64,000 nucleotides of DNA, taken from Halobacteriales archaeon QS_4_69_31. GTDB taxonomy: Archaea; Halobacteriota; Halobacteria; Halobacteriales; Haloarculaceae. Location of the stretch: NCBI GenBank assembly GCA_003021655.1, contig PXRP01000014.1, forward strand, positions 62,001 to 126,000, written 5' to 3'. Position numbers and translations under genes: made by a program. Shown here piece after piece: positions 1-64,000 of this stretch; within the stretch, counting starts at the first letter, position 1, and each line of letters starts with the position of its first letter. The notes below the pieces were generated by a model that ran no database searches, was not told where the DNA came from, and saw nothing but the letters and a program-made list of their open reading frames with translations.

Positions 1-1
1 C

Positions 2-436
2 GGAACACTAACCGGCTCAACGGGATGTGTCTCATTGTTAGATAACGCATCGAGTGGGAGAACGACACCACGGACGCTTCCAGAACCCGTCACAACCGCT
101 GACTTCTCGATTACTGCTGAAAGCGAAAATCAACCTGAACCGCCGACTATCACGTATTTTCCAGAAGAGAATCAGGTTCATGTTACCGGGACGATGCTTG
201 CGGGGAACCCCTGTCACGAAGCGTCCCTGGAATCACTCTCGTTTGATGAGGAATCTTCAGCACTCACCGTACAAATCGGAGTGGAAAAGGTTCGATCCAA
301 CTGTCCGGACTCTCTCGGGACAGATACGTACGAACTTCTCGTCTCTTTCCGTTCCACAGCTCCTGACTCGATCACTGCTACACACCGCGACAGCGACGGA
401 GAAACAGCCGCAACCACAAAAGAAAAACCGTCATAA
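2..436 (+). CDS. hypothetical lipoprotein-like protein, 5' truncated by window edge
   Basis: The reading frame is open to the first bases of the window, so the true start lies outside; an internal TTG at 35 is only the first possible start inside. At the edge it reads Gly-Thr-Leu-Thr-Gly-Ser-Thr-Gly-Cys-Val-Ser, which resembles the end of a lipoprotein signal with a lipobox cysteine, so a membrane-anchored extracellular protein is plausible. The remaining ~130 residues are Thr/Ser/Glu-rich and contain two further cysteines (GNPCHE and RSNCPD) that could pair. The tail is low-complexity (GETAATTKEKPS). I recognise no family. Its bases are clearly AT-richer than the rest of the window, a sign of foreign origin or an accessory region to the left. 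Confidence 0.5.
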   Translation, partial: GTLTGSTGCVSLLDNASSGRTTPRTLPEPVTTADFSITAESENQPEPPTITYFPEENQVHVTGTMLAGNPCHEASLESLSFDEESSALTVQIGVEKVRSNCPDSLGTDTYELLVSFRSTAPDSITATHRDSDGETAATTKEKPS

Positions 437-682
437 CGGAGGACACGATCCGCTCACTTCGCGCGATCCATCTTGCGTGACTCTGTGAATATCTACCGTA
501 TTTGACAGAACCCATAGCGGCAGCTACGCACACGTTCTGAGCATCCGCGCGAACGAAGTGAGCGCGGTTCACCGAGCGCGACCGGAGGGAGCGCTCGGCC
601 TTTTTCACCCATGTTTTTGGTCGGGGGGTTCCCGCAGCGAGGCCGTCGGCCGAGCGAGGAAACCCCCCGGCGAAAAAGATGG
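437..682. other. intergenic region, no gene seen
   Basis: This gap separates the AT-rich left-edge gene from the convergent aIF1 gene. Around 545-600 it holds short GC-rich self-complementary stretches (GAAGTGAGCGCG, then GGAGGGAGCGCTCGG followed by a CCTTTTT run) of the kind common between haloarchaeal genes. The stem plus T-run could terminate transcription from the left. I found no tRNA and no credible small ORF. Confidence 0.4.
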
Positions 683-976
683 TTAGGCGACGTTGAAGCC
701 CTTGTCGCGGAGGAAGTCCTCGACGCGGCCGGTGTGGTTCCCCTGGAGTTCGATCTGACCGTCCTCGACGGTCCCTCCACAGGCGAACTTCGATTTGAGG
801 TCCGAGGAGAGACTATCCACGTCGACGTCCTGCGGATCGAATCCCTCGATGATCGTTACCTCCTTCCCGTAGCGGCGCTCGTCGATGCGGATCGTGATCT
901 CCTGGGACTCCTTGGCGACGTCCTCACAGACGCAGAGTTCCTCGGGCAATCCGCACGTCGAGCAGACCTCAGACAC
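683..976 (-). CDS. translation initiation factor aIF1 / SUI1 family
   Basis: A 97-residue protein of the SUI1/eIF1 family, which acts at the small ribosomal subunit to check start-codon selection. The N-terminus carries a compact Cys motif ([15 protein letters not shown]) typical of archaeal members. The SUI1 core follows: [16 protein letters not shown], then [17 protein letters not shown] and a C-terminal HTGRVEDFL segment. I chose the GTG at 976 because it gives the usual [10 protein letters not shown]-terminus; a TTG at 988 would add four residues. A TATA-like element (TTTAATATG on the minus strand, 1091-1099) implies an untranslated leader of roughly 90 nt, unusual for haloarchaea. Confidence 0.93.
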
Positions 977-1088
977 AGTAACCACCAAGAGTCCGATACT
1001 CGCTTGGCTGGTTCTGCCCCCGGGCTTGTGGTGTACTCGCCTTGGATAGCGAGCAGACTTCCGACATTACGCATCAGCTTACGAAACG

Positions 1089-1101
1089 GTCATATTAAAC
1101 A
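1089..1101 (-). promoter_or_regulatory. TATA-like promoter element for aIF1 gene
   Basis: On the minus strand 1091-1099 reads TTTAATATG, the only AT-rich block between aIF1 and the next gene. Archaeal TATA boxes lie about 25-28 bp before the transcription start, which would put the start near 1068-1072, some 90 nt before the GTG. Confidence 0.4.
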
Positions 1102-1192
1102 CTGTCGGGATTTCCCACACCCGCCGATATCGGGCCCGAACAGCGGTCACACCGGGCCGGACGGGGGCCGGGAGACCGGTTCGGAGGGGGTG

Positions 1193-3463
1193 TCAGCCGG
1201 CCACCAGTTCGTCGACGAGGTCGACGGCGCGGTCGGCCTCCTCGCGGGTGACCTCGCCGGCGTAGCGCGCGCGCTCGCGGATGAGCGCGACGGTGTTGGC
1301 ACGCTCGTCGGCGCCGACCGCCGCGAGGTACTGGCGCGGCGTCTCGCCGGGACGCCGGGGGCGGTAGCGCCGTTCGAGCACGTACTCCAGGCGCTCGTAG
1401 GCCCGTTCGGCGTCCGTCGGGGGGTCGCTTCTGGGCTGGTACCGCACCCAGATGACCCGGTAGAGGCGGCGTGCGGCCCCCAGCCGGCGGATCCCGAGGA
1501 CGAGCCCGAAGGCGGCGATCCCGAGCAGCGTCGCCTCCTCGCGGGAGGGGAGGTCGATGCCGCCCCCGCCGGCACTCGCGGCCCCGGTCGTGCCGGCGGT
1601 CGTCACGTTTGCGGCCGTGGCGTTGCTCCCCTCGACCCTGTCGAGGACACCGGGGGCGACGTCGTCGGGCCGGGTCGTGATCGTGGGGGGACCGCCGGGG
1701 TCGTCGACCGGCGGACCCGCCTGTTCGTCCGACGGCGTCAGCGGCGCGGGCGTCGCCGTCGCCGTCGGCGTCCACTCACCGCCGCCGGTGTCGTTCAGGT
1801 CGACGTCGGTCCGGTTCTGTTCGCGTGCCTCCGCGAGTTCCGACCGTTCGGCCTCCTGTCGCGGGGCGGCCGGCGTCGGGTCGAACCGGACCCAGCCCAC
1901 GTCCGGGAAGTACACCTGCACCCAGGCGTGGGCGTCGTAGCCCCGGACGACCCACTCGTCGCGGTCGACGCGCTCGCCGGGCGTGTAGCCGACGGCCAGA
2001 CGCGCCGGGATGTCCTGGGAGCGCAACATCGTCACCATCGTCGTCGCGAAGTACGTACAGTAGCCCGCCTCCATCTCGAAGAGGAACGAGTCGGCGACGT
2101 TGCCGTCGGGCCGGTCGACGTCGAGCGAGTACTCCTTGTTGTTTTCCAGCCAGCGTTCGATGACGCGGGCGGTGTCGTAGGCGTTGTCCGCGTTCTGTGT
2201 GATGCGGGCCGTCCGTTCGGCCAGTCTGTCGGGCGTGCTCGACGGGATGCGCGTGTAGCGGCTCTCGACGTCTTCGGGGTAGTCGTCGCCGGCGCTCCGG
2301 AGCGTCTCGGCGTCGGCGACCGGCGCCTGGCTCTGGACGGTGTAGCTGTCACCCGCCGAGAGCGTCCCCCCGAGCGCGAAGCCGTCCTCCGTGGTCACGC
2401 TGACCTGGTCGAAGCCCGCCCCGGAGCCCGACACCGGCCGCCAGGCCGCCGGGACTATCGAGAGGCTGTCGACGGCGGTGACCCGCTGGCTTATCGGCCG
2501 GCTCTGGCCGGGCGGCCCCTCCAGTCGGTCCCCGCCGTAGCCGCGGGACTCGCCGGTCCGGACCCAGCCGTCGCCGGTGTAGCGGTCGAAACTGCCGACC
2601 TGCCAGTAGGACTCGCTGCTGGCCCTGACGCGAAAGCGGGCCTCGGGCGACAGCGAGATGTTGCCCTGGACGCCGATCTGGTCGCCGGCGTCGACGAGGC
2701 TCGCTTCGACCGTGCCGGCGCCGCCGGTGCCGCCCTCCTGGAACGTCGACAGGCCGACGGTCGACCCGGAGGGCCCGCCCGGGACCACGGTCGCGAACGT
2801 CGGCAACAGGATCATCAGCGCGAGCAGGACCGCGAGCGGTTCGGCGGTGCCGATGTCGTCGCCGCGTTGCTCGATGTCGCCGACGCCGATGGCCGTCACG
2901 CCGCCGACGACGCCCAGAAGCGCCGTCACGCTCCCCGCGTCGCCCGTCAACACCAAAAACGTCAGCGTCGCGCCGCCGACCAGCGCCGCCGAGACGTAGT
3001 GGCGGCGCAGGCTCAGATACCACGTCAAAAACAGCGGCCCCGGCGCGACGCCGAGCACCCACAGGTCGACGTTGGCGACCTGGAGGAGCGACCGGCCGGT
3101 AACCAGCGCGACCGCGTCCGTGACCAGCGGTCCCAGCGGCGGCTGGCGCGGCAGGCTGTAGACGTACAACACCAGCCCGAGGGCGAACAGTCCGGCGGCC
3201 AGCACCGACGCCGTCCGCACCCGCATCGACCGCGAGAGCACCGTCGCCGCCGCGAGCGTGACCGCCACCTCCAGCAGGAGTACGGCCGGCTGTCCGGTGA
3301 TGTCGACCAGCCGGTACATGACTGAGAGAGACGAGACGACGAGCACGACGACGCCGGTCATCGCGAGGGCGCGGGGACGGTCGACCGCTCCGACGGCCGC
3401 CTCGAACTGAGACCGGGTTTCGGCGCGCGCCCGCGCGCTCGCGCTCTCGCCTCCCGCGCTCAT
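1193..3463 (-). CDS. transglutaminase-like membrane protein (DUF3488/TgpA type with C-terminal DUF4129)
   Basis: A 756-residue membrane protein. About seven hydrophobic segments fill the first ~270 residues (TgpA/DUF3488-like). An extracellular transglutaminase core follows with the catalytic triad visible as Cys469 (EAGYCTYFAT), His512 (GYDAHAWVQVYF) and Asp528 (RFDPTPA). After a Pro/Thr/Gly-rich linker comes one more membrane helix and a DUF4129-like tail (ETPRQYL). The ATG overlaps the DUF58 stop by 4 nt, so it is the last gene of moxR-DUF58-transglutaminase. This trio is widespread in bacteria and archaea; its substrate is generally unknown, and a role in processing or cross-linking surface proteins is inference. 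Confidence 0.9.
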   Translation of the reverse strand: MSAGGESASARARAETRSQFEAAVGAVDRPRALAMTGVVVLVVSSLSVMYRLVDITGQPAVLLLEVAVTLAAATVLSRSMRVRTASVLAAGLFALGLVLYVYSLPRQPPLGPLVTDAVALVTGRSLLQVANVDLWVLGVAPGPLFLTWYLSLRRHYVSAALVGGATLTFLVLTGDAGSVTALLGVVGGVTAIGVGDIEQRGDDIGTAEPLAVLLALMILLPTFATVVPGGPSGSTVGLSTFQEGGTGGAGTVEASLVDAGDQIGVQGNISLSPEARFRVRASSESYWQVGSFDRYTGDGWVRTGESRGYGGDRLEGPPGQSRPISQRVTAVDSLSIVPAAWRPVSGSGAGFDQVSVTTEDGFALGGTLSAGDSYTVQSQAPVADAETLRSAGDDYPEDVESRYTRIPSSTPDRLAERTARITQNADNAYDTARVIERWLENNKEYSLDVDRPDGNVADSFLFEMEAGYCTYFATTMVTMLRSQDIPARLAVGYTPGERVDRDEWVVRGYDAHAWVQVYFPDVGWVRFDPTPAAPRQEAERSELAEAREQNRTDVDLNDTGGGEWTPTATATPAPLTPSDEQAGPPVDDPGGPPTITTRPDDVAPGVLDRVEGSNATAANVTTAGTTGAASAGGGGIDLPSREEATLLGIAAFGLVLGIRRLGAARRLYRVIWVRYQPRSDPPTDAERAYERLEYVLERRYRPRRPGETPRQYLAAVGADERANTVALIRERARYAGEVTREEADRAVDLVDELVAG

Positions 3464-4452
3464 CCTGTCACCTCCCGGTCTGCGAGCGGGTTGGCGCGGC
3501 TAACGGTCAACTCCTCGATGGTGTGAGTGGTCGTGCCGACCGAGAGCGTGACGCCGCCGGCGTCGGCGTGGACCTGCAGGTCGACGTCGTCGGTGGCGTC
3601 GCCCGCCGGGCGGCCGGCCCTGGTCAGCGCGAGCAGTTTCAGGACCTCGTCGCGGTGGTCGATGCCGCTCCCGACCGGGACGCGCCCGGACGGCGCCCGG
3701 ACTTCGACGGCGACGTCGACGTCCAGTGCCATGACGGCCAGACTCGCGGCGGCGGTCGCCATCTCGTCGGCGTACCCCGACTCGCAACTGGCCGCGATGA
3801 CGACGCTGTCCTCGATCCGGCGGTCGGCGAACTCGGTGACGTACATCTCCTCGGGGTCCTTGGCGGTGGACTTCCAGTGGACGTCCCGGAGCGGGTCGCC
3901 GGGGACGTACTCCCGGAGGGCGTCGAACTCCTGGCGCTCGACGGCGTCGCGGTCGAGCACCTTCTCGAGGATGCGCTCGCGGCCGGCGAGCTGGTGGACC
4001 GACGGGTACACCAGCACGTTCGTGGTCACGCGCGTGTCGAAGCGCCGCTCGACGAGCCCGAGCACGTCAGAGACGGTGACCGCGAGTGGGCCGAGCTTGT
4101 GCCGGCCCCGCTCGGCGAGCGTGACCGTGTACCCGAGCTCGGTCGGCAGCGTCGTCTCGTCGCTCGCGCCCTCGGCCACCAGGCCGTCGGCCGCCCCGTC
4201 GGCGAGGGTCGCGACGCCGCGGCCGTCGGCCACGACGCTGACCTCGCGCGTGTCGCCGGGGAACCCTGGCGAGACCGCCGAGCGGTCGACGGTCGGTTCG
4301 TCGGCCCGGTGGACCTGGACGACCGCCCCCAGCAACGCGACGAGTACAGGTGCGACGATGGCGTTGAGCGCCTGGGCGCCGAAGGCGAGCGCGAACACCT
4401 CCCCGACGACCACCAGGGCGACCACCGCGTAACCGCGTCGTGTCAGGTTCAT
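3460..4452 (-). CDS. DUF58 domain protein
   Basis: A 330-residue protein with two N-terminal hydrophobic segments (residues ~8-45) and a C-terminal DUF58 region marked by LREYVPGDPLRDVHWKST, the family signature. DUF58 proteins have a von Willebrand A-like fold and sit beside MoxR ATPases. The ATG at 4452 overlaps the moxR stop (TGATG); a GTG one codon upstream is an alternative. Its own stop overlaps the next ATG. Translational coupling of the three genes is likely, and a MoxR-assisted maturation role is inferred from the conserved gene order. Confidence 0.9.
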   Translation of the reverse strand: MNLTRRGYAVVALVVVGEVFALAFGAQALNAIVAPVLVALLGAVVQVHRADEPTVDRSAVSPGFPGDTREVSVVADGRGVATLADGAADGLVAEGASDETTLPTELGYTVTLAERGRHKLGPLAVTVSDVLGLVERRFDTRVTTNVLVYPSVHQLAGRERILEKVLDRDAVERQEFDALREYVPGDPLRDVHWKSTAKDPEEMYVTEFADRRIEDSVVIAASCESGYADEMATAAASLAVMALDVDVAVEVRAPSGRVPVGSGIDHRDEVLKLLALTRAGRPAGDATDDVDLQVHADAGGVTLSVGTTTHTIEELTVSRANPLADREVTG

Positions 4453-5426
4453 CACTCGACCGGGACGGCTTCGAGTGCTTCGTCGACGATAGCGCGCGGC
4501 GTCGACTCGGCGGATTCGGTTCGGATGCGGTGTGGGAAGACCACCGTCGCCTCCGTCTGGATATCGTCGGGGATGACGTACTCGCGGCCGTCGAGGATGG
4601 CCCGGCCCTGGGCGGCACGCAGCGCAGCGATGGTGCCCCGCGGGCTCGCGCCGAGTTCGGCGTGGCGCCGCGTGTACTGGGCCAGCCGCGTCACGTAATC
4701 ACGGACCGACTCGTCGACGGTGACGCCGGCCGCCGTCTCGCGGGCCTTCCGGAAATTCTCGAGGGTGACGACCGGCGACAGCGTCTCGATGGGGTGGCTC
4801 CCGACGACGCGGTCGAGCATGTCCGTCTCCTCGCCGCGCTCGGGGTAGCCGAGCCGGAGTTTCTTCATGAAGCGGTCGAGTTCGGCCATCGGGAGCTGGT
4901 AGGTCCGGTCGCGCTCGACGGTGTTCTGGGTGGCGATGACGGTGTAGGGCTGGGGGACCTCGTGTGTGTCGCCGTCGACGCTGACCTGCCGTTCCTCCAT
5001 CGCCTCCAGCAGCGCGGACTGGGTCTTGGGCGGCGCACGGTTGATCTCGTCGCCGAGCACGACGTTCGCGAAGACCGGTCCGGGGCGGAACTCGAAGGTC
5101 TCGGTCTTCTGGTTGTAGACGTTCACGCCGGTCACGTCCGAGGGGAGCAGGTCGGGCGTGAACTGGACGCGCTTGAACGTCCCGTCGAACGACTGGGCGA
5201 CCGAACGGGCGAGCATCGTCTTCCCGACTCCGGGGACGTCCTCCAGGAGGACGTGACCGCGCCCGAGCAGGGCCGTGAGGATGTGCTCGACCTCGTCGTG
5301 GTGGCCGACGATGACCTGCTCGACGTTGTCGACCACGCTGGTGACGACGTCGCGGGCGGCGTCGGCGTCTTCGGCCGTGCTTTTCTGGCGACCGGAGAGT
5401 CGTGTATCCGTATCTGAATCTGTCAT
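4452..5426 (-). CDS. MoxR family AAA+ ATPase
   Basis: A 324-residue AAA+ ATPase with Walker A (EDVPGVGKTMLARS), Walker B (NVVLGDEINRAPPKTQ), a sensor segment (IATQNTVERDRTYQLP) and the MoxR C-terminal lid. MoxR ATPases act as chaperone-like factors for partner proteins, here presumably the DUF58 and transglutaminase proteins encoded directly downstream with overlapping ends. I chose the ATG at 5426, because the 26 upstream in-frame residues are Pro/Arg-rich and unlike the family. It is the first gene of the operon. Confidence 0.93.
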   Translation of the reverse strand: MTDSDTDTRLSGRQKSTAEDADAARDVVTSVVDNVEQVIVGHHDEVEHILTALLGRGHVLLEDVPGVGKTMLARSVAQSFDGTFKRVQFTPDLLPSDVTGVNVYNQKTETFEFRPGPVFANVVLGDEINRAPPKTQSALLEAMEERQVSVDGDTHEVPQPYTVIATQNTVERDRTYQLPMAELDRFMKKLRLGYPERGEETDMLDRVVGSHPIETLSPVVTLENFRKARETAAGVTVDESVRDYVTRLAQYTRRHAELGASPRGTIAALRAAQGRAILDGREYVIPDDIQTEATVVFPHRIRTESAESTPRAIVDEALEAVPVE

Positions 5427-5560
5427 AGATGGCTCCGACGGCCGGCACTCGCGCGGGGGGCGACCGCCGGTGGGGTGTGTCTTCGACCCACGGTTCGATA
5501 TCACCCCTTACGGTCGGAGACAGGTAACTTTGCTGGCTGTGCGCACACCGTACACGCGCC

Positions 5561-5851
5561 TCACCACTCCTTGCAGTCGGGACAGACCAGCCCCGCCTCG
5601 CCCCGCCACCGCCGCTCGACCGATTCCTCACAGGCCGCGCACGTGCCACCCGCCGGGTCGCGGACGCACGTCGACACGGCCGGCTCGACCGACTCGACCG
5701 GTCCAGTTCCCGTCTGCTCCTCCGAGGGGCATTCCCCTCCGTCCCCTCCGGAGTCACTCTCGGCCCCGCCGACGTCGACTTCCGTCCCGTCGGCGTCGGA
5801 CTCGTCACTCTCGCCGGCGTCGAGGAACTCGTCGAGCGACCGGTCTTCCAT
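5561..5851 (-). CDS. small haloarchaeal zinc-binding protein (DUF7573-like)
   Basis: A 96-residue acidic protein. The N-terminus is RSLDEFLDAGES, the middle is a Ser/Asp/Gly-rich disordered stretch, and the C-terminus has two CxxC pairs (CAACEES and CPDCKEW) separated by a VERRWRGE segment, consistent with one zinc site. From memory this matches a haloarchaea-only family annotated as DUF7573. Function unknown. It lies between ureF and moxR on the same strand with a 134-nt gap to moxR, so it may have its own transcript. Confidence 0.7.
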   Translation of the reverse strand: MEDRSLDEFLDAGESDESDADGTEVDVGGAESDSGGDGGECPSEEQTGTGPVESVEPAVSTCVRDPAGGTCAACEESVERRWRGEAGLVCPDCKEW

Positions 5852-5948
5852 GTTCGGTGGTCGTCGCTGCCCCCTCTTATCGCTGGCGACGGAGCGGAAC
5901 CCGAGTGGAGGCGCCGACCCGTGTCTCCCGGCCGGGGGGAGCGGTCGT

Positions 5949-6740
5949 TCAGCTCACGAACAGCCGGCGGTCGGCGCGCTCGTGGTCGGCGGCGAGCACG
6001 TCGACCAGGGGGGTGAACATCGTCAGGTCGGCGAGAGAGCGGCCGGCGCTGGTCTCGACGGCCTCGACCATCGCGGGCTGACAGTCGACGACGACGCGCT
6101 GGGCGTCGGTGTGGCCGAACGCGAGCAGCCGCTGTGCGGCCCCGACGACAGCGGTAGTGAACTCCTGGCAGGCGACCAGGCAGGCCCGTCGCTGGCCGAC
6201 GCCGGCCCGCGCCGCGACGGCACCCAGCACCGCGGGATAGGCGCCCGGCACCTCGCCGGCGTCGGCCAGCGCGGCGTACTCCGTGACGAACTCGTCGTCG
6301 CGCAGGTCCGACTGGAGTCTGAGCAGCCGCCCCCCGGTGCGGGTGGCGCTCTCGCGGAACTCCGCGGGGAGCGTCGCCGCGTCGAGGCGGCGGTCCGCCG
6401 CCGTGACCGCCGCCAGGTCGCCGTCGGCGGCCCCCTCGTGGGCGGCCCGGAGCGCCACCAGGTCCCCCGGGCCGAGTTGCCGCCGGAGGACACTCCCCAG
6501 GAGAGCCGCGAGGTCGTCGGCGTCCGTGACGCGGTCGGCGGCGACGAACTGCTCTATCCCGTAGGAGACGCTGTCGGTCCCCACCGGCAGCGACGAGTCC
6601 GCCAGCCGTAACGAGTCCAGCACCGCCGCGTCGGCGGCCCCGCTCGCGTCGCCCGCGTCGTCGACCCCGGCCGCGTCACCCGGGTCGTCGGCCCCGCTCG
6701 CGTCACCCGGGTCGTCGGCCCCGAACGCCTCGTCGCTCAC
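5949..6740 (-). CDS. ureF: urease accessory protein UreF
   Basis: 263 residues. UreF acts in the UreD-UreF-UreG complex that delivers nickel to apo-urease and is thought to gate UreG GTPase activity. The conserved core starts near residue 40 (DSLRLADSSLPVGTDSVSYGIEQ) and is almost entirely helical. Ahead of it is an unusual N-terminal extension of repeated Gly-Ala-Asp-Asp-Pro-Gly-Asp-Ala units (about three copies, residues 6-37). The GTG start overlaps the ureE stop (GTGA). It is the last gene of the urease operon. Confidence 0.9.
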   Translation of the reverse strand: MSDEAFGADDPGDASGADDPGDAAGVDDAGDASGAADAAVLDSLRLADSSLPVGTDSVSYGIEQFVAADRVTDADDLAALLGSVLRRQLGPGDLVALRAAHEGAADGDLAAVTAADRRLDAATLPAEFRESATRTGGRLLRLQSDLRDDEFVTEYAALADAGEVPGAYPAVLGAVAARAGVGQRRACLVACQEFTTAVVGAAQRLLAFGHTDAQRVVVDCQPAMVEAVETSAGRSLADLTMFTPLVDVLAADHERADRRLFVS

Positions 6741-7414
6741 GACTGCTCACCCCCGTCGTCCGCCGACGCACCCGTCCCGCCGTCGTCGGGGTCGAGCGGC
6801 CGAACCGCCGACTCGTGACCGTGGCTGTGGTCGTGGTCCGCGCCGGAGTGGCCGTGTGCGTGGTCCGCGCCGGAGTGGTCGTGGCCCACGCCGTCGTGAC
6901 CGTGCGCGTGCTCCGGGTCGCCGTGGCTGTGGTCGGGCCCGCTGTCGTCGAACGTGGCGGGCGGGACCGACTCGTAGTCGACGGTTGCGCCGTCGGGGAG
7001 GTGTGGCCCGACCGCCGCCGCCATACGGTCGCGGTCCTCGGTGACCGGGAGGTAGGCGCGCGTACCTTCGAGGGCAAGATCCCAGTGGCGGTTGCCGACG
7101 GCGTGGCCGAGCGCGAGCGCCGCCACGGCGACCCCGCCGGCGTCGCCTCCGACCCCCGCGAACTCCAGGGTCATCGCCTCAACGGGTTCCAGCGAGACCA
7201 CGACCGGCCGGCCGTCCGCGTCGAGGACGTCGCCGTCGCGCAACTCGCGGTCCACGACGATACCGAGGTCGGTGCCGTCGGCGGCGGTCGTCCGAACGCG
7301 CGAGCGTCGCCGTTCGGTGTCGTCGACGGTCACGCGCAGGCTGTCGGCCGCCGCCACCCGGTCGGCGACGTCGGGGTCGTCGAGCGACCCGAGGTAGTCG
7401 TCGGCGACCAGCAT
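6737..7414 (-). CDS. ureE: urease accessory protein UreE, nickel metallochaperone
   Basis: A 225-residue protein with an N-terminal UreE-like barrel and a C-terminal domain containing ALALGHAVGNRHWDL, the usual metal-binding region. From about residue 155 it carries a tail with roughly a dozen histidines in HSHGDPEHAHGHDG-like units, expected to bind several Ni(II) ions. UreE passes nickel to UreG. I prefer the ATG at 7414, which overlaps the ureD stop as TGATG; a GTG lies one codon upstream. The His-rich tail ends in a short acidic stretch, likely a salt adaptation. Confidence 0.92.
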   Translation of the reverse strand: MLVADDYLGSLDDPDVADRVAAADSLRVTVDDTERRRSRVRTTAADGTDLGIVVDRELRDGDVLDADGRPVVVSLEPVEAMTLEFAGVGGDAGGVAVAALALGHAVGNRHWDLALEGTRAYLPVTEDRDRMAAAVGPHLPDGATVDYESVPPATFDDSGPDHSHGDPEHAHGHDGVGHDHSGADHAHGHSGADHDHSHGHESAVRPLDPDDGGTGASADDGGEQS

Positions 7415-8541
7415 CACTGCCTCCTGTCCGCGGGCGCGCCGACGCCCAGCAGGTCGGTTCTGGCCCCGTCCCAGGCGGCCCGGAGCGCGTGCGTGACGGG
7501 GTCGGCGCGGTGGCCCAGCGCGCGGACAAGCACGCCCGTCGCGTTCGGGAGCGCGGTCGCGCCCGCCCGGACCGTCTCGGCGTCGCTCTCGGCCGACGCG
7601 CCGTCGCTCTCGGCGGGCTCACCTCGCTCGCTCGTCTCGCTCGCGTCGCGGGCCGCGGCGGCCGTGACCCGTTCGTGGAGTCGGTCGCTCAGCGACGGCG
7701 CGTCGGCGTCGGGCGCGAGGACGTACAGCGTCCCGAGGACGGCGAACTCGCCCATCACGCCCGGCGCGGCCGGGTCGGCGTCGCCGGGGTCGAGGTGGGT
7801 CGCGTCCGCGACCCGCACCTCGCCGTCGACGCGGACCTCGCAGGTCGAGCGGTACCGGTCGAAGTCGAACCGCTCCCCGCGGGCGAGCCGGCCGGGGACG
7901 AGCACCTCGCCGACGACGGCGCTGGCGGTCGGCGCCAGGTCGACGGTCACGTCCTGGCACAGGCGCGCGCCCTCGTGGAGGATGGTCGGCGCGGGGACGT
8001 AGTCGAGGTGGCCCCCGGCCGCGACAGAGAGCGCCAGGTCCGCGGCGGCGTAGTTGCGCTCCATCGAGAGCACCTTCGTCGCGCTCCCGGTCGAGACGTG
8101 CGCGACGGCGTTGGCGCCGACCGAGACGGTCACGGTGTGGCGGTCGCCCTGCGCGACCCCGCCCGAGGGCGACTGGACGTACACCGTCTCGCTGGCGGGA
8201 TGGGGGTCGTGGCCGAGCGTCCCGCTGACGTGAAACGGGACGCGCGCGAAGTCCCGGACCAGCCGCGTCTCTCCGCCCGCGCGGGCGAACGCCAGGTCCA
8301 GCCGGCCGTCCTTGCCGGCGGCCCCGACCGGCGCCTGCGGGACCGACTCTGTGGCGTACTCCGCGAAGGCGGGATGGGGCGGGTCGTCGACGCCGGATGC
8401 GGTCCCGTCGGCGCTCCCGGACCGCCGAGCGTCGCCACCGCCGGCAGTTCCGGCGGGGTCCTCGTCACCGGCGCAGTCCGGTTGCTCGCTGTCGTCGGCG
8501 GCCGCGGGGTCGCCCGTCCGCCGGGCAGGTCCGGACGCCAT
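7414..8541 (-). CDS. ureD: urease accessory protein UreD (UreH)
   Basis: A 375-residue UreD-family scaffold of the urease activation complex. Family features include FHVSGTLGHDPHP, YVQSPSGGVAQGDRH, STGSATKVLSMERNYA and the ILHEGARLCQD region. The first ~60 residues are a Gly/Asp/Ala-rich extension and there is a second acidic insert near residues 310-335 (SETSERGEPAESDGAS), making it longer than the usual ~270-300. The ATG follows the ureG TAG with no gap and the stop overlaps ureE, so translation is coupled. Confidence 0.9.
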   Translation of the reverse strand: MASGPARRTGDPAAADDSEQPDCAGDEDPAGTAGGGDARRSGSADGTASGVDDPPHPAFAEYATESVPQAPVGAAGKDGRLDLAFARAGGETRLVRDFARVPFHVSGTLGHDPHPASETVYVQSPSGGVAQGDRHTVTVSVGANAVAHVSTGSATKVLSMERNYAAADLALSVAAGGHLDYVPAPTILHEGARLCQDVTVDLAPTASAVVGEVLVPGRLARGERFDFDRYRSTCEVRVDGEVRVADATHLDPGDADPAAPGVMGEFAVLGTLYVLAPDADAPSLSDRLHERVTAAAARDASETSERGEPAESDGASAESDAETVRAGATALPNATGVLVRALGHRADPVTHALRAAWDGARTDLLGVGAPADRRQ

Positions 8542-9165
8542 CTACGCGAACAGCACCCCCTCGGTGACGTGTTCCAACACCGCGTCGACGCCCTCGCCGG
8601 TCTTGCAGTTGGTGAAAACCGTCGGACCGTCCCGGACCGCCTCGGTGTCGGCTCGCATCACGTCCAGGTCGGCGCCGACGTGGGGCGCGAGGTCGGTCTT
8701 GTTGACGACCAGCAGGTCACACTCGACGACGCCGGGGCCGCGCTTGCGCGGGATGTCCTCGCCCTCGGCCGCGGAGATGACGTACAGCGAGTAGTCCGCG
8801 AGTTCGGGGTTGAACGTCGCGGCGAGGTTGTCGCCGCCGCTCTCGACTATCACCAGGTCCAGGTCCGGGTGGTCGGCGAGGAACTCCTCGACCTGCGTGA
8901 GGTTCATCGAGGGGTCCTCGCGGATGCCGGTGTGGGGACAGGCCCCGGTCTCGACGCCGGCCACCAGGTCCGGCGGGACCAGCCCCGCGAACCGCTCGCG
9001 CAGGGCGTCGGCGTCCTCCTGTGTGAGGATGTCGTTGGCGATGACGCCCACGTCCAGGTCCCGCTCGCACAGCCGCGGCACGAGTTCGCTCACCAGCGTC
9101 GTCTTGCCGGAGCCGACCGGCCCCCCGACCCCGACCGTCGCCACGTCGCGGTGGGTCAGGCTCAT
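8542..9165 (-). CDS. ureG: urease accessory protein UreG, GTPase
   Basis: A 207-residue SIMIBI-class GTPase that couples GTP hydrolysis to nickel insertion into urease. Visible motifs are the P-loop [14 protein letters not shown] (residues ~14-27), the nickel-binding Cys-Pro-His motif in [12 protein letters not shown], the switch region [14 protein letters not shown] and the guanine-specificity motif [14 protein letters not shown]. The ATG at 9165 overlaps the ureA stop (TGATG). The strongly conserved core lacks the acidic extensions seen in its neighbours. Confidence 0.96.
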
Positions 9166-9701
9166 CACTCCGCCCCCGGGTCCTGGTCCGCCGCCGGGTC
9201 GGTGCCGTCCGCCGCTGTGCGGCTTCCGACGCCCGTGTCCCCGGCGGCCTCGTCGGTGCTGTCCGCCGCTGGGTCGGTGCCGTTCGCCGTCGCGTCGGCA
9301 CTGGCCGCGGCGCCGGCGTCGTCCGCGCCGCCGCTCTCCCGCCGGCGGTCTCTCCCGCCGTCGGTGGCGGCTTCCCCGGCGCCGTCGTCGGCCGTCTCGG
9401 TCCGGACGGGGTCGTGGACGGTGACGAGTTTCGTCCCGTCGGGGAAGACGGGTTCGACCTGGATCATGTCGACCATCTCGGGGACGCCGGGCATGACGTC
9501 CTCGCGGCCGAGCAACTGGGTGGCGCCCGAGCGGATCTCGGCGACGCTCTGGCCTTCGCGGGCGCGCTCGATGCACCAGTCGGAGATGTACGCGACCGTC
9601 TCGGGGTGGTTCAGCCTGACGCCGCGCTCCTTGCGGCGGCGGGCGAGTTCTGCGGCCATGAAGACGGTCAGTCGTTCGCGTTCTTTCGGCGTGAGGTTCA
9701 T
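9165..9701 (-). CDS. ureA: urease gamma subunit UreA with long acidic tail
   Basis: 178 residues. The first ~100 form the conserved small urease subunit ([20 protein letters not shown], then [39 protein letters not shown]). UreA is one of three structural subunits of the enzyme that hydrolyses urea to ammonia and carbamate. The last ~75 residues are a low-complexity Ala/Asp/Gly/Thr tail with repeated GTDPAAD-like units, absent from bacterial UreA (~100 aa). The ATG overlaps the ureC stop (ATGA). The tail is either a salt-adaptive extension or a linker; its sequence looks repeat-derived. Confidence 0.93.
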
Positions 9702-11416
9702 AGCAGGTACCGCTGTGCGAGTGGCAGTTCGTCGCTCGGTTCGCAGGCGACGACCTCGCCGTCGACTCGCACCTCGAACGTCTCCGGGTCGACCGCGATG
9801 TCGTCGGGACAGTAGCTGTTGTAGTGCATGTCGCCCTTGCCGGGGGTGCGGGCACCCGAGACGGGGACGACCTGCGATTCGAGCCCGTAGGCCTCGTCGA
9901 CACCGGCCTCGACGGCGGCCCGGCTGACAAACGACAGCGAGAGGCCGTGTTTGGCCGCGCCGGCCGCGCCGGCGCGGGGCCGCTGCATGACCGGCTCGCA
10001 GGTCATCAGCGAGCCGTTGGCCTCGCCCATCTCCGAGTAGGTCGGGAACCCGCCCTTGAACGTCATCGCGGGCTTGACCCCGAAGAACGCGGGGTCCCAC
10101 AGCACCACGTCGGCGAGTTTCCCGGGTTCGAGCGTCCCGACGTACTCCTCGATGCCGGCCGAGATGGCCGGGTTGACGGTGTACTTCGAGAGGTAGCGTT
10201 TCACGCGGAAATTGTCGGCCTCGTCGTGGGTGTCGGCGGACTCGTCCTCGGGGAGCGGGCCGCGCTGGGCTTTCATTTTCGAGGCGGTCTGCCAGGTCCG
10301 CGCGACGAGTTCGGCCATGCGTCCCATCGCCTGGGAGTCGGTGGTCATCATCGAGATGGCGCCCACGTCGTGGAGGACGTCCTCGGCGCCGATGGTCTCG
10401 GCGCGGACCCGCGACTCCGCGAAGGCCACGTCCTCGGGGACGTCCGGGTTGAGGTGGTGACAGACCATCACCATGTCCAGGTGCTCGTCGAACGTGTTGA
10501 CGGTGTAGGGCATCGAGGGGTTCGTCGACGAGGGGAGCATGTTGGGCTGGCCGACCATCTCCATGATGTCGGGCGCGTGGCCCCCGCCCGCGCCCTCGAT
10601 GTGGAACAGGTGCATCGTCCGGCCGTCGACGGCGGCGAAGGTGTTCTCGACGAACCCCGCCTCGTTGAGGGTGTCGGTGTGCATACACACCTGAACGTCC
10701 TCGTCTTCGGCGACGTCCAGACAGGTGTCGATGGCCGCGGGCATCGACCCCCAGTCCTCGTGGAGTTTCAGCCCGCAGGCGCCGGCCTCGACCTGCTCGC
10801 GCAGGGGACCGGGTTTCGACGCGTTGCCCTTCCCGTAGAAGCCGACGTTGACCGGCCACTCCTCGGCGGCCTGGAGGAACCGCTTGGTATTCTCGGGGCC
10901 GGTCGTGCAGGTGGTCGCGCCGCCGCCGTAGCCGCCCCCGATCATCGTCGTGATCCCCGAGGCCAGCGCGTGTTCGTGCAACTGCGCTGAGTTCCAGTGG
11001 ACGTGGATGTCCAGGGCACCCGGCGTCGCGATTTTCCCCTCCGCGGGGTAGACGTCCGTCGAGGGGCCGACGACCATGTCGACGCCGTCCATCGTATCGG
11101 GGTTGCCGGCCTTGCCGATACCGGCGATCTCGCCGTCGCGGATCCCGACGTCGGCCGCGACGATACCCAGGACGGGGTCTACCACCAGGGCGTTCGTGAG
11201 CACCCAGTCCAGCGCACCGTCCGCCTGGGTGACGCCCGGTGCCTGCCCGAGGCCGTCACGGAGGGTCTTGCCGCCGCCGAAGACCGCCTCGTCGCCGGCC
11301 GTCCGGAGGTCGGCCTCGACCTCGACGAACAGGTCGGTGTCGCCCAGGCGGACCCGGTCGCCGACGGTCGGCCCGTACAGTTCGGCGTAGGTCTCGCGGT
11401 CGAGTTCGCGGGTCAC
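9698..11416 (-). CDS. ureC: urease alpha subunit UreC (catalytic)
   Basis: A 572-residue catalytic subunit. All nickel and active-site residues are visible: His138 and His140 (ALDIHVHW), carbamylated Lys217 and His219 (GLKLHEDWG), His246 ([11 protein letters not shown]), His272 ([14 protein letters not shown]), flap Cys319-His320 (MVCHHL) and Asp360 ([11 protein letters not shown]). From 217 on the numbering coincides with the Klebsiella enzyme. Two local oddities are that the usual HWICPQ reads HWNSAQ, and the following glycine-rich loop ([15 protein letters not shown]) is about four residues short. The start overlaps the ureB end by 4 nt and the stop overlaps ureA. Confidence 0.97.
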
Positions 11417-11868
11417 GCCGACTCCCCCTCGTCGTCCGGCCCGTCGTCGCCCGCCCCGCTCTCGCCGGGGAGTGTCCCCGCCTGGGACGGGATGCCGCCG
11501 AAGCCCCGCCCGCGGGCGCGCTCGACGGCCGCCTCGGGGTCGCCGTCGACGCTCCCGTTCACGAGACCGTTCATCCCGTGGGCGACGCGCTTGCCGCCGA
11601 TGGCGACCAACTCGACCGTCTTCTCGTCACCGGGTTCGAACCGAACGGCCGTCCCCGCGGGGATGTTCAGCCGCATTCCGAACGCGGCCGCCCGGTCGAA
11701 TTCGAGGGCGGCGTTGACCTCGAAGAAGTGGAAGTGCGACCCGACCTGGACCGGCCGGTCGCCGGTGTTGCCGACCGTCACCTCGCCCGTCTCGCGGCCC
11801 TCGTTTATCGTGACTGTTCCCTCCGCGGTGTGGACCGCGCCCGGGACGACCTCCTCGGTCACGGCCAC
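11413..11868 (-). CDS. ureB: urease beta subunit UreB
   Basis: A 151-residue structural subunit and first gene of the urease operon. Conserved features are [51 protein letters not shown] and the [18 protein letters not shown] block. The final ~45 residues are an acidic Gly/Glu/Asp tail. The start is GTG; 54 bp upstream lies an AT-rich palindrome (11922-11938) that probably overlaps the operon promoter. The gap to nikO upstream is 117 nt, so ureB likely has its own promoter although read-through from nik is possible. Confidence 0.94.
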
Positions 11869-11921
11869 ACTCCTCCCTCGTGTCGAGCGTGAATCTGCAT
11901 CCGACAGTGGCTTGCGATGAG

Positions 11922-11938
11922 GGTAGTAAAATACTACC
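11922..11938 (-). promoter_or_regulatory. palindromic promoter/operator region of the urease operon
   Basis: GGTAGTA-AAA-TACTACC is a perfect inverted repeat with 7-bp arms and the most AT-rich block between nikO and ureB. Read leftwards it gives TAGTATTTTAC, a plausible TATA element giving a short leader before the ureB GTG. With flanking bases (TAAAATAC at 11927-11934, N14, ATATTTGC at 11949-11956) it also weakly resembles the nikM/nikR inverted repeat, including the 14-bp spacing. Assignment to NikR is inference. Confidence 0.45.
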
Positions 11939-11985
11939 GCTGTCCAGGATATTTGCGACGAAAGCCGCGAGAGTTGGACGTTCGT

Positions 11986-12900
11986 TTAGTCCCAGCCGTC
12001 GGTCGTCGCGTCGGGCGGGCCGGCGGCCGTGTCGCCGTCGTCCCGGTCGTCGGCCGGCGCGTCCGGAGAGCCGGCGGTGGCGTCCGGGGAGTCGGCCGTC
12101 AGGCCGGCCGGGTCGAGCGCGTCGACGGCCTCGTCGACGGTGAGGGGGACGCGGTCGGCGCCGGCCCGGTCGAACAGTTCGACCACCTGCGGGACGGCGA
12201 GGTCACACGACGCCAGGAGGTCGCGGTCGGTCAGGACCTCGCGCGTGGGGCCGACCGCGGCGACGGTGCCGTCGCCGTCGAGCAGGTAGACGCGGTCGGC
12301 GACGTGGGGAACGAGTTCGGTGTCGGGCGTCGAGACGACGGTCGTCACGCCGTCGTCGTGCCACTCGGCGAGCAGGCGGAGGACCGCCGCACGATTGGCG
12401 GCGTCGACGTTCGAGACGGGTTCGTCGAGCAACAGGACGTCCGGGTCGACGGTCAGCGCGCTCGCCAGCGCGGCCCGGCGTTGCTGGCCGCCGCTGAGAC
12501 AGAAGGGCGGCCTGTCGAGCAGGCCCTTGAGGCCGAGGCGGTCGGCGAGGCGCGCGACCCGGTCGTCGACGACCGCCGGGGGGAGGTCCAGTTGCGCCGG
12601 GCCGTACTCCATGTCCTCGCGGACGGTGGGGTTGAAGAGGTACTCCGACGGGTCCTGCGTGAGGACGCTCACCCGGTCGCGGACCTCCTCCGGCGGGACG
12701 GCCGCGCCGAAGTAGCGACGCGTCCCCGCGTCGGGGTCGAGCAAACCGCCCAGCACCCCGAGGAGTGTGCTCTTGCCGGCGCCGTTGGGACCCAGGAGCG
12801 CGACCCGCTCGCCGCGGTCGACGGTGACGTCGACGTCGTCCAGCCCGACCGTCCCGTCGGGGTACTCGTAGCGGAGGCCGGCCGCCTCGATGGCGGTCAC
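11986..12900 (-). CDS. nikO: nickel ECF transporter ATP-binding protein NikO/CbiO
   Basis: A 304-residue ABC ATPase with Walker A (LLGPNGAGKSTLLGVL), Q-loop (VLTQDPSEYLFNPTV), ABC signature (CLSGGQQRRAALASAL), Walker B (VLLLDEPVSNVD) and H-loop region (VSTPDTE). The usual H-loop histidine position reads Asp or Thr here, so check this by alignment. The last ~80 residues are an acidic Asp/Pro/Gly tail. The GTG at 12900 overlaps the nikQ stop (GTGA). It energises the NikMNQ importer. Nickel rather than cobalt is inferred from the adjacent urease genes and NikR. Confidence 0.9.
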   Translation of the reverse strand: MTAIEAAGLRYEYPDGTVGLDDVDVTVDRGERVALLGPNGAGKSTLLGVLGGLLDPDAGTRRYFGAAVPPEEVRDRVSVLTQDPSEYLFNPTVREDMEYGPAQLDLPPAVVDDRVARLADRLGLKGLLDRPPFCLSGGQQRRAALASALTVDPDVLLLDEPVSNVDAANRAAVLRLLAEWHDDGVTTVVSTPDTELVPHVADRVYLLDGDGTVAAVGPTREVLTDRDLLASCDLAVPQVVELFDRAGADRVPLTVDEAVDALDPAGLTADSPDATAGSPDAPADDRDDGDTAAGPPDATTDGWD

Positions 12901-13688
12901 GCGAGGACCACCGCCCCGACGGTGACGGCGACGAGCGCCCCGAAGGCGGCGTCGGCCGGGCCGAGCGACCCGCCGCGGTCGTAGCCGGCGACACCGCCGC
13001 CGCCGCGTGCCCGCGCCGCCCGCCCGACGCGCTCGCCACGCTCCAGCGTCCGGCGGAGGAACGTACCCAGGAAGTGGCCGGAGTCGCGCCAGGTCTCGCG
13101 CAGGGTCGGCGTCCGGAGCGTGCGCGCGCGCCTGGCCCGGGCCATCCGGCCGAGTTCCCCGAAGAAGACGAACAGGTACCGGTAGGTGACCCCGAGGAGC
13201 ACGACGGCGGTCGGCGGGACGCCGACGCGGCGCGCGGCCGCCAGCAGCGCCGACACGCGGGTGGTCGTCACCAGCAACGCCAGGAAACCGGCGGCGGCGG
13301 CCACCCGGCAGGCGAAAAGCAGGACGTACGCGCTCCCGGGCCGGGTGAGGGGCGTCCCGGCCAGCGAGGGGCCGCCCGTCAGCACCGCCTGGGGCGCGAC
13401 GACGACCACGGCGACGGCGGCCGGGCCGGCGGTCCGCCCGAGGAACGCCCGCGCCGGGACGCGCGAGACGACCGCGAGGCCGCCCGCGAGCGCGAGCAGC
13501 GCCGCCGCCTCGACGACGGCCGGGCGCGTCACCGCGAGGACGACGAGGGCGACAAGCCCCGCGGCTTTCACGGCGGGAGCGACCCGCTGGAGGAAGCCGT
13601 CGCGCTCGGCCCCCGACTCGGCCAGCAGGAACCACCGGGCCCGCGCGGAGATGTCCGCGACGGTGCCCGCGAGCGCGTCAGTCGCCAT
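12897..13688 (-). CDS. nikQ: ECF transporter transmembrane (T) component NikQ/CbiQ
   Basis: 263 residues with about five to six hydrophobic segments and the cytoplasmic coupling helices of EcfT proteins, seen as two Ala-Arg motifs (ARRARTLRTPTLRETW and RVGRAARARGGGG). It links the ATPase NikO to the substrate-binding NikM. The ATG overlaps the end of nikN by 11 nt and its TGA overlaps the nikO GTG, so the four nik genes are co-translated in the order M-N-Q-O. Confidence 0.88.
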   Translation of the reverse strand: MATDALAGTVADISARARWFLLAESGAERDGFLQRVAPAVKAAGLVALVVLAVTRPAVVEAAALLALAGGLAVVSRVPARAFLGRTAGPAAVAVVVVAPQAVLTGGPSLAGTPLTRPGSAYVLLFACRVAAAAGFLALLVTTTRVSALLAAARRVGVPPTAVVLLGVTYRYLFVFFGELGRMARARRARTLRTPTLRETWRDSGHFLGTFLRRTLERGERVGRAARARGGGGVAGYDRGGSLGPADAAFGALVAVTVGAVVLA

Positions 13689-13995
13689 CGGTCCCGTCGG
13701 CGAGAACCCGGCCCAGTCCGGTGGCCACCGCGAGTGTCAGTGCCGTCCCGACGAGGGCGGCGACGAGCGTCCCGAGCGCGGTCGGGGTCCCGGGGACGGT
13801 GTAGCCGGGCAACAGTCCGGTGTGTACGGGGTCGGCGTCGTCGGTCGCACCCGTCGCCTCGGCGGCGTTCTCCAGTGGCTCGGCGTAGCCGACCTGGCCG
13901 GCCGCCCAGCCGAACACCGGCGCGAGGACGACCAGCGCCAGCAACACCAGCGCCGCCGTCGCCCGCCAGTCCCGGACGCGGAGCGGGCCACACAT
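13678..13995 (-). CDS. nikN: NikN/CbiN-like PDGLE-domain membrane protein
   Basis: A 105-residue protein with two membrane helices (residues ~11-31 and ~75-95) flanking an extracellular loop that includes FGWAAGQVGYAEPLENAAE. This matches the PDGLE-type auxiliary component found beside NikM/CbiM. It sits between nikM (58 nt upstream) and nikQ (11-nt overlap). In such systems the small N component helps metal loading of the M component. The ATG reads MCGPLRVRDW. Confidence 0.8.
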   Translation of the reverse strand: MCGPLRVRDWRATAALVLLALVVLAPVFGWAAGQVGYAEPLENAAEATGATDDADPVHTGLLPGYTVPGTPTALGTLVAALVGTALTLAVATGLGRVLADGTDGD

Positions 13996-14053
13996 CAGCG
14001 ACCCACCTCCGGACGGCCGGGCCGGCGGGGCCGTCGGCCGGCGACCCGGACCA

Positions 14054-14689
14054 TCAGGCGCTCACCCCCGAGCGGTCGGGCCAGAGGTCGGGACGGGCGT
14101 CGGCCAGCGAGCGCGCGACGACGGCCGTGACCGCCCCCTCGACGAGGCCGAGGACGAGGTGGCCGACGCCCATAATCGCCACGACGGTCAGCGTCTCGTA
14201 GGCGAACGCCGACGAGGCGCCCAGTTGCAGGGCGGCCGCGAGCGCGCCCGCGGTGATGCCCAGCCAGCCGGCGGCGAAGGCCCCGCCGAACGGGCTGTAG
14301 GGGGCGACCAGCCGGTAGACCGCGTAGCCGACGTACACCTCGACGACAGCCATGTTGAAGACGTTCGCGCCGAGGACGACGACGCCGCCGTCGCCAAAGA
14401 GCAGGCTCTGGACCGTCACGACGGTGGCGACACAGAGCGCCCCGAGGTGCGGGCCGAGCAGGATGGCCGCGAGCGCGCCGCCGACGAAGTGGGCGCTCGT
14501 CCCGCCGGGGATGGGCCAGTTGAGCATCTGTGCGGCGAAGACGCCGGCCGCGACCACGCCCACGAGGGGGGCGCGCTCCCCGTCGACGGCCCCCTCCGAG
14601 CGGCGCGCCGCGACCGCGAGGACGACGACGGACGCGACGGCCAGCGCCACCGCGACCGGCAGGTCGACGTACCCGTCCGGAATGTGCAT
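14054..14689 (-). CDS. nikM: nickel ECF transporter substrate-binding component NikM/CbiM
   Basis: A 211-residue integral membrane protein starting MHIPDGYVDL, the hallmark of NikM/CbiM in which the N-terminal amine, His2 and nearby histidines coordinate the metal. Other family segments are MLNWPIPGGTSAHFVGG, GPHLGALCVATVVTVQSLLFGDGG and GANVFNMA. It is the first gene of nikMNQO. The minus-strand TATA-like AT block just before it is one half of an inverted repeat (14713-14742) that fits a NikR operator, so nickel-responsive repression is likely. Confidence 0.93.
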   Translation of the reverse strand: MHIPDGYVDLPVAVALAVASVVVLAVAARRSEGAVDGERAPLVGVVAAGVFAAQMLNWPIPGGTSAHFVGGALAAILLGPHLGALCVATVVTVQSLLFGDGGVVVLGANVFNMAVVEVYVGYAVYRLVAPYSPFGGAFAAGWLGITAGALAAALQLGASSAFAYETLTVVAIMGVGHLVLGLVEGAVTAVVARSLADARPDLWPDRSGVSA

Positions 14690-14712
14690 ACCGCCGGTTC
14701 TGCCACCACGGG

Positions 14713-14742
14713 AATAATACTTTTCGTTGGTGCAGTATTATT
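14713..14742. promoter_or_regulatory. candidate NikR operator between nikM and nikR
   Basis: AATAATAC (14713-14720), 14 bp, GTATTATT (14735-14742) is a perfect 8-bp inverted repeat. Bacterial NikR binds GTATGA-N16-TCATAC, similar in architecture. The left half-site overlaps the expected TATA position of nikM (about 25-30 bp before its ATG), so binding would block that promoter; nikR starts about 78 bp to the right. Confidence 0.7.
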
Positions 14743-14819
14743 TGTGGCGGCTGCGGGTCGGGCGGGCCCGGAGCGGGGCCGACATGAAACCTCTTTGCGG
14801 GGGGTGGCATAGCGGGGGT

Positions 14820-15230
14820 ATGGGAGACGACCTCGACCGGATCAGTCTGACGCTCCCGTCGTCGATGGTCGACCGGCTCGACGGCATCGTCGCGGACTGG
14901 GAGTACGCCAGCCGTTCGGAGGCGATCCGGGACTCGCTGCGGGACTTCTTCGCGGCCTACGAGTGGGAGAGCGGCGACGAGTCCGTCCACCGCGGGACCG
15001 TCGTCGTCGTCCACGACCACCACGTCGACGGCATCGCCGACGCGCTCCAGACCATCCAACACGAGATGGCCGACCACATCACCTCGGTCCAGCACATCCA
15101 CCTCTCGCACGACACCTGCATGGAGACGCTGGTCGTCGACGGCCCCGGCACCGCTATCACCGAACTCGCCAACCGCCTGCGGGCGCTCGACGGCGCCCGC
15201 CAGGTGAAAGTCGTCGTCGTCGACGAGTAG
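14820..15230 (+). CDS. nikR: nickel-responsive transcriptional regulator NikR
   Basis: A 136-residue NikR. The N-terminal ribbon-helix-helix domain reads DRISLTLPSSMVDRLDGIV then YASRSEAIRDSLRDFF. The C-terminal ACT-like domain contains the metal-site residues of NikR: a His in VVVVHDHHVDG, the HIHLSHDTCMETL segment (His, His, Cys), and the intervening QHEMADH. NikR represses nickel uptake when nickel binds. It is divergent from nikM with a palindrome in between, which supports autoregulation and control of nikMNQO. The ATG at 14820 gives the usual length. Confidence 0.95.
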   Translation: MGDDLDRISLTLPSSMVDRLDGIVADWEYASRSEAIRDSLRDFFAAYEWESGDESVHRGTVVVVHDHHVDGIADALQTIQHEMADHITSVQHIHLSHDTCMETLVVDGPGTAITELANRLRALDGARQVKVVVVDE

Positions 15231-15322
15231 TCCGGGCGTTCGCCGTCGCACGGTTTTCGGAGACGCCGTGGCGGGTGTGGTCCCGGGGGCACGCTCAAGA
15301 GCGGTCCGGCACAAGAGCGGGT

Positions 15323-15784
15323 ATGCGCGTCAGCGTCATCGGCGGCAGTACGGTCACCGACGAGGCGTACGGCCGGGCCGAGCGGGTCGGTCGCCTGCTG
15401 GGCGAGCGCGGCCACGAGGTGGTCTGTGGGGGCCGCGGCGGGGTCATGGAGGCAGTCTGTGCCGGCGCCCGCGCGGCCGGCGGCCACACCGTCGGGATCC
15501 TCCCCGGGTCGCGCCCCGCTGGCGCCAACGAGTACGTCGAGACGGTCATCGCGACCGGCATGGGCAACGCCCGCAATCCGCTGGTCGTGCTGAACGGCGA
15601 CGCCGTCATCGCGGTCGACGGCGGTCCCGGCACGCTCTCGGAACTGGGCCACGCGCTGGATTCCGGCAAGCCCGTGGCAGGCCTGGCTACCCACCGAATC
15701 GACGGCGTCGACGGCATCGAACACGTCGACTCGCCGAGCGAAGCGGTCGCGTACGTGGAAACCGAGGCGGGAGCGGATACGTAG
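15323..15784 (+). CDS. LOG-like / TIGR00725 family Rossmann protein
   Basis: 153 residues with a Rossmann-like fold. It starts MRVSVIGGSTV, then VVCGGRGGVMEAVCAGA, ILPGSRP and the VDGGPGTLSELGHAL loop, which correspond to the nucleotide-binding motifs of the TIGR00725/LOG-related family. Biochemical role is not established for haloarchaeal members. The proteins are related to nucleoside 5'-monophosphate phosphoribohydrolases but lack the exact PGGxGTxxE motif. It stands alone, 92 nt after nikR and convergent with the Cdc6 gene. Confidence 0.8.
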   Translation: MRVSVIGGSTVTDEAYGRAERVGRLLGERGHEVVCGGRGGVMEAVCAGARAAGGHTVGILPGSRPAGANEYVETVIATGMGNARNPLVVLNGDAVIAVDGGPGTLSELGHALDSGKPVAGLATHRIDGVDGIEHVDSPSEAVAYVETEAGADT

Positions 15785-15815
15785 TCCGGACCGTGGCGCA
15801 CAGTCGTCGAGCCGG

Positions 15816-16943
15816 TCACAACCGTTCGAGGACGGCGTCGGCGTCGTAGTTGAGCGTCAGCTCACGGGACCGGCCCCGGCCCTCGACGTCGGCGTAGGTG
15901 GCGTCGATGATGTCCAGCTGGTCGAGCTTGTTGATGACCTCCGAGTAGCGAGTGTACCCGAGGCCAGTCCGGTCGTTGAAGACGTCGTAGATCTCGCCGG
16001 CGCGTCGCCCGTCGTGTTCGGCGATCACGCCCAGGAGGGCGCTCTCGGCGTCGGACAGCTCCTGGAGGCGCCGCGAGAGATGGACGTACTTGGACTTGTC
16101 GTAGGCCTTCTCGACGTCCTCCATCCCGATCTCGCGGCTGGCGCGCATCTCGGCGTTCAGCCCCGCGCGGTGGAGCAGGTCGATCCCCACCCGCAGGTCG
16201 CCGCCCTGCTCCTCGGTACACTCGGCGACGCGGTCGAGGACGGGCGCGGTGATCACGCCCTCGTGAAACCCCCGGTCGACGCGCTCGGCGAGGATGTCGA
16301 CGGTCTCGGGCTGGTCGTACTTCGGGAAGTAGACGTCCTCGGGCCGGAAGACGCTCTGGACGCGCGTGTCCAGTGCCTCGATCACGTCCAGGTCCAGGTC
16401 CGAGGAGATACAGATGACGCCGATGCGGGCCCCGCCCTGTTCCTCGTGGGCGCGCAACAGCGAGTACAGCGTGTCCGAGGCCTCGTCCTCGTAGAAGAGG
16501 TAGTTCACGTCGTCCAGCGCGACCGCGAGCACCTCGTCGCGCTCGACGAGCCGGTCGGTGATCTGGGAGAACAGCTTCTTGAACGAGATCCCCGAGGAGG
16601 GGGGTTCGTAGTCGAACACGCCCTCGAACAGCCGCGAGAACACCGAATAGCGGGTGGAGTTGACTTGGCAGTTGACCCGCACGCAGCCGACGTCGGTCTG
16701 GGCGCGCAACTCCCCGAACAGCTTCTGGACGGCGGTGGTTTTCCCGGTCCCGGGCGGCCCCCGGGCGACGACGTTCAGCGGACGGGACCCCCGCACCGCC
16801 GGACGGAGCGCGTACTTCAGCGTCTCCATCTGGCTCTCGCGGTGGAGAAACGTCTCCGGAACGTAGTCGATCTCGAAGACGTGCTCGTCGCGGAACACCG
16901 ACTCGTCCCACGACAGCATCCCCTCCTCGGGGTCGTCGGTCAT
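15816..16943 (-). CDS. Orc1/Cdc6 family replication initiator-type AAA+ protein
   Basis: A 375-residue AAA+ protein with Walker A (ARGPPGTGKTTAVQKLF, Lys68), Walker B-like DDVNYLFYEDEAS, sensor segment (GVICISSDLDLDVIEALD) and a C-terminal winged-helix with TGLGYTRYSEVINKLDQLDI. Orc1/Cdc6 proteins bind ORB repeats at archaeal origins and load MCM. I chose the ATG at 16943 (MTDDPEEGMLSW). The upstream frame is repeat-derived. I see no ORB array or AT-rich unwinding element near it, so this may be one of the accessory paralogues haloarchaea carry, possibly regulatory. Confidence 0.88.
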   Translation of the reverse strand: MTDDPEEGMLSWDESVFRDEHVFEIDYVPETFLHRESQMETLKYALRPAVRGSRPLNVVARGPPGTGKTTAVQKLFGELRAQTDVGCVRVNCQVNSTRYSVFSRLFEGVFDYEPPSSGISFKKLFSQITDRLVERDEVLAVALDDVNYLFYEDEASDTLYSLLRAHEEQGGARIGVICISSDLDLDVIEALDTRVQSVFRPEDVYFPKYDQPETVDILAERVDRGFHEGVITAPVLDRVAECTEEQGGDLRVGIDLLHRAGLNAEMRASREIGMEDVEKAYDKSKYVHLSRRLQELSDAESALLGVIAEHDGRRAGEIYDVFNDRTGLGYTRYSEVINKLDQLDIIDATYADVEGRGRSRELTLNYDADAVLERL

Positions 16944-17024
16944 TACTTTCACCACGCTTGCCGCGCCACTTAATCGTTTGTCTATCGCGGTGGAAGTGAA
17001 ACGACCGGCCGGCGGCCGCCCATC

Positions 17025-17138
17025 GCCGTCGCTGTCGCTACGCAGGGCTGGCAAGCCGGCGCCGTCGCTGTCGCCACACGGGACTGTCAGGCCGGTTCCG
17101 GCAGGTCCGGCCACCGGGGACCGTCAGACCGGTTCCGG
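17025..17138. repeat. degenerate tandem repeat at the 3' end of the cox2 gene
   Basis: GCCGTCGCTGTCGC occurs at 17025 and again at 17061 (period 36). GGACTGTCAGGCCGGTTCCG (17081) and GGACCGTCAGACCGGTTCCG (17118) repeat with period 37. Together they read as about three diverged copies of one GC-rich unit. The rightmost copy contains the last codons and stop (17124-17126) of the leftward oxidase gene, so part of the coding end was duplicated into the spacer. Confidence 0.6.
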
Positions 17139-17659
17139 GGGGTTCGTCACGTTCGTCCGTCCGCGGTTGGCGTCGAGCCACTGTCGGTAGCGGTCCTCGC
17201 TCACGACGACGGCGGTTCCGTCCATCCGGGAGTGTCCCTCGCCGCAGAACTCGGTGCAGTACAGCCGGTAGGTTCCCGTCTCGGTCGGGCGGGTCCGTGC
17301 CGTCGTGGTCTGTCCCGGGAACGCGTCCTGTTTGACGCCGAACGCGGGGACCGAAAGCGAGTGGAGGACGTCGCTGGACTCCAGGCGCAGATACACGTCT
17401 GTCCCGTTGGGGACGACCAGCAGCGCCTGCGTGGTGACGTTCGCCGACGGGTGCCGCATCCGCCAGTTCCACTGGTAGGCGACTACGTCCACAGGACGGC
17501 GTCGTCGGGCACGTCCGCGTCGGCCGCTGGCCCAGCACCCGGGTCCGGACTGGCCGAGATGTACGGGCTCCCGAGCACGACGTACGTCGAAAGGCCGACG
17601 AACAGGAGGATGACCGCCGTCGCCGCCGTCCAGGTGATCTCAAGCGCCGAGTTGACCAT
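17124..17659 (-). pseudogene. cytochrome c oxidase subunit II, split by a frameshift
   Basis: Two adjacent frames together make a short, single-helix oxidase subunit II (~178 aa). The N-terminal part (17483-17659, 58 aa) has one membrane helix (WTAATAVILLFVGLSTYVVL) and ends DVPDDAVLWT-stop. The C-terminal part (17124-17492, 122 aa) begins VDVVAYQWNWRM and carries the full CuA set: VLHSLSVPAFGVKQDAFPG and YCTEFCGEGHSRM (Cys, Cys, Glu, His, Met). Joining needs one added base near 17493. The GTG at 17492 could reinitiate translation 10 nt before the upstream stop, so a two-chain protein is possible; otherwise it is a pseudogene or a sequencing error. No subunit I gene is nearby. Confidence 0.8.
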
Positions 17660-17735
17660 GCGGTCGCCGGTAGGGCCGGCCGCGGGAAATAACTGTGCCA
17701 CACAGTGACACAGCCCGGGGCAGTCGACGCGACCC

Positions 17736-17828
17736 GCCGGGACGGTTGGGTCCCGGGAAGCGTGGCCGAGTCCGCCGGGGCGGTCGCCGCTGTCTGCCGG
17801 GACGGTCGGGTCCCGGGGAGCGTGGCCG
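17736..17828. repeat. 33-bp direct repeat, 60-bp period
   Basis: 17736-17768 and 17796-17828 are identical except for two transitions (17747 T/C, 17758 A/G). They begin GCCGGGACGG and end GCGTGGCCG. They fill the spacer between the GIDE-protein gene and the oxidase gene. Confidence 0.7.
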
Positions 17829-17849
17829 CTCTCGGACCCGTATGCCGGC

Positions 17850-18632
17850 TCAGAGCCCGCTCACCACCACGACCGCGCCGCCGGCGACGACGAACGCGAG
17901 CCCGAGGAGGGTCATCGCGACGGCCCCGTTCCCGATCCGCCAGGCGGTGTCGCGCTCGGAGGTGTCCGAGACGACGAACGCCGGGAGGTCCTCGCCGTCC
18001 TCGATGACGGCGTCGACCAGCCGACTCCCCCACTCGGTGTCCAACCCCCGTCTCGCGGCGCCGTAGACGTAGACGTCCTCCCCGGGGTCGAGGCGGCGCT
18101 CGATGAACTTCTGGTCGTTGCCGTAGTCCAGTTCCGCGACCCCCAGGTCCACCGACCCGTCCTGCGGGTCGACGTCGTCGGTGGCAGCGACGTACCGTGC
18201 GACCCGGTCGGGCGGCCGGTCGCCGGCGTCGACGCGGATGGTGTGGTCCGCGAACCGGAGGTCGGCCCCCGCGGGTTCGACCCGCACCGCGCCGGTGTCG
18301 TCCTCGACCAGGAACGGAACGCCTCGCACCCCCTCGTCGATGGTCTTCCAGCGACTGTGTCTCCCGCTGGAGCGGTACTCCTGGGTCTCGTACTCGTAGA
18401 GGAGACACTCGGTGTCGGTAAACAGCGACCGTACCGGCTCGTGGTCGTCGGCCGGCCGCGCCCGGCCCTCGACCTCGACCGGCCCCGCCCGCGACGGGAG
18501 GTCCCGCACCGACACCGGGTCGTTCGTGAGGATGTGGTAGACCTTCCGGAACTCGCCGATGCCACGCCCGAGTATGAACAGGCCGACGACGAGGAACACG
18601 CCACCGACCGCCACCGCCACCACCGAAACCAT
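17850..18632 (-). CDS. GIDE-domain membrane protein
   Basis: 260 residues with an N-terminal helix (VAVGGVFLVVGLFILG), a large soluble domain and a C-terminal helix (AMTLLGLAFVVAGGAVVVV). The middle contains TDTECLLYEYETQEY, SRWKTIDEGVRGVPFLVED and GEDVYVYGAARR, which match the GIDE domain, a MULAN E3-ligase-like extracellular module without a RING finger in archaea. Function in haloarchaea is unknown. The ATG is divergent from ileS, 120 nt away. Confidence 0.75.
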   Translation of the reverse strand: MVSVVAVAVGGVFLVVGLFILGRGIGEFRKVYHILTNDPVSVRDLPSRAGPVEVEGRARPADDHEPVRSLFTDTECLLYEYETQEYRSSGRHSRWKTIDEGVRGVPFLVEDDTGAVRVEPAGADLRFADHTIRVDAGDRPPDRVARYVAATDDVDPQDGSVDLGVAELDYGNDQKFIERRLDPGEDVYVYGAARRGLDTEWGSRLVDAVIEDGEDLPAFVVSDTSERDTAWRIGNGAVAMTLLGLAFVVAGGAVVVVSGL

Positions 18633-18752
18633 ACGGGTCGTTCCGGTGACGCGGTCTAAAGCGTATCGCCGGACGGTCCGGCCGGCGGGTCGTTCGTCAG
18701 CCCCTCACACGCGACCGAAGTTTCCAAGAGTGTCGGCCGGAATCGTACTGGT

Positions 18753-21700
18753 ATGAGCACAGACGACGCCGACGCCGGCGATGCCGGCCGCGAGCGGTTC
18801 GGCGACGTACCGGACCAGTACGACCCCGACGCGGTCGAGGACCGCGTGTTCGACTACTGGGACGCCGTCGACGCCTACGAGCGGACCGTCGAGCACCGCG
18901 CCGACGGCGAGGACTACTTCTTCGTTGACGGCCCGCCCTACACCTCCGGGGCCGCCCACATGGGCACCACCTGGAACAAGGTCCTCAAGGACTGTTACAT
19001 CCGGTACCTCCGGATGCGGGGCTACGACGTGACCGACCGTCCGGGCTACGACATGCACGGGCTCCCCATCGAGACCCAGGTCGAGGAGAAACTCGGCTTC
19101 GAGAACAAGAAGGACATCCGGGAGTTCGGCGAGGAGGCGTTCATCAGGGAGTGCCGGGAGTTCGCCGACGAGCAACTGGAGGGGCTCCAGGCGGACTTCG
19201 AGTCCTTCGGCGTCTGGATGGACTGGTCGGACCCCTACAAGACGGTCACCCCCGAGTACATGGAGGCGGCGTGGTGGGGGTTCGAGAAGGCCCACGAGCG
19301 CGGCCTCGTCGAGCAGGGCCAGCGCTCTATCTCGCAGTGTCCGCGGTGTGAAACCGCCATCGCCAACAACGAGGTCGAGTACGAGGACGTCGAGGACCCC
19401 TCCATCTACGTCAGGTTCGACCTCCGTGACCGCGAGGGGAGTCTCGTCATCTGGACGACCACCCCCTGGACTATCCCCGCCAACACCTTCGTCGCCGTCG
19501 ACGGGGCGGGCAGCTACGTCGGCGTCGACGCCCGGAAGGGCGGCGAGACCGAGCGTCTCTACGTCGCCGAGGCGAAAGTCGAGGCGGTGCTCTCGGCCGG
19601 CCGCTACGAGGACTACGAGGTCGTCGAGGAACTGACCGGCGAGGACCTCGTCGGCTGGATCTACGAGCATCCTCTCCGCGAGGAGGTGCCGTCGACCCCG
19701 GACGGCGAGGGCGCGCTGGCGGTCTACACCGCCGACTACGTCGAGACCGACGGCGACGGGACGGGGCTGGTCCACTCCGCGCCCGGCCACGGCGAGGAGG
19801 ACTTCGAGCGCGGCCGGGAACTCGGCCTCGATGCCTTCTGTCCGGTCGGCGCCGACGGCGTCTACGACGACCGCGGCGGCGCCTACGCCGGCCAGTACGT
19901 CAAGGAGGCCGACCGCGCGGTCATCGACAACCTCCGGGACAACGGCGCGCTACTGGCCGAGGAGACGACCACCCACAGCTACGGCCACTGCTGGCGGTGT
20001 GATACGGGCATCGTCCAGATCGTCACCGACCAGTGGTTCATCACGGTCACCGACATCAAGGACGAACTGCTCGACACCATCGAGGACAGCGAGTGGTACC
20101 CCCAGTGGGCCCGGGACAACCGCTTTCGCGATTTCGTCGAGGACGCCCCCGACTGGAACGTCTCGCGCCAGCGCTACTGGGGTATCCCGATCCCAATCTG
20201 GATCCCCAGCGAGACGCGGAGCGCCGCGGACGGGTCGGGCGGCGACGGGCCGCGAGACCGGGACGGCGACGCAGTCGAGTGGTCGGGCGAGATGGACGAC
20301 GCCATCGTCGTCGGCGACCGCGAGGAACTCGCCGAGCGAGTCGACCAGGACATCGACCCCGAGACAGTGGACCTGCACAAGGGCACCGTCGACGACCTGA
20401 CCATCACCGAGGACGGCGTCGTCTACGAGCGCGTCCCCGACGTGTTCGACGTGTGGCTGGACTCGTCGGTCGCCACCTGGGGGACGCTCGACTTCCCGGA
20501 GGACGACAGCCGCTTCGAGGAGCTGTGGCCGGCCGACCTCATCATGGAGGCCCACGACCAGACCCGCGGGTGGTTCTGGTCGCAACTCGGGATGGGCACG
20601 GCCGCGCTCGGGGAGATCCCCTACGACGAGGTACTGATGCACGGCTACGCCAACATGCCCGACGGCCGCGGGATGTCCAAGTCAAAAGGCATCTTCGTCG
20701 ACCCCCACGAGGTCATCGACGAGCACGGCGTCGACCCGATGCGCCTGTTCCTCCTGTCGGTTACCGCCCAGGGCGAGGACATGAACTTCTCGTGGGAGGA
20801 GACCGCCGAGATGCAACGGCGGCTCAACATCCTCTGGAACGTGGCGCGGTTCCCGCTGCCGTACATGCGCACCGACGGCTTCTCGCCCGCCGAGACGACC
20901 CTCGACGACGTCGCCGACGACCTCGAACTCGTCGACGAGTGGGTGCTCTCGCGCCTCCAGAGCGTCGAGGCCGCGATGACCGACCACATGGACGAGTTCG
21001 AGAACGACGCGGCCGTCGACGAACTGCTGGAGTTCGTCGTCGAAGACGTCTCCCGCTTTTATGTCCAGGTCGTCCGCGAGCGCATGTGGGAGGAAGACGA
21101 CTCCCCGAGCAAGCGGGCCGCCTACGTCACCCTCTACACCGTCCTGGAGGAGGTGGCCGCGCTCTGTGCCCCCTTCACGCCCTTCGTGGCCGAGGAGGTG
21201 TACGGCGCCCTGACGGGCGAGGCCGGCCACCCGACGGTCCACATGTGCGACTGGCCCGAGCCCGAGCGACGGTGGCGCGACGCCGGCCTCGAATCGGACG
21301 TCGCGGTGGTCCGCGCCGTCGAGGAGGCGGGCTCGAACGCCCGCCAGCAGGCCGGGCGGAAACTGCGCTGGCCCGTCACACGGGTCGTCGTCGACGTCGA
21401 CGAGGCGGGCGAGGCCGGCGCCGACGTCGCCAGGACGGTCGCGCTCCGCGAGGACCTGCTGGCCGACCGGCTCAACGCCCGCGCCGTCGAGGTGGTCGAC
21501 CCCGGCGAAGAGTGGGGCGAACTCGCCTACTCCGCCGAGGCCGACATGAGCCTGCTCGGTCCCGCGTTCGGCGACCGGGCGGGCGAGGTCATGCAGGCGC
21601 TCAACGACGCCCGCGTCGACGAGCCCACCGTGGAGGCGCTGGCGGACGCGGCAGCCGACGCCCTCGGCGAGCCGGTCGAACTCGACCCGGAGATGGTCGA

Positions 21701-22076
21701 GTTCGTCCGCCACACGCCCGAGGGGGTGGCCGGCGCCCCGTTCCAGGCGCCCGACGGCGAGGGCGTCGTCTACGTGGATACCTCCCTCACGGAGGACATC
21801 GAGGCGGAGGGGTACGCCCGCGAGGTGGTCCGCCGCGTCCAGGAGATGCGCAAGGACCTGGACCTGGAGATGGACGCCGAGATCCGCCTGGAGTACGACG
21901 TCGACGACGAGCGGGTCGCGGACCTGGTCGGTCGCCACGAGGACCTGGTCCACGAGGAGGTCCGCGCCGTCGAGTCCGGCGCGGTGTCGGACGGCCACCG
22001 CAAGACCTGGGACGTTGAGGGCGTCGACGTCGAGATCGCCATCGAGGAGTTGGCGACGGCCGAGGCGTCGGACTAA
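18753..22076 (+). CDS. ileS: isoleucyl-tRNA synthetase
   Basis: A 1107-residue class I aminoacyl-tRNA synthetase that charges tRNA-Ile. Signatures are the HIGH motif as HMGT at residue 69 (PPYTSGAAHMGTTWNKVL), the KMSKS loop at ~641-645 (GRGMSKSKGIF), the zinc-type CxxC pairs (SQCPRCETAI; GHCWRCDTG), and LDSSVATWGTLDF. The CP1 editing domain lies between ~200 and 400. The anticodon-binding domain and an acidic C-terminus follow. There is an acidic Gly/Asp insert at ~485-510. It is a single-copy housekeeping gene with its own promoter. Confidence 0.97.
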   Translation: MSTDDADAGDAGRERFGDVPDQYDPDAVEDRVFDYWDAVDAYERTVEHRADGEDYFFVDGPPYTSGAAHMGTTWNKVLKDCYIRYLRMRGYDVTDRPGYDMHGLPIETQVEEKLGFENKKDIREFGEEAFIRECREFADEQLEGLQADFESFGVWMDWSDPYKTVTPEYMEAAWWGFEKAHERGLVEQGQRSISQCPRCETAIANNEVEYEDVEDPSIYVRFDLRDREGSLVIWTTTPWTIPANTFVAVDGAGSYVGVDARKGGETERLYVAEAKVEAVLSAGRYEDYEVVEELTGEDLVGWIYEHPLREEVPSTPDGEGALAVYTADYVETDGDGTGLVHSAPGHGEEDFERGRELGLDAFCPVGADGVYDDRGGAYAGQYVKEADRAVIDNLRDNGALLAEETTTHSYGHCWRCDTGIVQIVTDQWFITVTDIKDELLDTIEDSEWYPQWARDNRFRDFVEDAPDWNVSRQRYWGIPIPIWIPSETRSAADGSGGDGPRDRDGDAVEWSGEMDDAIVVGDREELAERVDQDIDPETVDLHKGTVDDLTITEDGVVYERVPDVFDVWLDSSVATWGTLDFPEDDSRFEELWPADLIMEAHDQTRGWFWSQLGMGTAALGEIPYDEVLMHGYANMPDGRGMSKSKGIFVDPHEVIDEHGVDPMRLFLLSVTAQGEDMNFSWEETAEMQRRLNILWNVARFPLPYMRTDGFSPAETTLDDVADDLELVDEWVLSRLQSVEAAMTDHMDEFENDAAVDELLEFVVEDVSRFYVQVVRERMWEEDDSPSKRAAYVTLYTVLEEVAALCAPFTPFVAEEVYGALTGEAGHPTVHMCDWPEPERRWRDAGLESDVAVVRAVEEAGSNARQQAGRKLRWPVTRVVVDVDEAGEAGADVARTVALREDLLADRLNARAVEVVDPGEEWGELAYSAEADMSLLGPAFGDRAGEVMQALNDARVDEPTVEALADAAADALGEPVELDPEMVEFVRHTPEGVAGAPFQAPDGEGVVYVDTSLTEDIEAEGYAREVVRRVQEMRKDLDLEMDAEIRLEYDVDDERVADLVGRHEDLVHEEVRAVESGAVSDGHRKTWDVEGVDVEIAIEELATAEASD

Positions 22077-22295
22077 CGCCGCCGTCCCGTCTCCGGTCCG
22101 GGCCGGACTGTGCGGTCCCGGGATACCGCGACCGGGAACGATGCGGGGTCGAACTGCTCGGGGCGCCGTGTAGGACGGTCGCCTGCCCACTCCCGGGTTC
22201 CCCGGCGCGTCCCCGGTCGGGACAGCCGTAATGGCCGCGAAAGCCGGCAACGGCTCCGCCGACCGTCAGCGCTTTTTCCGACGGCGGGAACTGTC

Positions 22296-22499
22296 GTGCC
22301 CATCTCGTGGGCCGGGGACTGCTACGACAAGCGGACGGTGTTGCTGGGCGGGCTGGCGGTGGCCGTCTACGCCGCGTTCCCGCTGGTCGGGTTCGCGGTG
22401 ACGCTCGTCCGGACGTGGGTCCCCATCTTCGCCGGTGTCGCGGCCTTCCTCGGCATCCTGACCGTCAACCACGGCCGGCGCGCACTCTCGGCCTGGTGA
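22296..22499 (+). CDS. small two-helix membrane protein, unknown
   Basis: A 67-residue frame beginning at GTG 22296 (VPISWAGDCYDKRT). It has two hydrophobic segments (VLLGGLAVAVYAAFPLVGFA and WVPIFAGVAAFLGILTV) and ends HGRRALSAW. The frame stays open upstream but that part is Arg/Ser-rich and unconvincing. It sits between ileS and the DUF457 gene, all rightward. I do not recognise a family. The balanced hydrophobic pattern argues for a real gene, but the start is uncertain. Confidence 0.45.
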   Translation: MPISWAGDCYDKRTVLLGGLAVAVYAAFPLVGFAVTLVRTWVPIFAGVAAFLGILTVNHGRRALSAW

Positions 22500-22546
22500 C
22501 CCGTCGAGCGAAGCACCTATTCGCGCCGGTCCCGTCGGCTCCGGTA

Positions 22547-23104
22547 ATGTGGCCCTGGGGACACCTCGCCGCGGGCTATCTTTTGTACTCGCTGTACGCA
22601 CGCGTCCGGACCGGCGGCCCGCCGCGGGACGGGCCGGCGCTCGTCGCGGCCGGGGCGACGCAGGTCCCGGACCTCGTGGACAAGCCCCTGGCCTGGTCGC
22701 TGTCGGTGTTGCCGACGGGCCGGTCGCTGGCCCACTCGTCGGTCGTGGCCGCCCTCGTCCTGCCGGTCGTCTGGGTCGCGGCCGCCCGGCGGGACGCCCG
22801 CCCGCTGGCGGTCGCGTTCGCCGTCGGGGTGGTCACCCACCAGGCCACCGACGCGCTCTACCCCGTCCTCGGGTTCGATTTCGCCGCGGTGACCTTCCTC
22901 GCGTGGCCGCTGCTGGAGTTGCCCGCCTACGAGGTCGAGGGGAGCTTCGCGGCCCACCTCGCGCTCGTCGAGCCGAGCCCCGCGTTCCTGTTCGAGGTGG
23001 GTCTGGTCGCGGTCGCGAGCGTCGTCTGGCACGTCGACGGCCACCCCGGGCTGTCGACCCTCCGGTCGCTTCCCGGCCGGCTCAGGGACGCCGCGTGGAG
23101 TTGA
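22547..23104 (+). CDS. membrane-bound metal-dependent hydrolase-like protein (DUF457/YdjM type)
   Basis: A 185-residue protein starting MWPWGHLAAGYLLYSLYAR. It has four to five membrane segments with the histidine and aspartate pattern of the YdjM/DUF457 family: GHLAAGYL, PDLVDKP, RSLAHSSVV and THQATDAL. The residues would coordinate a metal at the membrane face, although activity is unproven for the family. The ATG follows the small membrane gene by 47 nt. It is convergent with the MFS gene (6-nt gap). Confidence 0.8.
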   Translation: MWPWGHLAAGYLLYSLYARVRTGGPPRDGPALVAAGATQVPDLVDKPLAWSLSVLPTGRSLAHSSVVAALVLPVVWVAAARRDARPLAVAFAVGVVTHQATDALYPVLGFDFAAVTFLAWPLLELPAYEVEGSFAAHLALVEPSPAFLFEVGLVAVASVVWHVDGHPGLSTLRSLPGRLRDAAWS

Positions 23105-23110
23105 GGGCCG

Positions 23111-24286
23111 TCACTGCCGTGCGCCGGCGGGGACGATACCGGCGAAATAGCCCGCGACCAGCGCCGCGAGGACCACGGCGAGCGCGCCGGCGGACGTCCG
23201 GAAGATGAGGTCGAAGGGGACCGCGGCGTCCCGGAGGTCGCCGACGACCCACGAGCCGCCGGCCTGGACGAACATCACCGTCCCGGAGTAGGCGGCGTAG
23301 GCGCTGGCCCGGTGGCGGTCGGGGAGCGTCCCGAGGAGGTAGGTGTCGACCGCCGGGAAGAGGCTGTGAACGGCGTAGCCGACGACGAGGCTGACGGCGG
23401 CGACCGACAGGTAGCCGCCGGTCAGCGTCAGCGCGGCCAGCGACGCGGCGAACGTCGCCAGAATGGCGAGGATGTACGGCACCACGGGCAGGCGGTCGGC
23501 CAGCCGACCCGAGAAGAGGAACGCGGGGACGCCGGCCGCGAACGTCAGCGAGAGGACCTGCCGGGCGGCACCCGCCTCAAGCGCCTTCGCGGCGGTCAGA
23601 TACGAGACGTAGAAGTTGAACACGCCCTGCCAGACGAAGCCGGTCGCGCCGAGGAAGGCGACGCCGGCGGCGACGACCCGCCACTGGGTGCGGACGGCCC
23701 CGAACATGTCCCTGTCCTCGGTGCCGGCCTCCGGGAGGTCGGTCCGCCAGGCGGCGAGCGTGAACAGGACCGTCGCCGCGGCCACCGCGAGGGCCATCGC
23801 CCGGAAGGCGGTCTGCCAGGTGCCGACGCCGAGGGCGACGCTGACGAAAAGCGGCGCGCCGACCGCAGCCAGCTGGGCGCCGACGCCGTGGACGCCCAGC
23901 GCGAGGCCGACGCGGCCGGGGAACAGTTCGCTCACCAGGGGGTTGGCGGCGATGAAGTAGGCGCCGCCGGCGACGCCCATCAACAGCCCCGCGGCCTGGA
24001 GCGTGCGGATGTCGGGCGCGAACCCGGCCAGTCCCGTCGCGACGGCGAGTGTCGCGCCGGTCCCGCAGACGACGTAGTGGCGGGGGACCTTCGTGAGGAG
24101 GTAGCCGGTCGGGATCCGCGGGACGGCGCTGCCCACCCAGACGAGCGAGGCGAGCAGGCCCACGGCCGCGGCGTCGGCAGTCAGCGCGGCCCGGAGCGGC
24201 TCCAGTAGCGGCGCGAAGACGACCCGTCCGAGGTTGACGACGAAGACCATCCCGAACAGCGAGCCAAACAGCTGGCGGCGGGTCAC
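23111..24286 (-). CDS. major facilitator superfamily transporter
   Basis: 391 residues with about twelve predicted membrane helices. The first half includes GMVFVVNLGRVVFAPLLEPL and the loop 2-3 region (PRIPTGYLLTKVPRHYV); the second half repeats the fold from GVAFLGATGFVWQGVFNFYV. Substrate cannot be inferred. I chose the GTG at 24286 (VTRRQLFGSLFG), since the longer frame adds a Cys/Arg-rich stretch without membrane character. The 142-nt gap to the zinc-ribbon gene holds both divergent promoters. Confidence 0.85.
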   Translation of the reverse strand: MTRRQLFGSLFGMVFVVNLGRVVFAPLLEPLRAALTADAAAVGLLASLVWVGSAVPRIPTGYLLTKVPRHYVVCGTGATLAVATGLAGFAPDIRTLQAAGLLMGVAGGAYFIAANPLVSELFPGRVGLALGVHGVGAQLAAVGAPLFVSVALGVGTWQTAFRAMALAVAAATVLFTLAAWRTDLPEAGTEDRDMFGAVRTQWRVVAAGVAFLGATGFVWQGVFNFYVSYLTAAKALEAGAARQVLSLTFAAGVPAFLFSGRLADRLPVVPYILAILATFAASLAALTLTGGYLSVAAVSLVVGYAVHSLFPAVDTYLLGTLPDRHRASAYAAYSGTVMFVQAGGSWVVGDLRDAAVPFDLIFRTSAGALAVVLAALVAGYFAGIVPAGARQ

Positions 24287-24428
24287 AGTGGCGGGTTCGT
24301 GTCCCCGGACACAAGCGTTGCGAAACCGGTCGCACCGGCCGGTTGACCGCCCGTCCGCCAGCCCCGCCGACACGAGCGGGGGGCGCGAGCACCACCGGAT
24401 TTTTCACAGTCGGTGGTCTACCCCCTCC

Positions 24429-24599
24429 ATGGATTCGGTACGGCAGGGCCTCCGCTCGGGAGATATCGAGAAAGACGTCTACGAGCGACTCGCCTGTGCG
24501 GAGTGTGGGGAAGAGCTCACGACCGTGAACGACCCCGACGAGATCGGCTCGGTCCGCGCCTGTCCGGAGTGTGGCCAGCAGTGGAAGAAAGTCGGGTGA
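24429..24599 (+). CDS. HVO_0758-type 56-aa zinc ribbon protein
   Basis: A 56-residue protein starting MDSVRQGLRSGDIEKDVYER, with two CxxC knuckles (LACAECGEEL and RACPECGQQW) separated by TTVNDPDEIGSV. This matches the small haloarchaeal zinc-finger family typified by HVO_0758 in length and spacing. Such microproteins are abundant in haloarchaea; function here is unknown. A TATA-like ATTTTTCACA lies about 25 bp before the ATG. Its stop is 1 nt from the convergent aldo/keto reductase stop. Confidence 0.85.
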   Translation: MDSVRQGLRSGDIEKDVYERLACAECGEELTTVNDPDEIGSVRACPECGQQWKKVG

Positions 24600-24600
24600 C

Positions 24601-25689
24601 TCACTCGAAGACCGCGTCGAACGCGTCGGCACCCAGCGGCGGGTAAGTCCCCGCGGCGACGTTCTCGGCGACGTGGGCCGGCGACCCCATCCCGACCAGC
24701 GCACACGTGACGCCGGGCGCGCTCCGGGCGAAGTTGATCGCCCGCTGGGCGCTCGTCTCGCCCCCGACCTGCTCTGCGACCGCCGGCGGGAGCCCCTCGG
24801 CGAGGCGTCCCTGGGCGAGCGACGCGCTGGCGAACACGTCCAGGCCCGCCTCCTGTGCGAACCACAGCACCGACTGTGGCCCCTCGGGGCCCGCCTGTGA
24901 CGCGACGGTGAAGGCGTCGGCCATCGCGACGTTGAACGGCAACTGGACCGCCCGGAAGTGCGTCGCTGCGGTGCCGGCGGCCTCGGCGGCCGCGCGTGCC
25001 CGCGAGACGATTTCGGACAGCGAGAGGTATTTCTCGTGGTCGGCGGGCACACGGAAGGCGTCCCAGGTCGCGACGCCGTACTGGGCGAGGTCGCCCGCCG
25101 CCGCGCGCTCCTCCAGCCGGGTGAACGTCGCCTCCAGCCGGTCGTAGACCGCCTCCCGCGGGCGGTCGGTGAGCTGTGTCTCGGGGTTGTGGACGTAGTA
25201 ACAGTCGACGGTGTCGAGCCCGAGGTTCGACAGCGACCGGTCGAGCTGGTCGTCGATGTACTCGGGCGCGATGCAGTGCTGGCCGGCGACCAGCTCCGCC
25301 GCCGCGACGAGGCCGGGCTCGACGTAGTGCTCGTGGACCCACCGTCCCGGGTCGGCAGGGCGCTCGCCGTCGAACGGGACGAACCCGCCTTTCGTCGCGA
25401 CGACGACCGCCTCGCGGTCGACGTCGGCGTCTTCAATGGCGCGCCCGACGACCCGCTCGCTGCGCTGGTGGCGGTAGTTGATAGCCGTGTCGAGGACGTT
25501 GATCCCCGACTCCAGCGCGTCGACGAGCGCCTCGTGGTAGGCGTCGTCGGCCGCGTCGGTCGGGTCCCCGAGGTACGTGCCCGCGCCGATGCTGGAGACG
25601 ACGCCCTCGCCGAACCGCCGGAAGTAGGTCCGCGCGAACTCGTCGCCGAACGCGTCGCGGTACGCCCAGGTGCCCTCGCTCGTTGCCAT
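24601..25689 (-). CDS. aldo/keto reductase
   Basis: A 362-residue (beta/alpha)8 NAD(P)H-dependent oxidoreductase. The catalytic tetrad is recognisable: Asp and Tyr in NVLDTAINYRHQRSE, Lys in VVVATKGGF and His in DCYYVHNPET. The C-terminal cofactor-binding part contains SAQRAINFARSAPGVTCALVGMG. An insert between ~185 and 235 lengthens it over typical AKRs (~320). The ATG at 25689 gives MATSEGTWAY; the longer frame is Arg/Pro-rich. Substrate unknown. Confidence 0.9.
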   Translation of the reverse strand: MATSEGTWAYRDAFGDEFARTYFRRFGEGVVSSIGAGTYLGDPTDAADDAYHEALVDALESGINVLDTAINYRHQRSERVVGRAIEDADVDREAVVVATKGGFVPFDGERPADPGRWVHEHYVEPGLVAAAELVAGQHCIAPEYIDDQLDRSLSNLGLDTVDCYYVHNPETQLTDRPREAVYDRLEATFTRLEERAAAGDLAQYGVATWDAFRVPADHEKYLSLSEIVSRARAAAEAAGTAATHFRAVQLPFNVAMADAFTVASQAGPEGPQSVLWFAQEAGLDVFASASLAQGRLAEGLPPAVAEQVGGETSAQRAINFARSAPGVTCALVGMGSPAHVAENVAAGTYPPLGADAFDAVFE

Positions 25690-25807
25690 ACACACACTGG
25701 GTGGCCGCGACAAAAAACGCTCCCGGACAGGACGGCGGCGGGCAGAGACGGGCGGATCTCGCCACCGTCGCCGGAAACCGGGTGGAAGCCCCGAGCGCCT
25801 CACACCT

Positions 25808-25869
25808 CCGGCGACCGGGGCTCGGACCGCGAGCGCCGCCGGCGACTCGGGCCCGGACCGCGAGCGACA
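25808..25869. repeat. imperfect tandem repeat downstream of the DHH gene
   Basis: CCGGCGACCGGGGCTCGGACCG at 25808 recurs at 25839 as CCGGCGACTCGGGCCCGGACCG (period 31, both followed by CGAGCG). It ends a few bases beyond the stop of the leftward DHH gene (25876). Confidence 0.55.
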
Positions 25870-25875
25870 GGCGGT

Positions 25876-27060
25876 TCAGACCTCGCCGGACATGGCCTCG
25901 AAGAGGCGGTCGGTGAACTGGTCGCGTTTGACGCCGTCGCCGGGGCCGAGCCCTTCCATGTGGTTGACAGAGAGCTGGCCGCCGCCCATGCGGGCGTGGC
26001 CGCCGGCGCTGGCCATCGGGATGTCGTCGACGACGGCCTCGAGCGTCCTGCCCATGTGGACGCGGTCGTCGCGGGACCGGCCCGAGAGGTGGAGCGTCCC
26101 GTCTTTGATCCCGACGATGACGACGGCGGTCACGCCTTCGAGGCGGAGGAGTTCGTCGGCGGCCTGCGGGATGGCGTCGACGTTCGACACTTCGCCGACG
26201 TCGCTGACCGCGAAGGCGTTGCGCACCTCGCGGTCGTTTATTGCCCGGGCTTTCACGTCGAGGACCTCGGCGTCGACATGCGGGTTCGCGATGCGGTCGA
26301 GGCGGTCCTCGTCGACGCCCCGGTAGAGGTACGAACTCGCCGAGAACTCCGCCTCGGAACACCCCTTCGTGAGGTGGCTCGTATCGGACTGGATGCCGTA
26401 GATGAGCCCCGTCGCGACGCTCGAGGGCAGTCTCTTCTCGCCGCCGTTCTCGCCTTCCTCCTCGGGCGGGACGGGGTCCCACCCCTGGTCCCGGAAGTAC
26501 TCGGCGAGGATGCTGGCACAGGCGCCGTACTCGGGGCGGACGTCGGTGAACTCGCGGCCCGTCCCGCCGCCGGGGTGGTGGTCGACGACCGCGACCGGGT
26601 CGACCGACTCGGCGCCCGGGAACCCCCGCGGTTCGTTGTGGTCGACGAGCACGACCGACTGGGTGACGACGTCGCCCGCGTCGTCGATCTGCTCGAAGTT
26701 CAGGTCCAGAACCGTCTCGAAGGCGCGGTTCTCCTGGTGGCGGATCTGGCCGGGGTACTGGAGCGACACCGCGACGTCGGCCGACCGCGCCAGTTCCGCG
26801 ACGCCGAGCGCGCTCGCCATCGCGTCGGGGTCGGGGTTGGGGTGCATCAACACCGAGAGGTCGTCCTGTTGCGCGAGCAGGCGAGCGAGGCGTTCGCCGG
26901 GGGTCCGCCGGAGCCGTCTGAGGACCAGTCCCATGACCACCAACAGTGCGATGACACCCACGGCGACGCCAGCCCAGAAGAGTGGGTCCTCCTGGGCGGC
27001 CGTCCTGGCGGCATCGGCCCGCGTGACGAGTGCGACGCCACCCGCGACCGCACGTGGCAT
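25876..27060 (-). CDS. membrane-anchored DHH/DHHA1 family phosphoesterase
   Basis: 394 residues. One N-terminal membrane helix (WAGVAVGVIALLVVMGLVL, residues ~29-47) precedes a DHH domain: LMHPNPDPDAMASA, VVLVDHNEPRG, AVVDHHPGGG and SDTSHLTKG. A DHHA1 domain ends with SAGGHARMGGGQLS. DHH/DHHA1 enzymes hydrolyse small nucleotides such as pAp, nanoRNA or cyclic dinucleotides. The membrane tether recalls bacterial GdpP, which degrades c-di-AMP, but there are no GGDEF or PAS domains. A c-di-AMP role is inference. The ATG at 27060 gives MPRAVAGGV; the longer frame is spurious. Confidence 0.88.
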   Translation of the reverse strand: MPRAVAGGVALVTRADAARTAAQEDPLFWAGVAVGVIALLVVMGLVLRRLRRTPGERLARLLAQQDDLSVLMHPNPDPDAMASALGVAELARSADVAVSLQYPGQIRHQENRAFETVLDLNFEQIDDAGDVVTQSVVLVDHNEPRGFPGAESVDPVAVVDHHPGGGTGREFTDVRPEYGACASILAEYFRDQGWDPVPPEEEGENGGEKRLPSSVATGLIYGIQSDTSHLTKGCSEAEFSASSYLYRGVDEDRLDRIANPHVDAEVLDVKARAINDREVRNAFAVSDVGEVSNVDAIPQAADELLRLEGVTAVVIVGIKDGTLHLSGRSRDDRVHMGRTLEAVVDDIPMASAGGHARMGGGQLSVNHMEGLGPGDGVKRDQFTDRLFEAMSGEV

Positions 27061-27130
27061 AGCCGGCCTGTCGCGTCCAAGGCTCAAGTAGTTTCTCACT
27101 CCACGGGCGGTCCTCGGGGGCCGCTCGCGC

Positions 27131-28015
27131 TCACGTGCCCCGATAGGCAGTGATAGCCGCCCGGTACCCCTCCCGGAACGTCGGGTACGCGAACTCGTAC
27201 CCCAGCTCGCGGAGCCGGTCGTTCGAGACGCGCTTGCTCGTCCGCAGGCGGCGCTCGGCCGTCTCCGAGAGGTCCCCGTCGGCGAGCCGTTCCTCGACGG
27301 TGCGCTTGCGGGGAGGCTCCGCGCCACACTGGCCGGCCAGCCAGTCGGCGAACGCCCACTTCGAGACCGGCTCGTCGTCGACGACGTTGACCACCGCGTC
27401 CCGCGCGAGGTCACGCGCCAGCAGAAAGCCCACCGCGCCCGCCGCGTCGTCGCGGTGGACCATGTTCAGGTACCCCTCCGTGACCGGGCCCTCGACGTAC
27501 CGCTCCAGGCGGTAGCGGTCGGGCCCGTAGAGGCCGGCGAACCGCGCGACGGTGCCGTCACACCCGCCGGCCGGCCGCTCGCGGGCGACCCGTTCGGCCT
27601 CGGCCAGCACCGCCGTCTTCTCGGTCGTCGGCTCGACCGGCGTCGTCTCGTCGACCCAGTCGCCGCCGTGGTCGCCGTAGACGCCCGTACTCGACGTGTA
27701 GACGAGCCGGTCGGGCGGGTCGGCCCGGCCACAGAAGTGGTCGACCGCCGTCCGCAGCCCCTCGACGTAGACCTCGCGGGCGCGGTCGGCACCGCGGCCG
27801 CCGCTGCTGGCCGCGAACACGACCGCGTCCGCGTCGGGCACCGCCGAGAGCGCGTCGGCGTCGGCCACGTCCGCGCTGACGGCCCGCGCGCCGGCCGCCG
27901 CGACGCGTTCGAGCCCCGCGTCCGAGCGCCGGACGCCGACGACGTCGTGGTCGTCGCCGAGCTGGCGGGCCAGCTCCAAGCCCACGTACCCACACCCGAG
28001 GACGACGACGCGCAT
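27131..28015 (-). CDS. NAD-dependent epimerase/dehydratase-like SDR protein
   Basis: A 294-residue extended-SDR protein with an N-terminal Rossmann motif (MRVVVLGCGYVGLELARQL). The catalytic region has YTSSTGVYGDHGG, in which the Tyr (VYG) is present but the usual YxxxK Lys is not obvious (VYGDHGGDW), as in YeeZ/epimerase-like paralogues. Further segments are VARFAGLYGPDR and VNVVDDEPVSKW. Substrate unknown. Its ATG overlaps the DUF5791 stop (TGATG), suggesting co-translation with that small protein. Confidence 0.82.
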   Translation of the reverse strand: MRVVVLGCGYVGLELARQLGDDHDVVGVRRSDAGLERVAAAGARAVSADVADADALSAVPDADAVVFAASSGGRGADRAREVYVEGLRTAVDHFCGRADPPDRLVYTSSTGVYGDHGGDWVDETTPVEPTTEKTAVLAEAERVARERPAGGCDGTVARFAGLYGPDRYRLERYVEGPVTEGYLNMVHRDDAAGAVGFLLARDLARDAVVNVVDDEPVSKWAFADWLAGQCGAEPPRKRTVEERLADGDLSETAERRLRTSKRVSNDRLRELGYEFAYPTFREGYRAAITAYRGT

Positions 28016-28437
28016 CACTGCGCCTCCAGGAAGTGGTGGATGTGGGCGTACTCGGCGAGAGTTATCGGGTGGCGCCCCTCGACTTTCTGCTGGAGTTCCT
28101 TGGGGTCGAGGTCGACCGACAGCCCCGCCGCCAGCGCCTCCACGTCGACGATGGCCGTCGTCATTCCCATGAGCAGGATGTCCCGCGCCTCGGCGGCGAG
28201 GGTCTCGCCCGGCGGCGACTCGGGGTCGGCCGCGAGGACGCTCGCCGCCGCCTCCAGCGTCAGTTCCGGCCGGTCGCCCGCCACGAGCGCCTCGAGGACC
28301 GCCTCGTCGACGCCCGACCGCTTCACGACCGTCTCGACGCCGACCGACTCGACGGTCTCGCGCAACCGGTCCAGATACGTCCCGTGTAACGCCGCCGGGC
28401 TCGTCTCGCCCGCTGACGCGAACTCGCCTCTGAGCAT
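28015..28437 (-). CDS. DUF5791 family haloarchaeal protein
   Basis: A 140-residue, mostly helical acidic protein with LEALVAGDRPELTLEAAASVL, then AEARDILLMGMTTAIVDVE and a C-terminal KELQQKVEGRHPITLAEYA. This pattern matches the haloarchaeal family I know as DUF5791. The helix-turn-helix-like central part may bind nucleic acid or protein, but no function is known. It is the upstream partner of the epimerase-like gene and lies 33 nt after the pilus-locus DUF7286-like gene on the same strand. Confidence 0.75.
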   Translation of the reverse strand: MLRGEFASAGETSPAALHGTYLDRLRETVESVGVETVVKRSGVDEAVLEALVAGDRPELTLEAAASVLAADPESPPGETLAAEARDILLMGMTTAIVDVEALAAGLSVDLDPKELQQKVEGRHPITLAEYAHIHHFLEAQ

Positions 28438-28470
28438 ATCGCCCCTTCGTGGCTGGCGTTAAAGATACTA

Positions 28471-31400
28471 TCACTTCACAACGGACCGCGACCGCCGGAC
28501 GCGCGAGGTGGCGTTGCCGCCGCCGTCCCCGCCGGCCCGGGTGTCGTTGGCCGTATCGAGGCTCGCGGGCCCGGGGTCGGGCCACCCCTTGGTGATCTCG
28601 TGTATATCGCCGTTGATGTCGCCGACGCCGGCGCCCCCGGCCGGGACGACCACGACGATACCGACCTCGGAGCGGAAGTCGATGCGGGGCGCGCTGCCGA
28701 GCAGTTCGCCGCTCCCGTCGCCGTCGACGTCGAGGGTCACGTTGCTCCCGTCGCGGACGTACGACAGCGAGGCGTCGGCTGCCGCCGGCGTTCGGCGTGG
28801 CGCCTCGACGGCGAACCGCTCGTAGCGCCCCTCGACGGTGACCCACCAGACGTTCATCGTCGCGTACCACGACCCCGGCATCGGGGCCAGCGGGAACCCC
28901 GCCGGCATTCTGTTTATCGAGTGGTTGAACCGCTTCGCGAACTGTTCTTTCAGTTCGGACTCGATGGCGTCGCCGACGGCCGATCTCACCCGCTCGGTCG
29001 TCGCCGTCACCAGCGGGGCCGGGACGTTCAGCCGCTCCGTGTCGAGTTCGCGCGTCAGCCGGTCCCGCAGGTCCAGGCGGAGGCGGTCGCGCTCCATCGT
29101 CGAGAGGTCCGTCGACGGGTGGCTCTTGGCCTCCGCGAGGACCGCCCCGACGATACGCCGGTCGGACACCGCGAGCACCTGCTCGCGTCTGGTCTCCCAG
29201 CGGGCGAACGCCCGGCGCGTTATCTCGTGGGCGTCGTCTGTGTCGACCCCGTGGGCCTGCAGGGTCACGTGGATCCCGTTGTAGGCGGCGACGAAACTGT
29301 CGTTGAGCGCCGAGCGGAGGGCGGTCCGGTTCTCGCCGAACGGTCGCCCGGTGGCCGCCTCGGCGCTTTCGGCCGACTGGAGCGCGAGCGCGCCAGTCCG
29401 GAGCCGCGTCCGTCCCTCGGAGCCCAGCGCGCCGAGCCCGTTCAACACCGTGTCCGTCGCGTCCGCGTAGGGTATCGTGACGGCGTTGACGTTCTTTGCG
29501 ACCAGCGAGTGGACCGTCTTCCCCTCGGGGACCGCCGAGACATCCTCGTCGGTGATGCCGGTGCGCGTGAGATAGGGGGGCGCGCCGTCGACGGTGAACG
29601 CGAGCGCGCCGGCGTCGTCCCTGTCGTCGAGTCGGCGCGCCGCCAGGCTGTCCCGGAGCGCCGACAGCGACCCCGGACTGTGCTCGGAGAGCGCGCTCGA
29701 CAGGTCGTCCTCCCGGGTCTCCCGGAGGCGGGCGCGGGCTTCGAGGATCGCGACGACGCGGTCGAGAAACCGCCCGCGGAGCGCGACTCTGGCCTTGTCG
29801 GCGACGTGGTCGTAGCCGCCGCCCGCGTCGAGCAGGGCGGCCCGGCGTTCCCTGACGGCGGCGGCGAGTTTCGCCGGCGGGTTCGTCTGGAAGGTGCCGA
29901 CCCGGCCGCGCTCGACCGCGACCGATATCTCCCGGACGGTCTCCCTGAGGGCGACGAGGTCCGCGTAGGCCCACGCGCGCAGCTCGGCCGGCCACGCGCC
30001 CCGTATCGTCGTCGCGTTGGCGTCGAGGTCGCCGCGGGCGGTCGCGGCCGCCAGCGAATCCGGGCCGCCCCGGGCGTCGACGGCCTCGTCGACCGCGGGC
30101 CCGACGTCCGCGAGGTTCGGCCCGTCGAAGGGCCCGGCGCGCTCGTGGACGGTCGCGACCGGGTAGTCCGGCGCGTAGGGCGTCTGCGCGTGGCGGCCGA
30201 CGACCGCGACGGTCACGTCGTACACCTCGTCGCGCCTGGTCGTGGTGACGGTGAACGTCCCGTTGCGCCGCCAGTACCGGGTCCGTTCGTGGTCGAGCCT
30301 GACCGTCCGCCGGAACGTCCGTAGCCGATGGTGGTCGGCGGGAACCGACACCGCCGGGGCGTCCGAGGCGTTCGTGACGCGCTCGACGGACGTCGAGGTG
30401 GTGTCGTTGACGAGCGTCCAGTTGGTCCCGTTCCGCGGCCGCGGCGGTGCCGGCGGGTCGCCGCCGCCGACGTGTCGCCGCGCGCCGACCGTCCTGACGG
30501 TCGCGCTGAAGACCGACTGGATGGTCGCGTTCAGCCCGCGCGTGTCGTCGTACTGGAGCGACCGGAGCCACGACCCCGTCCCGAACGTCGCCAGCGCCGA
30601 CCCGTTCCGTTCGCCGACCGGCTTCGGGGGACGAACGTACGGGGCGAACGCGTGTCTGGCCGTCTCGCCGACGCTGACGTTGGTCGTCTCGTTCGGAGGA
30701 GGCGCGCCAGTCGCGTCGCTCCCGAGGCTCGGAACGCCGACGTGCTCGCTGGGCGCGTTCGCCCGCGCGATCCGTTCCCTGACGAGTTTGCTGACGGCGG
30801 GGTAGTCGCTCCCGGCGACGTTCGTCAGTTCGTTGAGAACCAGCGCGCCCATGGCAAGCGAGAGCGCCCGCCGGCCGTCTGGGTCGCTCCGGCCGAACAC
30901 CGACCGCTGGACCGCCAGGAGCGCGCCGTTGGTCAGCGGCTCGATGTGCCGGTTCGCGACGACGTTGTCGATGGGTGCGCCGCCGTACTGGGCGTACCCT
31001 CGCGCCCACGCGACGGCGTAGAGTCGCGCGGTCAGCCGCTGGCTGAGGCCGGGGTCGGTGACCCCGTTGTCCAGCCGCTCCTGGAACTTCTCGACGCGGT
31101 CGTGGACGGCCAGCACCGGCGAGTCTACCCGCACCGTAAGTGTGGCGTTGCGCCGACCGACGACGCGCTGGCCGTCTCGGGCCGTCTGTCTGACGCCGGC
31201 CAGCCGCACGTCCAGTTGCGCGTCGTGTGGTCCCGCGCGCTCGACGGTGACCCGGTCTCTGGCTCGCGCCAGCTCCGCCGGCGAGTCGACCCCCGGAAGC
31301 GAGACGTTCGTCCGGACGCCGCGGTGAGTCCGGCCGACCGACGCCAGACGCCGGCGCGCGACCAGGTAGATCCGGACCGCGAGGGTGTCCTCGAAGGTCT

Positions 31401-31674
31401 CGTCCTCGCTGAGGACGGCGCCATAAGAGGTGTTGGCCGGGTCGGTGACGGGGTTGCTGGCGGCCGCGACGCCGGCCGCCGCGACCGCCTGGCGCAGCGT
31501 CGCGCGGCTGTCGGCCGTCGTCCGCTCCATCGCCAGGTCGACCGCCGGCTCCGGCGGCGGGGTCCGCCGGCCGACGCCGGCGGCGAAGAGCGTGCTCGTA
31601 ACGACCAGGAGGACGCCGACGAGCGCGAACGGGAGCCGCCCTCGCTCGCCTAGCGTGACCCGCCGGCGCGTCAC
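28471..31674 (-). CDS. very large haloarchaeal surface protein of the Tad-like pilus locus (DUF7286-like)
   Basis: A 1067-residue protein with one N-terminal stem preceded by a charged patch (GERG, then RLPFALVGVLLVVTSTLFAAG), matching a pseudopilin-like or TadG-like anchor. The rest is extracellular in character, rich in Arg, Asp and Asn-X-Thr sites. Near the C-terminus are a helical 'NHSINRMPAGFPLAP' stretch and VDGDGSGELLG, close to a short EF-like Asp motif. The GTG at 31674 overlaps the upstream stop (GTGA). From memory the family is labelled DUF7286. I propose a major surface or tip component, inferred only from context. Confidence 0.65.
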   Translation of the reverse strand: MTRRRVTLGERGRLPFALVGVLLVVTSTLFAAGVGRRTPPPEPAVDLAMERTTADSRATLRQAVAAAGVAAASNPVTDPANTSYGAVLSEDETFEDTLAVRIYLVARRRLASVGRTHRGVRTNVSLPGVDSPAELARARDRVTVERAGPHDAQLDVRLAGVRQTARDGQRVVGRRNATLTVRVDSPVLAVHDRVEKFQERLDNGVTDPGLSQRLTARLYAVAWARGYAQYGGAPIDNVVANRHIEPLTNGALLAVQRSVFGRSDPDGRRALSLAMGALVLNELTNVAGSDYPAVSKLVRERIARANAPSEHVGVPSLGSDATGAPPPNETTNVSVGETARHAFAPYVRPPKPVGERNGSALATFGTGSWLRSLQYDDTRGLNATIQSVFSATVRTVGARRHVGGGDPPAPPRPRNGTNWTLVNDTTSTSVERVTNASDAPAVSVPADHHRLRTFRRTVRLDHERTRYWRRNGTFTVTTTRRDEVYDVTVAVVGRHAQTPYAPDYPVATVHERAGPFDGPNLADVGPAVDEAVDARGGPDSLAAATARGDLDANATTIRGAWPAELRAWAYADLVALRETVREISVAVERGRVGTFQTNPPAKLAAAVRERRAALLDAGGGYDHVADKARVALRGRFLDRVVAILEARARLRETREDDLSSALSEHSPGSLSALRDSLAARRLDDRDDAGALAFTVDGAPPYLTRTGITDEDVSAVPEGKTVHSLVAKNVNAVTIPYADATDTVLNGLGALGSEGRTRLRTGALALQSAESAEAATGRPFGENRTALRSALNDSFVAAYNGIHVTLQAHGVDTDDAHEITRRAFARWETRREQVLAVSDRRIVGAVLAEAKSHPSTDLSTMERDRLRLDLRDRLTRELDTERLNVPAPLVTATTERVRSAVGDAIESELKEQFAKRFNHSINRMPAGFPLAPMPGSWYATMNVWWVTVEGRYERFAVEAPRRTPAAADASLSYVRDGSNVTLDVDGDGSGELLGSAPRIDFRSEVGIVVVVPAGGAGVGDINGDIHEITKGWPDPGPASLDTANDTRAGGDGGGNATSRVRRSRSVVK

Positions 31675-32552
31675 GGCGACCACGTCCTGACGACGATGCG
31701 GACCCGGTGGAGCGAGACGGCCCGTCCCGCGGCCGTCGGCGAGTCGAACCGCTCGACCATGTCCGCCTCGACGTGGCGGGCGAGCGCCGCGGCGAGCCTG
31801 TCGTTGGCCGCGTCGACGTCGCCGCGCGCGAGGGGGTCAGCCACCGCGACGTCCAGCACCGCCGCGGCCTGCAGGTACCTGCTCACAACGACCGCGCGGT
31901 CAGGCCCCTCGCTCGCGAGGGCGTCACGCGTCCGGTTCACGGGAAATAGCCCCGTGACGACCGCGCGGGCGACGATGTCGGCGGTCGCGTCGTAGCCCGG
32001 CGCCGGGTCCCGGACCTCGCTCGTGACGTTCGGGAAACCGCTGGCGACGGTGACTGTCGCCACCGACACGTCGGCGGTCTTCGGCGGCGCCTCGCCGACC
32101 AGGACCGTCCGATCGAGGGCCGCGCCGTCGTAGGGCTCCCAGACCGCCCGGACCTGGACGTTCGTCGCGTCGGTCGGGAGCGCGCGCTCGGCGGCCTCGA
32201 CGACGGCCGCCTCGAAGTCCTCGCCCGAGGCGGTCAGAGGCCGGCTCCCGAGTTCGGGGTCGGCGACCGCGGCGGCCGCGAGCAACTCCGCGTAGGTCCC
32301 GCGTGCGCGCCGCTCGGCCGAGACCGACCTCCCGTCGCTCGACCCCGCGATCAGCTCGCCCGGGACGTGTCCGCGGCGCTCGAAGGTGACCTCGGCCGTG
32401 CTCGTCGCCAGTACGTCGGCCGTCTCGCCGGGCACGCGCGTGGGCCCGTCGCCGCCCCCCGGCGAGATGCCCGCGAGCGTGCCCACCGCCGCCCCGACCA
32501 GCAGGACGAACACCACGGTGTCCAGCGTCGTGCTGGAGCCTCTCAGGTCCAT
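31671..32552 (-). CDS. pseudopilin-like protein of the Tad-like locus (DUF7284-like)
   Basis: 293 residues. It begins MDLRGSSTTLDTVVFVLLVG: an Arg-Gly pair, a short polar segment, an acidic residue and then a hydrophobic stem, as in class III (type IV pilin-like) signals. The remainder is a soluble domain with an Asn-X-Thr-rich, secreted character (EVTFERRGHVPGELI; ADIVARAVVTGLFPVNRTRD). The ATG overlaps the end of the preceding gene by 10 nt and its stop overlaps the next GTG. The DUF7284 label is from memory. Confidence 0.65.
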   Translation of the reverse strand: MDLRGSSTTLDTVVFVLLVGAAVGTLAGISPGGGDGPTRVPGETADVLATSTAEVTFERRGHVPGELIAGSSDGRSVSAERRARGTYAELLAAAAVADPELGSRPLTASGEDFEAAVVEAAERALPTDATNVQVRAVWEPYDGAALDRTVLVGEAPPKTADVSVATVTVASGFPNVTSEVRDPAPGYDATADIVARAVVTGLFPVNRTRDALASEGPDRAVVVSRYLQAAAVLDVAVADPLARGDVDAANDRLAAALARHVEADMVERFDSPTAAGRAVSLHRVRIVVRTWSP

Positions 32553-32959
32553 ACGCGCACCTCCAGTCGCCCGGCGTCGGCGACGCCCGCGTCCCGGAAG
32601 ACGCTGACCCGGCGGGACGCGTTCTCGGCCGTCGGGGGCGTCGACGGCCCCGTCGCCCACCGGTCGCCGCCAGCGTGGAGGGTCACGTTGAGCCGATAGC
32701 CTCCGGGGGCGGCGGCCGTCGCGTCGTCGAGTCGTCCCGGGCGGACGACGCCGCCGACCGTCAGCGCCCGCTCGACCCGGTCGGCGGTCGGCTCGGTGAC
32801 GTCGCGGTCGGCCGGTCCCGGGACGCTCGCCTCGAAAGCCCCGGCGAACACCGCGAGCGCGAGCGCGACGACCGCCACGGCCGCGAGCGCCGCGAACGGC
32901 TCCAGCTGTCCCCGGCGCCCGGTCGCAGCGCGGGGCCTACGCGCCGACCAGCGTCGCAT
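32543..32959 (-). CDS. TadE-like pseudopilin (DUF7285-like)
   Basis: 138 residues with the clearest pseudopilin signature in the locus: TGRRGQLEPFAALAAVAVVA, a basic stretch, Gly, Gln and Glu, then a long hydrophobic helix, reminiscent of bacterial TadE/TadF (RGQ..E..L). The C-terminal part is a small Thr/Asp-rich domain with a VRVWT end. The ATG at 32959 overlaps the preceding gene by 23 nt. A prepilin peptidase gene is not in the window, so processing would need one encoded elsewhere. Confidence 0.65.
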   Translation of the reverse strand: MRRWSARRPRAATGRRGQLEPFAALAAVAVVALALAVFAGAFEASVPGPADRDVTEPTADRVERALTVGGVVRPGRLDDATAAAPGGYRLNVTLHAGGDRWATGPSTPPTAENASRRVSVFRDAGVADAGRLEVRVWT

Positions 32960-33407
32960 TGACCTCCCCCCAGGTGACGCGTCTGACCAGCAGTGTCTCG
33001 GGAGCCGGCTGCCAGCGGGGCTCACGGGTCCGCGCCGCCTCGAGCGCGGCCGCGAAGGCCGCGCGGTCCTCGAAGACGGCACGCGGCGGCCGCCCGCGCA
33101 GGACCGCCCGGAGCCGGTCGCTCCCGAGGGCTGGCACCACCGACTCGAAGGCGAAGGCGGCGTGTGCCGCCCCGCCGTCGGTCCGCAGGCCGATGCGGTC
33201 GCGGCCGAGGCGTATCTCGTCGGCGTCGAGCGGGTGTCGGCCGCTGGCCTCGTAGGGGCTCGACGCGACGCCGTCGACGGTCTGTGCCGCCCGCGTCGCG
33301 TCCGGCGGCGGGCTCGCCGGCACGCGGAGCGCAAGGCCGAACACGCTCGCGCTCACGACCGCGAGCCCGAGCCAGACGTAGGTCGACTCGACTGGAACGT
33401 CCAGCAT
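32937..33407 (-). CDS. single-helix anchored protein of the Tad-like locus (DUF7283-like)
   Basis: 156 residues starting MLDVPVESTYVWLGLAVVSA, with an N-terminal helix (residues ~10-28) and a soluble domain containing YEASGRHPLDADEIRLG and RRVTWGEVNATLVG. Family label DUF7283 is from memory. A promoter element at 33432-33447 with exactly the same spacing as two others in the locus precedes its ATG and overlaps the tadC stop, so the DUF7283-7285-7284-7286 set may be transcribed separately as well as by read-through. Confidence 0.65.
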   Translation of the reverse strand: MLDVPVESTYVWLGLAVVSASVFGLALRVPASPPPDATRAAQTVDGVASSPYEASGRHPLDADEIRLGRDRIGLRTDGGAAHAAFAFESVVPALGSDRLRAVLRGRPPRAVFEDRAAFAAALEAARTREPRWQPAPETLLVRRVTWGEVNATLVGA

Positions 33408-33431
33408 GGGCCGGTCTGGTCGCCCCCTGGC

Positions 33432-33447
33432 GTTTAAACCTTCAGAC
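33432..33447 (-). promoter_or_regulatory. internal promoter of the Tad-like locus
   Basis: On the plus strand GTTTAAACCTTCAGAC; read leftwards it gives GAAGGTTTAAAC. It begins 25 bp before the ATG at 33407, the same distance as the two 16-bp elements at 37314 and 38420, with ten of sixteen bases matching those. TTTAAA is a good TATA core. Confidence 0.6.
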
Positions 33448-35148
33448 GACCAGCCGGGTCGCGGCCAGCCCCAGGCAGAACGTCGTCGCCGCGACAACGA
33501 GCGCGCGGCCGACGCGGTAGCCGACCAGCGACCGGTCGAGCCCGCGGCGCAGCCCCGTCGAGAGGGTCGTCAGGGTCGCCGCGAGGACGAGCACGTACAC
33601 GCCGACGGCGACGCCGAGGGGTGCCACCGGGAGCGGGCTCGACAGCGGCCCGCCGGTGCTCATGCGCTCGGCGAGCGTGACCGTCGCACCGCCGACGAGC
33701 GGGCCGAACACCGTCGCCGTGTTCGACAGTGTCGAAGTCACCTGCCCGAGCTGGCGGCGGATCTCGCCCTCGGCGTGCTGGAGGTCGTCGACGTGTTCGG
33801 CCATCGTGACGACCGCCGGGCCCGCGGGCGTCCCCTCGGCGGCCGCCAGCGCCAGCAGTTCGGCCGTCCCCCGGGCGCGCTCGCTCGGGACCGTCGCCAG
33901 GGCGCCGTACTCGCCGACCAGCGACTCCCTGACGCCGACCTCGAGCTGTCGCTGCGTGCGGACGGCCTCGGCCAGGACCTCGCCGGTGGCCGTATCCAGC
34001 GCCTCGGCGGCCTCGGCCATGGCCGCCTCGACGGCGCGCCCGCGGCTCACCTCGCGCCCGACCAGCGAGAGCGCGTCCGGCAGGCCGCGTTCTATCTCCC
34101 GGGCGCGCTCGCGGACGGCCGTCATCGGCCGGTAGGTGACCACGAGGCCGACGCCGACCGCGACGCCCGGGCCGGCGACCCAGGCGGCCCACGGCGAGAC
34201 GACCCGGACCGTCGCGAAGGAGGCCACCGCACCCGCCGCGAGACCGGCGACCACCGCCGGCCAGCGGCGGTCGGGGACGTCGGGGTGGGAGCGCGGGACC
34301 GGCGTCGGCGGGAACGCAACCGGGCGACGCACCAGGAGCCACCCGCTCGCGACGAGCAACGCCGCCGGCAGGACGAGGTCGTACCCGACCACGACCGCAA
34401 GCAGTGGGACCTCCAGCCCGACGGTCCCGGCGGCGGGCAACAGCGCGACCAGCGCCAGGGGCACCAGGACACCGAAGGCGTACAGCGCCGTCGCGGGGCC
34501 ACGCACCGAGGCCGCGAAGTCCGCCATCGTCTCGCGCGTGCCCTCGAGTGTGACCGCGAGCGCGCCGTCGAGGGCACGCGCCCGCTCGTCCGGCCGGGCG
34601 TCGCCAGCGGACGCGACCAGCGAGAGCGCCCGCCGGAGCGCCGGGAACCACTCGGCCCACTCGTCGGCGAACGACGACAGCCCGGTCCGGCCGGTCCCGC
34701 TCGCGCGCTCGACGTGTGCCCGGAGACTCGCCGCCAGCCGGCCGCGGCCGGTCCCGGCCGCGAACGCCGCGGCCGTCTCCGGCGACGGCGTCAGCCGCAT
34801 CCGCAACACCGCGCGGCTCACCAGCTCCGGCACCTGCCCGAGCGCACGGGTCCGCCTGGCGGTCGCGAGCGCGCGTGGGCCGACCCGCGCGGCCGCGGCC
34901 ACTGCCAGCCCGGCGGCGGCCCCGACCCCGACCCCGACCGTCCCGGCCCCGAAGACGAGCGGGGAACCGACACACAGGCCGGCGACGACGCCGGCGGCGT
35001 CGCCCGCCCGCCGGACCGTCGCCCCGTCGACCGACCACCCGAGGAACCGCAGCGCCCGGGCGAGGTCGTCATCGCTCTCGGGCTCCCAGGGGGCCAGGCG
35101 GGCGAGCGCCCTGGTCGCCCGCGCGGCGAGGGTCCCCGCCACGCTCAC
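33442..35148 (-). CDS. tadC: TadC-like type II/IV secretion membrane platform protein
   Basis: A 568-residue protein with two GspF/TadC-type modules, each a cytoplasmic helical bundle followed by membrane helices (e.g. LYAFGVLVPLALVALLP and LGVAVGVYVLVLAATLTTL). Family segments include REIERGLPDALSLVGREVSRG and EGTPAGPAVVTMAEHVDDL. It should form the inner-membrane platform that works with the ATPase TadA, as in archaeal FlaI/FlaJ and PilB3/PilC3 pairs. The GTG at 35148 overlaps the tadA stop (GTGA). Confidence 0.85.
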   Translation of the reverse strand: MSVAGTLAARATRALARLAPWEPESDDDLARALRFLGWSVDGATVRRAGDAAGVVAGLCVGSPLVFGAGTVGVGVGAAAGLAVAAAARVGPRALATARRTRALGQVPELVSRAVLRMRLTPSPETAAAFAAGTGRGRLAASLRAHVERASGTGRTGLSSFADEWAEWFPALRRALSLVASAGDARPDERARALDGALAVTLEGTRETMADFAASVRGPATALYAFGVLVPLALVALLPAAGTVGLEVPLLAVVVGYDLVLPAALLVASGWLLVRRPVAFPPTPVPRSHPDVPDRRWPAVVAGLAAGAVASFATVRVVSPWAAWVAGPGVAVGVGLVVTYRPMTAVRERAREIERGLPDALSLVGREVSRGRAVEAAMAEAAEALDTATGEVLAEAVRTQRQLEVGVRESLVGEYGALATVPSERARGTAELLALAAAEGTPAGPAVVTMAEHVDDLQHAEGEIRRQLGQVTSTLSNTATVFGPLVGGATVTLAERMSTGGPLSSPLPVAPLGVAVGVYVLVLAATLTTLSTGLRRGLDRSLVGYRVGRALVVAATTFCLGLAATRLVV

Positions 35149-37289
35149 CCCTCCCGCGGCGCGCCCGGCCGTTCAGACGGCTGTTCATCCCGGTCGGACT
35201 CCGCGGACGCGGGCGACCGCTCCGGCGGCTGGTCCTCCTCCGATCCCGCGGACGCGGGCGGCCCCGGGGCGGTCGGCGGGCTCTCGCGGTCCCGGCGGCC
35301 GTCCCCGACCGACCGGTCACCGCCCCGAGGTCGGTCGTCGTTTCGGGGCCGGTCGCTCTCCCGCGGTCGGTCGTCCCCCTCGTCGGAGGGGTCGGTCCCG
35401 TCACCGGACCGCCTGGCGCGCGCTCGCTCGACGACTGCGGGGTCGGTCCGGACACCCGTCACGAGCGAGTCGAGCCACGATTCCCGGCTGGCGAGGCGGC
35501 GCCGGACGTCGGCATAGGACTCGTCGGGGCCGGCGAGCGACGAGACGAGCAGGCTATTCCCGCGCTCGATCCGTCCCGTCGACGCGAGGCCGGTCCCGCC
35601 GCGCTCGAAGAGGGTCCGGAAGCCGACGCCACCGTCGTCGACGTGTACTTCCTCGACGGCCCTGACCCGGCGAGTCGGCCCCCCGGGCGCGTCGGCCGTC
35701 TCGACCGAGACCAGCAGGTCCGTCGCGGCGAACGAGGACTCGGGCACGCCCAGGTCCGAGACGACGCGCTCGCGGACGTCCGCGCCGCCGTCGCCGTGGA
35801 TGGTGCCCAGGACGGACCCGTCGTTGGCACCCACGCGCATCGCCTCGTACAGGGCCGTGGCCTCCTCGCCGCGGATCTCGCCGACGACGAGCGCCCCCTC
35901 GCCGAGTCGGAGCGCCGTCCGGAGTGTCTCGGTCGGCGAGAGACCGCTCCCGTCGAGGGCGCTGTGCAGCCCCTGGACGTCCCGGCCGCGGTCCTGGAGC
36001 GCCGAGACCGGGAGTTCCGGCGTGTCCTCGATGACCAGCGTCCGGGCGTCCTGCGGGACCTCCCAGAGGAGCGCCCCGAGCAGCGTCGTCTTTCCGGCGC
36101 CGCGCGGGCCGGCGACGAGGCCCGCCACGCCGCGCTCGACGGCGACCGAGAGCAGCGCCGCCGCGTCCGCCGGGAGCGTGTCGTTGGCGACCAGCGCCGG
36201 GAGCGTCCAGACCTGCCGGTCCTGCGCGCGGAAGGCGAAGGCGATCCCGTCGCTGGCGGGGTCGGTGACCCCCGCGACGCGGACCCGGCGGCCGTCGGCC
36301 TCGACGGCGGCGTCGAGCGTCGGGTCGGCCCCGGAGAAGGCGCGCCCGCTCTCGCGGCGGAACCGCGAGGCCAGCGCCTCGGCGCCCGCGCCCGTGAGCC
36401 GGACGTTCGTCCGCATCGCCTCGCCGTCGACGCGCACCCACAGCGGGTTCTCGGTGACCGGTGCCGTGGCGAACACGTCCGAGACGCGCTCGTCGGCGAA
36501 CAGGTCCTCGACGAGGCCGTAGCCCCGCGTGTGTTTCCGCAGCGCCGCGCGCAGGTCCTCGACCGGGTCGCCGTCGTCGGCGACGGCCCGGACCGCGCGG
36601 CCCGGCGCGCGCGCGCCGCCCTCGACGGTGCCGGTCGCCAGTCGCTCGTAGGCGTCGGTCAGCGTCGCCAGCGCCGACTCGTCGAACCGCGCCGCGACCG
36701 GTTCGAGGTGGTAGGTGCGGACGCCGTCGTCCGGGCGCTCGTAGACCCGGACCGTCGCCCCGGCGTCGAGCGTCCGCGTGTCCGCGAGGCGGGCCGCCGG
36801 CGGCGGCCGGGCGGCCACCCGGAACCGGCTGATCGACGGCCCGACGAACGGTCGGAGGGCGTCGCCGTACCCGTTCGCGCGGGCGGCCAGTTCCGCGAGG
36901 CCGGTCTCGGCGACGAGCCGGTTCACCGGGCCGGCGCGACCCCCCGCCTCGCGAGCGGCGCCGAGTGGGTCCCGGAGCGCCCGGTCGGCGAGCCTATCGT
37001 CGTGGAACCGGGCGGCGTCGGCGAAGCGGCCGGCCGCGACCAGCAGCGCCGCCGCGTCGTCCTCGTAGGCCCGTTCGACACCCGCCGTGCGCGTGACGAC
37101 CGTCTCGACGTCGCGGGCCGTTAGCGCACCGACGACCGTCTCCCGGCAGGCCTCGGCGTCAGCCAGTCGCCCCTCGCCGGAGCAGTCCGAGGCGTCGACC
37201 GCGAGCGCGTCGTCCTCGAACGACGGGTCACACCGGCAGTCCGCGTCGGATTTCCCGGTCCCGCGCAACCGAGCGAGCAATCCGTCCAT
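35145..37289 (-). CDS. tadA: TadA-like type II/IV secretion ATPase
   Basis: A 714-residue ATPase. The secretion-ATPase core has Walker A (VAGPRGAGKTTLLGALL), an Asp-box-like VIEDTPELPV, Walker B (GALVVGEIRGEEATALYEAM) and the His box (GTIHGDGGADVRERV). A divergent N-terminal domain with several cysteines (DCRCDP; ASDCSGEG) may bind metal. The last ~130 residues are a disordered Asp/Arg/Pro tail. I chose the ATG at 37289 rather than a GTG at 37310, since the promoter element at 37314 fits a leaderless ATG start. Confidence 0.88.
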   Translation of the reverse strand: MDGLLARLRGTGKSDADCRCDPSFEDDALAVDASDCSGEGRLADAEACRETVVGALTARDVETVVTRTAGVERAYEDDAAALLVAAGRFADAARFHDDRLADRALRDPLGAAREAGGRAGPVNRLVAETGLAELAARANGYGDALRPFVGPSISRFRVAARPPPAARLADTRTLDAGATVRVYERPDDGVRTYHLEPVAARFDESALATLTDAYERLATGTVEGGARAPGRAVRAVADDGDPVEDLRAALRKHTRGYGLVEDLFADERVSDVFATAPVTENPLWVRVDGEAMRTNVRLTGAGAEALASRFRRESGRAFSGADPTLDAAVEADGRRVRVAGVTDPASDGIAFAFRAQDRQVWTLPALVANDTLPADAAALLSVAVERGVAGLVAGPRGAGKTTLLGALLWEVPQDARTLVIEDTPELPVSALQDRGRDVQGLHSALDGSGLSPTETLRTALRLGEGALVVGEIRGEEATALYEAMRVGANDGSVLGTIHGDGGADVRERVVSDLGVPESSFAATDLLVSVETADAPGGPTRRVRAVEEVHVDDGGVGFRTLFERGGTGLASTGRIERGNSLLVSSLAGPDESYADVRRRLASRESWLDSLVTGVRTDPAVVERARARRSGDGTDPSDEGDDRPRESDRPRNDDRPRGGDRSVGDGRRDRESPPTAPGPPASAGSEEDQPPERSPASAESDRDEQPSERPGAPREG

Positions 37290-37313
37290 GGCCGCCCCTG
37301 GTCCCGTCACCCC

Positions 37314-37329
37314 ACTTGAACCTTCGGCG
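37314..37329 (-). promoter_or_regulatory. promoter of tadA
   Basis: The 16-mer ACTTGAACCTTCGGCG (plus strand) is identical to 38420-38435 and starts 25 bp before the tadA ATG. Read leftwards, GAAGGTTCAAGT combines a BRE-like GAA and a TATA-like core. Confidence 0.7.
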
Positions 37330-37343
37330 GCCGAGAGCGGGTC

Positions 37344-37829
37344 TCACGCGACGTTGTGCTCCGAGACGGTCACGAGTCGCGTGCCGTTGCGGGCCAGCAG
37401 GCGGAGGACGAGACGCGTCCGGCCGGGGTCGACCCGGAGCCGGCCATCGGCCGCGGGCCGGAGTCGGAGCCCGTCGACCTGTCTGGTGTGGCGGCGCCCA
37501 CCCGCGACGCGCCAGGTGATCCGCGTCGCCGCGGGGCCGGAACCGACCGACTGCGCGGTATCGGTTCCGGGCGGCCCGACGTCCAGGGACGCGAGCGGGG
37601 TGCTGGCCACGCCCCCGGTCGGGAAGTCGAGTGTGATGGTGGCCCGGGCGGCCACGGCCCTGTCGTGGAGCGCGTCGTTGTCGGCGGCGAGCGCGCGGGC
37701 CGCCTCGACGAGGTCCGCGACCGCCGCCCGCGTCTGTGACTCCGCGCGGTCGACGCTCACCGCGTCGAGGGCCGGGAGCACGACCGCCAACATCGCCACC
37801 GCGAGCGCGACGGTGAACAGGACCCGCAC
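37344..37829 (-). CDS. pseudopilin-like protein (DUF7311-like)
   Basis: 161 residues. It starts MRVLFTVALAVAMLAVVLPA, a hydrophobic stem followed by an amphipathic helix (DRAESQTRAAVADLVEAARAL), the layout of minor pseudopilins, then a beta-rich domain. The GTG lies 2 nt after the stop of the upstream coiled-coil gene, so the two are co-translated. It sits directly before tadA. The DUF7311 label is from memory; function is inferred from context. Confidence 0.65.
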   Translation of the reverse strand: MRVLFTVALAVAMLAVVLPALDAVSVDRAESQTRAAVADLVEAARALAADNDALHDRAVAARATITLDFPTGGVASTPLASLDVGPPGTDTAQSVGSGPAATRITWRVAGGRRHTRQVDGLRLRPAADGRLRVDPGRTRLVLRLLARNGTRLVTVSEHNVA

Positions 37830-37831
37830 GG

Positions 37832-38395
37832 TCAGAGCGCGTCCCGCACCCGCTGGATGAACTGCTCGGTCCCGCCGGAGTCGTCGGAGGGGTCGCCGGC
37901 TCCGCCGGCCGGGTCGGGCGACTGTTCGCGTGACCGGTCTGGGGGGTCCCGGTCAGTGGCCTGTCGGTCGGGGGTATGCCAGTCGGCGTCCGGGCCGACG
38001 ACAGCGTCCGAGTCCCGGTCGGGTTCCGGGCCGGACCCGGCCGTGGCGGCACGGTCGTCGGGGGTCGAACGGGACGGGGAGTCGGGCGGGGACCGCGTCG
38101 CGTCGCGGTCGGCGTCGACGGCCGATTCGAGTGCTTCGGCCTTGGCGAGTGCGGCGCTGGCGCGCCGCTCGACGTCGCGGTTGACCGCGCGGACGTTGCC
38201 GGCGTAGCCCCGGACCGCTTCGACCGCGGCTTCCAGTTCGTCGACGGTCGCCTCGAGTTCGTCGACGCGGGCTTCCAGGCGTTCGAGGTCGTTCGCGAGC
38301 GCCGCCGCGTCGCGGACGTCGGTCAGGTCCGTCCCGTCGTCGGTCAGCGCGCGTTCGACCGCGTCGAGACGTTCCGCGAGGTCGGAGTCGGTCAT
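37832..38395 (-). CDS. coiled-coil protein (DUF7310-like), first gene of the Tad-like locus
   Basis: 187 residues. Residues ~1-95 form heptad-rich coiled coil (ERLEARVDELEATVDELEAA), and 95-165 are a disordered Pro/Asp/Ser/Arg stretch. The C-terminus (TEQFIQRVRDAL) is a short amphipathic helix. No membrane segment. It is likely a cytoplasmic scaffold for the secretion machinery, an inference from its place at the head of the operon. The ATG is 25 bp from the shared promoter element; the divergent neighbour is the CetZ homologue. Confidence 0.7.
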   Translation of the reverse strand: MTDSDLAERLDAVERALTDDGTDLTDVRDAAALANDLERLEARVDELEATVDELEAAVEAVRGYAGNVRAVNRDVERRASAALAKAEALESAVDADRDATRSPPDSPSRSTPDDRAATAGSGPEPDRDSDAVVGPDADWHTPDRQATDRDPPDRSREQSPDPAGGAGDPSDDSGGTEQFIQRVRDAL

Positions 38396-38419
38396 GGCCG
38401 GGGGTGGTCCCGGCATCGT

Positions 38420-38435
38420 ACTTGAACCTTCGGCG
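38420..38435 (-). promoter_or_regulatory. promoter at the head of the Tad-like locus
   Basis: Exact copy of the 16-mer found before tadA (ACTTGAACCTTCGGCG on the plus strand), again starting 25 bp before the ATG (38395). The intergenic region to the divergent CetZ-like gene is only 78 bp, so regulators bound here could affect both. Confidence 0.7.
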
Positions 38436-38473
38436 TCACAACGTTGAAGAGACAATGTGCCGAGTATGGTGAT

Positions 38474-39559
38474 ATGAAGGTCGTCCTGATCGGCGTCGGC
38501 CAGGCCGGGGGGAAGGTCACACAGCGCCTGGCCGAGTACGACTACGAAATGGGGTTCGGTGCCGTACAGGGTGCCATCGCCGTCAACACGGCGAAAGCCG
38601 ACCTCCAGAACCTCGACGTCGACACGCTGCTCATCGGCCGGGACCGGGTCAAGGGCCACGGCGTCGGCGGCGACAACGAACTCGGGGCCGAGATCATGCA
38701 AGACGAGGCGACGGAGGTGATGGACGGCCTCGAGGACCGACTCACGACGGAGGCCGAGGCGGTCGTCATCGTCGCCGGCCTGGGCGGCGGGACCGGCAGC
38801 GGGGGCGCCCCGGCGCTGGCGCGCGAACTCAAGCGCATCCACGAGATGCCGGTCTACGTGCTCGGCATCCTCCCGGGGCGCGACGAGGGCGCCATCTACC
38901 AGGCTAACGCCGGCCGCTCGCTCAAGACGGTCGCCCGCGAGGCCGACTCGCTCATGCTTGTGGACAACGACGCCTGGCACAGCGCCGGCGAGAGCGTCGG
39001 CGAGGGGTTCGAGGAGATAAACGACAACATCGCCCAGCGGATCGGACTGCTGTTTGCCTCGGGCGAGATCCAGGCCGTCGACGAGGTCGCAGAGAGTGTC
39101 GTCGACTCCTCGGAGATCGTCAACACGCTCCGGCCGGGGGGGATCTCGACGGTCGGGTACGCGAGCGCCCAGGCCAGCGAGGACGCCGGCGAGAACGTCA
39201 ACACGATCACGAGCGTGACCCGCAACGCCCTCCTGACGGGGATGAGCGTCCCGAACGTGGTCCAGGCCGAGACCGGCCTCCTCGTCATCGCGGGCGACCC
39301 CGAGCGGATCTCCCGGAAGGGCGTCGAGCGCGCCCGCAGCTGGGTCGAGGAGGAGACCGGCAGCATGCAGGTCCGGGGCGGTGATTTCCCGCTCGACTCC
39401 GACCGGCTGGCCGCGCTCGTCCTGCTCGGGGGCGCGGAGCGCTCCCACCGGCTCAACGAGTTCATGGAGCGCGCCCGGGAGGCCCAGACGACCGCCGACG
39501 ACTCCCGGGGGGACCCACAGGAGGCGTTCCAGAACGACGACCTCGAGGACCTGTTTTGA
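38474..39559 (+). CDS. CetZ-type tubulin/FtsZ superfamily GTPase
   Basis: A 361-residue tubulin-superfamily GTPase. The start MKVVLIGVGQAGGKVTQRLA, the GTP-binding T4 motif AGLGGGTGSGGAP, and NTAKADLQNL and NDNIAQRIGLL segments fit the CetZ group. The C-terminus (QNDDLEDLF) is acidic. CetZ proteins in haloarchaea control cell shape and, for CetZ1, the rod shape needed for swimming motility. Its divergent position next to a pilus/secretion operon suggests a link between shape or polarity and surface structures (inference). Which CetZ paralogue it is cannot be told here. The ATG at 38474 starts the conserved core. Confidence 0.88.
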   Translation: MKVVLIGVGQAGGKVTQRLAEYDYEMGFGAVQGAIAVNTAKADLQNLDVDTLLIGRDRVKGHGVGGDNELGAEIMQDEATEVMDGLEDRLTTEAEAVVIVAGLGGGTGSGGAPALARELKRIHEMPVYVLGILPGRDEGAIYQANAGRSLKTVAREADSLMLVDNDAWHSAGESVGEGFEEINDNIAQRIGLLFASGEIQAVDEVAESVVDSSEIVNTLRPGGISTVGYASAQASEDAGENVNTITSVTRNALLTGMSVPNVVQAETGLLVIAGDPERISRKGVERARSWVEEETGSMQVRGGDFPLDSDRLAALVLLGGAERSHRLNEFMERAREAQTTADDSRGDPQEAFQNDDLEDLF

Positions 39560-39613
39560 GCCCCCTCGCCACGAAGCGAAAGCACTAATCGCCGCGCCGG
39601 TGAATCCGCCCGT

Positions 39614-39901
39614 ATGGCCGACGACGAGGAAGACGAGGGGCCCGTAGTCGAACTCGGCGAGGGCGACCCGGTCGAGGGTGCGCCGCTCACCCGGGTCGCC
39701 TCCCGACTGACCTGGGGCGCGAAACACAGCGCGGTCATCGAACGCGAGGGCGACGCCACCATCCGGACGCCCGACGGCCCGCGCGAACTGCGCGACGTCC
39801 TCGAAGAGGTCGAGGTCCCGTACTTCGAGACGCGCCAGGAGTTCACCGACACCGTCCGCGAGGTCATCGGCACCGGCCCGGTCCCGACCGCCGACGAGTG
39901 A
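39614..39901 (+). CDS. DUF5789 family protein
   Basis: A 95-residue acidic protein with VVELGEGDPVEGAPLTRVASRL, then IRTPDGPRELRDVLEEVEVP and a FETRQEFTDTVREVIGTG end, matching the haloarchaeal DUF5789 family. No known function. It follows the CetZ-like gene by 54 nt and may be co-transcribed. Downstream are two strong palindromes and a T-run that could terminate this transcript. Confidence 0.8.
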   Translation: MADDEEDEGPVVELGEGDPVEGAPLTRVASRLTWGAKHSAVIEREGDATIRTPDGPRELRDVLEEVEVPYFETRQEFTDTVREVIGTGPVPTADE

Positions 39902-39954
39902 GGGCGGCCACCCGCGCCCGGGCGGCCGTCGAACCCGCGGACTGTTCTGTCGGA

Positions 39955-39974
39955 GACACCGACCGGCCGGTGTC
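39955..39974. promoter_or_regulatory. inverted repeat (first of a pair)
   Basis: GACACCG - 6 bp - CGGTGTC, perfect 7-bp arms. It lies in the 138-bp gap between the DUF5789 and DUF302 genes, just before a second palindrome with the same ACCGACCGG centre. Confidence 0.5.
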
Positions 39975-39981
39975 CGTGACA

Positions 39982-40014
39982 GACTCCACCGACCGGTGGA
40001 GTCACGGAGTTTTT
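39982..40014 (+). terminator. 10-bp stem palindrome followed by T5: terminator or operator
   Basis: GACTCCACCG-AC-CGGTGGAGTC (39982-40003) is a perfect palindrome with 10-bp arms, followed by a TTTTT run (40010-40014). It would terminate the DUF5789 transcript. It also ends about 25 bp before the DUF302 ATG, so the T-run doubles as the promoter region there, and an operator role is possible. Confidence 0.5.
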
Positions 40015-40039
40015 CCTGCCTTCGCCCGGTAGGTCGGAT

Positions 40040-40489
40040 ATGACGCTCCCGATCGACCCGACGCAGATCGACCCCGAGGACCGCGGCGAGAAGCGCGCGA
40101 CCCTGGAGATGGCCCACGAGGAGGCGGTCGAACACGTCCGTGGGGCCTTCGAGCAAGCGGGCTTCGGGTTCCCCGCGGAGTTCTCGCCGTCGGCGCTGCT
40201 CGACGAGAAAGTCGACGCCGACCGCGACCCCTACTACTTCCTGGGGGCGTGCAACCCGGCGATGGCCGACCGGGCGCTGGACGCCTCCGACGGCCGGATC
40301 GGCGGGCTCTTCCCCTGTGGCGTCGTCGTCTGGCAGAGAGAACCGGGCGTCCAGGAGGTTTACCACGTCTCGATCATGAAGATCGCACGCCTCGCGGGGA
40401 TGGCACTCGACGACGAGGCGTGGGCCGACATCGTCGCCGACACTGGCGAGATGGTCGACGACGCGTGGGCGAACCTCGACGCCGCGTGA
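40040..40489 (+). CDS. DUF302 domain protein
   Basis: 149 residues containing the DUF302 signature region: AFEQAGFGFPAEFSP, then PYYFLGACNPAMADRALDA and GLFPCGVVVWQRE. DUF302 proteins are small alpha/beta proteins of uncertain function, often tied to redox or sulfur stress in bacteria. The two cysteines (GACNP, FPCG) are conserved in many members. The probable promoter overlaps a strong palindrome, so regulated expression is likely. Convergent with the next gene (1-nt gap). Confidence 0.82.
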   Translation: MTLPIDPTQIDPEDRGEKRATLEMAHEEAVEHVRGAFEQAGFGFPAEFSPSALLDEKVDADRDPYYFLGACNPAMADRALDASDGRIGGLFPCGVVVWQREPGVQEVYHVSIMKIARLAGMALDDEAWADIVADTGEMVDDAWANLDAA

Positions 40490-40490
40490 C

Positions 40491-40751
40491 CTACCGGTCG
40501 CCGGCCGTCGCACCCCGGTCGTCGCCCGTGGCCGACCCACCGTTGTCCGCCTGGTCGTCCAGCTCGGCTTTGAGGTGTTCGACCTCCCGTTCGAGTTCGT
40601 CGATGCGGTCCTCCCGGTTCCCTTCCGAGCGGAGATAGAGGAAGCCGCCGCCGACGAGTAGGACGAGCGGCACGCCGAACAGCAACACGCTGACGAGGAG
40701 GACGACGAGCAGTTCGACACCGCCGGGGACGCCCATCTGAAGCGGGACCAT
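40491..40751 (-). CDS. small membrane protein with TatA-like N-terminus
   Basis: 86 residues: MVPLQMGVPGGVELLVVLLV begins like haloarchaeal TatA, but the hydrophobic stretch runs on (LFGVPLVLLVGGGFLYLR), where TatA would turn into its amphipathic helix. A coiled coil follows (RIDELEREVEHLKAELDDQ) with a low-complexity end. It is therefore probably not a functional TatA pore subunit. Function unknown. It lies 63 nt downstream of nreA on the same strand. Confidence 0.6.
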   Translation of the reverse strand: MVPLQMGVPGGVELLVVLLVSVLLFGVPLVLLVGGGFLYLRSEGNREDRIDELEREVEHLKAELDDQADNGGSATGDDRGATAGDR

Positions 40752-40814
40752 AGCGTCGGTTTGACCAGGGAGTAAAAAAGGCCGTTGGCAGCGTCGGTCT
40801 CGTCCCCTGCGCGT

Positions 40815-42065
40815 TCAGAAGTCCGTGATCGTCGTCTGGAGGCCGGCGACGAGGTTCGACTTGCGCCGGAGCTGGGTCTTCGATACCGGGAGTTGCGGGG
40901 CGAGCGCCTCGACGGCCTGACGGAAGGTCTCGGCCTCGCCGTACTCGCCGTCGAAGGCGTTGCGAACGCCCTCGCGGACCTGCCAGACGCCGACCGGGGC
41001 CCAGTAGTCGTCGGTGATCTCGCGGACGACGAGCGCCTTGGCCTGGCGGTCACGGTCCGCGAGGTGTTCCAGCACGCCCAGGCGCGCGGCGTAGTAGGCG
41101 CCGGCGGTCTCCTCGACGTAGCCGGTCCGGCCTTCGTAGCCCTCGTGGGCGCTGGCGAGGTAGTAGCCGGTCGCGTCGGGGTTCCAGACGCTCTCGGGGG
41201 CTTTCAGCTCGACGAGTTCGAACTCCCAGTTGCCCGGCGCGAGCACGACCCAGTAGCGGTTGTGCATGAACTCGTTCGTCCAGACCTCCACCGTATCGAC
41301 GGTGTCGCTGTGCCGGAGGCCACCCCGGAGGTACTGGCCGACGGTGTCGTCGACGGCGGTGATAGACCACCGCGTCGGGACGAGCCGACGGTTGTGCCCC
41401 TGGCCGAGCGCGCCCGCCGAGAGGATGTTGTTGATCTCGTAGACGTCGAACCCGCGCCGGTAGAGGTAAGTCATCGCCCCCTCGGCGGCCCAGTCGTCGT
41501 CCTCGAGGGTCTTCTCGACCGGCCGGGGGACGTGGGGGTTCTCCGCGAGGTCGGCCTCGCGGGCGCGGGCGCGAGGACCGGTCGGCGTGGTGATGTCGTC
41601 GACGTCCACGTCGAAGTCGGGCGTGTCCGCGAGGCCGACCTCGACGTCGACGGGGTGGTCGGCGATGGCCACCTCGCGCTGGGTGCCGACGAAGCCGTCC
41701 CAGACGTCGTCGACGTCGACCTTGGCCGAGCGCGTTGAGTTGAGCATCCCCGAGCGCCGCCGGAGGACGTCGCCGACGCCGAGCCCCTCGGCGTACCAGT
41801 CGGCGCTGGTGGCGAACGTCTCCGCGTCGGCGTCCTCGGCCATCGGCGAGAGCACGCCCGTCGAGACGTTCGGGTAGCCCGACCGGCCGACGAACACCTC
41901 CGGGGCCGTCGACCCGAACAGGGAGTCGCCCTGCAACCGCTCGTCGAACCGGTCCGTGACCTCGTCTAGGTAGTCGATGACTGCGTAGGACTTCTCCTCG
42001 GCGAGGCGCCGCCGCTCGGCGGCCTCGTCGCGCTGGAAGTCGTCGATGAACCTGTCGAGGCGCAT
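40815..42065 (-). CDS. nreA: DNA repair protein NreA
   Basis: 416 residues of the archaeal NreA family, implicated in DNA damage repair and interaction with the sliding clamp PCNA. The C-terminus QTTITDF is a textbook PIP box. Core segments include FVGRSGYPNVSTGVLSP, LNSTRSAKVDVDDVW, TYLYRRGFDVYEINNILSAG and HNRYWVVLAPGNWEFE. I chose the ATG at 42065 (MRLDRFIDDFQRDEA), where conservation starts. No nearby repair genes. Confidence 0.92.
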   Translation of the reverse strand: MRLDRFIDDFQRDEAAERRRLAEEKSYAVIDYLDEVTDRFDERLQGDSLFGSTAPEVFVGRSGYPNVSTGVLSPMAEDADAETFATSADWYAEGLGVGDVLRRRSGMLNSTRSAKVDVDDVWDGFVGTQREVAIADHPVDVEVGLADTPDFDVDVDDITTPTGPRARAREADLAENPHVPRPVEKTLEDDDWAAEGAMTYLYRRGFDVYEINNILSAGALGQGHNRRLVPTRWSITAVDDTVGQYLRGGLRHSDTVDTVEVWTNEFMHNRYWVVLAPGNWEFELVELKAPESVWNPDATGYYLASAHEGYEGRTGYVEETAGAYYAARLGVLEHLADRDRQAKALVVREITDDYWAPVGVWQVREGVRNAFDGEYGEAETFRQAVEALAPQLPVSKTQLRRKSNLVAGLQTTITDF

Positions 42066-42235
42066 CTGCCCGACCGTAGGGGTGCCAGGTGCTTGAATGG
42101 GTCGGTACGCCGCCGCAGTGACCGGATCCGCGGGGCGAAACGGATGGTGGCGGGTCGCGGGGTCGTGACGGATTGCGGGCGCAGCGAGAGGGATCGACCC
42201 GGCCCGGCCGGGTCCCAACGGGCGTGGCGAGGGGG

Positions 42236-43189
42236 TCAGTCCGGCGTGGCGGGGTCGGGGCGGACGCCCGCGCCCGTCTCGGTCCCCCGGTCGGCCCGGT
42301 CGGAGACGTCAGAGAGTGCCAGGCCGTGGCGCGCGACTCGGCGTTCGAGAGGCGGGTAGCCGGCCGTCAGCCAGCCGAGCGGGCCCCGGCCCGCGGTCGA
42401 GGGGCCGCTCACGCCGCCGGCCGCCGTCTCGCCGGCGGCCGTGATCCGGTAGAGGCCGGTACAGAAGGCGGTCGCGCTGGAGTGTGTGACGGCGACGTCG
42501 TCGGCCTGGCACTCCTCGAGGCGGGTGGCGTAGGCGTCCAGCGCCAGCGGGACGAGTACCGTCCCGAGGCTCCCGAGCAGGTAGACCCGCGCGCCCAGTT
42601 CGTGCTGTCGGGTGGCGCTCGCGAGGAGGAAGAGCCCGGAGACGACGGCGGCCTGGCCGGGCGCGAGGCCCCGCAGGGCGACAACCCACAGCGCGACGGC
42701 GCCGACGACGTGGGCGACGGCCTCGCGGCCGGGCACCGCCCTGAAGTGTCCGCGCGCGACGTGGCCGAGTTCGTGGGCGACGACCCCGCGGAGGGCCGCC
42801 CCGTCGAGTTCGTCGACGACCGGCCCGGAGACCAAGAGCACGGCCCGGTCGCCGCGCCCGAGGACGACCACGTCCGTCGCGCCGTCGGCGTCGAACGCGA
42901 CCGGGAGCGGGTCGATCCCCAGTTCGTGGCTCACCGCCGTCACCGTCGCCCGGAGCGGGGCGGGCACGTCGGCGTCGCGGTCGACGGTCCGGAGCAGACT
43001 GCTCGTGACGACGCGAGTCGCGAGCGTCTCGATAGCGACGCTCGCGACGACGAGGGCGGCCAGCCCGGCCGGCGGCACGCCGGCGGCCAGCCCCGCGGCG
43101 AGGGTCACAACCAGGAGGGCGACGACGGCGACGTCGACCAGACGACGGGCGTCGTCGACCGTCAGCCCGCTTCGCTCCGTGAACGACAC
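42236..43189 (-). CDS. M48 family (HtpX-like) membrane metalloprotease
   Basis: 317 residues with the zinc-protease motif HELGH at residues 139-143 (GVVAHELGHVARGHF) and membrane segments before (VAVVALLVVTLAAGLAAGVP) and after it. The third zinc ligand is likely the Glu in LEECQADDVAVTH. HtpX-type proteases take part in membrane protein quality control. The GTG at 43189 (VSFTERSG) is chosen as start. It is divergent from rnhA with a 156-bp gap. Confidence 0.87.
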   Translation of the reverse strand: MSFTERSGLTVDDARRLVDVAVVALLVVTLAAGLAAGVPPAGLAALVVASVAIETLATRVVTSSLLRTVDRDADVPAPLRATVTAVSHELGIDPLPVAFDADGATDVVVLGRGDRAVLLVSGPVVDELDGAALRGVVAHELGHVARGHFRAVPGREAVAHVVGAVALWVVALRGLAPGQAAVVSGLFLLASATRQHELGARVYLLGSLGTVLVPLALDAYATRLEECQADDVAVTHSSATAFCTGLYRITAAGETAAGGVSGPSTAGRGPLGWLTAGYPPLERRVARHGLALSDVSDRADRGTETGAGVRPDPATPD

Positions 43190-43345
43190 GGGTTGCCGTT
43201 GGGAGCGTGCGGCCAAAAACCCTGCCCGCCGACCTCGAAGCGGCGACTGCACCCGCTCACGACCGCGAGGCAACGACCCGACCTATCTGCCGACCGTGGG
43301 GCGACGACCGGAACCGCTATTTTCCAGCGGGCGCGACCCCCGACA

Positions 43346-43939
43346 ATGCCGACAGTCGAGTGTGACGCCGAGGCGGCACGCGAGCGCCTGGAGGCGGCCG
43401 GCGTCGACGTCGAGCCCGGGAACACCGACCACGAGCGCTGGCGGGCCGAGCGCGGGGGTGCGACGGCCATCGCCTACGACGGGAAGGTCGTCGTTCAGGG
43501 GTCGAACCCGACCGACATCGAGGCGCTCCTGCGCGAGGGCGGCGGGCGCGCACACGTCTACTTCGACGGCGCCTCGCGGGGCAACCCGGGGCCGGCCGCG
43601 GTCGGGTACGTCGTCGTCACCAACGACGGCATCGTCGCCGAAGGGGGCGAACGCATCGGCCGGGCGACCAACAACCAGGCCGAGTACGAGGCGCTCGTCC
43701 GGGCGCTGGAGACCGCCCGCGACTACGGCTTCGACGAGGTGGACGTCCGCGGGGACTCGCAACTGGTTGTCAAGCAGGTCCGGGGCGAGTGGGACGCCAA
43801 CGACCCCGACCTGCGCGAGTCCCGCGTGACGGTCCGGGAGCTGCTGACCGGGTTCGACGAGTGGTCGCTCGAACACGTACCGCGGGAGATAAACGACCGC
43901 GCCGACGAACTCGCGAACGACGCGCTTGACGATGCCTGA
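43346..43939 (+). CDS. rnhA: ribonuclease HI
   Basis: 197 residues. RNase HI cleaves the RNA strand of RNA-DNA hybrids. The catalytic carboxylates are visible as Asp74 (VYFDGASRGNPGP), Glu113 (NNQAEYEALV), Asp137 (RGDSQLVVKQV) and Asp187 (NDRADELAN). The first ~65 residues form an N-terminal extension (DHERWRAERGGATAIA), as in other haloarchaeal RNases HI. The TGA overlaps the start of the downstream partner by 8 nt, so the two are co-translated. Confidence 0.95.
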   Translation: MPTVECDAEAARERLEAAGVDVEPGNTDHERWRAERGGATAIAYDGKVVVQGSNPTDIEALLREGGGRAHVYFDGASRGNPGPAAVGYVVVTNDGIVAEGGERIGRATNNQAEYEALVRALETARDYGFDEVDVRGDSQLVVKQVRGEWDANDPDLRESRVTVRELLTGFDEWSLEHVPREINDRADELANDALDDA

Positions 43940-44576
43940 CGAGACGCCCGACCCGACCGACTCCGGAACGCCGCCCCGGCCGGGAACCGACGGGGACGCC
44001 GGGGAGACCGACCCCCTCGACCGCGCGGACACGCCCCCCGAGGCGGTCGTCGAGGAGGCCGAGCGGCTGACGCGACTCGCCCGGGAGGCGACCGTTGACG
44101 CCGAGACCCGCGCCTACCGCGAGGACCGCGATGGGTTGCTGGACGACCACGACTACACGGCCCGCGTCCGGGCGGACGAGACCCGCGACGTGCTCGTCGT
44201 GCACCCCCAGGAGTGGGTCGAAAACGGCACCATCCGCACGGACCGGATCGAGGACATCGACCGGGGGATCGAGGTGCCGCTGTCGGGCCCCGGCGAGGCC
44301 GACGAGTGGGCGGTCATCGACGACCACAACCGCGAGCTGGTCGCGGCGGTCCGCGAGGCCCACGGCGACGTCCACGGCGACAACGCGGCGGCGCTGGCGG
44401 ACTTCATTGGCAACCACTACGCGAAGCCGGTCGAGTCGGCCACGCGCCCGGAACTGGAGGAGTTCATCGGCGACTACTTCCCGCGGAACGCATGGCCGAC
44501 TGACGAGCAGCGTGCCGTCGTCGAAAAATCGGTGCGGCTGGTGTTCGACGCTGCCGACGAGCGGTGCCCGGTTTAG
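43932..44576 (+). CDS. rnhA operon protein (DUF7108-like)
   Basis: 214 residues. The N-terminal ~35 are disordered (Pro/Asp/Gly). The conserved part is RADETRDVLVVHPQEWVENG, DRGIEVPLSGPGEADEWAVI and ALADFIGNHYAKPVESA. It is known as the rnhA-linked haloarchaeal family without a known activity. ATG at 43932 overlaps rnhA. Its TAG overlaps the TAA of the convergent padR gene by 4 nt. Confidence 0.78.
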   Translation: MPDETPDPTDSGTPPRPGTDGDAGETDPLDRADTPPEAVVEEAERLTRLAREATVDAETRAYREDRDGLLDDHDYTARVRADETRDVLVVHPQEWVENGTIRTDRIEDIDRGIEVPLSGPGEADEWAVIDDHNRELVAAVREAHGDVHGDNAAALADFIGNHYAKPVESATRPELEEFIGDYFPRNAWPTDEQRAVVEKSVRLVFDAADERCPV

Positions 44577-44932
44577 TTCGCGGCGTCGACGAGCGCGTGG
44601 AGGTCCTCTGTGCGGGCCTCGTCGGTGACGAGCTTCGAGAACTCCCAGGCGAGCTGGCTCTTGACCGTCTCGTAGCCCTCCTCGGTCAGGGCGTACTGGT
44701 TGGTCCGCTTGTCGAGTTCGCTCTTCTCGACCAGCCCCATCTCGACGAGGTCATCGAGGTTGGGGTAGAGCCGTCCGTGGTTGACCTCGTCGTCGTAGTA
44801 CTCTTCGAGTTCGCGCTTGATGGCGAGCCCGTAGCGGGGCTCTTCGCCGAGAATGACGAGAATATTCTGCTGGAACGCCGTGAGTTCGCTCGCAATACCG
44901 GGTGTGTCAGTAACCGTTTGTGCCTCTGACAT
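44573..44932 (-). CDS. PadR family transcriptional regulator
   Basis: A 119-residue winged-helix regulator: LTAFQQNILVILGEEPRYGL (helix 1-2), AIKRELEEYYDDEVNHGRLYP (recognition region with the PadR 'hGrlYp.L' motif) and LVEKSELDKRTNQYALTEEG (wing). A short C-terminal helix would dimerise. Direct repeats flanking its own TATA box (44941-44949 and 44975-44983) suggest autorepression. No target gene is obvious; the neighbour ppa starts 227 bp away, divergent. Confidence 0.9.
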   Translation of the reverse strand: MSEAQTVTDTPGIASELTAFQQNILVILGEEPRYGLAIKRELEEYYDDEVNHGRLYPNLDDLVEMGLVEKSELDKRTNQYALTEEGYETVKSQLAWEFSKLVTDEARTEDLHALVDAAN

Positions 44933-44940
44933 GGTTAGTT

Positions 44941-44983
44941 GAATGTCATCAGGACATATAACGTTTGTCAACTCGAATGTCAT
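44941..44983 (-). promoter_or_regulatory. padR promoter with paired operator half-sites
   Basis: GAATGTCAT occurs at 44941-44949 and 44975-44983 (34 bp apart). Between them the minus strand has TATA core TTATATG (44954-44960) about 25 bp before the ATG. Two identical 9-mers bracketing the TATA box fit autoregulation by a dimeric winged-helix protein. Confidence 0.55.
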
Positions 44984-45158
44984 ATTTCCGCCGATTACCG
45001 CGGCTCTGTACTCTGAGCCGGGGAATATTGCCGGATGGTCTGTCTGCGGTCGGGGGCGGCCGACCGACCGGCGGCCGGGCCGCTCCGGTCGGGTGGACGG
45101 CCGTGCCAGTGGCAGGAACTCGAAAGGTCTTTGCCGTCGTACAGTCGATTCGTGGGTG

Positions 45159-45692
45159 ATGACGAACCTCTGGGAAGAGCTCGAAACGGGCCCGAACCCG
45201 CCCGAGGAGATCTACGCGGTCGTCGAGTGCCTGAAAGGCGAACGCAACAAGTACGAGTACGACAAGGACGTCCCCGGGGTGGTGCTCGACCGGGTGTTAC
45301 ATTCGAACGTCCACTACCCGTCGGACTACGGGTTCATCCCGCAGTCGTACTACGACGACGAGGACCCCTTCGACGTGCTCGTGCTCGTCGAGGACCAGAC
45401 CTTCCCCGGGTGTATCATTGAGGCCCGCCCGGTCGCGCTGATGAAGATGGACGACGACGGCGAACAGGACGACAAGGTCGTCGCCGTCCCGACCGAGGAC
45501 CCCCGGTTCGACCACATCGAGGACCTCGACGACATCCCCCAGCAGACTCTCGACGAGGTCGACGAGTTCTTTGCCACCTACAAGAACCTCGAAGCGGGCA
45601 AGGAGGTCGAGACGCTAGGGTGGGAGGACAGAGACGCCGCCCTCGACGCCATCGAACACGCACAGGACCTCTACGAGGAACACTTCGGCTGA
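45159..45692 (+). CDS. ppa: inorganic pyrophosphatase (family I)
   Basis: A 177-residue soluble pyrophosphatase converting PPi to phosphate. Active-site residues are visible in GERNKYEYDKD, SDYGFIPQSYYDDEDPFDVL (the D-x-D-P-x-D loop) and VAVPTEDPRFDH with AGKEVETLGWED near the end. The length matches the family. It has its own promoter in the gap from padR. Fully housekeeping and acidic. Confidence 0.95.
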   Translation: MTNLWEELETGPNPPEEIYAVVECLKGERNKYEYDKDVPGVVLDRVLHSNVHYPSDYGFIPQSYYDDEDPFDVLVLVEDQTFPGCIIEARPVALMKMDDDGEQDDKVVAVPTEDPRFDHIEDLDDIPQQTLDEVDEFFATYKNLEAGKEVETLGWEDRDAALDAIEHAQDLYEEHFG

Positions 45693-45958
45693 ACGCGACG
45701 GCTCGTCGGCGACGTGACAGGGGCGATCCCGCTCCACCGGCGGACGTACTTGAATCTGTCGTCGTTTTACCGCCGGTGCCGCGGTGTGAACCGTTTACGC
45801 GAAGCCAACCGGCAACCGGACCACCGCCCGGCGTCGGTGCGCGTTTCCGGATCCGGTAAACGGTGCTGAAACGGCTAAACCGGCGCAAATCCGCGTTGAG
45901 CGTCCGGCGTTTATATTGGGTCGCGGCCCCTACCTCCGAGTGCCCTGAGGTGACCCCC

Positions 45959-46129
45959 ATGCAGGACACCACTGACGTTTCGGCCGCACAGCTGCGTCGG
46001 GAACTGTCCCCCGTCTCCGAGCGGTTCGCCGCCTTCGAACTCGGCGAGGCCGTCGTTATCTACGACGAGGACGACCACGACGGCTGGGTCTGTTCCGACA
46101 CCGCTTACGCCCGCGACGCGATGCGTTAG
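45959..46129 (+). CDS. 56-aa haloarchaeal protein (DUF7331-like)
   Basis: MQDTTDVSAAQLRRELSPVS, then AFELGEAVVIYDEDDHDGWV and CSDTAYARDAMR: the VIYDxxxxxxWVxSD pattern is typical of a family of haloarchaeal microproteins I know as DUF7331. Function unknown. A strong TATA-like GTTTATATTGG (45908-45918) lies about 45 bp before the ATG, so the message probably has a short leader of about 15-20 nt. Confidence 0.6.
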   Translation: MQDTTDVSAAQLRRELSPVSERFAAFELGEAVVIYDEDDHDGWVCSDTAYARDAMR

Positions 46130-46149
46130 AATCACCCGCGTGTGCGACC

Positions 46150-46245
46150 CCGCCTGCCCGCACCGCGACGGGCCAGGCCTACCCGCGAGCGTGACCTCGC
46201 GCGAGACTGCCTGCACCGCGATACGCTGATCCTACCCGCGAGCCT
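46150..46245. repeat. degenerate direct repeat, 53-bp period
   Basis: CCTACCCGCGAGC occurs at 46178 and at 46231. Upstream of each is a related CCTG...CACCGCGA block (46153-46168 and 46210-46220). This fills the spacer after the DUF7331-like gene. Confidence 0.45.
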
Positions 46246-46358
46246 GCTCCCAGCCGCCGGCCCGCCTCCGGCAATATTCGCCCGAGTCATGGCCGCCCGG
46301 CCCGACATGAATTATGAGCATGGGTAATTATTTGAGTGTGGACGGGCTACAAGCGGGT

Positions 46359-46484
46359 ATGGCGACCAGACGCGCGCCCGGTGGGATCGACCACCCGACG
46401 GTAGTGCCGGAGAACTTCGACCCCGACGCGACCGACGAGGACGGCGGTGGCGACACGGACGCGTCCGGGGAGCGGGCGGACTGA
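46359..46484 (+). CDS. 41-aa acidic microprotein
   Basis: ATG 46359 opens a 41-residue frame, MATRRAPGGIDHPTVVPENF followed by an Asp/Gly/Glu tail ending GERAD, stop TGA 46482-46484. A TATA-like GTAATTATTTG (46324-46334) sits about 27 bp before the ATG, a good leaderless promoter. The frame is open another 15 codons upstream to ATG 46314, but that includes the TATA block. The order-then-acidic-tail composition looks genuine. I cannot name a family. The next gene starts 83 nt later. Confidence 0.5.
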   Translation: MATRRAPGGIDHPTVVPENFDPDATDEDGGGDTDASGERAD

Positions 46485-46567
46485 CGGGAGGGGACGGGGG
46501 CGACGCCAGCGGCCGGCGGCGCGCCCGTAAAAGAAGCTTCTTGTGTCCCACGTCGGTAACGTGGGGT

Positions 46568-48475
46568 ATGGGACTGTTCGACCGGATCCGTGGCGGCGGC
46601 GACGACCCGCGCGTCGCCTTCTTCGGCATCGATGGGGTACCGTACAGCCTCATCACCGAACACAGCGACGAGTTCGAGCATCTGACGGAACTGATAGACG
46701 AGGGAAGCGGCGGGGCGATAGACAGCATCGTCCCGCCGGAGTCGTCGGCCTGCTGGCCGGCGCTGACCTCGGGCGTCAACCCCGGCGAGACCGGTATCTA
46801 CGGCTTCCAGGACCGCGAGGTCGGCTCAGACGAGACGTACGTCCCGATGCGGCGTGACTTCCAGGCCACCCGCGTGTGGGACCGCGTCCAGCAGGCCGGC
46901 CGCGACGCGACGGTGATGAACGTCGTCACGACGTTCCCGCCCCAACGGGACGTCCAGCGGATGGTCTCGGGCTTTCTCTCGCCCGGCGTCGAGAAGTCCG
47001 CCTACCCCGACGAGTTCCGCGACTACCTCCAGAGCATCGGCTACCGCATCGACGCGAACGCGGGGCTGGGTCACGAGGACAAAGGCGAGTTCCTCGAAGA
47101 CGCCCACGAGACCCTCGACGCCCGCCAGGAGGCGTTCAAACACTACATCGAGGAAGACGACTGGGACCTGTTTTTCGGCGTCTTCATGGCGACCGACCGC
47201 GTCAACCACTTCCTGTTCCGGGATTACGAGGAGGACGGCGAGTACGCCGAGGAGTTCTTCGAATTCTACCGGAAGGTCGACCGCTACCTGGGCGAACTCC
47301 ACGACATGCTCCCCGAGGACGTGACGATGATAGTCGCCTCCGACCACGGGTTCACGACGCTTGACTACGAGGTCAAGATGAACGCCTGGCTCCGCGAGGA
47401 GGGGTACCTCTCCTACGAGGACGACGCCGACTTCGTCTTCCAGCTCGCCGCCTGGCTCCGCGAGGACGGCCACGTCGAGGTCGACCCCGACTACGCCGGC
47501 GACGTCGACGAACTCGTCGACCCGTCGACGCTCGACGTTGACGACGAGGACGGGACGCTCGTCGCCGCCACCCCGGTGGAACGCGACGACGCCGTCGCCA
47601 CGCTCCACGAGGAGTCCCCGACGGTCGTCGACGCGGGCGGGGACAGCGCCACGCTGGTCGCCGTCGACGAGGTGGAGACACAGGCCGTCGAGACCGACGA
47701 CGACACCGAGTACCACGTCGAGCCCGCCCTCGCCTCGCTGTCGGGCAGTGCCTACGTCGACGGCGACGCGGTCATCGCCCTGACCGAGGAGACCCGCGAC
47801 GCAATCGTCGACGAACTCGAAGATGCGACGCCGGCCTCGCTGGGCGTCGACCGCGGCGACACGACGCCGCTGGTCGCGGACCTGTCGGTCACCGAGGACG
47901 GCGACGGCTACCGCATCACGGTCGAGCCGACCGACGCCGTGGAACTGGGCGACGCGGTCGACCCCGACCGTGACGTGCTGGAGTACACCCACACCGAACT
48001 CGGCGACATCGCCGACGAGACGACCGCCTACTCGCTGATCCCCGGGCGCGTCTACCTCAACCTCGAGGGTCGCGAACCCCGCGGAAGCGTCCCCGAGGAC
48101 GAGTACGAGACCGTCCGGAGCGACCTCAAGTCGGCCCTGGAGGAGATGGAGGGTCCCGACGGCCGGCCGGTCGCGGACCGCGTCGTCACCAAGGAGAACG
48201 CCTTCCGGGGCGACCACGACGACATCGCGCCCGACCTGGTCGTCGTCCCCAACCACGGCTTCGACCTCAAGTCCGGCTTCAAGGGGAGGAAAGACCCCTT
48301 CGTCGAGTACGGCGCCCGCAACGGCATGCACAGCTTCGACAACGCGACGCTGGTCGTCGACGACGAGGACGTCCGCATCTCCGATGTCGACCTCTATGAC
48401 ATCGCGCCGACGATCCTCGACCTGATGGACATCGACTACGAGCGCGGCGAGTTCGACGGCTCCTCGCTGGCCTGA
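46568..48475 (+). CDS. alkaline phosphatase superfamily (type I phosphodiesterase/nucleotide pyrophosphatase-like) protein
   Basis: A 635-residue soluble enzyme. Metal ligands of the superfamily are recognisable: Asp in FFGIDGVPYS, the Ser/Thr nucleophile region SSACWPALTSGVNPGETGIYG, Asp/His in MATDRVNHFLF, Asp-His in IVASDHGFTTLD and the terminal His in GMHSFDNATLV. Between ~300 and ~470 is an acidic insert with EDGTLVAATPVERDD and VDRGDTTPLVADL. Substrate unknown; phosphodiesters or sulfates are possible. The start MGLFDRIRGGG is ATG 46568. The end of the gene lies in a 49-bp tandem duplication. Confidence 0.87.
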   Translation: MGLFDRIRGGGDDPRVAFFGIDGVPYSLITEHSDEFEHLTELIDEGSGGAIDSIVPPESSACWPALTSGVNPGETGIYGFQDREVGSDETYVPMRRDFQATRVWDRVQQAGRDATVMNVVTTFPPQRDVQRMVSGFLSPGVEKSAYPDEFRDYLQSIGYRIDANAGLGHEDKGEFLEDAHETLDARQEAFKHYIEEDDWDLFFGVFMATDRVNHFLFRDYEEDGEYAEEFFEFYRKVDRYLGELHDMLPEDVTMIVASDHGFTTLDYEVKMNAWLREEGYLSYEDDADFVFQLAAWLREDGHVEVDPDYAGDVDELVDPSTLDVDDEDGTLVAATPVERDDAVATLHEESPTVVDAGGDSATLVAVDEVETQAVETDDDTEYHVEPALASLSGSAYVDGDAVIALTEETRDAIVDELEDATPASLGVDRGDTTPLVADLSVTEDGDGYRITVEPTDAVELGDAVDPDRDVLEYTHTELGDIADETTAYSLIPGRVYLNLEGREPRGSVPEDEYETVRSDLKSALEEMEGPDGRPVADRVVTKENAFRGDHDDIAPDLVVVPNHGFDLKSGFKGRKDPFVEYGARNGMHSFDNATLVVDDEDVRISDVDLYDIAPTILDLMDIDYERGEFDGSSLA

Positions 48476-48559
48476 CGGGGCCATCGTCGGTCCGACGCGG
48501 AGCAGGCGACCCTCGCTGGCCTGACGGGGCTATCGTCGGTCCGGCACGGAACGGGCGAT
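48462..48559. repeat. 49-bp tandem duplication spanning a stop codon
   Basis: 48462-48510 and 48511-48559 are two copies of one 49-bp unit beginning CCTCGCTGGCCTGACGGGGC. They differ at six positions, all transitions. The first copy contains the last four codons and TGA of the phosphatase-superfamily gene, so the second carries a fossil copy of the coding end in the spacer. Confidence 0.85.
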
Positions 48560-48588
48560 TTATCAGCGCCGATAGCGACCCGTCGAGT

Positions 48589-49068
48589 ATGAACGTCAAG
48601 TCGCGCCACCACCTCCGGGCCGACGACATCGCCGCCATCGAGGACGCCATCGCGGCCAGCCTCGGCGTCGAACTCGACGCCGACAGCTACGAGCGCGTCG
48701 CGTTCGACGACAGCGACTGGGAGGTCGTCCTCGTGGACGGCGACCCGCTCGTGCTCTACGTGGACGAGGAACCGTTCCTGACGGTCCAGGGGGCAAACGC
48801 CTACCCACCCGAGCGCGGCGTCGTCACCGTCGACGCCGGCGCGGTCTCGTTCGTCTCGGACGGCGCGGACGTGATGCGCCCGGGCATCGTCGAGGCCGAC
48901 CCCGACATCGAGGCCGGAGACCTGGTCGCCGTCAACGAGGAGAGCCACGGGAAGTTCCTCGCAGTCGGGCGCGCGCGGATCGACGGCGACGATATGGTCG
49001 GCGACTCCGGCAAGGTCGTCGACTCCATCCACCACGTCGGCGACGACCTGTTCGAGTTTTCCGTCTGA
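48589..49068 (+). CDS. PUA domain RNA-binding protein
   Basis: 159 residues. The C-terminal PUA domain shows VVTVDAGAVSFVSDGADVMRPG, then DLVAVNEESHGKFLAVGRA. The N-terminal part (MNVKSRHHLRADDIAAIEDA) resembles the pre-PUA domain of the MCT-1/Tma20 group. Such proteins bind structured RNA, in eukaryotes at the ribosome. The archaeal role is not settled. Preceded by a TATA-like GATTTATCAG at 48557-48566. Confidence 0.85.
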   Translation: MNVKSRHHLRADDIAAIEDAIAASLGVELDADSYERVAFDDSDWEVVLVDGDPLVLYVDEEPFLTVQGANAYPPERGVVTVDAGAVSFVSDGADVMRPGIVEADPDIEAGDLVAVNEESHGKFLAVGRARIDGDDMVGDSGKVVDSIHHVGDDLFEFSV

Positions 49069-49085
49069 GCGGCCGCCCGCCGGCC

Positions 49086-50027
49086 TCAGTACGCCTCGGC
49101 GACCCGCTCGAACTGGGCCTCGGAGAGCGAGAACTCGACCGCGCCGAGGTTCTCTTCCATCTGCCCGGTCGTGCGAGCGCCGAAGATCGGGACGCAGGTG
49201 AACCGGTCCTGTTCGACGAGCCAGCGCAGCGCCACCTGGGCCGGCGTCGCGTCGAGTTCGTCCGCGACCGACTCGACCGCTTCGAGCACGCGCCACTGCT
49301 GGTCCGAAAAGTCCATGTCCCAGCCGTGGAGGGCCGCACGCGTCCCGTCGCCGGCGTCGCCCTGCGAGTACTTGCCGGTCAGGAAGCCGCTGTCCAGCGG
49401 CGAGTACGGGCAGACCGCCAGGTCCTGGTCGGCACAGACGTCGAGGTACGCCTCCGGGCGGTCGGCGGCGTTGAAGCGTGGCTGGGTCACCTCGAACCGT
49501 TCCAGGCCCCCGGCGTCGCTCGTCCACAGCGCCTTGGTCAGCTGCCAGGCGGCCATCGAGGAGGCCGCCAGGTAGTGGACTTTCCCCTCGCTGACGAGCT
49601 GGTCGAGCGTTCGGAGCGTGTGTTCGATAGGCGTCTCCTCGTCGAAGCGGTGGATGTAGTAGAGGTCGACGTAGTCGGTCCCGAGCCGGTCGAGCGTGCC
49701 CTCGACCTCGGCGCGGATGGTCTTGCGCGAGAGGTTCGCGTCGGCGCGGCTCCGGACGGTCCAGTACACCTTCGAGGCGACGACGTAGTCCTCGCGGTCG
49801 CGCTCTTCGAGCCACTCGCCGATCCACTCCTCGCTTTTGCCGTCGCCGTAGACGTTCGCGGTGTCGATGAAGTTGCCGCCGTGCTCGTCGAACGTGTCCA
49901 GCAGGTCGTGGGCCGCCTCGCGGCCGGTCTCGACCGTGCCGTCGTCCGCTTCGAGGCCGAACCGCCACGTCCCGAAACAGAGTTTCGATACCTCCAGACC
50001 CGTCGACCCGAGTCTCCGGTACTCCAT
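49086..50027 (-). CDS. aldo/keto reductase
   Basis: A 313-residue AKR of standard length. Tetrad: Asp and Tyr in GGNFIDTANVYGDGKSEEW, Lys in DYVVASKVYW, His in DLYYIHRFD. Cofactor region: SPLDSGFLTGKYSQGD and VPIFGARTTGQMEENL. It starts MEYRRLGSTGLEVSKLCFGT, the normal N-terminus. Not closely related to the other AKR at 24.6 kb. Substrate unknown. Confidence 0.92.
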   Translation of the reverse strand: MEYRRLGSTGLEVSKLCFGTWRFGLEADDGTVETGREAAHDLLDTFDEHGGNFIDTANVYGDGKSEEWIGEWLEERDREDYVVASKVYWTVRSRADANLSRKTIRAEVEGTLDRLGTDYVDLYYIHRFDEETPIEHTLRTLDQLVSEGKVHYLAASSMAAWQLTKALWTSDAGGLERFEVTQPRFNAADRPEAYLDVCADQDLAVCPYSPLDSGFLTGKYSQGDAGDGTRAALHGWDMDFSDQQWRVLEAVESVADELDATPAQVALRWLVEQDRFTCVPIFGARTTGQMEENLGAVEFSLSEAQFERVAEAY

Positions 50028-50091
50028 GTGTGCCCCCAGGTCCGCGAGCGGTCTAATGGTGTGGGTGCCGGAAACCCGCGGTGGGTATCGG

Positions 50092-50172
50092 CGGCGTGGG
50101 TGTCACGTCCCGGCCTCGTCGTCCTCGGCGTGGGTGTCACGTCCCGGCCTCGTCGCCCTCGGCGTAGGTGTC
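50092..50172. repeat. 34-bp tandem repeat spanning a (pseudo)gene stop
   Basis: The unit CGGCGTGGGTGTCACGTCCC... occurs at 50092-50125 and 50126-50159 with one difference, and a partial diverged copy begins at 50160. The rightmost full copy and the partial copy encode the C-terminus of the DUF1028 pseudogene (DTYAEGDEAGT, stop), the others lie beyond its stop. Confidence 0.8.
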
Positions 50173-50528
50173 GGCGTAGCGTTCGACGGCCGTCTCGAAG
50201 CCCTCGCGCGCGAGTTCGTAGGTCCCGCGCAGGTTCTCGACAGGCGTCTCGGTCGCGTCGACGCGCAGGTTGTTGTGGCACGGTTCCATCTCGCGGTCCT
50301 CGGTGGTGCGGACGACCAGCGCGGCGCTCTGGACGTAGAGTTCCTCGCGCTTGTCGCCGCCCTCGGCGTGGCCGGCGGCCAGCGCGTTTATCAGGCGTTC
50401 GGCCAGCGGGAGGTCGGCGACAGTGCCGGCGACGGCCGCGGTTGCCTCGCAGGCGGCGGCGGTCTTCGCGTCTGTTCGATGCCCTCGTCGCCGGTGTAGG
50501 GCTCGCGGACGCAGATGCTGAAGGTCAT
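50137..50528 (-). pseudogene. DUF1028 protein remnant with internal deletion and frameshift
   Basis: The 5' end (ATG 50528) reads MTFSICVREPYTGDEGIEQT, the normal DUF1028 N-terminus (an Ntn-hydrolase-like family). Immediately after, near 50470, the sequence jumps to the family's C-terminal third in another frame: DLPLAERLINALAAGHAEGG, DKREELYVQSAALVVRTTED, DATETPVENLRGTYELAREG. About 110 codons of the usual ~240 are missing. No intact product is possible. Downstream tandem repeats duplicate its C-terminus. Confidence 0.8.
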
Positions 50529-50680
50529 AGGGGAACCTGAGGCGGCCACCACCGTCAGTCTGACCCCGCCGGCGGGCACGACCGGGGCGACGCCCGGAGC
50601 GAACCCGACCGCGACGAGTGTCCGGGAGCCGAGTTGTGTCTGACGTAAAATACAAACCGACAGCGACCGGGATAGAGTGT

Positions 50681-51040
50681 ATGGGACTGATGAGCAAGAT
50701 CCTCGGGGAGTCAGGCGGCGCCCGAAAGAAAGAAGACTACGTCGAGATCAACGGCGAGGCGGCGGACACCCAGCCGACGGCCGCCAGAACCGAGGTGCGG
50801 ATCGCCAAGATCGGCGACAAACAGGACGTTATGGACATCAAAGACGCCGTCTACGACGGCGACGTGGTCATCGCGGACATCACGCGCCACACCACGCAGG
50901 ACCGCACGATGGAACACATCACGGACGAACTCAAGCAGGTCGCCGACGAGGTCGGCGGCGACATCGCACAGAAGGGCGACGACCAGCTTATCATCACGCC
51001 CCACGGCGTCGCCATCAACCGCGACCCGCTGGGCCAGTAG
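50681..51040 (+). CDS. sepF: cell division protein SepF
   Basis: A 119-residue archaeal SepF, the membrane anchor for FtsZ at the division site. It starts MGLMSKILGESGG, a short amphipathic membrane-targeting helix. The SepF core follows: TEVRIAKIGDKQDVMDIKDA, DGDVVIADITRHTTQDRTME and QKGDDQLIITPHGVAI. Start ATG at 50681 with a TATA-like TAAAATACAAA (50646-50656) about 25-30 bp before it. No ftsZ1/ftsZ2 in the window; the CetZ homologue lies 11 kb away. Confidence 0.93.
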   Translation: MGLMSKILGESGGARKKEDYVEINGEAADTQPTAARTEVRIAKIGDKQDVMDIKDAVYDGDVVIADITRHTTQDRTMEHITDELKQVADEVGGDIAQKGDDQLIITPHGVAINRDPLGQ

Positions 51041-51289
51041 CCCGCGCGGTCGCTCCGGTCGGGGGGAAACCGACCACAAAACACTTGTCGAGACCCGCGA
51101 ACGACTTCGTGGCGTCCCGGCGGACGCCGCTCGACAGGGACTGTGGTTTCCCTACCCACGATACGAGCGTACTTACGTTTGCCGCGGACCTGCCCGGTCT
51201 CGCACGGGGCGTCCCGGCCGGTCGCCGGGGGCCGCGGTCGCCACGAGTGACGTCCGGGACTGTGCCGTGGCGGTGCCGACGCGGCGACG

Positions 51290-51682
51290 TCAGACCTCGT
51301 CGGCGGCGTCGGGGCTGTCCTCGACGGCACGTTTCATCGAGTCGCGGCGACTCTTGGCGTCGCGGCCGGTCGCCGCCAGGAGGAAGTCGTTTTTCGCGTC
51401 GACGGCGTCGGCCGCGGCGTCGGCGTCACCCTCGGCGATGACCTCCTCGGCCGGCCGCTCCTCGAACTCGACGGCGAGCCTGTCTTTCTTGCCGCTGTAC
51501 TCGACTGCTCCGGCCACGATCCGTTCGAAGACCGGGTTCGTCGGGTCCTCGACGACCAGCAACTCGCTCCCTTTGAACTCCTCGGTGCCGGTGACGAGCC
51601 CGAAGTAGTCTTCGACCGTCTCCTCCATGTCGTCGATGCGGTCATCGAGGTACTCGCCCCGGCGCATCTTGTACTCCCGCAT
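51290..51682 (-). CDS. DUF5611 family protein
   Basis: 130 residues starting MREYKMRRGEYLDDRIDDME, followed by VTGTEEFKGSELLVVEDPTN and AGAVEYSGKKDRLAVEFEER. The C-terminal third is Ala/Asp-rich helix (KNDFLLAATGRDAKSRRDSM). Matches the archaeal family I know as DUF5611, structurally uncharacterised to my knowledge. The gap of 249 bp to sepF contains nothing I can name. Confidence 0.75.
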   Translation of the reverse strand: MREYKMRRGEYLDDRIDDMEETVEDYFGLVTGTEEFKGSELLVVEDPTNPVFERIVAGAVEYSGKKDRLAVEFEERPAEEVIAEGDADAAADAVDAKNDFLLAATGRDAKSRRDSMKRAVEDSPDAADEV

Positions 51683-51871
51683 GGACGGGCATTTGCGAGC
51701 ACCGGTCTTACGTTTTTCGAGGGGCGCCCGACGCCTCGAACCGTCAGAACCCTCCGTAACCGCCCGACGCCGCTCGAACCGTTCGGCGCCCAATCGAACC
51801 GCTCGGCGCCGCTCGGGGCCACCAGGGCCGGCCGGGCGGTGGGTGGGAGAGAGGAGAGGGGGGAGACGGGG

Positions 51872-52690
51872 TTACGCCGCGTCGGCGTCCTCGTGCTGGA
51901 CGAGCGTTCCGCGGTGACACTCCGGACAGAAGTCGCCGGCCCGCAGCGACGAGGACTCGACCTCGGTCGTGAACTCACACTCCGAGCACTTGAATATCCC
52001 CTCGGGGACGGTGACCGTCGGCGACGCGGTCTCGTCGAGGGTGGGGCCGGCCGCAGCCGCGTCGCCGCCGGCGTCGCGCTTGGTCTCCTCGGGCCACTCG
52101 TCCATTGGGTCGCCCGCCACGTCGCCGGTGGCCTCCGTCTCCTCGGGCCACTCGTCCATGGGATCGCCCGCCACGTCGCCGTCGGCCTCCGTCTCCTCGG
52201 GCCACTCGCCGGTGGCACCGTCGCCCGTCGCGTCGTCGCCCGCCTCCGCGGGCGCGTCCCCGTCGATGATGACCGCGTCGTCCTCGGGGTCCGGGTCCGC
52301 GTCGGCGGGGGCGTCGGCCGCGGCGTCGGGGATGGTCGCGCCGCGGGCCTGGGCCTGCGCGTCGGTCTCGCCGCCGTCGTCGTCCAGGATCTCTGCGTCG
52401 TCGCCGTCGGGGTCGTAGTCGGCCCCGGACCCCGAGGACGACCCGGTCCCCCCGGTCGATGGACTCGTGCCGCCCGCGTCCGCGCCCGACCCCCCGCCCT
52501 GGCGCGCGTCGTCGGGCGTCTCCATCGTCGTGACCTCCTTGTTCTCCGAGACGACGCGCGTCTCGCCACACCGTGTGCAGGTCTCCAGTTCCGTGATGGT
52601 GATCACCACCTCGGAGCCGTCCTCCTCGCGCTCGCGTTCGACCGCCGTCTCGCCGAAGTCGTGACCCAGCAGCGAACACTTGATACTCAT
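51872..52690 (-). CDS. acidic zinc-binding haloarchaeal protein (DUF7093-like)
   Basis: 272 residues. The N-terminal domain (MSIKCSLLGHDFGE, ITELETCTRCGETRVVSENK) and C-terminal domain (FKCSECEFTTEVES, FCPECHRGTLVQH) each carry Cys/His zinc ligands. They are joined by a ~150-residue very acidic linker. Within the linker GEWPEETEADGDVAGDPMDE recurs as three copies of an EWPEET unit. Family label DUF7093 is from memory; function unknown. It may bridge two partners. Confidence 0.7.
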   Translation of the reverse strand: MSIKCSLLGHDFGETAVEREREEDGSEVVITITELETCTRCGETRVVSENKEVTTMETPDDARQGGGSGADAGGTSPSTGGTGSSSGSGADYDPDGDDAEILDDDGGETDAQAQARGATIPDAAADAPADADPDPEDDAVIIDGDAPAEAGDDATGDGATGEWPEETEADGDVAGDPMDEWPEETEATGDVAGDPMDEWPEETKRDAGGDAAAAGPTLDETASPTVTVPEGIFKCSECEFTTEVESSSLRAGDFCPECHRGTLVQHEDADAA

Positions 52691-52929
52691 TGTCACATCA
52701 TCCCCGCGTGCGCCTCATAAGCGTACTGCTTAGCCGGCCGCCGTGACTCCGCGGTGACACCGCGACCGCCGACGCGCGGCGCGCGCCCGACGACCGACCA
52801 CCGGGCCGGCCCGCTCCGGGAGCGCCAGCGGTCGGCGTCGGTCCGGGTCGCGCGACCGGCGGCCCGGTCGGACTGGTGTGGCCGGGAGAGAGGGATAAAG
52901 ACAAGACCCGGCCGGCCGAACTGGGCGGT

Positions 52930-53223
52930 ATGCGGGCGAAACCGGAGTTCCGCGACCGCGACGAGACCGAGGTCGCGGTTCTGGACGCGCTGGCCGACCG
53001 GCGCGAGGAGGGGATGACCGTCTTCGAACTCCGGTCGCGGGTGGACGTGGACATCGACCGCCTCGAGGCGGCGCTGGCCGACCTCAAGGAGGACGGCCTG
53101 ATAGAGGTCACCAACGACGACGAACGGACCGTCATCGTCCCGGAGGAGGGGGTCGTCGGCCCGGTCGACCCCGACGACGACGAGTCGTTCATCGACCAGA
53201 TCCGCGAGCGACTGCCGTTCTGA
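52930..53223 (+). CDS. DUF6432 winged-helix-like protein
   Basis: 97 residues: MRAKPEFRDRDETEVAVLDA, then DRREEGMTVFELRSRVDVDI and LEAALADLKEDGLIEVTND, a winged-helix fold with a turn and wing, ending FIDQIRERLPF. Matches haloarchaeal DUF6432. DNA binding is plausible from the fold but untested. Downstream, between this gene and the convergent PHP gene, lies the 80-bp palindrome. Confidence 0.78.
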   Translation: MRAKPEFRDRDETEVAVLDALADRREEGMTVFELRSRVDVDIDRLEAALADLKEDGLIEVTNDDERTVIVPEEGVVGPVDPDDDESFIDQIRERLPF

Positions 53224-53285
53224 GCGGACGTGGCCTTCGCTGCGCTCGGGCCGCGCGCTCGTTGCACTTCTCACTTCGTTGTCTG

Positions 53286-53299
53286 CACTAAACACTGCT
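53286..53299. repeat. 14-mer shared with 60569-60582
   Basis: CACTAAACACTGCT occurs here and exactly once more in the window, at 60569-60582, both in intergenic DNA. Confidence 0.5.
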
Positions 53300-53332
53300 C
53301 CATCACGAACGCCCCAGGGGGTCGGCCCGTTC

Positions 53333-53412
53333 ATACTGCCGGCTGTAACTTCGTGAAGATATTCGCCACCCCGGGGTGGCGAAATTCTTTACAGACTTAC
53401 AGCCGGCAGTAT
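53333..53412. repeat. 80-bp imperfect palindrome between convergent genes
   Basis: Arms ATACTGCCGGCTGTAA (53333-53348) and its exact complement (53397-53412) enclose a central perfect 22-bp palindrome TTCGCCACCCC|GGGGTGGCGAA (53362-53383). All is centred on 53372.5; 34 of 40 base pairs match. The right end touches the stop codon of the PHP gene. It could be a bidirectional terminator, a protein-binding site or a small mobile palindromic element. Confidence 0.85.
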
Positions 53413-54170
53413 CAGTAGCAGTTCATCGCGGCGAAGCGGTCGTCGTAGTCGGGGTGTTCGGGGTGTGTCGGTTCCACCCCGGAGAGGACGACCCGTTCGA
53501 ACTTCTCCCAGGAGTTCTCCCAGCCGAGGTGGCAGAACTCGGCGCGGCACTTCAGCGTGTGGACGAGGCCGTCGCGGTGGTACATTCGGCGTGGCGCTCC
53601 CGACCGGAACGCGTCGACGAGGTCGGCGGCCGACTCGACCGCGCGGTCGAACTCGACCCAGACCTCCCCGACCGTGGGGGTGACGTGGGCGTACGAGGAG
53701 AGGTAGGTCGGGAGCCCGCTCTCGCGGGCGATCTCGCGGGCGCGGCGGTTGTCCCGCGGCCAGTGTTTCGGGTTGTAGACCTCGACGGCGTCGATTCGGT
53801 CGGCGTAGGCCGCGATGTCGTCGCGGTCCATGCTGAGCGTGAGAAACTCCGGGTGGGGCGCGAGCGCCGCCGCGTCCTGGTCGTCGAGTTCGGCCATCGT
53901 GTCCGCAAGCGAGAGGAAGTCCGGGACCGGGGAGTCCGGGTCGACCGCCAAGACGTGCTTGCGGTTCGACCACGTCCCGGTGAAATACTCCCTGGCGGGC
54001 ACCACCAGCAGGTCGTCGTCGGTGAACCGGGCCGCGCGCTCGCGGATGGTGTCGATGTGCTGGAAGTGGGGCGCGTAGACCAGCACGTCGATCCCGCGGG
54101 CTTTCGCACGCGCGACCACCCGCTCGCCGAGGACCTTCACGTGGGGGTCGACGCTCGTCCCGCCGGCCAT
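53412..54170 (-). CDS. PHP-domain metal-dependent phosphoesterase-like protein
   Basis: 252 residues of the PHP superfamily. Metal ligands visible: SVDPHVKVLGE, VLVYAPHFQHIDTI, LLVVPAREYFTG, LAPHPEFLTLS and YLSSYAHVTPTVGEVW. The N-terminal DPHVK replaces the classic DxHxH, as in related haloarchaeal members. A C-terminal PHP-associated region has GLVHTLKCRAEFCHLGWENS with two cysteines. Substrate unknown. The ATG is at 54170; its TGA abuts the 80-bp palindrome. Confidence 0.83.
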   Translation of the reverse strand: MAGGTSVDPHVKVLGERVVARAKARGIDVLVYAPHFQHIDTIRERAARFTDDDLLVVPAREYFTGTWSNRKHVLAVDPDSPVPDFLSLADTMAELDDQDAAALAPHPEFLTLSMDRDDIAAYADRIDAVEVYNPKHWPRDNRRAREIARESGLPTYLSSYAHVTPTVGEVWVEFDRAVESAADLVDAFRSGAPRRMYHRDGLVHTLKCRAEFCHLGWENSWEKFERVVLSGVEPTHPEHPDYDDRFAAMNCY

Positions 54171-54257
54171 ACCAGCGAGATGCGCGACTCGGAATTTATG
54201 TGTTACGACACCGCCCGGCCCGCATCCGCCGGTTTCCGGCGGGCCGTGCGGGCCGTC

Positions 54258-54875
54258 TCAGCGGAACCGGGCGACGAGGTCGCGGACCCGGCCGAGTTTG
54301 CGGCCGGCGCCGACGAACGCGCCGGTGATCAGCATGACGACGAACAACCCCAGCGTCGACAGCCAGACCACGAGCATCGCCAGGACGGCCCAGAGCCCGC
54401 CGAGATAGTAGAACGCGCCCAACGTCATCGCCGTCCCGTAGAGGATGACCAGGTACGGTCCCCACCCGGTCGCGTGCCCGCGGCGCTGGCGGGCGCGGAC
54501 GTAGCGTTTGAGTTCGGCCGTGATGTCGTCGCGGTGGACGGTCTTCTCGTCGACGCGGGTCTCCAGCGCCTCGACGTCCGACTGGAGCGACTCGACGGCC
54601 GCGGCCAGCGCCGCGACCTGCTCCGGGTCCACCCGCTCCCCGCGCCCGTCGTCCGGACCGTCTCCGGACCCGCCGTCGTCGTCACCGCTCGGTTCACCGT
54701 CGTCGCCGTCGGATGTATCGCTGGCGGACCGCATTTCGTCCGCGTCTTCGCTGCCGTCGCCGCCGTCGGGCACGGCAGCGTCGCTGCCGGGGGAGTGCGC
54801 GGCGTCGTGGTCGTCGCCGTCGCCGACCCCGGTGTCGGTGCCGTCAGGGGCGTCGCTGCCGTCGTCGCCGGTCAT
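54258..54875 (-). CDS. membrane protein with acidic N-terminus and coiled coil, unknown
   Basis: 205 residues: ~85 residues of Asp/Gly/Ser disorder, a coiled coil (AAVESLQSDVEALETRVDEK), a basic stretch (KRYVRARQRRGHATGWGPY) and two hydrophobic helices (LVILYGTAMTLGAFYYLGGL; VVWLSTLGLFVVMLITGAF). No family recognised. The ATG overlaps the stop of the upstream small membrane protein (ATGA), so they are co-translated and may interact. Confidence 0.65.
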   Translation of the reverse strand: MTGDDGSDAPDGTDTGVGDGDDHDAAHSPGSDAAVPDGGDGSEDADEMRSASDTSDGDDGEPSGDDDGGSGDGPDDGRGERVDPEQVAALAAAVESLQSDVEALETRVDEKTVHRDDITAELKRYVRARQRRGHATGWGPYLVILYGTAMTLGAFYYLGGLWAVLAMLVVWLSTLGLFVVMLITGAFVGAGRKLGRVRDLVARFR

Positions 54876-55228
54876 AAGCGCTCCTTGCCGGTGGTGTCGG
54901 CTGGGGGGCCCTTGGTGGTGCCGGTCTCGTCGGCGCGGCCGGCCGTGCCGGCGTAGGCACGGAACAGCGTCCCGAGGACCGTCCACCCGCCGGCCGCGAC
55001 GACGGTCCCCGGGACGGCGAGCAGCGGCGGGTCGGCCCGGTCGGGAAAGAGGTAAAACAGCGGGAAGAACACGACCGCGAGGACGACGACGACCGCCAGC
55101 GGCCCCAGGAGCTGTGCGAACGCGACGCCCGACGCCGCGATGGCGGCGTTGATGACGACCAGCGCGACGAAGCCACAGCCGACGCCGACGAGCGCTCTCG
55201 TGCTCTCGACGTGGGGGTAGACCTTCAC
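54872..55228 (-). CDS. small integral membrane protein, unknown
   Basis: 118 residues starting (GTG) MKVYPHVESTRALVGVGCGF with three hydrophobic segments (VALVVINAAIAASGVAF; GPLAVVVVLAVVFFPLFYLF; LLAVPGTVVAAGGWTVLGTL) and a Gly/Thr-rich tail. Partner of the downstream coiled-coil membrane protein. No recognised family. Confidence 0.6.
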   Translation of the reverse strand: MKVYPHVESTRALVGVGCGFVALVVINAAIAASGVAFAQLLGPLAVVVVLAVVFFPLFYLFPDRADPPLLAVPGTVVAAGGWTVLGTLFRAYAGTAGRADETGTTKGPPADTTGKERL

Positions 55229-55361
55229 ACCGTCGACTCGGGGCGGACGCGTCTAATAGGTCCCCGGTTCCGGCGCGCGCCGGCGACCCCCAGGCGGTCG
55301 GTTTCCGGGCTGGCTCCGCTGTGACGAAAAGCCCATAACGCGGCCGGAGCGACGGACGTGC

Positions 55362-55745
55362 ATGGACCGCTGGCGCGACGAGCCCGAGATCCGCGCGACG
55401 GTGGTCGCGCTCGCAGCCGCCGCCGTCCTCGTCGCCGCCGGCACCGCCGGCGTCGGCGCCTCGTCGCTTTTCGTGGTCGGGGCGGCGCTTTTGGCCGTCC
55501 CGCTGTGGCCCCTCGGGACGGCGCTTGTCGACACCGCCTGGCAGCGCGTCGACCCCCACGCGTTCGCCGCGGACCTGTGGCTCGGCCCCGTCGTCGCCGC
55601 CCTGGTCGTGGCCGCGTTCCTCGACGCGACCCCCGACGAGGTGCAGGCGCTGGGCGGCCTCGTCGGCCTCGTCGGGATGGCCAACTACTTCCTGCGACCG
55701 GTCTACCGCCTGCTGTACGGGCTCGTCCGCCGCCTGTCTGCCTGA
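55362..55745 (+). CDS. integral membrane protein, unknown
   Basis: 127 residues, three to four hydrophobic helices (ATVVALAAAAVLVAAGTAGV; FVVGAALLAVPLWPLG; GPVVAALVVAAFLDA) and a basic C-terminus (RPVYRLLYGLVRRLS). The ATG at 55362 is 133 bp from the divergent gene. No recognised family. Confidence 0.65.
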   Translation: MDRWRDEPEIRATVVALAAAAVLVAAGTAGVGASSLFVVGAALLAVPLWPLGTALVDTAWQRVDPHAFAADLWLGPVVAALVVAAFLDATPDEVQALGGLVGLVGMANYFLRPVYRLLYGLVRRLSA

Positions 55746-55828
55746 GCGCCCGCCTGCTCCGGCCGACGTCGCCGTCACCCTCCCGGCGACCCCGCACCGA
55801 CGTCGCCGTCGTCCGCCCCTCGGCTGTG

Positions 55829-56941
55829 TCACTCCACCGTGGCCGCACGGATCTCGTCGACGTCGGCGTCGGTCTTGAACGTCGTTCCGCCGTAGTGGGT
55901 GCGCGAGGCGTCGTGGCCGGCCGCCCGGAGCGCGTCGAGAAAGTCGTCCATGGCCCGCGCGCCGACGCCCCAGCGCTTGCACAGGCGGTGCTGGTCGTAG
56001 TGGGTCGGCGTCGCCAGTTCCCCGGCGAGGCGCTCACAGAGGTCGCGGGCCCGGTCGGCGGTCCCCATGTCCGCGGAGACCCGCTCGCGGACGGCCGCGA
56101 CGAACTCGGGGTCGCAGGTCCGGCCGAGCCAGACCGGGCCCGCGGTCTGGATCCCCTCGCCACACCGGGGACAGGCGTCGAGCGGGTCGGCGAGAAGCCC
56201 CGGGGTCGTCTCGCGGTAGAGGCAGTGTTCGCAGTGGTCGACGGAGCCGAGTTCGTTGATCCGGGCGTCGGCCGCCCGGGCACCCGATTCCAGTCGGAGG
56301 TAGGTGCGCGCGTAGTGGTTCGTCGCGTGGCTCAGGACGGGCGTGGCCGCGACATCGTAGCGGGCGGCCGTCCGGACAAGCGCCGAGCACAGCACGCGGA
56401 CGCCCATCTCGGCGTGGTACTCGGTGTTGCGCGGGACCGCCGAGTAGCGGCGGACGCCGCTCTCGAAGTGGGCGCCACACAGCGGCGCGGTGTCGGTCGC
56501 GGTCACACAGCACAGCCGCCCCGCGCTCCGGACGGCGGCGTCGGCGAAGGGGATCGGCGTCCCGAACGGGTCGACGTCGACCACGTCGAAGCCCCGCTCG
56601 TGCATGAGCGCGCTCGCGTCGCGACGGACCACCTCGCCCTCGCAGTCGTTGCGCGCGAGGTTCGACCGGCAGAGCGCGACGGCCTCGCTGTCGACGTCAC
56701 AGCAGGTCACGTCCCAGCCGTCGGCGGCCGCGCGTACCCCCCGTATCCCCGAGGCCGCCGTCGCGTCGAGATACGTCGGCGTGCGCCCCCCGTCCATGAC
56801 CCGGTCGCGGAGGGCGCGCAACACCGCGACGGTCAGGTCCCGGTTGAGTTCCTGGACGGGATTGAAAAACACCTCGTCGCCGACGCCCTCGCCCGACTGT
56901 TCGGGGACCGCGATTTCGACCTGGCCCTCCGTGACGCGCAT
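55829..56941 (-). CDS. trm1: tRNA (guanine-26-N2)-dimethyltransferase Trm1
   Basis: 370 residues. Trm1 methylates G26 of tRNA with S-adenosylmethionine. The Rossmann domain has [40 protein letters not shown] and the catalytic-type [15 protein letters not shown] zinc-type Cys set ([10 protein letters not shown] and [10 protein letters not shown]) is in the C-terminal domain, which ends in a helical dock ([20 protein letters not shown]). ATG at 56941 ([19 protein letters not shown]). The gene is part of a loose tRNA-modification area with tyw1 1 kb away. Confidence 0.95.
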
Positions 56942-57113
56942 ACGTCCGCTCGCGGGGCGAACGCGAAAAACCATGCGTTCTCCGCCCGGACGGGCCGGCG
57001 ACGGCCCCGCGCCCCCGCCGGCGACCGGGCGGCGTCCGGTCATCGACTACCGGCCGGCAGCCGCTGTGGGCGCACCGAACCTGTTTTGTCCGGGTATCCA
57101 CAACGCATACACC

Positions 57114-57461
57114 GTGAGCGCCGTCGAAAAGTGGGAGACGAGCCTGGCAGAGGCCGGCGAGTTGCGGCCGGCGATAGTCGAATCCATCCTCGACGCCCAC
57201 GACGAGCGCGGGGCCCGCGCGATCGAGGCCGTCGCCGAGGAGCGCGTCAAGCAGTACCGCGATTTCACCGTCGTCGTCGGCCACACCGAGGAGTACGTCG
57301 TCGAGGGCGACTCCTGTGACTGTGCCGACGCCACCTACAACCTCGACGACGACGACCCCGACCAGCTGTGCTGGCACGCCATCGCCGTCCGCATCGCTAC
57401 CCACGTCGACGCCGTCGACCACCACGACATGTGGTACTCCGAGGTCCGCGAGTTCCTCTGA
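57114..57461 (+). CDS. SWIM-like zinc finger protein
   Basis: 115 residues: GTG start VSAVEKWETSLAEAGELRPA, a short basic helix and the metal site GDSCDCADATYNL...DQLCWHAIAVR, i.e. CxCx(n)CxH as in SWIM domains, then a His-rich end (DAVDHHDMWYSEV). SWIM domains bind nucleic acid or proteins, in archaea often beside RadA paralogues or helicases; none is here. Start could also lie further upstream but the composition there is not gene-like. Confidence 0.72.
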   Translation: MSAVEKWETSLAEAGELRPAIVESILDAHDERGARAIEAVAEERVKQYRDFTVVVGHTEEYVVEGDSCDCADATYNLDDDDPDQLCWHAIAVRIATHVDAVDHHDMWYSEVREFL

Positions 57462-57472
57462 GCGGGCCGCGG

Positions 57473-57856
57473 CTACATCTTCCCCCAGAGCTTCGCCGGC
57501 GTCACGAACTCCAGCACTGCCCACGCCAGGACGACGGCCGCGAGCACGAGCGCCGCCAGCGATACCGCGATACCGCCGAGTATCCAGACGGGCTCGACCG
57601 TCCGCCGAACGCACCCCCGTCGGATCGTCTGTAGCCCTGGCTTCTTACAGACGGCCTGTGCCACGCGGGTGGCATCGAGCCGGCGGAACCGCTGCTCGTT
57701 GCCCCGCAGGCCGGCGCGCCGCTCCGCGTGGAGCGCCCGGAGGCGCTCGTCTGAGTCGTCGTCCGGGTCCGCGGCGTACCCGATCCGGGTGGCGCTCGGG
57801 TCGAGGACCGCCCGGCGCCGCGGTCGCGTGTCGAGTGCTTCGGGGCGGTCGGACAC
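57473..57856 (-). CDS. single-helix membrane protein, unknown
   Basis: 127 residues from GTG 57856: VSDRPEALDTRPRRRAVLDP, then a basic, charged soluble part (RLRALHAERRAGLRGNEQRF) and a C-terminal hydrophobic helix (GGIAVSLAALVLAAVVLAWA) ending FVTPAKLWGKM. Convergent with the SWIM gene (11-nt gap), divergent from tyw1. No family recognised; the frame continues upstream to 57946, so the start is uncertain. Confidence 0.5.
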   Translation of the reverse strand: MSDRPEALDTRPRRRAVLDPSATRIGYAADPDDDSDERLRALHAERRAGLRGNEQRFRRLDATRVAQAVCKKPGLQTIRRGCVRRTVEPVWILGGIAVSLAALVLAAVVLAWAVLEFVTPAKLWGKM

Positions 57857-57945
57857 CTCGGGGTGGCCGGGCGCGTCCCCTCCGGACGGGACTGAGAGGG
57901 CTTCGAGGAAAGGACCTAAAGGCGCGGCCCGCGTTCGTCCCGGCA

Positions 57946-58929
57946 ATGAGCGGATCGGACGGGCCGAAACAGGTCGACGACCCGAACTACCACAGCGTCA
58001 ACCACACCGCTGCACAGACCTGTGGGTGGACGAAAAACGCCCTCAAGGGCGAGGGCAAATGTTACAAGAACATCTTCTACGGGATCGAGAGCCACCGCTG
58101 CATCCAGATGACGCCGGTCGTCAAGTGCAACGAGCGGTGCGTGTTCTGCTGGCGCGACCACGCCGGCCACGCCTACGAACTCGGCGACGTCGAGTGGGAC
58201 GACCCCGACGCCGTCGCCGAGGCGTCCCTGGAGTTACAGCGGACGGTCCTCTCGGGGTTCGGCGGCAACGACGCCGTCCCCCGCGAGCGCTTCGAGGAGG
58301 CGATGGAACCGCGCCACGTCGCCATCTCGCTGGACGGCGAACCCACGCTCTACCCCTACCTCCCCGAACTCATCGAGGCCTTCCACGAGCGCGACATCAC
58401 GACCTTCCTCGTCTCGAACGGCACCAAACCCGACGTGCTCGCGGAGTGTGACCCGACCCAGCTGTACGTCAGCGTCGACGCCGCCGACCGGTGGACCTTC
58501 GACGAGACGGTCAAGGCCGTCGAGGACGACGCCTGGGAGCGCCTGGTCGACACGCTGGACGTCCTCGCCGAGAAAGACGAAACCCGTACTGTCCTGCGGA
58601 CGACGCTGGTCAAGGGCCACAACATGCACCACCCCGAGTGGTACGCGACGATGTTCCGGCGTGCGGACCCGGACTTCGTCGAACTCAAAGCCTACATGCA
58701 CGTCGGCCACTCCCGGGGCCGACTCGACCGCGATTCGATGCCCGACCACGACGAAGTACGGGAGTTCACCGAGGCGGTCCGCGAGTACATGCCCGACCAC
58801 GACGTCACGAAGGAGGTCCCCGTTTCGCACGTCACGCTGCTCGCCAAGACCGAGGACACCTGGGTCCCCACACTGAAGAAAGACAGCGAGTTCTGGGAAC
58901 GGGACCCCTACGCACGGGCGGGGGACTGA
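57946..58929 (+). CDS. tyw1: 4-demethylwyosine synthase Tyw1 (radical SAM)
   Basis: 327 residues. This radical-SAM enzyme condenses pyruvate carbons with N1-methylguanosine-37 of tRNA-Phe to make 4-demethylwyosine. The cluster motif is Cys61, Cys65, Cys68 (VVKCNERCVFCWRDH). The N-terminus includes TCGWTKNALKGEGKCYKNIF, whose Cys may bind the second cluster. SAM-binding parts: AISLDGEPTLYPYLPE and FLVSNGTKPDVL. ELKAYMHVGHSRGRLDRD is typical. ATG at 57946. Confidence 0.95.
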   Translation: MSGSDGPKQVDDPNYHSVNHTAAQTCGWTKNALKGEGKCYKNIFYGIESHRCIQMTPVVKCNERCVFCWRDHAGHAYELGDVEWDDPDAVAEASLELQRTVLSGFGGNDAVPRERFEEAMEPRHVAISLDGEPTLYPYLPELIEAFHERDITTFLVSNGTKPDVLAECDPTQLYVSVDAADRWTFDETVKAVEDDAWERLVDTLDVLAEKDETRTVLRTTLVKGHNMHHPEWYATMFRRADPDFVELKAYMHVGHSRGRLDRDSMPDHDEVREFTEAVREYMPDHDVTKEVPVSHVTLLAKTEDTWVPTLKKDSEFWERDPYARAGD

Positions 58930-59009
58930 CCCCACTGAGAGGGAGTGACAGGACTGTTACGCATCCCACATCCGGTACACTTATGCGGACGTGACGGCAA
59001 CCCGTGCTC

Positions 59010-59726
59010 ATGCACGGAGCTACGGGCGTCTCGGTCGGTCACGCCGAACTCGCGACGCTGAAGACGCTCGCGCTCGAACACGGGCTCGACGGCGATGCGA
59101 AGATCTCGTGTTCGGCGCTGGCCGACCGGCTGGACGCGTCGACACAGACGGCCTCGCGGCGGCTCCAGCGGCTGGAGGACGCCGACCTGCTGGACAGGGA
59201 GATAGTCGGTGACGGGCAGTGGGTCACCGTCACCGACGCGGGCGAGCGCGCCCTCCAGCGCGAGTACGCCGACTACCGGCGCATCTTCGAGCGCGAGGCC
59301 ACCGTCGAGTTGCGCGGCGCCGTCACCGGCGGCATGGGCGAGGGGCGCCACTACATCTCGCTGTCGGGGTACATGCGCCAGTTCGAGGAGAAGCTCGGAT
59401 ACGAGCCGTTCCTCGGCACGCTGAACGTCGACCTGGACGAGGAGAGCGTCCGGGAACGCGGCCGGCTCTCGTCGTTCGAGCCCGTCACCATCGAGGGCTG
59501 GGAGGACGAGGACCGGACCTACGGGCCCGCCTACTGTTACCCGGCGTCGGTTGTCGCGAGGCCCGACGAGGACGAGAGCGAGCGCTACGAGGGTGCCCAC
59601 GTCATCACGCCCGAGCGGACCCACCACGGCGACGACCAGCTCGAACTCATCGCGCCCGACAAGCTCCGGGACGAACTGGCCCTCGACGACGGCTCGATAC
59701 TCACCGCACATGTCACCGAACAGTAA
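59010..59726 (+). CDS. ribK: CTP-dependent riboflavin kinase RibK with N-terminal HTH
   Basis: 238 residues. An N-terminal winged-helix domain ([40 protein letters not shown]) is fused to the archaeal riboflavin kinase domain ([20 protein letters not shown], then [11 protein letters not shown]). The enzyme phosphorylates riboflavin using CTP, forming FMN. The HTH suggests a flavin-linked DNA-binding role as in archaeal RbkR, regulating riboflavin genes. ATG 59010 (a GTG two codons upstream is possible). Its stop overlaps ribB. Confidence 0.93.
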
Positions 59727-60396
59727 TACAGTGACGGGGACGGGCGAGACCGCCGGGAGCGTCGAGCGCGCCGTCGAGGCGGTGCGCCGGGGCGAGCCGG
59801 TACTGGTCCACGACGCCGCCGACCGCGAGGGCGAGACCGACCTGGTCTACCCCGCCGGGGCCGTCACGCCCGACGCGGTCGCACGCATGCGCAACGACGC
59901 CGGCGGCCTCGTCTGTGTCGCGCTCTCGGCCGCGGTCTGTCGGGCGTTCGACCTGCCCTACGCCCAGTCGGCCATCGACCACGCCGCGGCCGCCGACCAC
60001 GACCTCGCGTACGACGAGCGGTCGTCGTTCTCGCTCGCGGTCAACCACTGCGACACCTTCACCGGGATCACCGACGAGGACCGCGCGCTGACGATCACCC
60101 GCCTCGCCGAGGCCGCCGCCGACCCCGCGGGCGTGGACTTCGCCGCGGAGTTCCGCGCGCCCGGCCACGTCACCCTCCTCCGGGCCGCCCCCGACCTCGT
60201 CGCCGACCGCCGGGGCCACACCGAACTCGCCCTCGTGCTCGCCGCGGCCGCCGACCGCCCGCCCGCGATGGTCGTCTGCGAGATGCTCGACGACGAGACC
60301 GGCGGCGCGCTCTCGCCCGCCGCCGCCCGCGCCTACGCCGACCGCCACGGCCTCGTCTACGTCGAGGGCGCCGACGTCGTCGCTCAACTCGGCTGA
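59710..60396 (+). CDS. ribB: 3,4-dihydroxy-2-butanone 4-phosphate synthase RibB
   Basis: 228 residues. RibB converts ribulose 5-phosphate to the four-carbon riboflavin precursor and formate. Signatures: [20 protein letters not shown] (acidic loop), [34 protein letters not shown] and [12 protein letters not shown]. The ATG at 59710 overlaps ribK by 17 nt; a GTG at 59731 is also possible. ribK and ribB form one transcription unit, so FMN supply may be jointly controlled by the ribK HTH. Confidence 0.93.
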
Positions 60397-60568
60397 CCAC
60401 CCTGCACGTCCCGCGGCCTCCCACTCGCCGACTCGATGGGCCCACGACCGCCGTCACCCGAACGGCACCCCCGAGCGCCCGCTCTCCCCCGACACTCGCC
60501 GGCCGTCCGTCCCGGCGGTGGTATTTAGTTTGCCGAGTCGGGTGAGAACACCAGCGGCAACACCTCTT

Positions 60569-60599
60569 CACTAAACACTGCTGCCTTCGAATACGAAGG
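60569..60599 (+). promoter_or_regulatory. promoter region of the AGE isomerase gene with palindrome
   Basis: CCTTCG-AATA-CGAAGG (60584-60599) is a 6-bp inverted repeat directly before a TATA-like GGTTTATTCAC (60598-60608), about 25 bp before the ATG at 60630. The shared 14-mer CACTAAACACTGCT (60569-60582) adjoins it. An operator is plausible. Confidence 0.5.
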
Positions 60600-60629
60600 T
60601 TTATTCACACGTCGCGATTGCGACCCCGT

Positions 60630-61817
60630 ATGCCCACGCGGCCGTTCCGGACCGAGCGGTGGCTCACCGGACACGTCCGGGACATCCTCGATTTCTACTA
60701 TCCGACCTGCATCGACGACGAGCACGGCGGCTACATCGCGCAGTTGAGCGACCGGGACGGCCACGTCTACGACGACCGGTCGAAACTCCTCGTGGCCACC
60801 GCCCGGTTCGTCTTCAATTTCTCGGCGGGCACGCTCCTCGACGGTCCGGAGTGGTGTCACGACGCCGCCGCCCACGGCGTCGACTTCCTGCTCGACGTCC
60901 ACCGGGCCGAGGACGGCGGTTACCCCTGGCTGCTCTCGGGGAGGGGCGTCGCGGACGACGCCCGGACCTGCTACGGGCACGCGTTCGTCCTCCTGGGGCT
61001 GTCGATGGCCGCCAGGGCCGGCGTCGAGCGCGCCCGCCCGGCCGTCGACGAGACGGCCGCCCTCATCGACGAACACTTCTGGGAGGACGAGTACGGCCTC
61101 TGCAAGGGGAAACTCGACGCCGAGTGGGCGGAGACGGAGGCCTACCGCGGGCAGAACGCCAACATGCACGCCTGCGAGGCGCTGATCGCCGCCCACGAGA
61201 CCACCGGCGAGGCGCGGTACCTCGACCGCGCCTACACCATCGCCGACCGGCTCGCCCGCGAGCTGGCCGACGAGGGCGACGGCCTCGTCTGGGAGCACTA
61301 CGACGCGGATTGGACCCACGACTGGACGTACAATCGCGACCAGCCGACCCACCTCTTCCGGCCGTGGGGCTACCAGCCCGGCCACCTCCTCGAGTGGACG
61401 AAGCTCCTCCTCCAGCTCGCCGATTACCGCGAGGAGGCGTGGCTCGTCGAGCGCGGGGAACACTTCTTCGAGGCCGCCGTCGAGTACGGCTGGGACGACG
61501 ACCACGGCGGGTTCGTCTACAACGTCGACCGCGACGGCGCGGTCATCTCGGCCGGGAAGTACTACTGGCCGCTCGCCGAGGGCGTCGCGGCGGCCGCGAG
61601 ACTCGCCGAGGCGACCGGCGACGACCGCTACTGGGAGTGGTACGACCGCATCTGGGAGTACGCCTGGGAACACGTCGTGAACCGCGACCACGGCACCTGG
61701 TACTTCAAGCTCACCCCCGACAACCGGGTCCACGACGACATCGACGCCAGCCCGTCCGTCAAGACCGACTACCACCCGCTTGGTGCCTGTTACGACGTGA
61801 TCCAGGCGACCCGGTGA
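60630..61817 (+). CDS. AGE family epimerase/isomerase
   Basis: A 395-residue (alpha/alpha)6-barrel sugar isomerase of the N-acylglucosamine-2-epimerase superfamily. Conserved: DDRSKLLVATARFVFNFSAG, CYGHAFVLLGLSMAARAG, EAYRGQNANMHACEALIAAH and RPWGYQPGHLLEWTKLLLQL. Family catalytic histidines likely include the YGHAF and QPGH residues. Substrate (mannose, cellobiose, sulfoquinovose, others) not identifiable. A palindromic promoter region precedes it; degenerate tandem repeats follow its stop. Confidence 0.9.
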   Translation: MPTRPFRTERWLTGHVRDILDFYYPTCIDDEHGGYIAQLSDRDGHVYDDRSKLLVATARFVFNFSAGTLLDGPEWCHDAAAHGVDFLLDVHRAEDGGYPWLLSGRGVADDARTCYGHAFVLLGLSMAARAGVERARPAVDETAALIDEHFWEDEYGLCKGKLDAEWAETEAYRGQNANMHACEALIAAHETTGEARYLDRAYTIADRLARELADEGDGLVWEHYDADWTHDWTYNRDQPTHLFRPWGYQPGHLLEWTKLLLQLADYREEAWLVERGEHFFEAAVEYGWDDDHGGFVYNVDRDGAVISAGKYYWPLAEGVAAAARLAEATGDDRYWEWYDRIWEYAWEHVVNRDHGTWYFKLTPDNRVHDDIDASPSVKTDYHPLGACYDVIQATR

Positions 61818-61948
61818 CCACGGGACTCGCCGGTCCCCTTCGTGGTGACCGTCCACCGACCGGACACCGGCTCGCTCGTGGTGACCGTCCACCGACCGGA
61901 CGCCGCCTCCCTCCGTAGTGGCCGCCCACCGGCCGGACGCCAGACGGT
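61803..61948. repeat. degenerate tandem repeats beyond the AGE gene stop
   Basis: TCGTGGTGACCGTCCACCGA occurs at 61840 and again at 61876 (period 36); a more diverged copy follows near 61912. The final codons and TGA of the AGE gene (ACCCGGTGACC, 61810-61820) match the same unit weakly, so the repeat probably began in the gene's end. Confidence 0.7.
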
Positions 61949-62021
61949 CGCAGCCACGCCAGTATCGGTCCTGATATCCGACGATAGGTTCAAGAGCGTC
62001 GGGGGCCAGCGGGCCGCCACG

Positions 62022-62246
62022 ATGGGTCCCGCTGTCCGGTTCTGGTTGCTCATGCTGGCCCTGTCGGGGGCGGTATCGGCGGCGATACTGCTGGTCGTCT
62101 CCGCCTTCCTGCCGGGCGCGGTCCTGGGGGAGGCCGACACCGTCGGCTACGTCGTCTCGGTGTTCGTCGCGCTCGTCTCGCTGGCTCTGCTCGTCTGGTC
62201 GCTGACCGCCGACACAGAGGGCAGGGAAAGCGGCCGGCCGGGATGA
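62022..62246 (+). CDS. small two-helix membrane protein, unknown
   Basis: 74 residues: MGPAVRFWLLMLALSGAVSA starts the first helix, VGYVVSVFVALVSLALLVWS is the second, then ADTEGRESGRPG. TATA-like ATAGGTTCAAG (61984-61994) is about 30 bp before the ATG. No recognised family. Its stop lies 1 nt from the convergent SDR gene. Confidence 0.6.
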   Translation: MGPAVRFWLLMLALSGAVSAAILLVVSAFLPGAVLGEADTVGYVVSVFVALVSLALLVWSLTADTEGRESGRPG

Positions 62247-62247
62247 G

Positions 62248-63033
62248 CTAGCTCCGCATCGAACCGCCGTCGATGGGGAGCGCCGTCCCCGTCACGTAGC
62301 TCGCCCGCGGGCTCGTCAGGAACGCGACCACGTCGCCGAGTTCGTCGGGGTCGCCCATCCGCCCCAGCGGGACGCCCTCGCCCCAGTCGTCCAGCCCCTC
62401 CTGGTAGTCCCCGTAGTCGCCGCGCTCGACGGCGTCCTGGATAAGTTGCTCCATCCGGGCGGTCTCGTGGGCGCCGGGCAGGACGGCGTTGACCCGCACC
62501 GCCGGCGCGAACTCGCGGGCCTGTGTCTTGACGAGGCCGATCACCGCGCGCCGGACGGCGTTCGACAGCACCAGGTCGTCGATGACCTCCCGGACCGACC
62601 GGGAGGTGACCGCCGTGACCGACCCTGCTTCGGAGTCGCGCAGGTGGGGGTAGGCGAACCGGGTCGTCCACACCGCCGACATGACGAGCGTGTCGTAGGC
62701 CCCGTACCAGTCCTCGTCGTCCATCTCGAGGAAGGCGCCGCTGGGCGGGCCGCCCGCGCTCATGACGACGTGGTCGATGCCGCCGAACTCCTCGGCGACC
62801 TGTTCGACGTAGGCCTCGACCTGTGCCCGGTCGGTGAGGTCCGTCCGGACGGCGAGCACCTCGCCGTCGCCGGTCGCCGCCAGTTCCTCCCGGGCCGCTT
62901 CAAGAGGTTCTTCGCTCCGGCCACAGACGGCGACGTGTGCGCCCTCCCTGGCGAGCGCTCGCGCGCTGGCGAGCCCGAGTCCGCTCGAACTGGCCGTCGT
63001 CAGTGCCGCGTTCCCGTCGAGTCGCAGGTCCAT
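62248..63033 (-). CDS. SDR family oxidoreductase lacking the usual YxxxK
   Basis: 261 residues of the classical SDR fold. The cofactor loop reads ALTTASSSGLGLASARALAR, and NAG becomes MSAGGPPSGAFL. The catalytic region has VTAVTSRSVREVIDDLVLSN then AVRRAVIGLVKT, so the expected Tyr is Leu and the Lys is Val/Arg, as in a subgroup with SNA(V/L)R. The C-terminus SYVTGTALPIDGGSMR is normal. Activity on the usual carbonyl substrates is doubtful. ATG at 63033. Confidence 0.88.
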   Translation of the reverse strand: MDLRLDGNAALTTASSSGLGLASARALAREGAHVAVCGRSEEPLEAAREELAATGDGEVLAVRTDLTDRAQVEAYVEQVAEEFGGIDHVVMSAGGPPSGAFLEMDDEDWYGAYDTLVMSAVWTTRFAYPHLRDSEAGSVTAVTSRSVREVIDDLVLSNAVRRAVIGLVKTQAREFAPAVRVNAVLPGAHETARMEQLIQDAVERGDYGDYQEGLDDWGEGVPLGRMGDPDELGDVVAFLTSPRASYVTGTALPIDGGSMRS

Positions 63034-63162
63034 GTCGGCGTTCTCGCAGGGCTCGCACAAATGTCCCGGGGCTTCGGCAGTGCGGGTCGGCTCCGCGTCG
63101 GCGTCGCGCGGTCACGGTCACGCGACGTAGCACGGTCGAAGCGTTGCGAGTCGGCGCGACGG

Positions 63163-64000
63163 TCACCCCGACGGCCAGCCCTGCGAGAGGGCAGTACGGT
63201 ACCGGTCCCGGAGCGTCGCGCCGAGCCGGCGCTCGGCAGTCGTGAACCCGAACGACCGGAGCACGGCCGCGTAGGCGGCCAGCCCGACCGCGGTGCCGAC
63301 GACGGGCGCCGCGACCGGCACCGTCCACTTGGCCGCGAGCGCGAGCGCGGCCAGCGGGACGGCCGCGACTAGTGGCCGGGCATGCAGCCGGGTGAACGGC
63401 TGGAGCCCCTCGAGGCGGTAGAGGACGACCACCTCCAGACCGTTGTTGAGCGTGAGCATCAGGACGAAACTGGCGACGAGGCCGGCCAGCCCGAACCGGA
63501 TAGTCAGCGGCACCGCCGCCGCGACCAGCACGAGTGTCACGACGGTGTTGACGACCAGCAGCGCCCGCTGGTGGTCGGTCATCAGCATGAGGATGCCGAC
63601 GCTGCCCGCCGCACAGGCCCCGTACTGGGCGAGGACGAACCACGGGAGCAGGGGCGCGAAGTCGACGAACGTCGGGCCGAACAACCCCATGACCGTCTCG
63701 CGGTAGACGACCACGGGGACGGCCAGCCCGGTCACGCCGACCAGGACCAGCCGGCTGGTGACGTGGTAGAGACGGGCCAGCGCACGGCGGTGGCCGCCCT
63801 CGTGGAGCGCGGCGGCGACCGGCGACATGAACTGGTTGATCCCGTTGAGCGGCAGCCGGACCAGCGCCCCGACGAGCACGCCCACGGCGAAGACACCGCC
63901 GGCCACCTCTGAGAGGTACAGCGCGACCAGCGGGTAAAAACCCAGCCGCTGGACCGTCGTCGCGATGCCGCCCAGAAACGTCGGGATCGTGTACTCGATG
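63163..64000 (-). CDS. polysaccharide/oligosaccharide flippase-like membrane protein, 5' end beyond the window
   Basis: At least 279 residues; the frame is open to the window edge (it reads IEYTIPTFLGGIATTVQRLG near 64000), so the start is missing. Eight or so helices in the visible part resemble the C-terminal half of MATE-like lipopolysaccharide flippases (Wzx/RfbX-type): LPLNGINQFMSPVAAALHEG, VYRETVMGLFGPTFVDFAPL, LPWFVLAQYGACAAGSVGIL and FGLAGLVASFVLMLTLNNGL. It probably moves lipid-linked glycans for surface glycosylation or exopolysaccharide. It may begin a glycan-biosynthesis cluster to the right. Confidence 0.8.
   Translation of the reverse strand, partial: IEYTIPTFLGGIATTVQRLGFYPLVALYLSEVAGGVFAVGVLVGALVRLPLNGINQFMSPVAAALHEGGHRRALARLYHVTSRLVLVGVTGLAVPVVVYRETVMGLFGPTFVDFAPLLPWFVLAQYGACAAGSVGILMLMTDHQRALLVVNTVVTLVLVAAAVPLTIRFGLAGLVASFVLMLTLNNGLEVVVLYRLEGLQPFTRLHARPLVAAVPLAALALAAKWTVPVAAPVVGTAVGLAAYAAVLRSFGFTTAERRLGATLRDRYRTALSQGWPSG

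Follow-up and report, generated by a model that had tools for sequence, protein, structure and literature searches.

A 78-bp palindromic element of haloarchaea, probably a MITE-like mobile element, with a preference for CTNAG targets and host stop codons

Some IS5-family groups and PIF/Harbinger elements generate 3-bp target duplications of the TNA type at a palindromic, CTNAG-like target. Human MADE1 and pneumococcal RUP are palindromic MITEs of ~80-107 bp that are of the mariner/IS630 type and duplicate TA. Within the haloarchaea, SMR-A and SMR-B of Haloquadratum walsbyi are ~110 or 80 bp long with inverted ends unlike those of any known transposon, reportedly making no target duplication and targeting other mobile elements (PMC3119063). 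PATEs and IS605-type elements, which are palindromic and abundant in haloarchaea, have neither inverted ends nor a target duplication (PMC3119063), while REPs, which with BIMEs are short extragenic palindromes in high copy associated with RAYT transposases, measure 20-40 bp and mostly carry a GTAG or CGTC tag (PMC3733652). A review of prokaryotic MITEs makes no mention of stop codons (PMC10969869).

The palindrome described here lies in a stretch of 64,000 nucleotides from Halobacteriales archaeon QS_4_69_31 (the window), in which an earlier note had reported an 80-bp palindrome at 53333-53412. Recounting gave the same 34 of 40 paired positions, and the perfect 22-bp palindromic centre is present at 53362-53383. 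The outer arms, given as 16 bp, are perfect, but the arms proper comprise 15 bp, the 16th pair belonging to the target duplication and being automatic since any TNA duplication supplies such a pair. The element itself spans 53334-53411 (78 bp), with the 3-bp direct repeat TCA on both sides, 80 bp being too long because the outermost A-T pair comes from the two TCA copies. As originally described, it sits at convergent gene ends, between a DUF6432 gene on the plus strand (ending at 53223, 107 bp ahead of the left target copy) and a PHP-domain gene on the minus strand (ending at 53412), with the parts of the locus arranged as follows.

52876-53223, plus strand: DUF6432 protein gene, convergent (Pfam DUF6432, E 8.7e-41)
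53331-53333, no strand: left-hand TCA of the target duplication, with the same trinucleotide at the other side
53334-53411, no strand: palindromic mobile element of 78 bp, present in the genome in four copies with differing flanks
53334-53348, plus strand: left terminal inverted repeat TACTGCCGGCTGTAA, nearly invariant across the family
53349-53361, no strand: asymmetric subterminal segment CTTCGTGAAGATA, with mismatches at largely corresponding positions from one family to the next
53362-53383, no strand: central 22-bp palindromic core TTCGCCACCCCGGGGTGGCGAA, the pairs of which change on both sides between families
53384-53396, no strand: asymmetric subterminal segment, GTCTGTAAAGAAT when read on the minus strand, with a GTCTGT motif
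53397-53411, minus strand: right terminal inverted repeat TACTGCCGGCTGTAA, nearly invariant across the family
53412-53414, minus strand: right-hand target duplication, reading TCA on the plus strand, which is the TGA stop of the PHP-domain gene
53412-54170, minus strand: PHP-domain protein gene, the stop codon of which is the target (Pfam PHP_C, E 2.5e-16)

The subterminal mismatches, being similarly placed across families, make the two ends of the element distinct, and GTCTGT is also seen in further families, for example those of TACGGTCGG and TAGTGACC. A gene for a SepF-family cell division protein also lies near the element (window 50618-51040; Pfam SepF, E 3.7e-15). Secondary structure, suggested as a check when the palindrome was first noticed, is pronounced: in a 120-nt context the RNA folds at -60.1 kcal/mol (z -7.2 against shuffles), while for DNA the value is -31.3 kcal/mol (z -10.3 against shuffles), with no shuffled sequence folding as well. 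On the minus strand of window 53331-53415, Rfam mir-627 scores 29.7 bits (E 0.0007), below its gathering score of 86, and this sub-threshold score most likely reflects the hairpin shape rather than a real miRNA.

The palindrome is not unique, a BLAST search of its own genome returning four full copies. The other three (C42:28604, C26:116182 and C26:113328) are 96-98% identical and occur in both orientations, and the four lie at unrelated sites with flanks shared only in the 3 bp on each side, which form a target duplication of TCA/TCA at three copies and TGA/TGA at the fourth. Scanning public genomes, one per prokaryote species, for exact matches to both arms identified 92 stretches, all haloarchaeal by title, with 96 distinct copies, giving 100 distinct copies with the four from the window's genome and haloarchaea as the only hosts. 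A perfect TNA duplication flanks 90 of the 100 (TGA 35, TCA 34, TAA 12, TTA 9). Within the order, strict matches occur in 43 of 392 genomes and 16 of 95 genera, and similar DNA is present in 83 of the 146 genomes of the family, the other 63 being without a detectable copy. Among close relatives copy number ranges from zero to ~100, with 164 arm matches in the relative G062, which is probably a Halomicrobium, and 102 in G060. Viral contigs yielded no two-armed copy and 34 single-arm matches, a number not above chance expectation, and phage collections yielded no match.

Shortened copies of ~34-41 bp were also seen (L203:830-864 and 1237-1277 in G062, and L065:7048-7081); these apparently arose through loss of the inner palindrome, and two of the three retain the TNA duplication. 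Elsewhere an element of the TACTGCCGG family is nested at a TNA site within an arm of a TACGGTCGG-type element (L065 ~6332-6500, G001:C1:16785-16950 and L096 ~3536-3700).

Twenty G062 sites were joined minus the element and searched for in three relatives. Eleven of these loci are uninterrupted in sister DNA (G060 and/or G059), with a single intact TNA at eight of the eleven empty loci, as where CAAGTGA[element]TGAGGC in the occupied site corresponds to CAACTGAAGCC in the empty one. At the window locus, the PHP orthologue of 29 relatives ends without the element after the stop, as judged by reading the sequences. Comparison of occupied and empty sequences thus establishes mobility and 3-bp staggered insertion, and the mobile palindromic element envisaged in the earlier note is supported by four copies in the genome, exact 3-bp duplications, empty sister sites and spread through the Halobacteriales.

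The feature is most probably a non-autonomous, protein-less, MITE-like mobile element of 78 bp that is mobilised in trans and constrained in its length and fold-back shape. In keeping with MITEs, it has perfect 15-bp inverted ends and a constant TNA duplication (90/100 copies, with single TNA at empty sites), lacks a transposase gene, is only 78 bp long, and is multicopy and intergenic. It differs from them in being shorter than most and palindromic almost throughout, in keeping its inner palindrome across families, in that no parent IS was found in ~2.7 Mb, and in a target duplication that often coincides with an in-frame stop codon. Like the SMRs (PMC3119063) it is haloarchaeal, of similar size, with inverted ends and no known mobiliser, but it makes a TNA duplication and favours gene ends; it is set apart from SMRs by their published description. 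The TNA duplication is shared with the IS1031-like group of IS5, for which no cognate transposase with matching ends was found in the genomes and stretches examined, while MADE1 and RUP differ in duplicating TA, the empty sites of the present element showing no matching TA. A literature search with the end sequence returned matches unrelated to haloarchaea, and the element is apparently undescribed in the open papers searched.

An unbiased scan of 400 kb of G001, assuming only TNA repeats and inverted ends, recovered 21 elements, 19 of which measure 77-80 bp. They fall into at least five sequence families (TACTGCCGG, TACTGGTGG, TACGGTCGG, TAGTGACC and TAGTGGTT), and G062 holds further families (TACGGATTA and TACGGACGG). 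Common to all is a plan of 77-80 bp with a TNA duplication, arms of 15 bp, an asymmetric stretch in which the breaks fall at similar positions, and a palindromic core that is paired, showing that length and palindromic architecture are shared by families of differing sequence. Across ten representatives both sides have changed at 23 of 38 pairs, the two-sided cells number 67 where shuffles give 27.6 +/- 4.0, and the covariation score is 0.461 against 0.183 +/- 0.020 in shuffles and 0.07-0.14 in slid pairings; sequence relatedness inflates such counts, the slid controls sharing that relatedness. This between-family covariation of the arms spans most of the length, including the core and not the ends alone. 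Within the TACTGCCGG family alone arm covariation was not beyond chance, and the between-family pattern could also be obtained if hairpin-templated repair homogenised the arms.

These data bear on the closest alternative, that of a classical MITE derived from an IS by deletion, in which only the terminal repeats count, the inner palindrome being incidental. This keeps mobility and target duplication, departing from the preferred explanation only on the role of the core, and it is a possible though less probable account. A MITE is defined by its inverted ends and fixed target duplication, and the middle is less palindromic in a related family of 107-109 bp with TACTGTCGGACACAAGT ends. Against it, families with unrelated inner sequence all retain 77-80 bp and a covarying paired core, and a parent with these ends was not found in ~2.7 Mb. 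The TNA-flanked, TACTGTCGGACACAAGT-ended element is itself present in the window's own genome (G000:C14:672-779, C37:1903-2010 and others; L396, L404) and very abundant in G137 and G138, near relatives of that genome, with 177 and 116 end matches respectively.

The search for a mobilising partner of the 78-bp element, by end pairs with TNA, took in 1.6 Mb from G062, 0.7 Mb from public loci and 0.4 Mb from G001; across these ~2.7 Mb neither a transposase nor an autonomous relative with such ends came to light. Some 30 PF01609 loci were examined, none having the element's ends, and neither PF13359 nor PF13340, two Pfam families related to IS5/Harbinger, was found in the carriers searched. Several candidate partners were rejected. 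The ends of a 1457-bp pair in G060 belong to two separate elements with a glycosyltransferase gene lying between them, and the paired ends in L065, L095, L113 and L122 are likewise separate neighbouring elements with host genes in between. The candidate at L243 proved to be an IS that had entered one arm of a copy, duplicating 10 bp (CTTTACGAAC), its transposase frame encoding a DDE_Tnp_1 protein of 458 aa (L243:1005-2500 in G001). G001 also contains a 1193-bp structure, in which an IS630-like element occupies the loop of an 80-bp element; the other copies of the IS630-like element lie elsewhere.

Four near-identical copies of an IS630-like element of 1113 bp, with ends GAGTGGTC.GCG and a two-frame transposase, were observed in G001 (L468, L476, L481 and L483). 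Each appears centred in an inverted repeat with no evident TA duplication, and it is possible that this element targets palindrome centres.

In 1.6 Mb of G062 the target is C-TRA-G at 23 of 54 insertions compared with 759 of 14425 control sites (5%), showing that CTNAG is the preferred target. Insertions outside genes also fall exactly on an in-frame stop codon in 28 of 52 cases compared with 1017 of 14425 comparable TRA sites (7%; odds ratio 15, p 6e-19), and the same coincidence is seen in the public loci (29/78 vs 264/2182) and in G001 (6/20 vs 252/3616, p 0.002). Genes were called by a home-made codon-usage model rather than from annotation, such that the intergenic control holds some uncalled genes; the one annotated plasmid copy agrees, its matched stretch overlapping the end of a CDS. 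Exclusive targeting of stop codons is rejected, about half of the copies lying elsewhere, and stop codons are favoured rather than obligatory. The odds ratio is 9 when the comparison is limited to CTRAG sites, 9.9 in convergent gaps alone and 3.3, no longer significant, with both restrictions together. The CTNAG motif accounts for part of the stop-codon excess, while survival of harmless insertions probably explains more of it, the protein being unharmed by insertion at its stop codon because the 3-bp duplication leaves the gene its stop.

Archaeal intrinsic termination depends on U-tracts. Given its position, the element might instead be a bidirectional terminator or an mRNA 3'-end hairpin selectively kept at convergent gene ends, since it follows stop codons, is over-represented in convergent gaps, forms a hairpin that is very stable on either strand and has one stem resembling a terminator, followed by a weak T-rich tail. 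U-tracts at the element are weak, however, orthologous genes and sister sites lack the element, about half of the copies lie away from stop codons, some copies lie between divergent genes, and the 3-bp duplications would be left unexplained. A terminator role is accordingly an unlikely reason for the presence of the element at the window locus.

A REP/BIME-like dispersed site bound by a chromosome-organising or other host protein is very improbable in spite of the near-invariant 15-bp arms and the numerous, chromosome-wide copies in some genomes, given that the family includes genomes with no detectable copy and others with ~100, that positions are not conserved between sisters and that target duplications mark every copy as an insertion; the binding site for chromosome organisation proposed in the earlier note thus finds no support, and the 78-bp length, TACTG ends and TNA duplication do not fit the REPs themselves. 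Equally improbable is derivation from a REP, PATE or IS200/IS605 element moved through single-stranded DNA by a tyrosine (Y1) transposase, for although the element is small, palindromic, intergenic and high in copy, and PATEs and IS605-type elements abound in haloarchaea, the latter lack the inverted-repeat ends and the target duplication (PMC3119063) that are found here, the duplication in 90 of 100 copies with empty sites in agreement.

For the MITE-like element favoured here, a transposase supplied in trans, of the DDE type as the target duplication by itself would suggest, may bind both ends through TA[CG][TG]G.....TGTAA and the asymmetric subterminal motifs and may join them to target DNA after a staggered cut of 3 nt at TNA. 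Mobility would need the fixed length and fold-back shape, our preferred guess being either that a set spacing of the ends is required or that the folded form is the substrate. Accumulation at gene ends would then combine the CTNAG preference, a motif commoner at stop codons, with the survival of insertions that spare the protein. A broader proposal, which is offered tentatively, is of a haloarchaeal superfamily of fixed-length fold-back elements whose folded form, hairpin or cruciform, could be the substrate of the mobiliser and for which stop codons could be a preferred, built-in harmless site.

The element is widespread in haloarchaea, many of its insertions being marked by duplicated host stop codons, and provides a clean natural system in which to ask how a tiny gene-less element moves and why its palindrome and length are conserved, as well as one for testing whether inserted hairpins reshape transcript ends. 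In compact genomes harmless sites are few, and targeting biased towards stop codons offers one solution.
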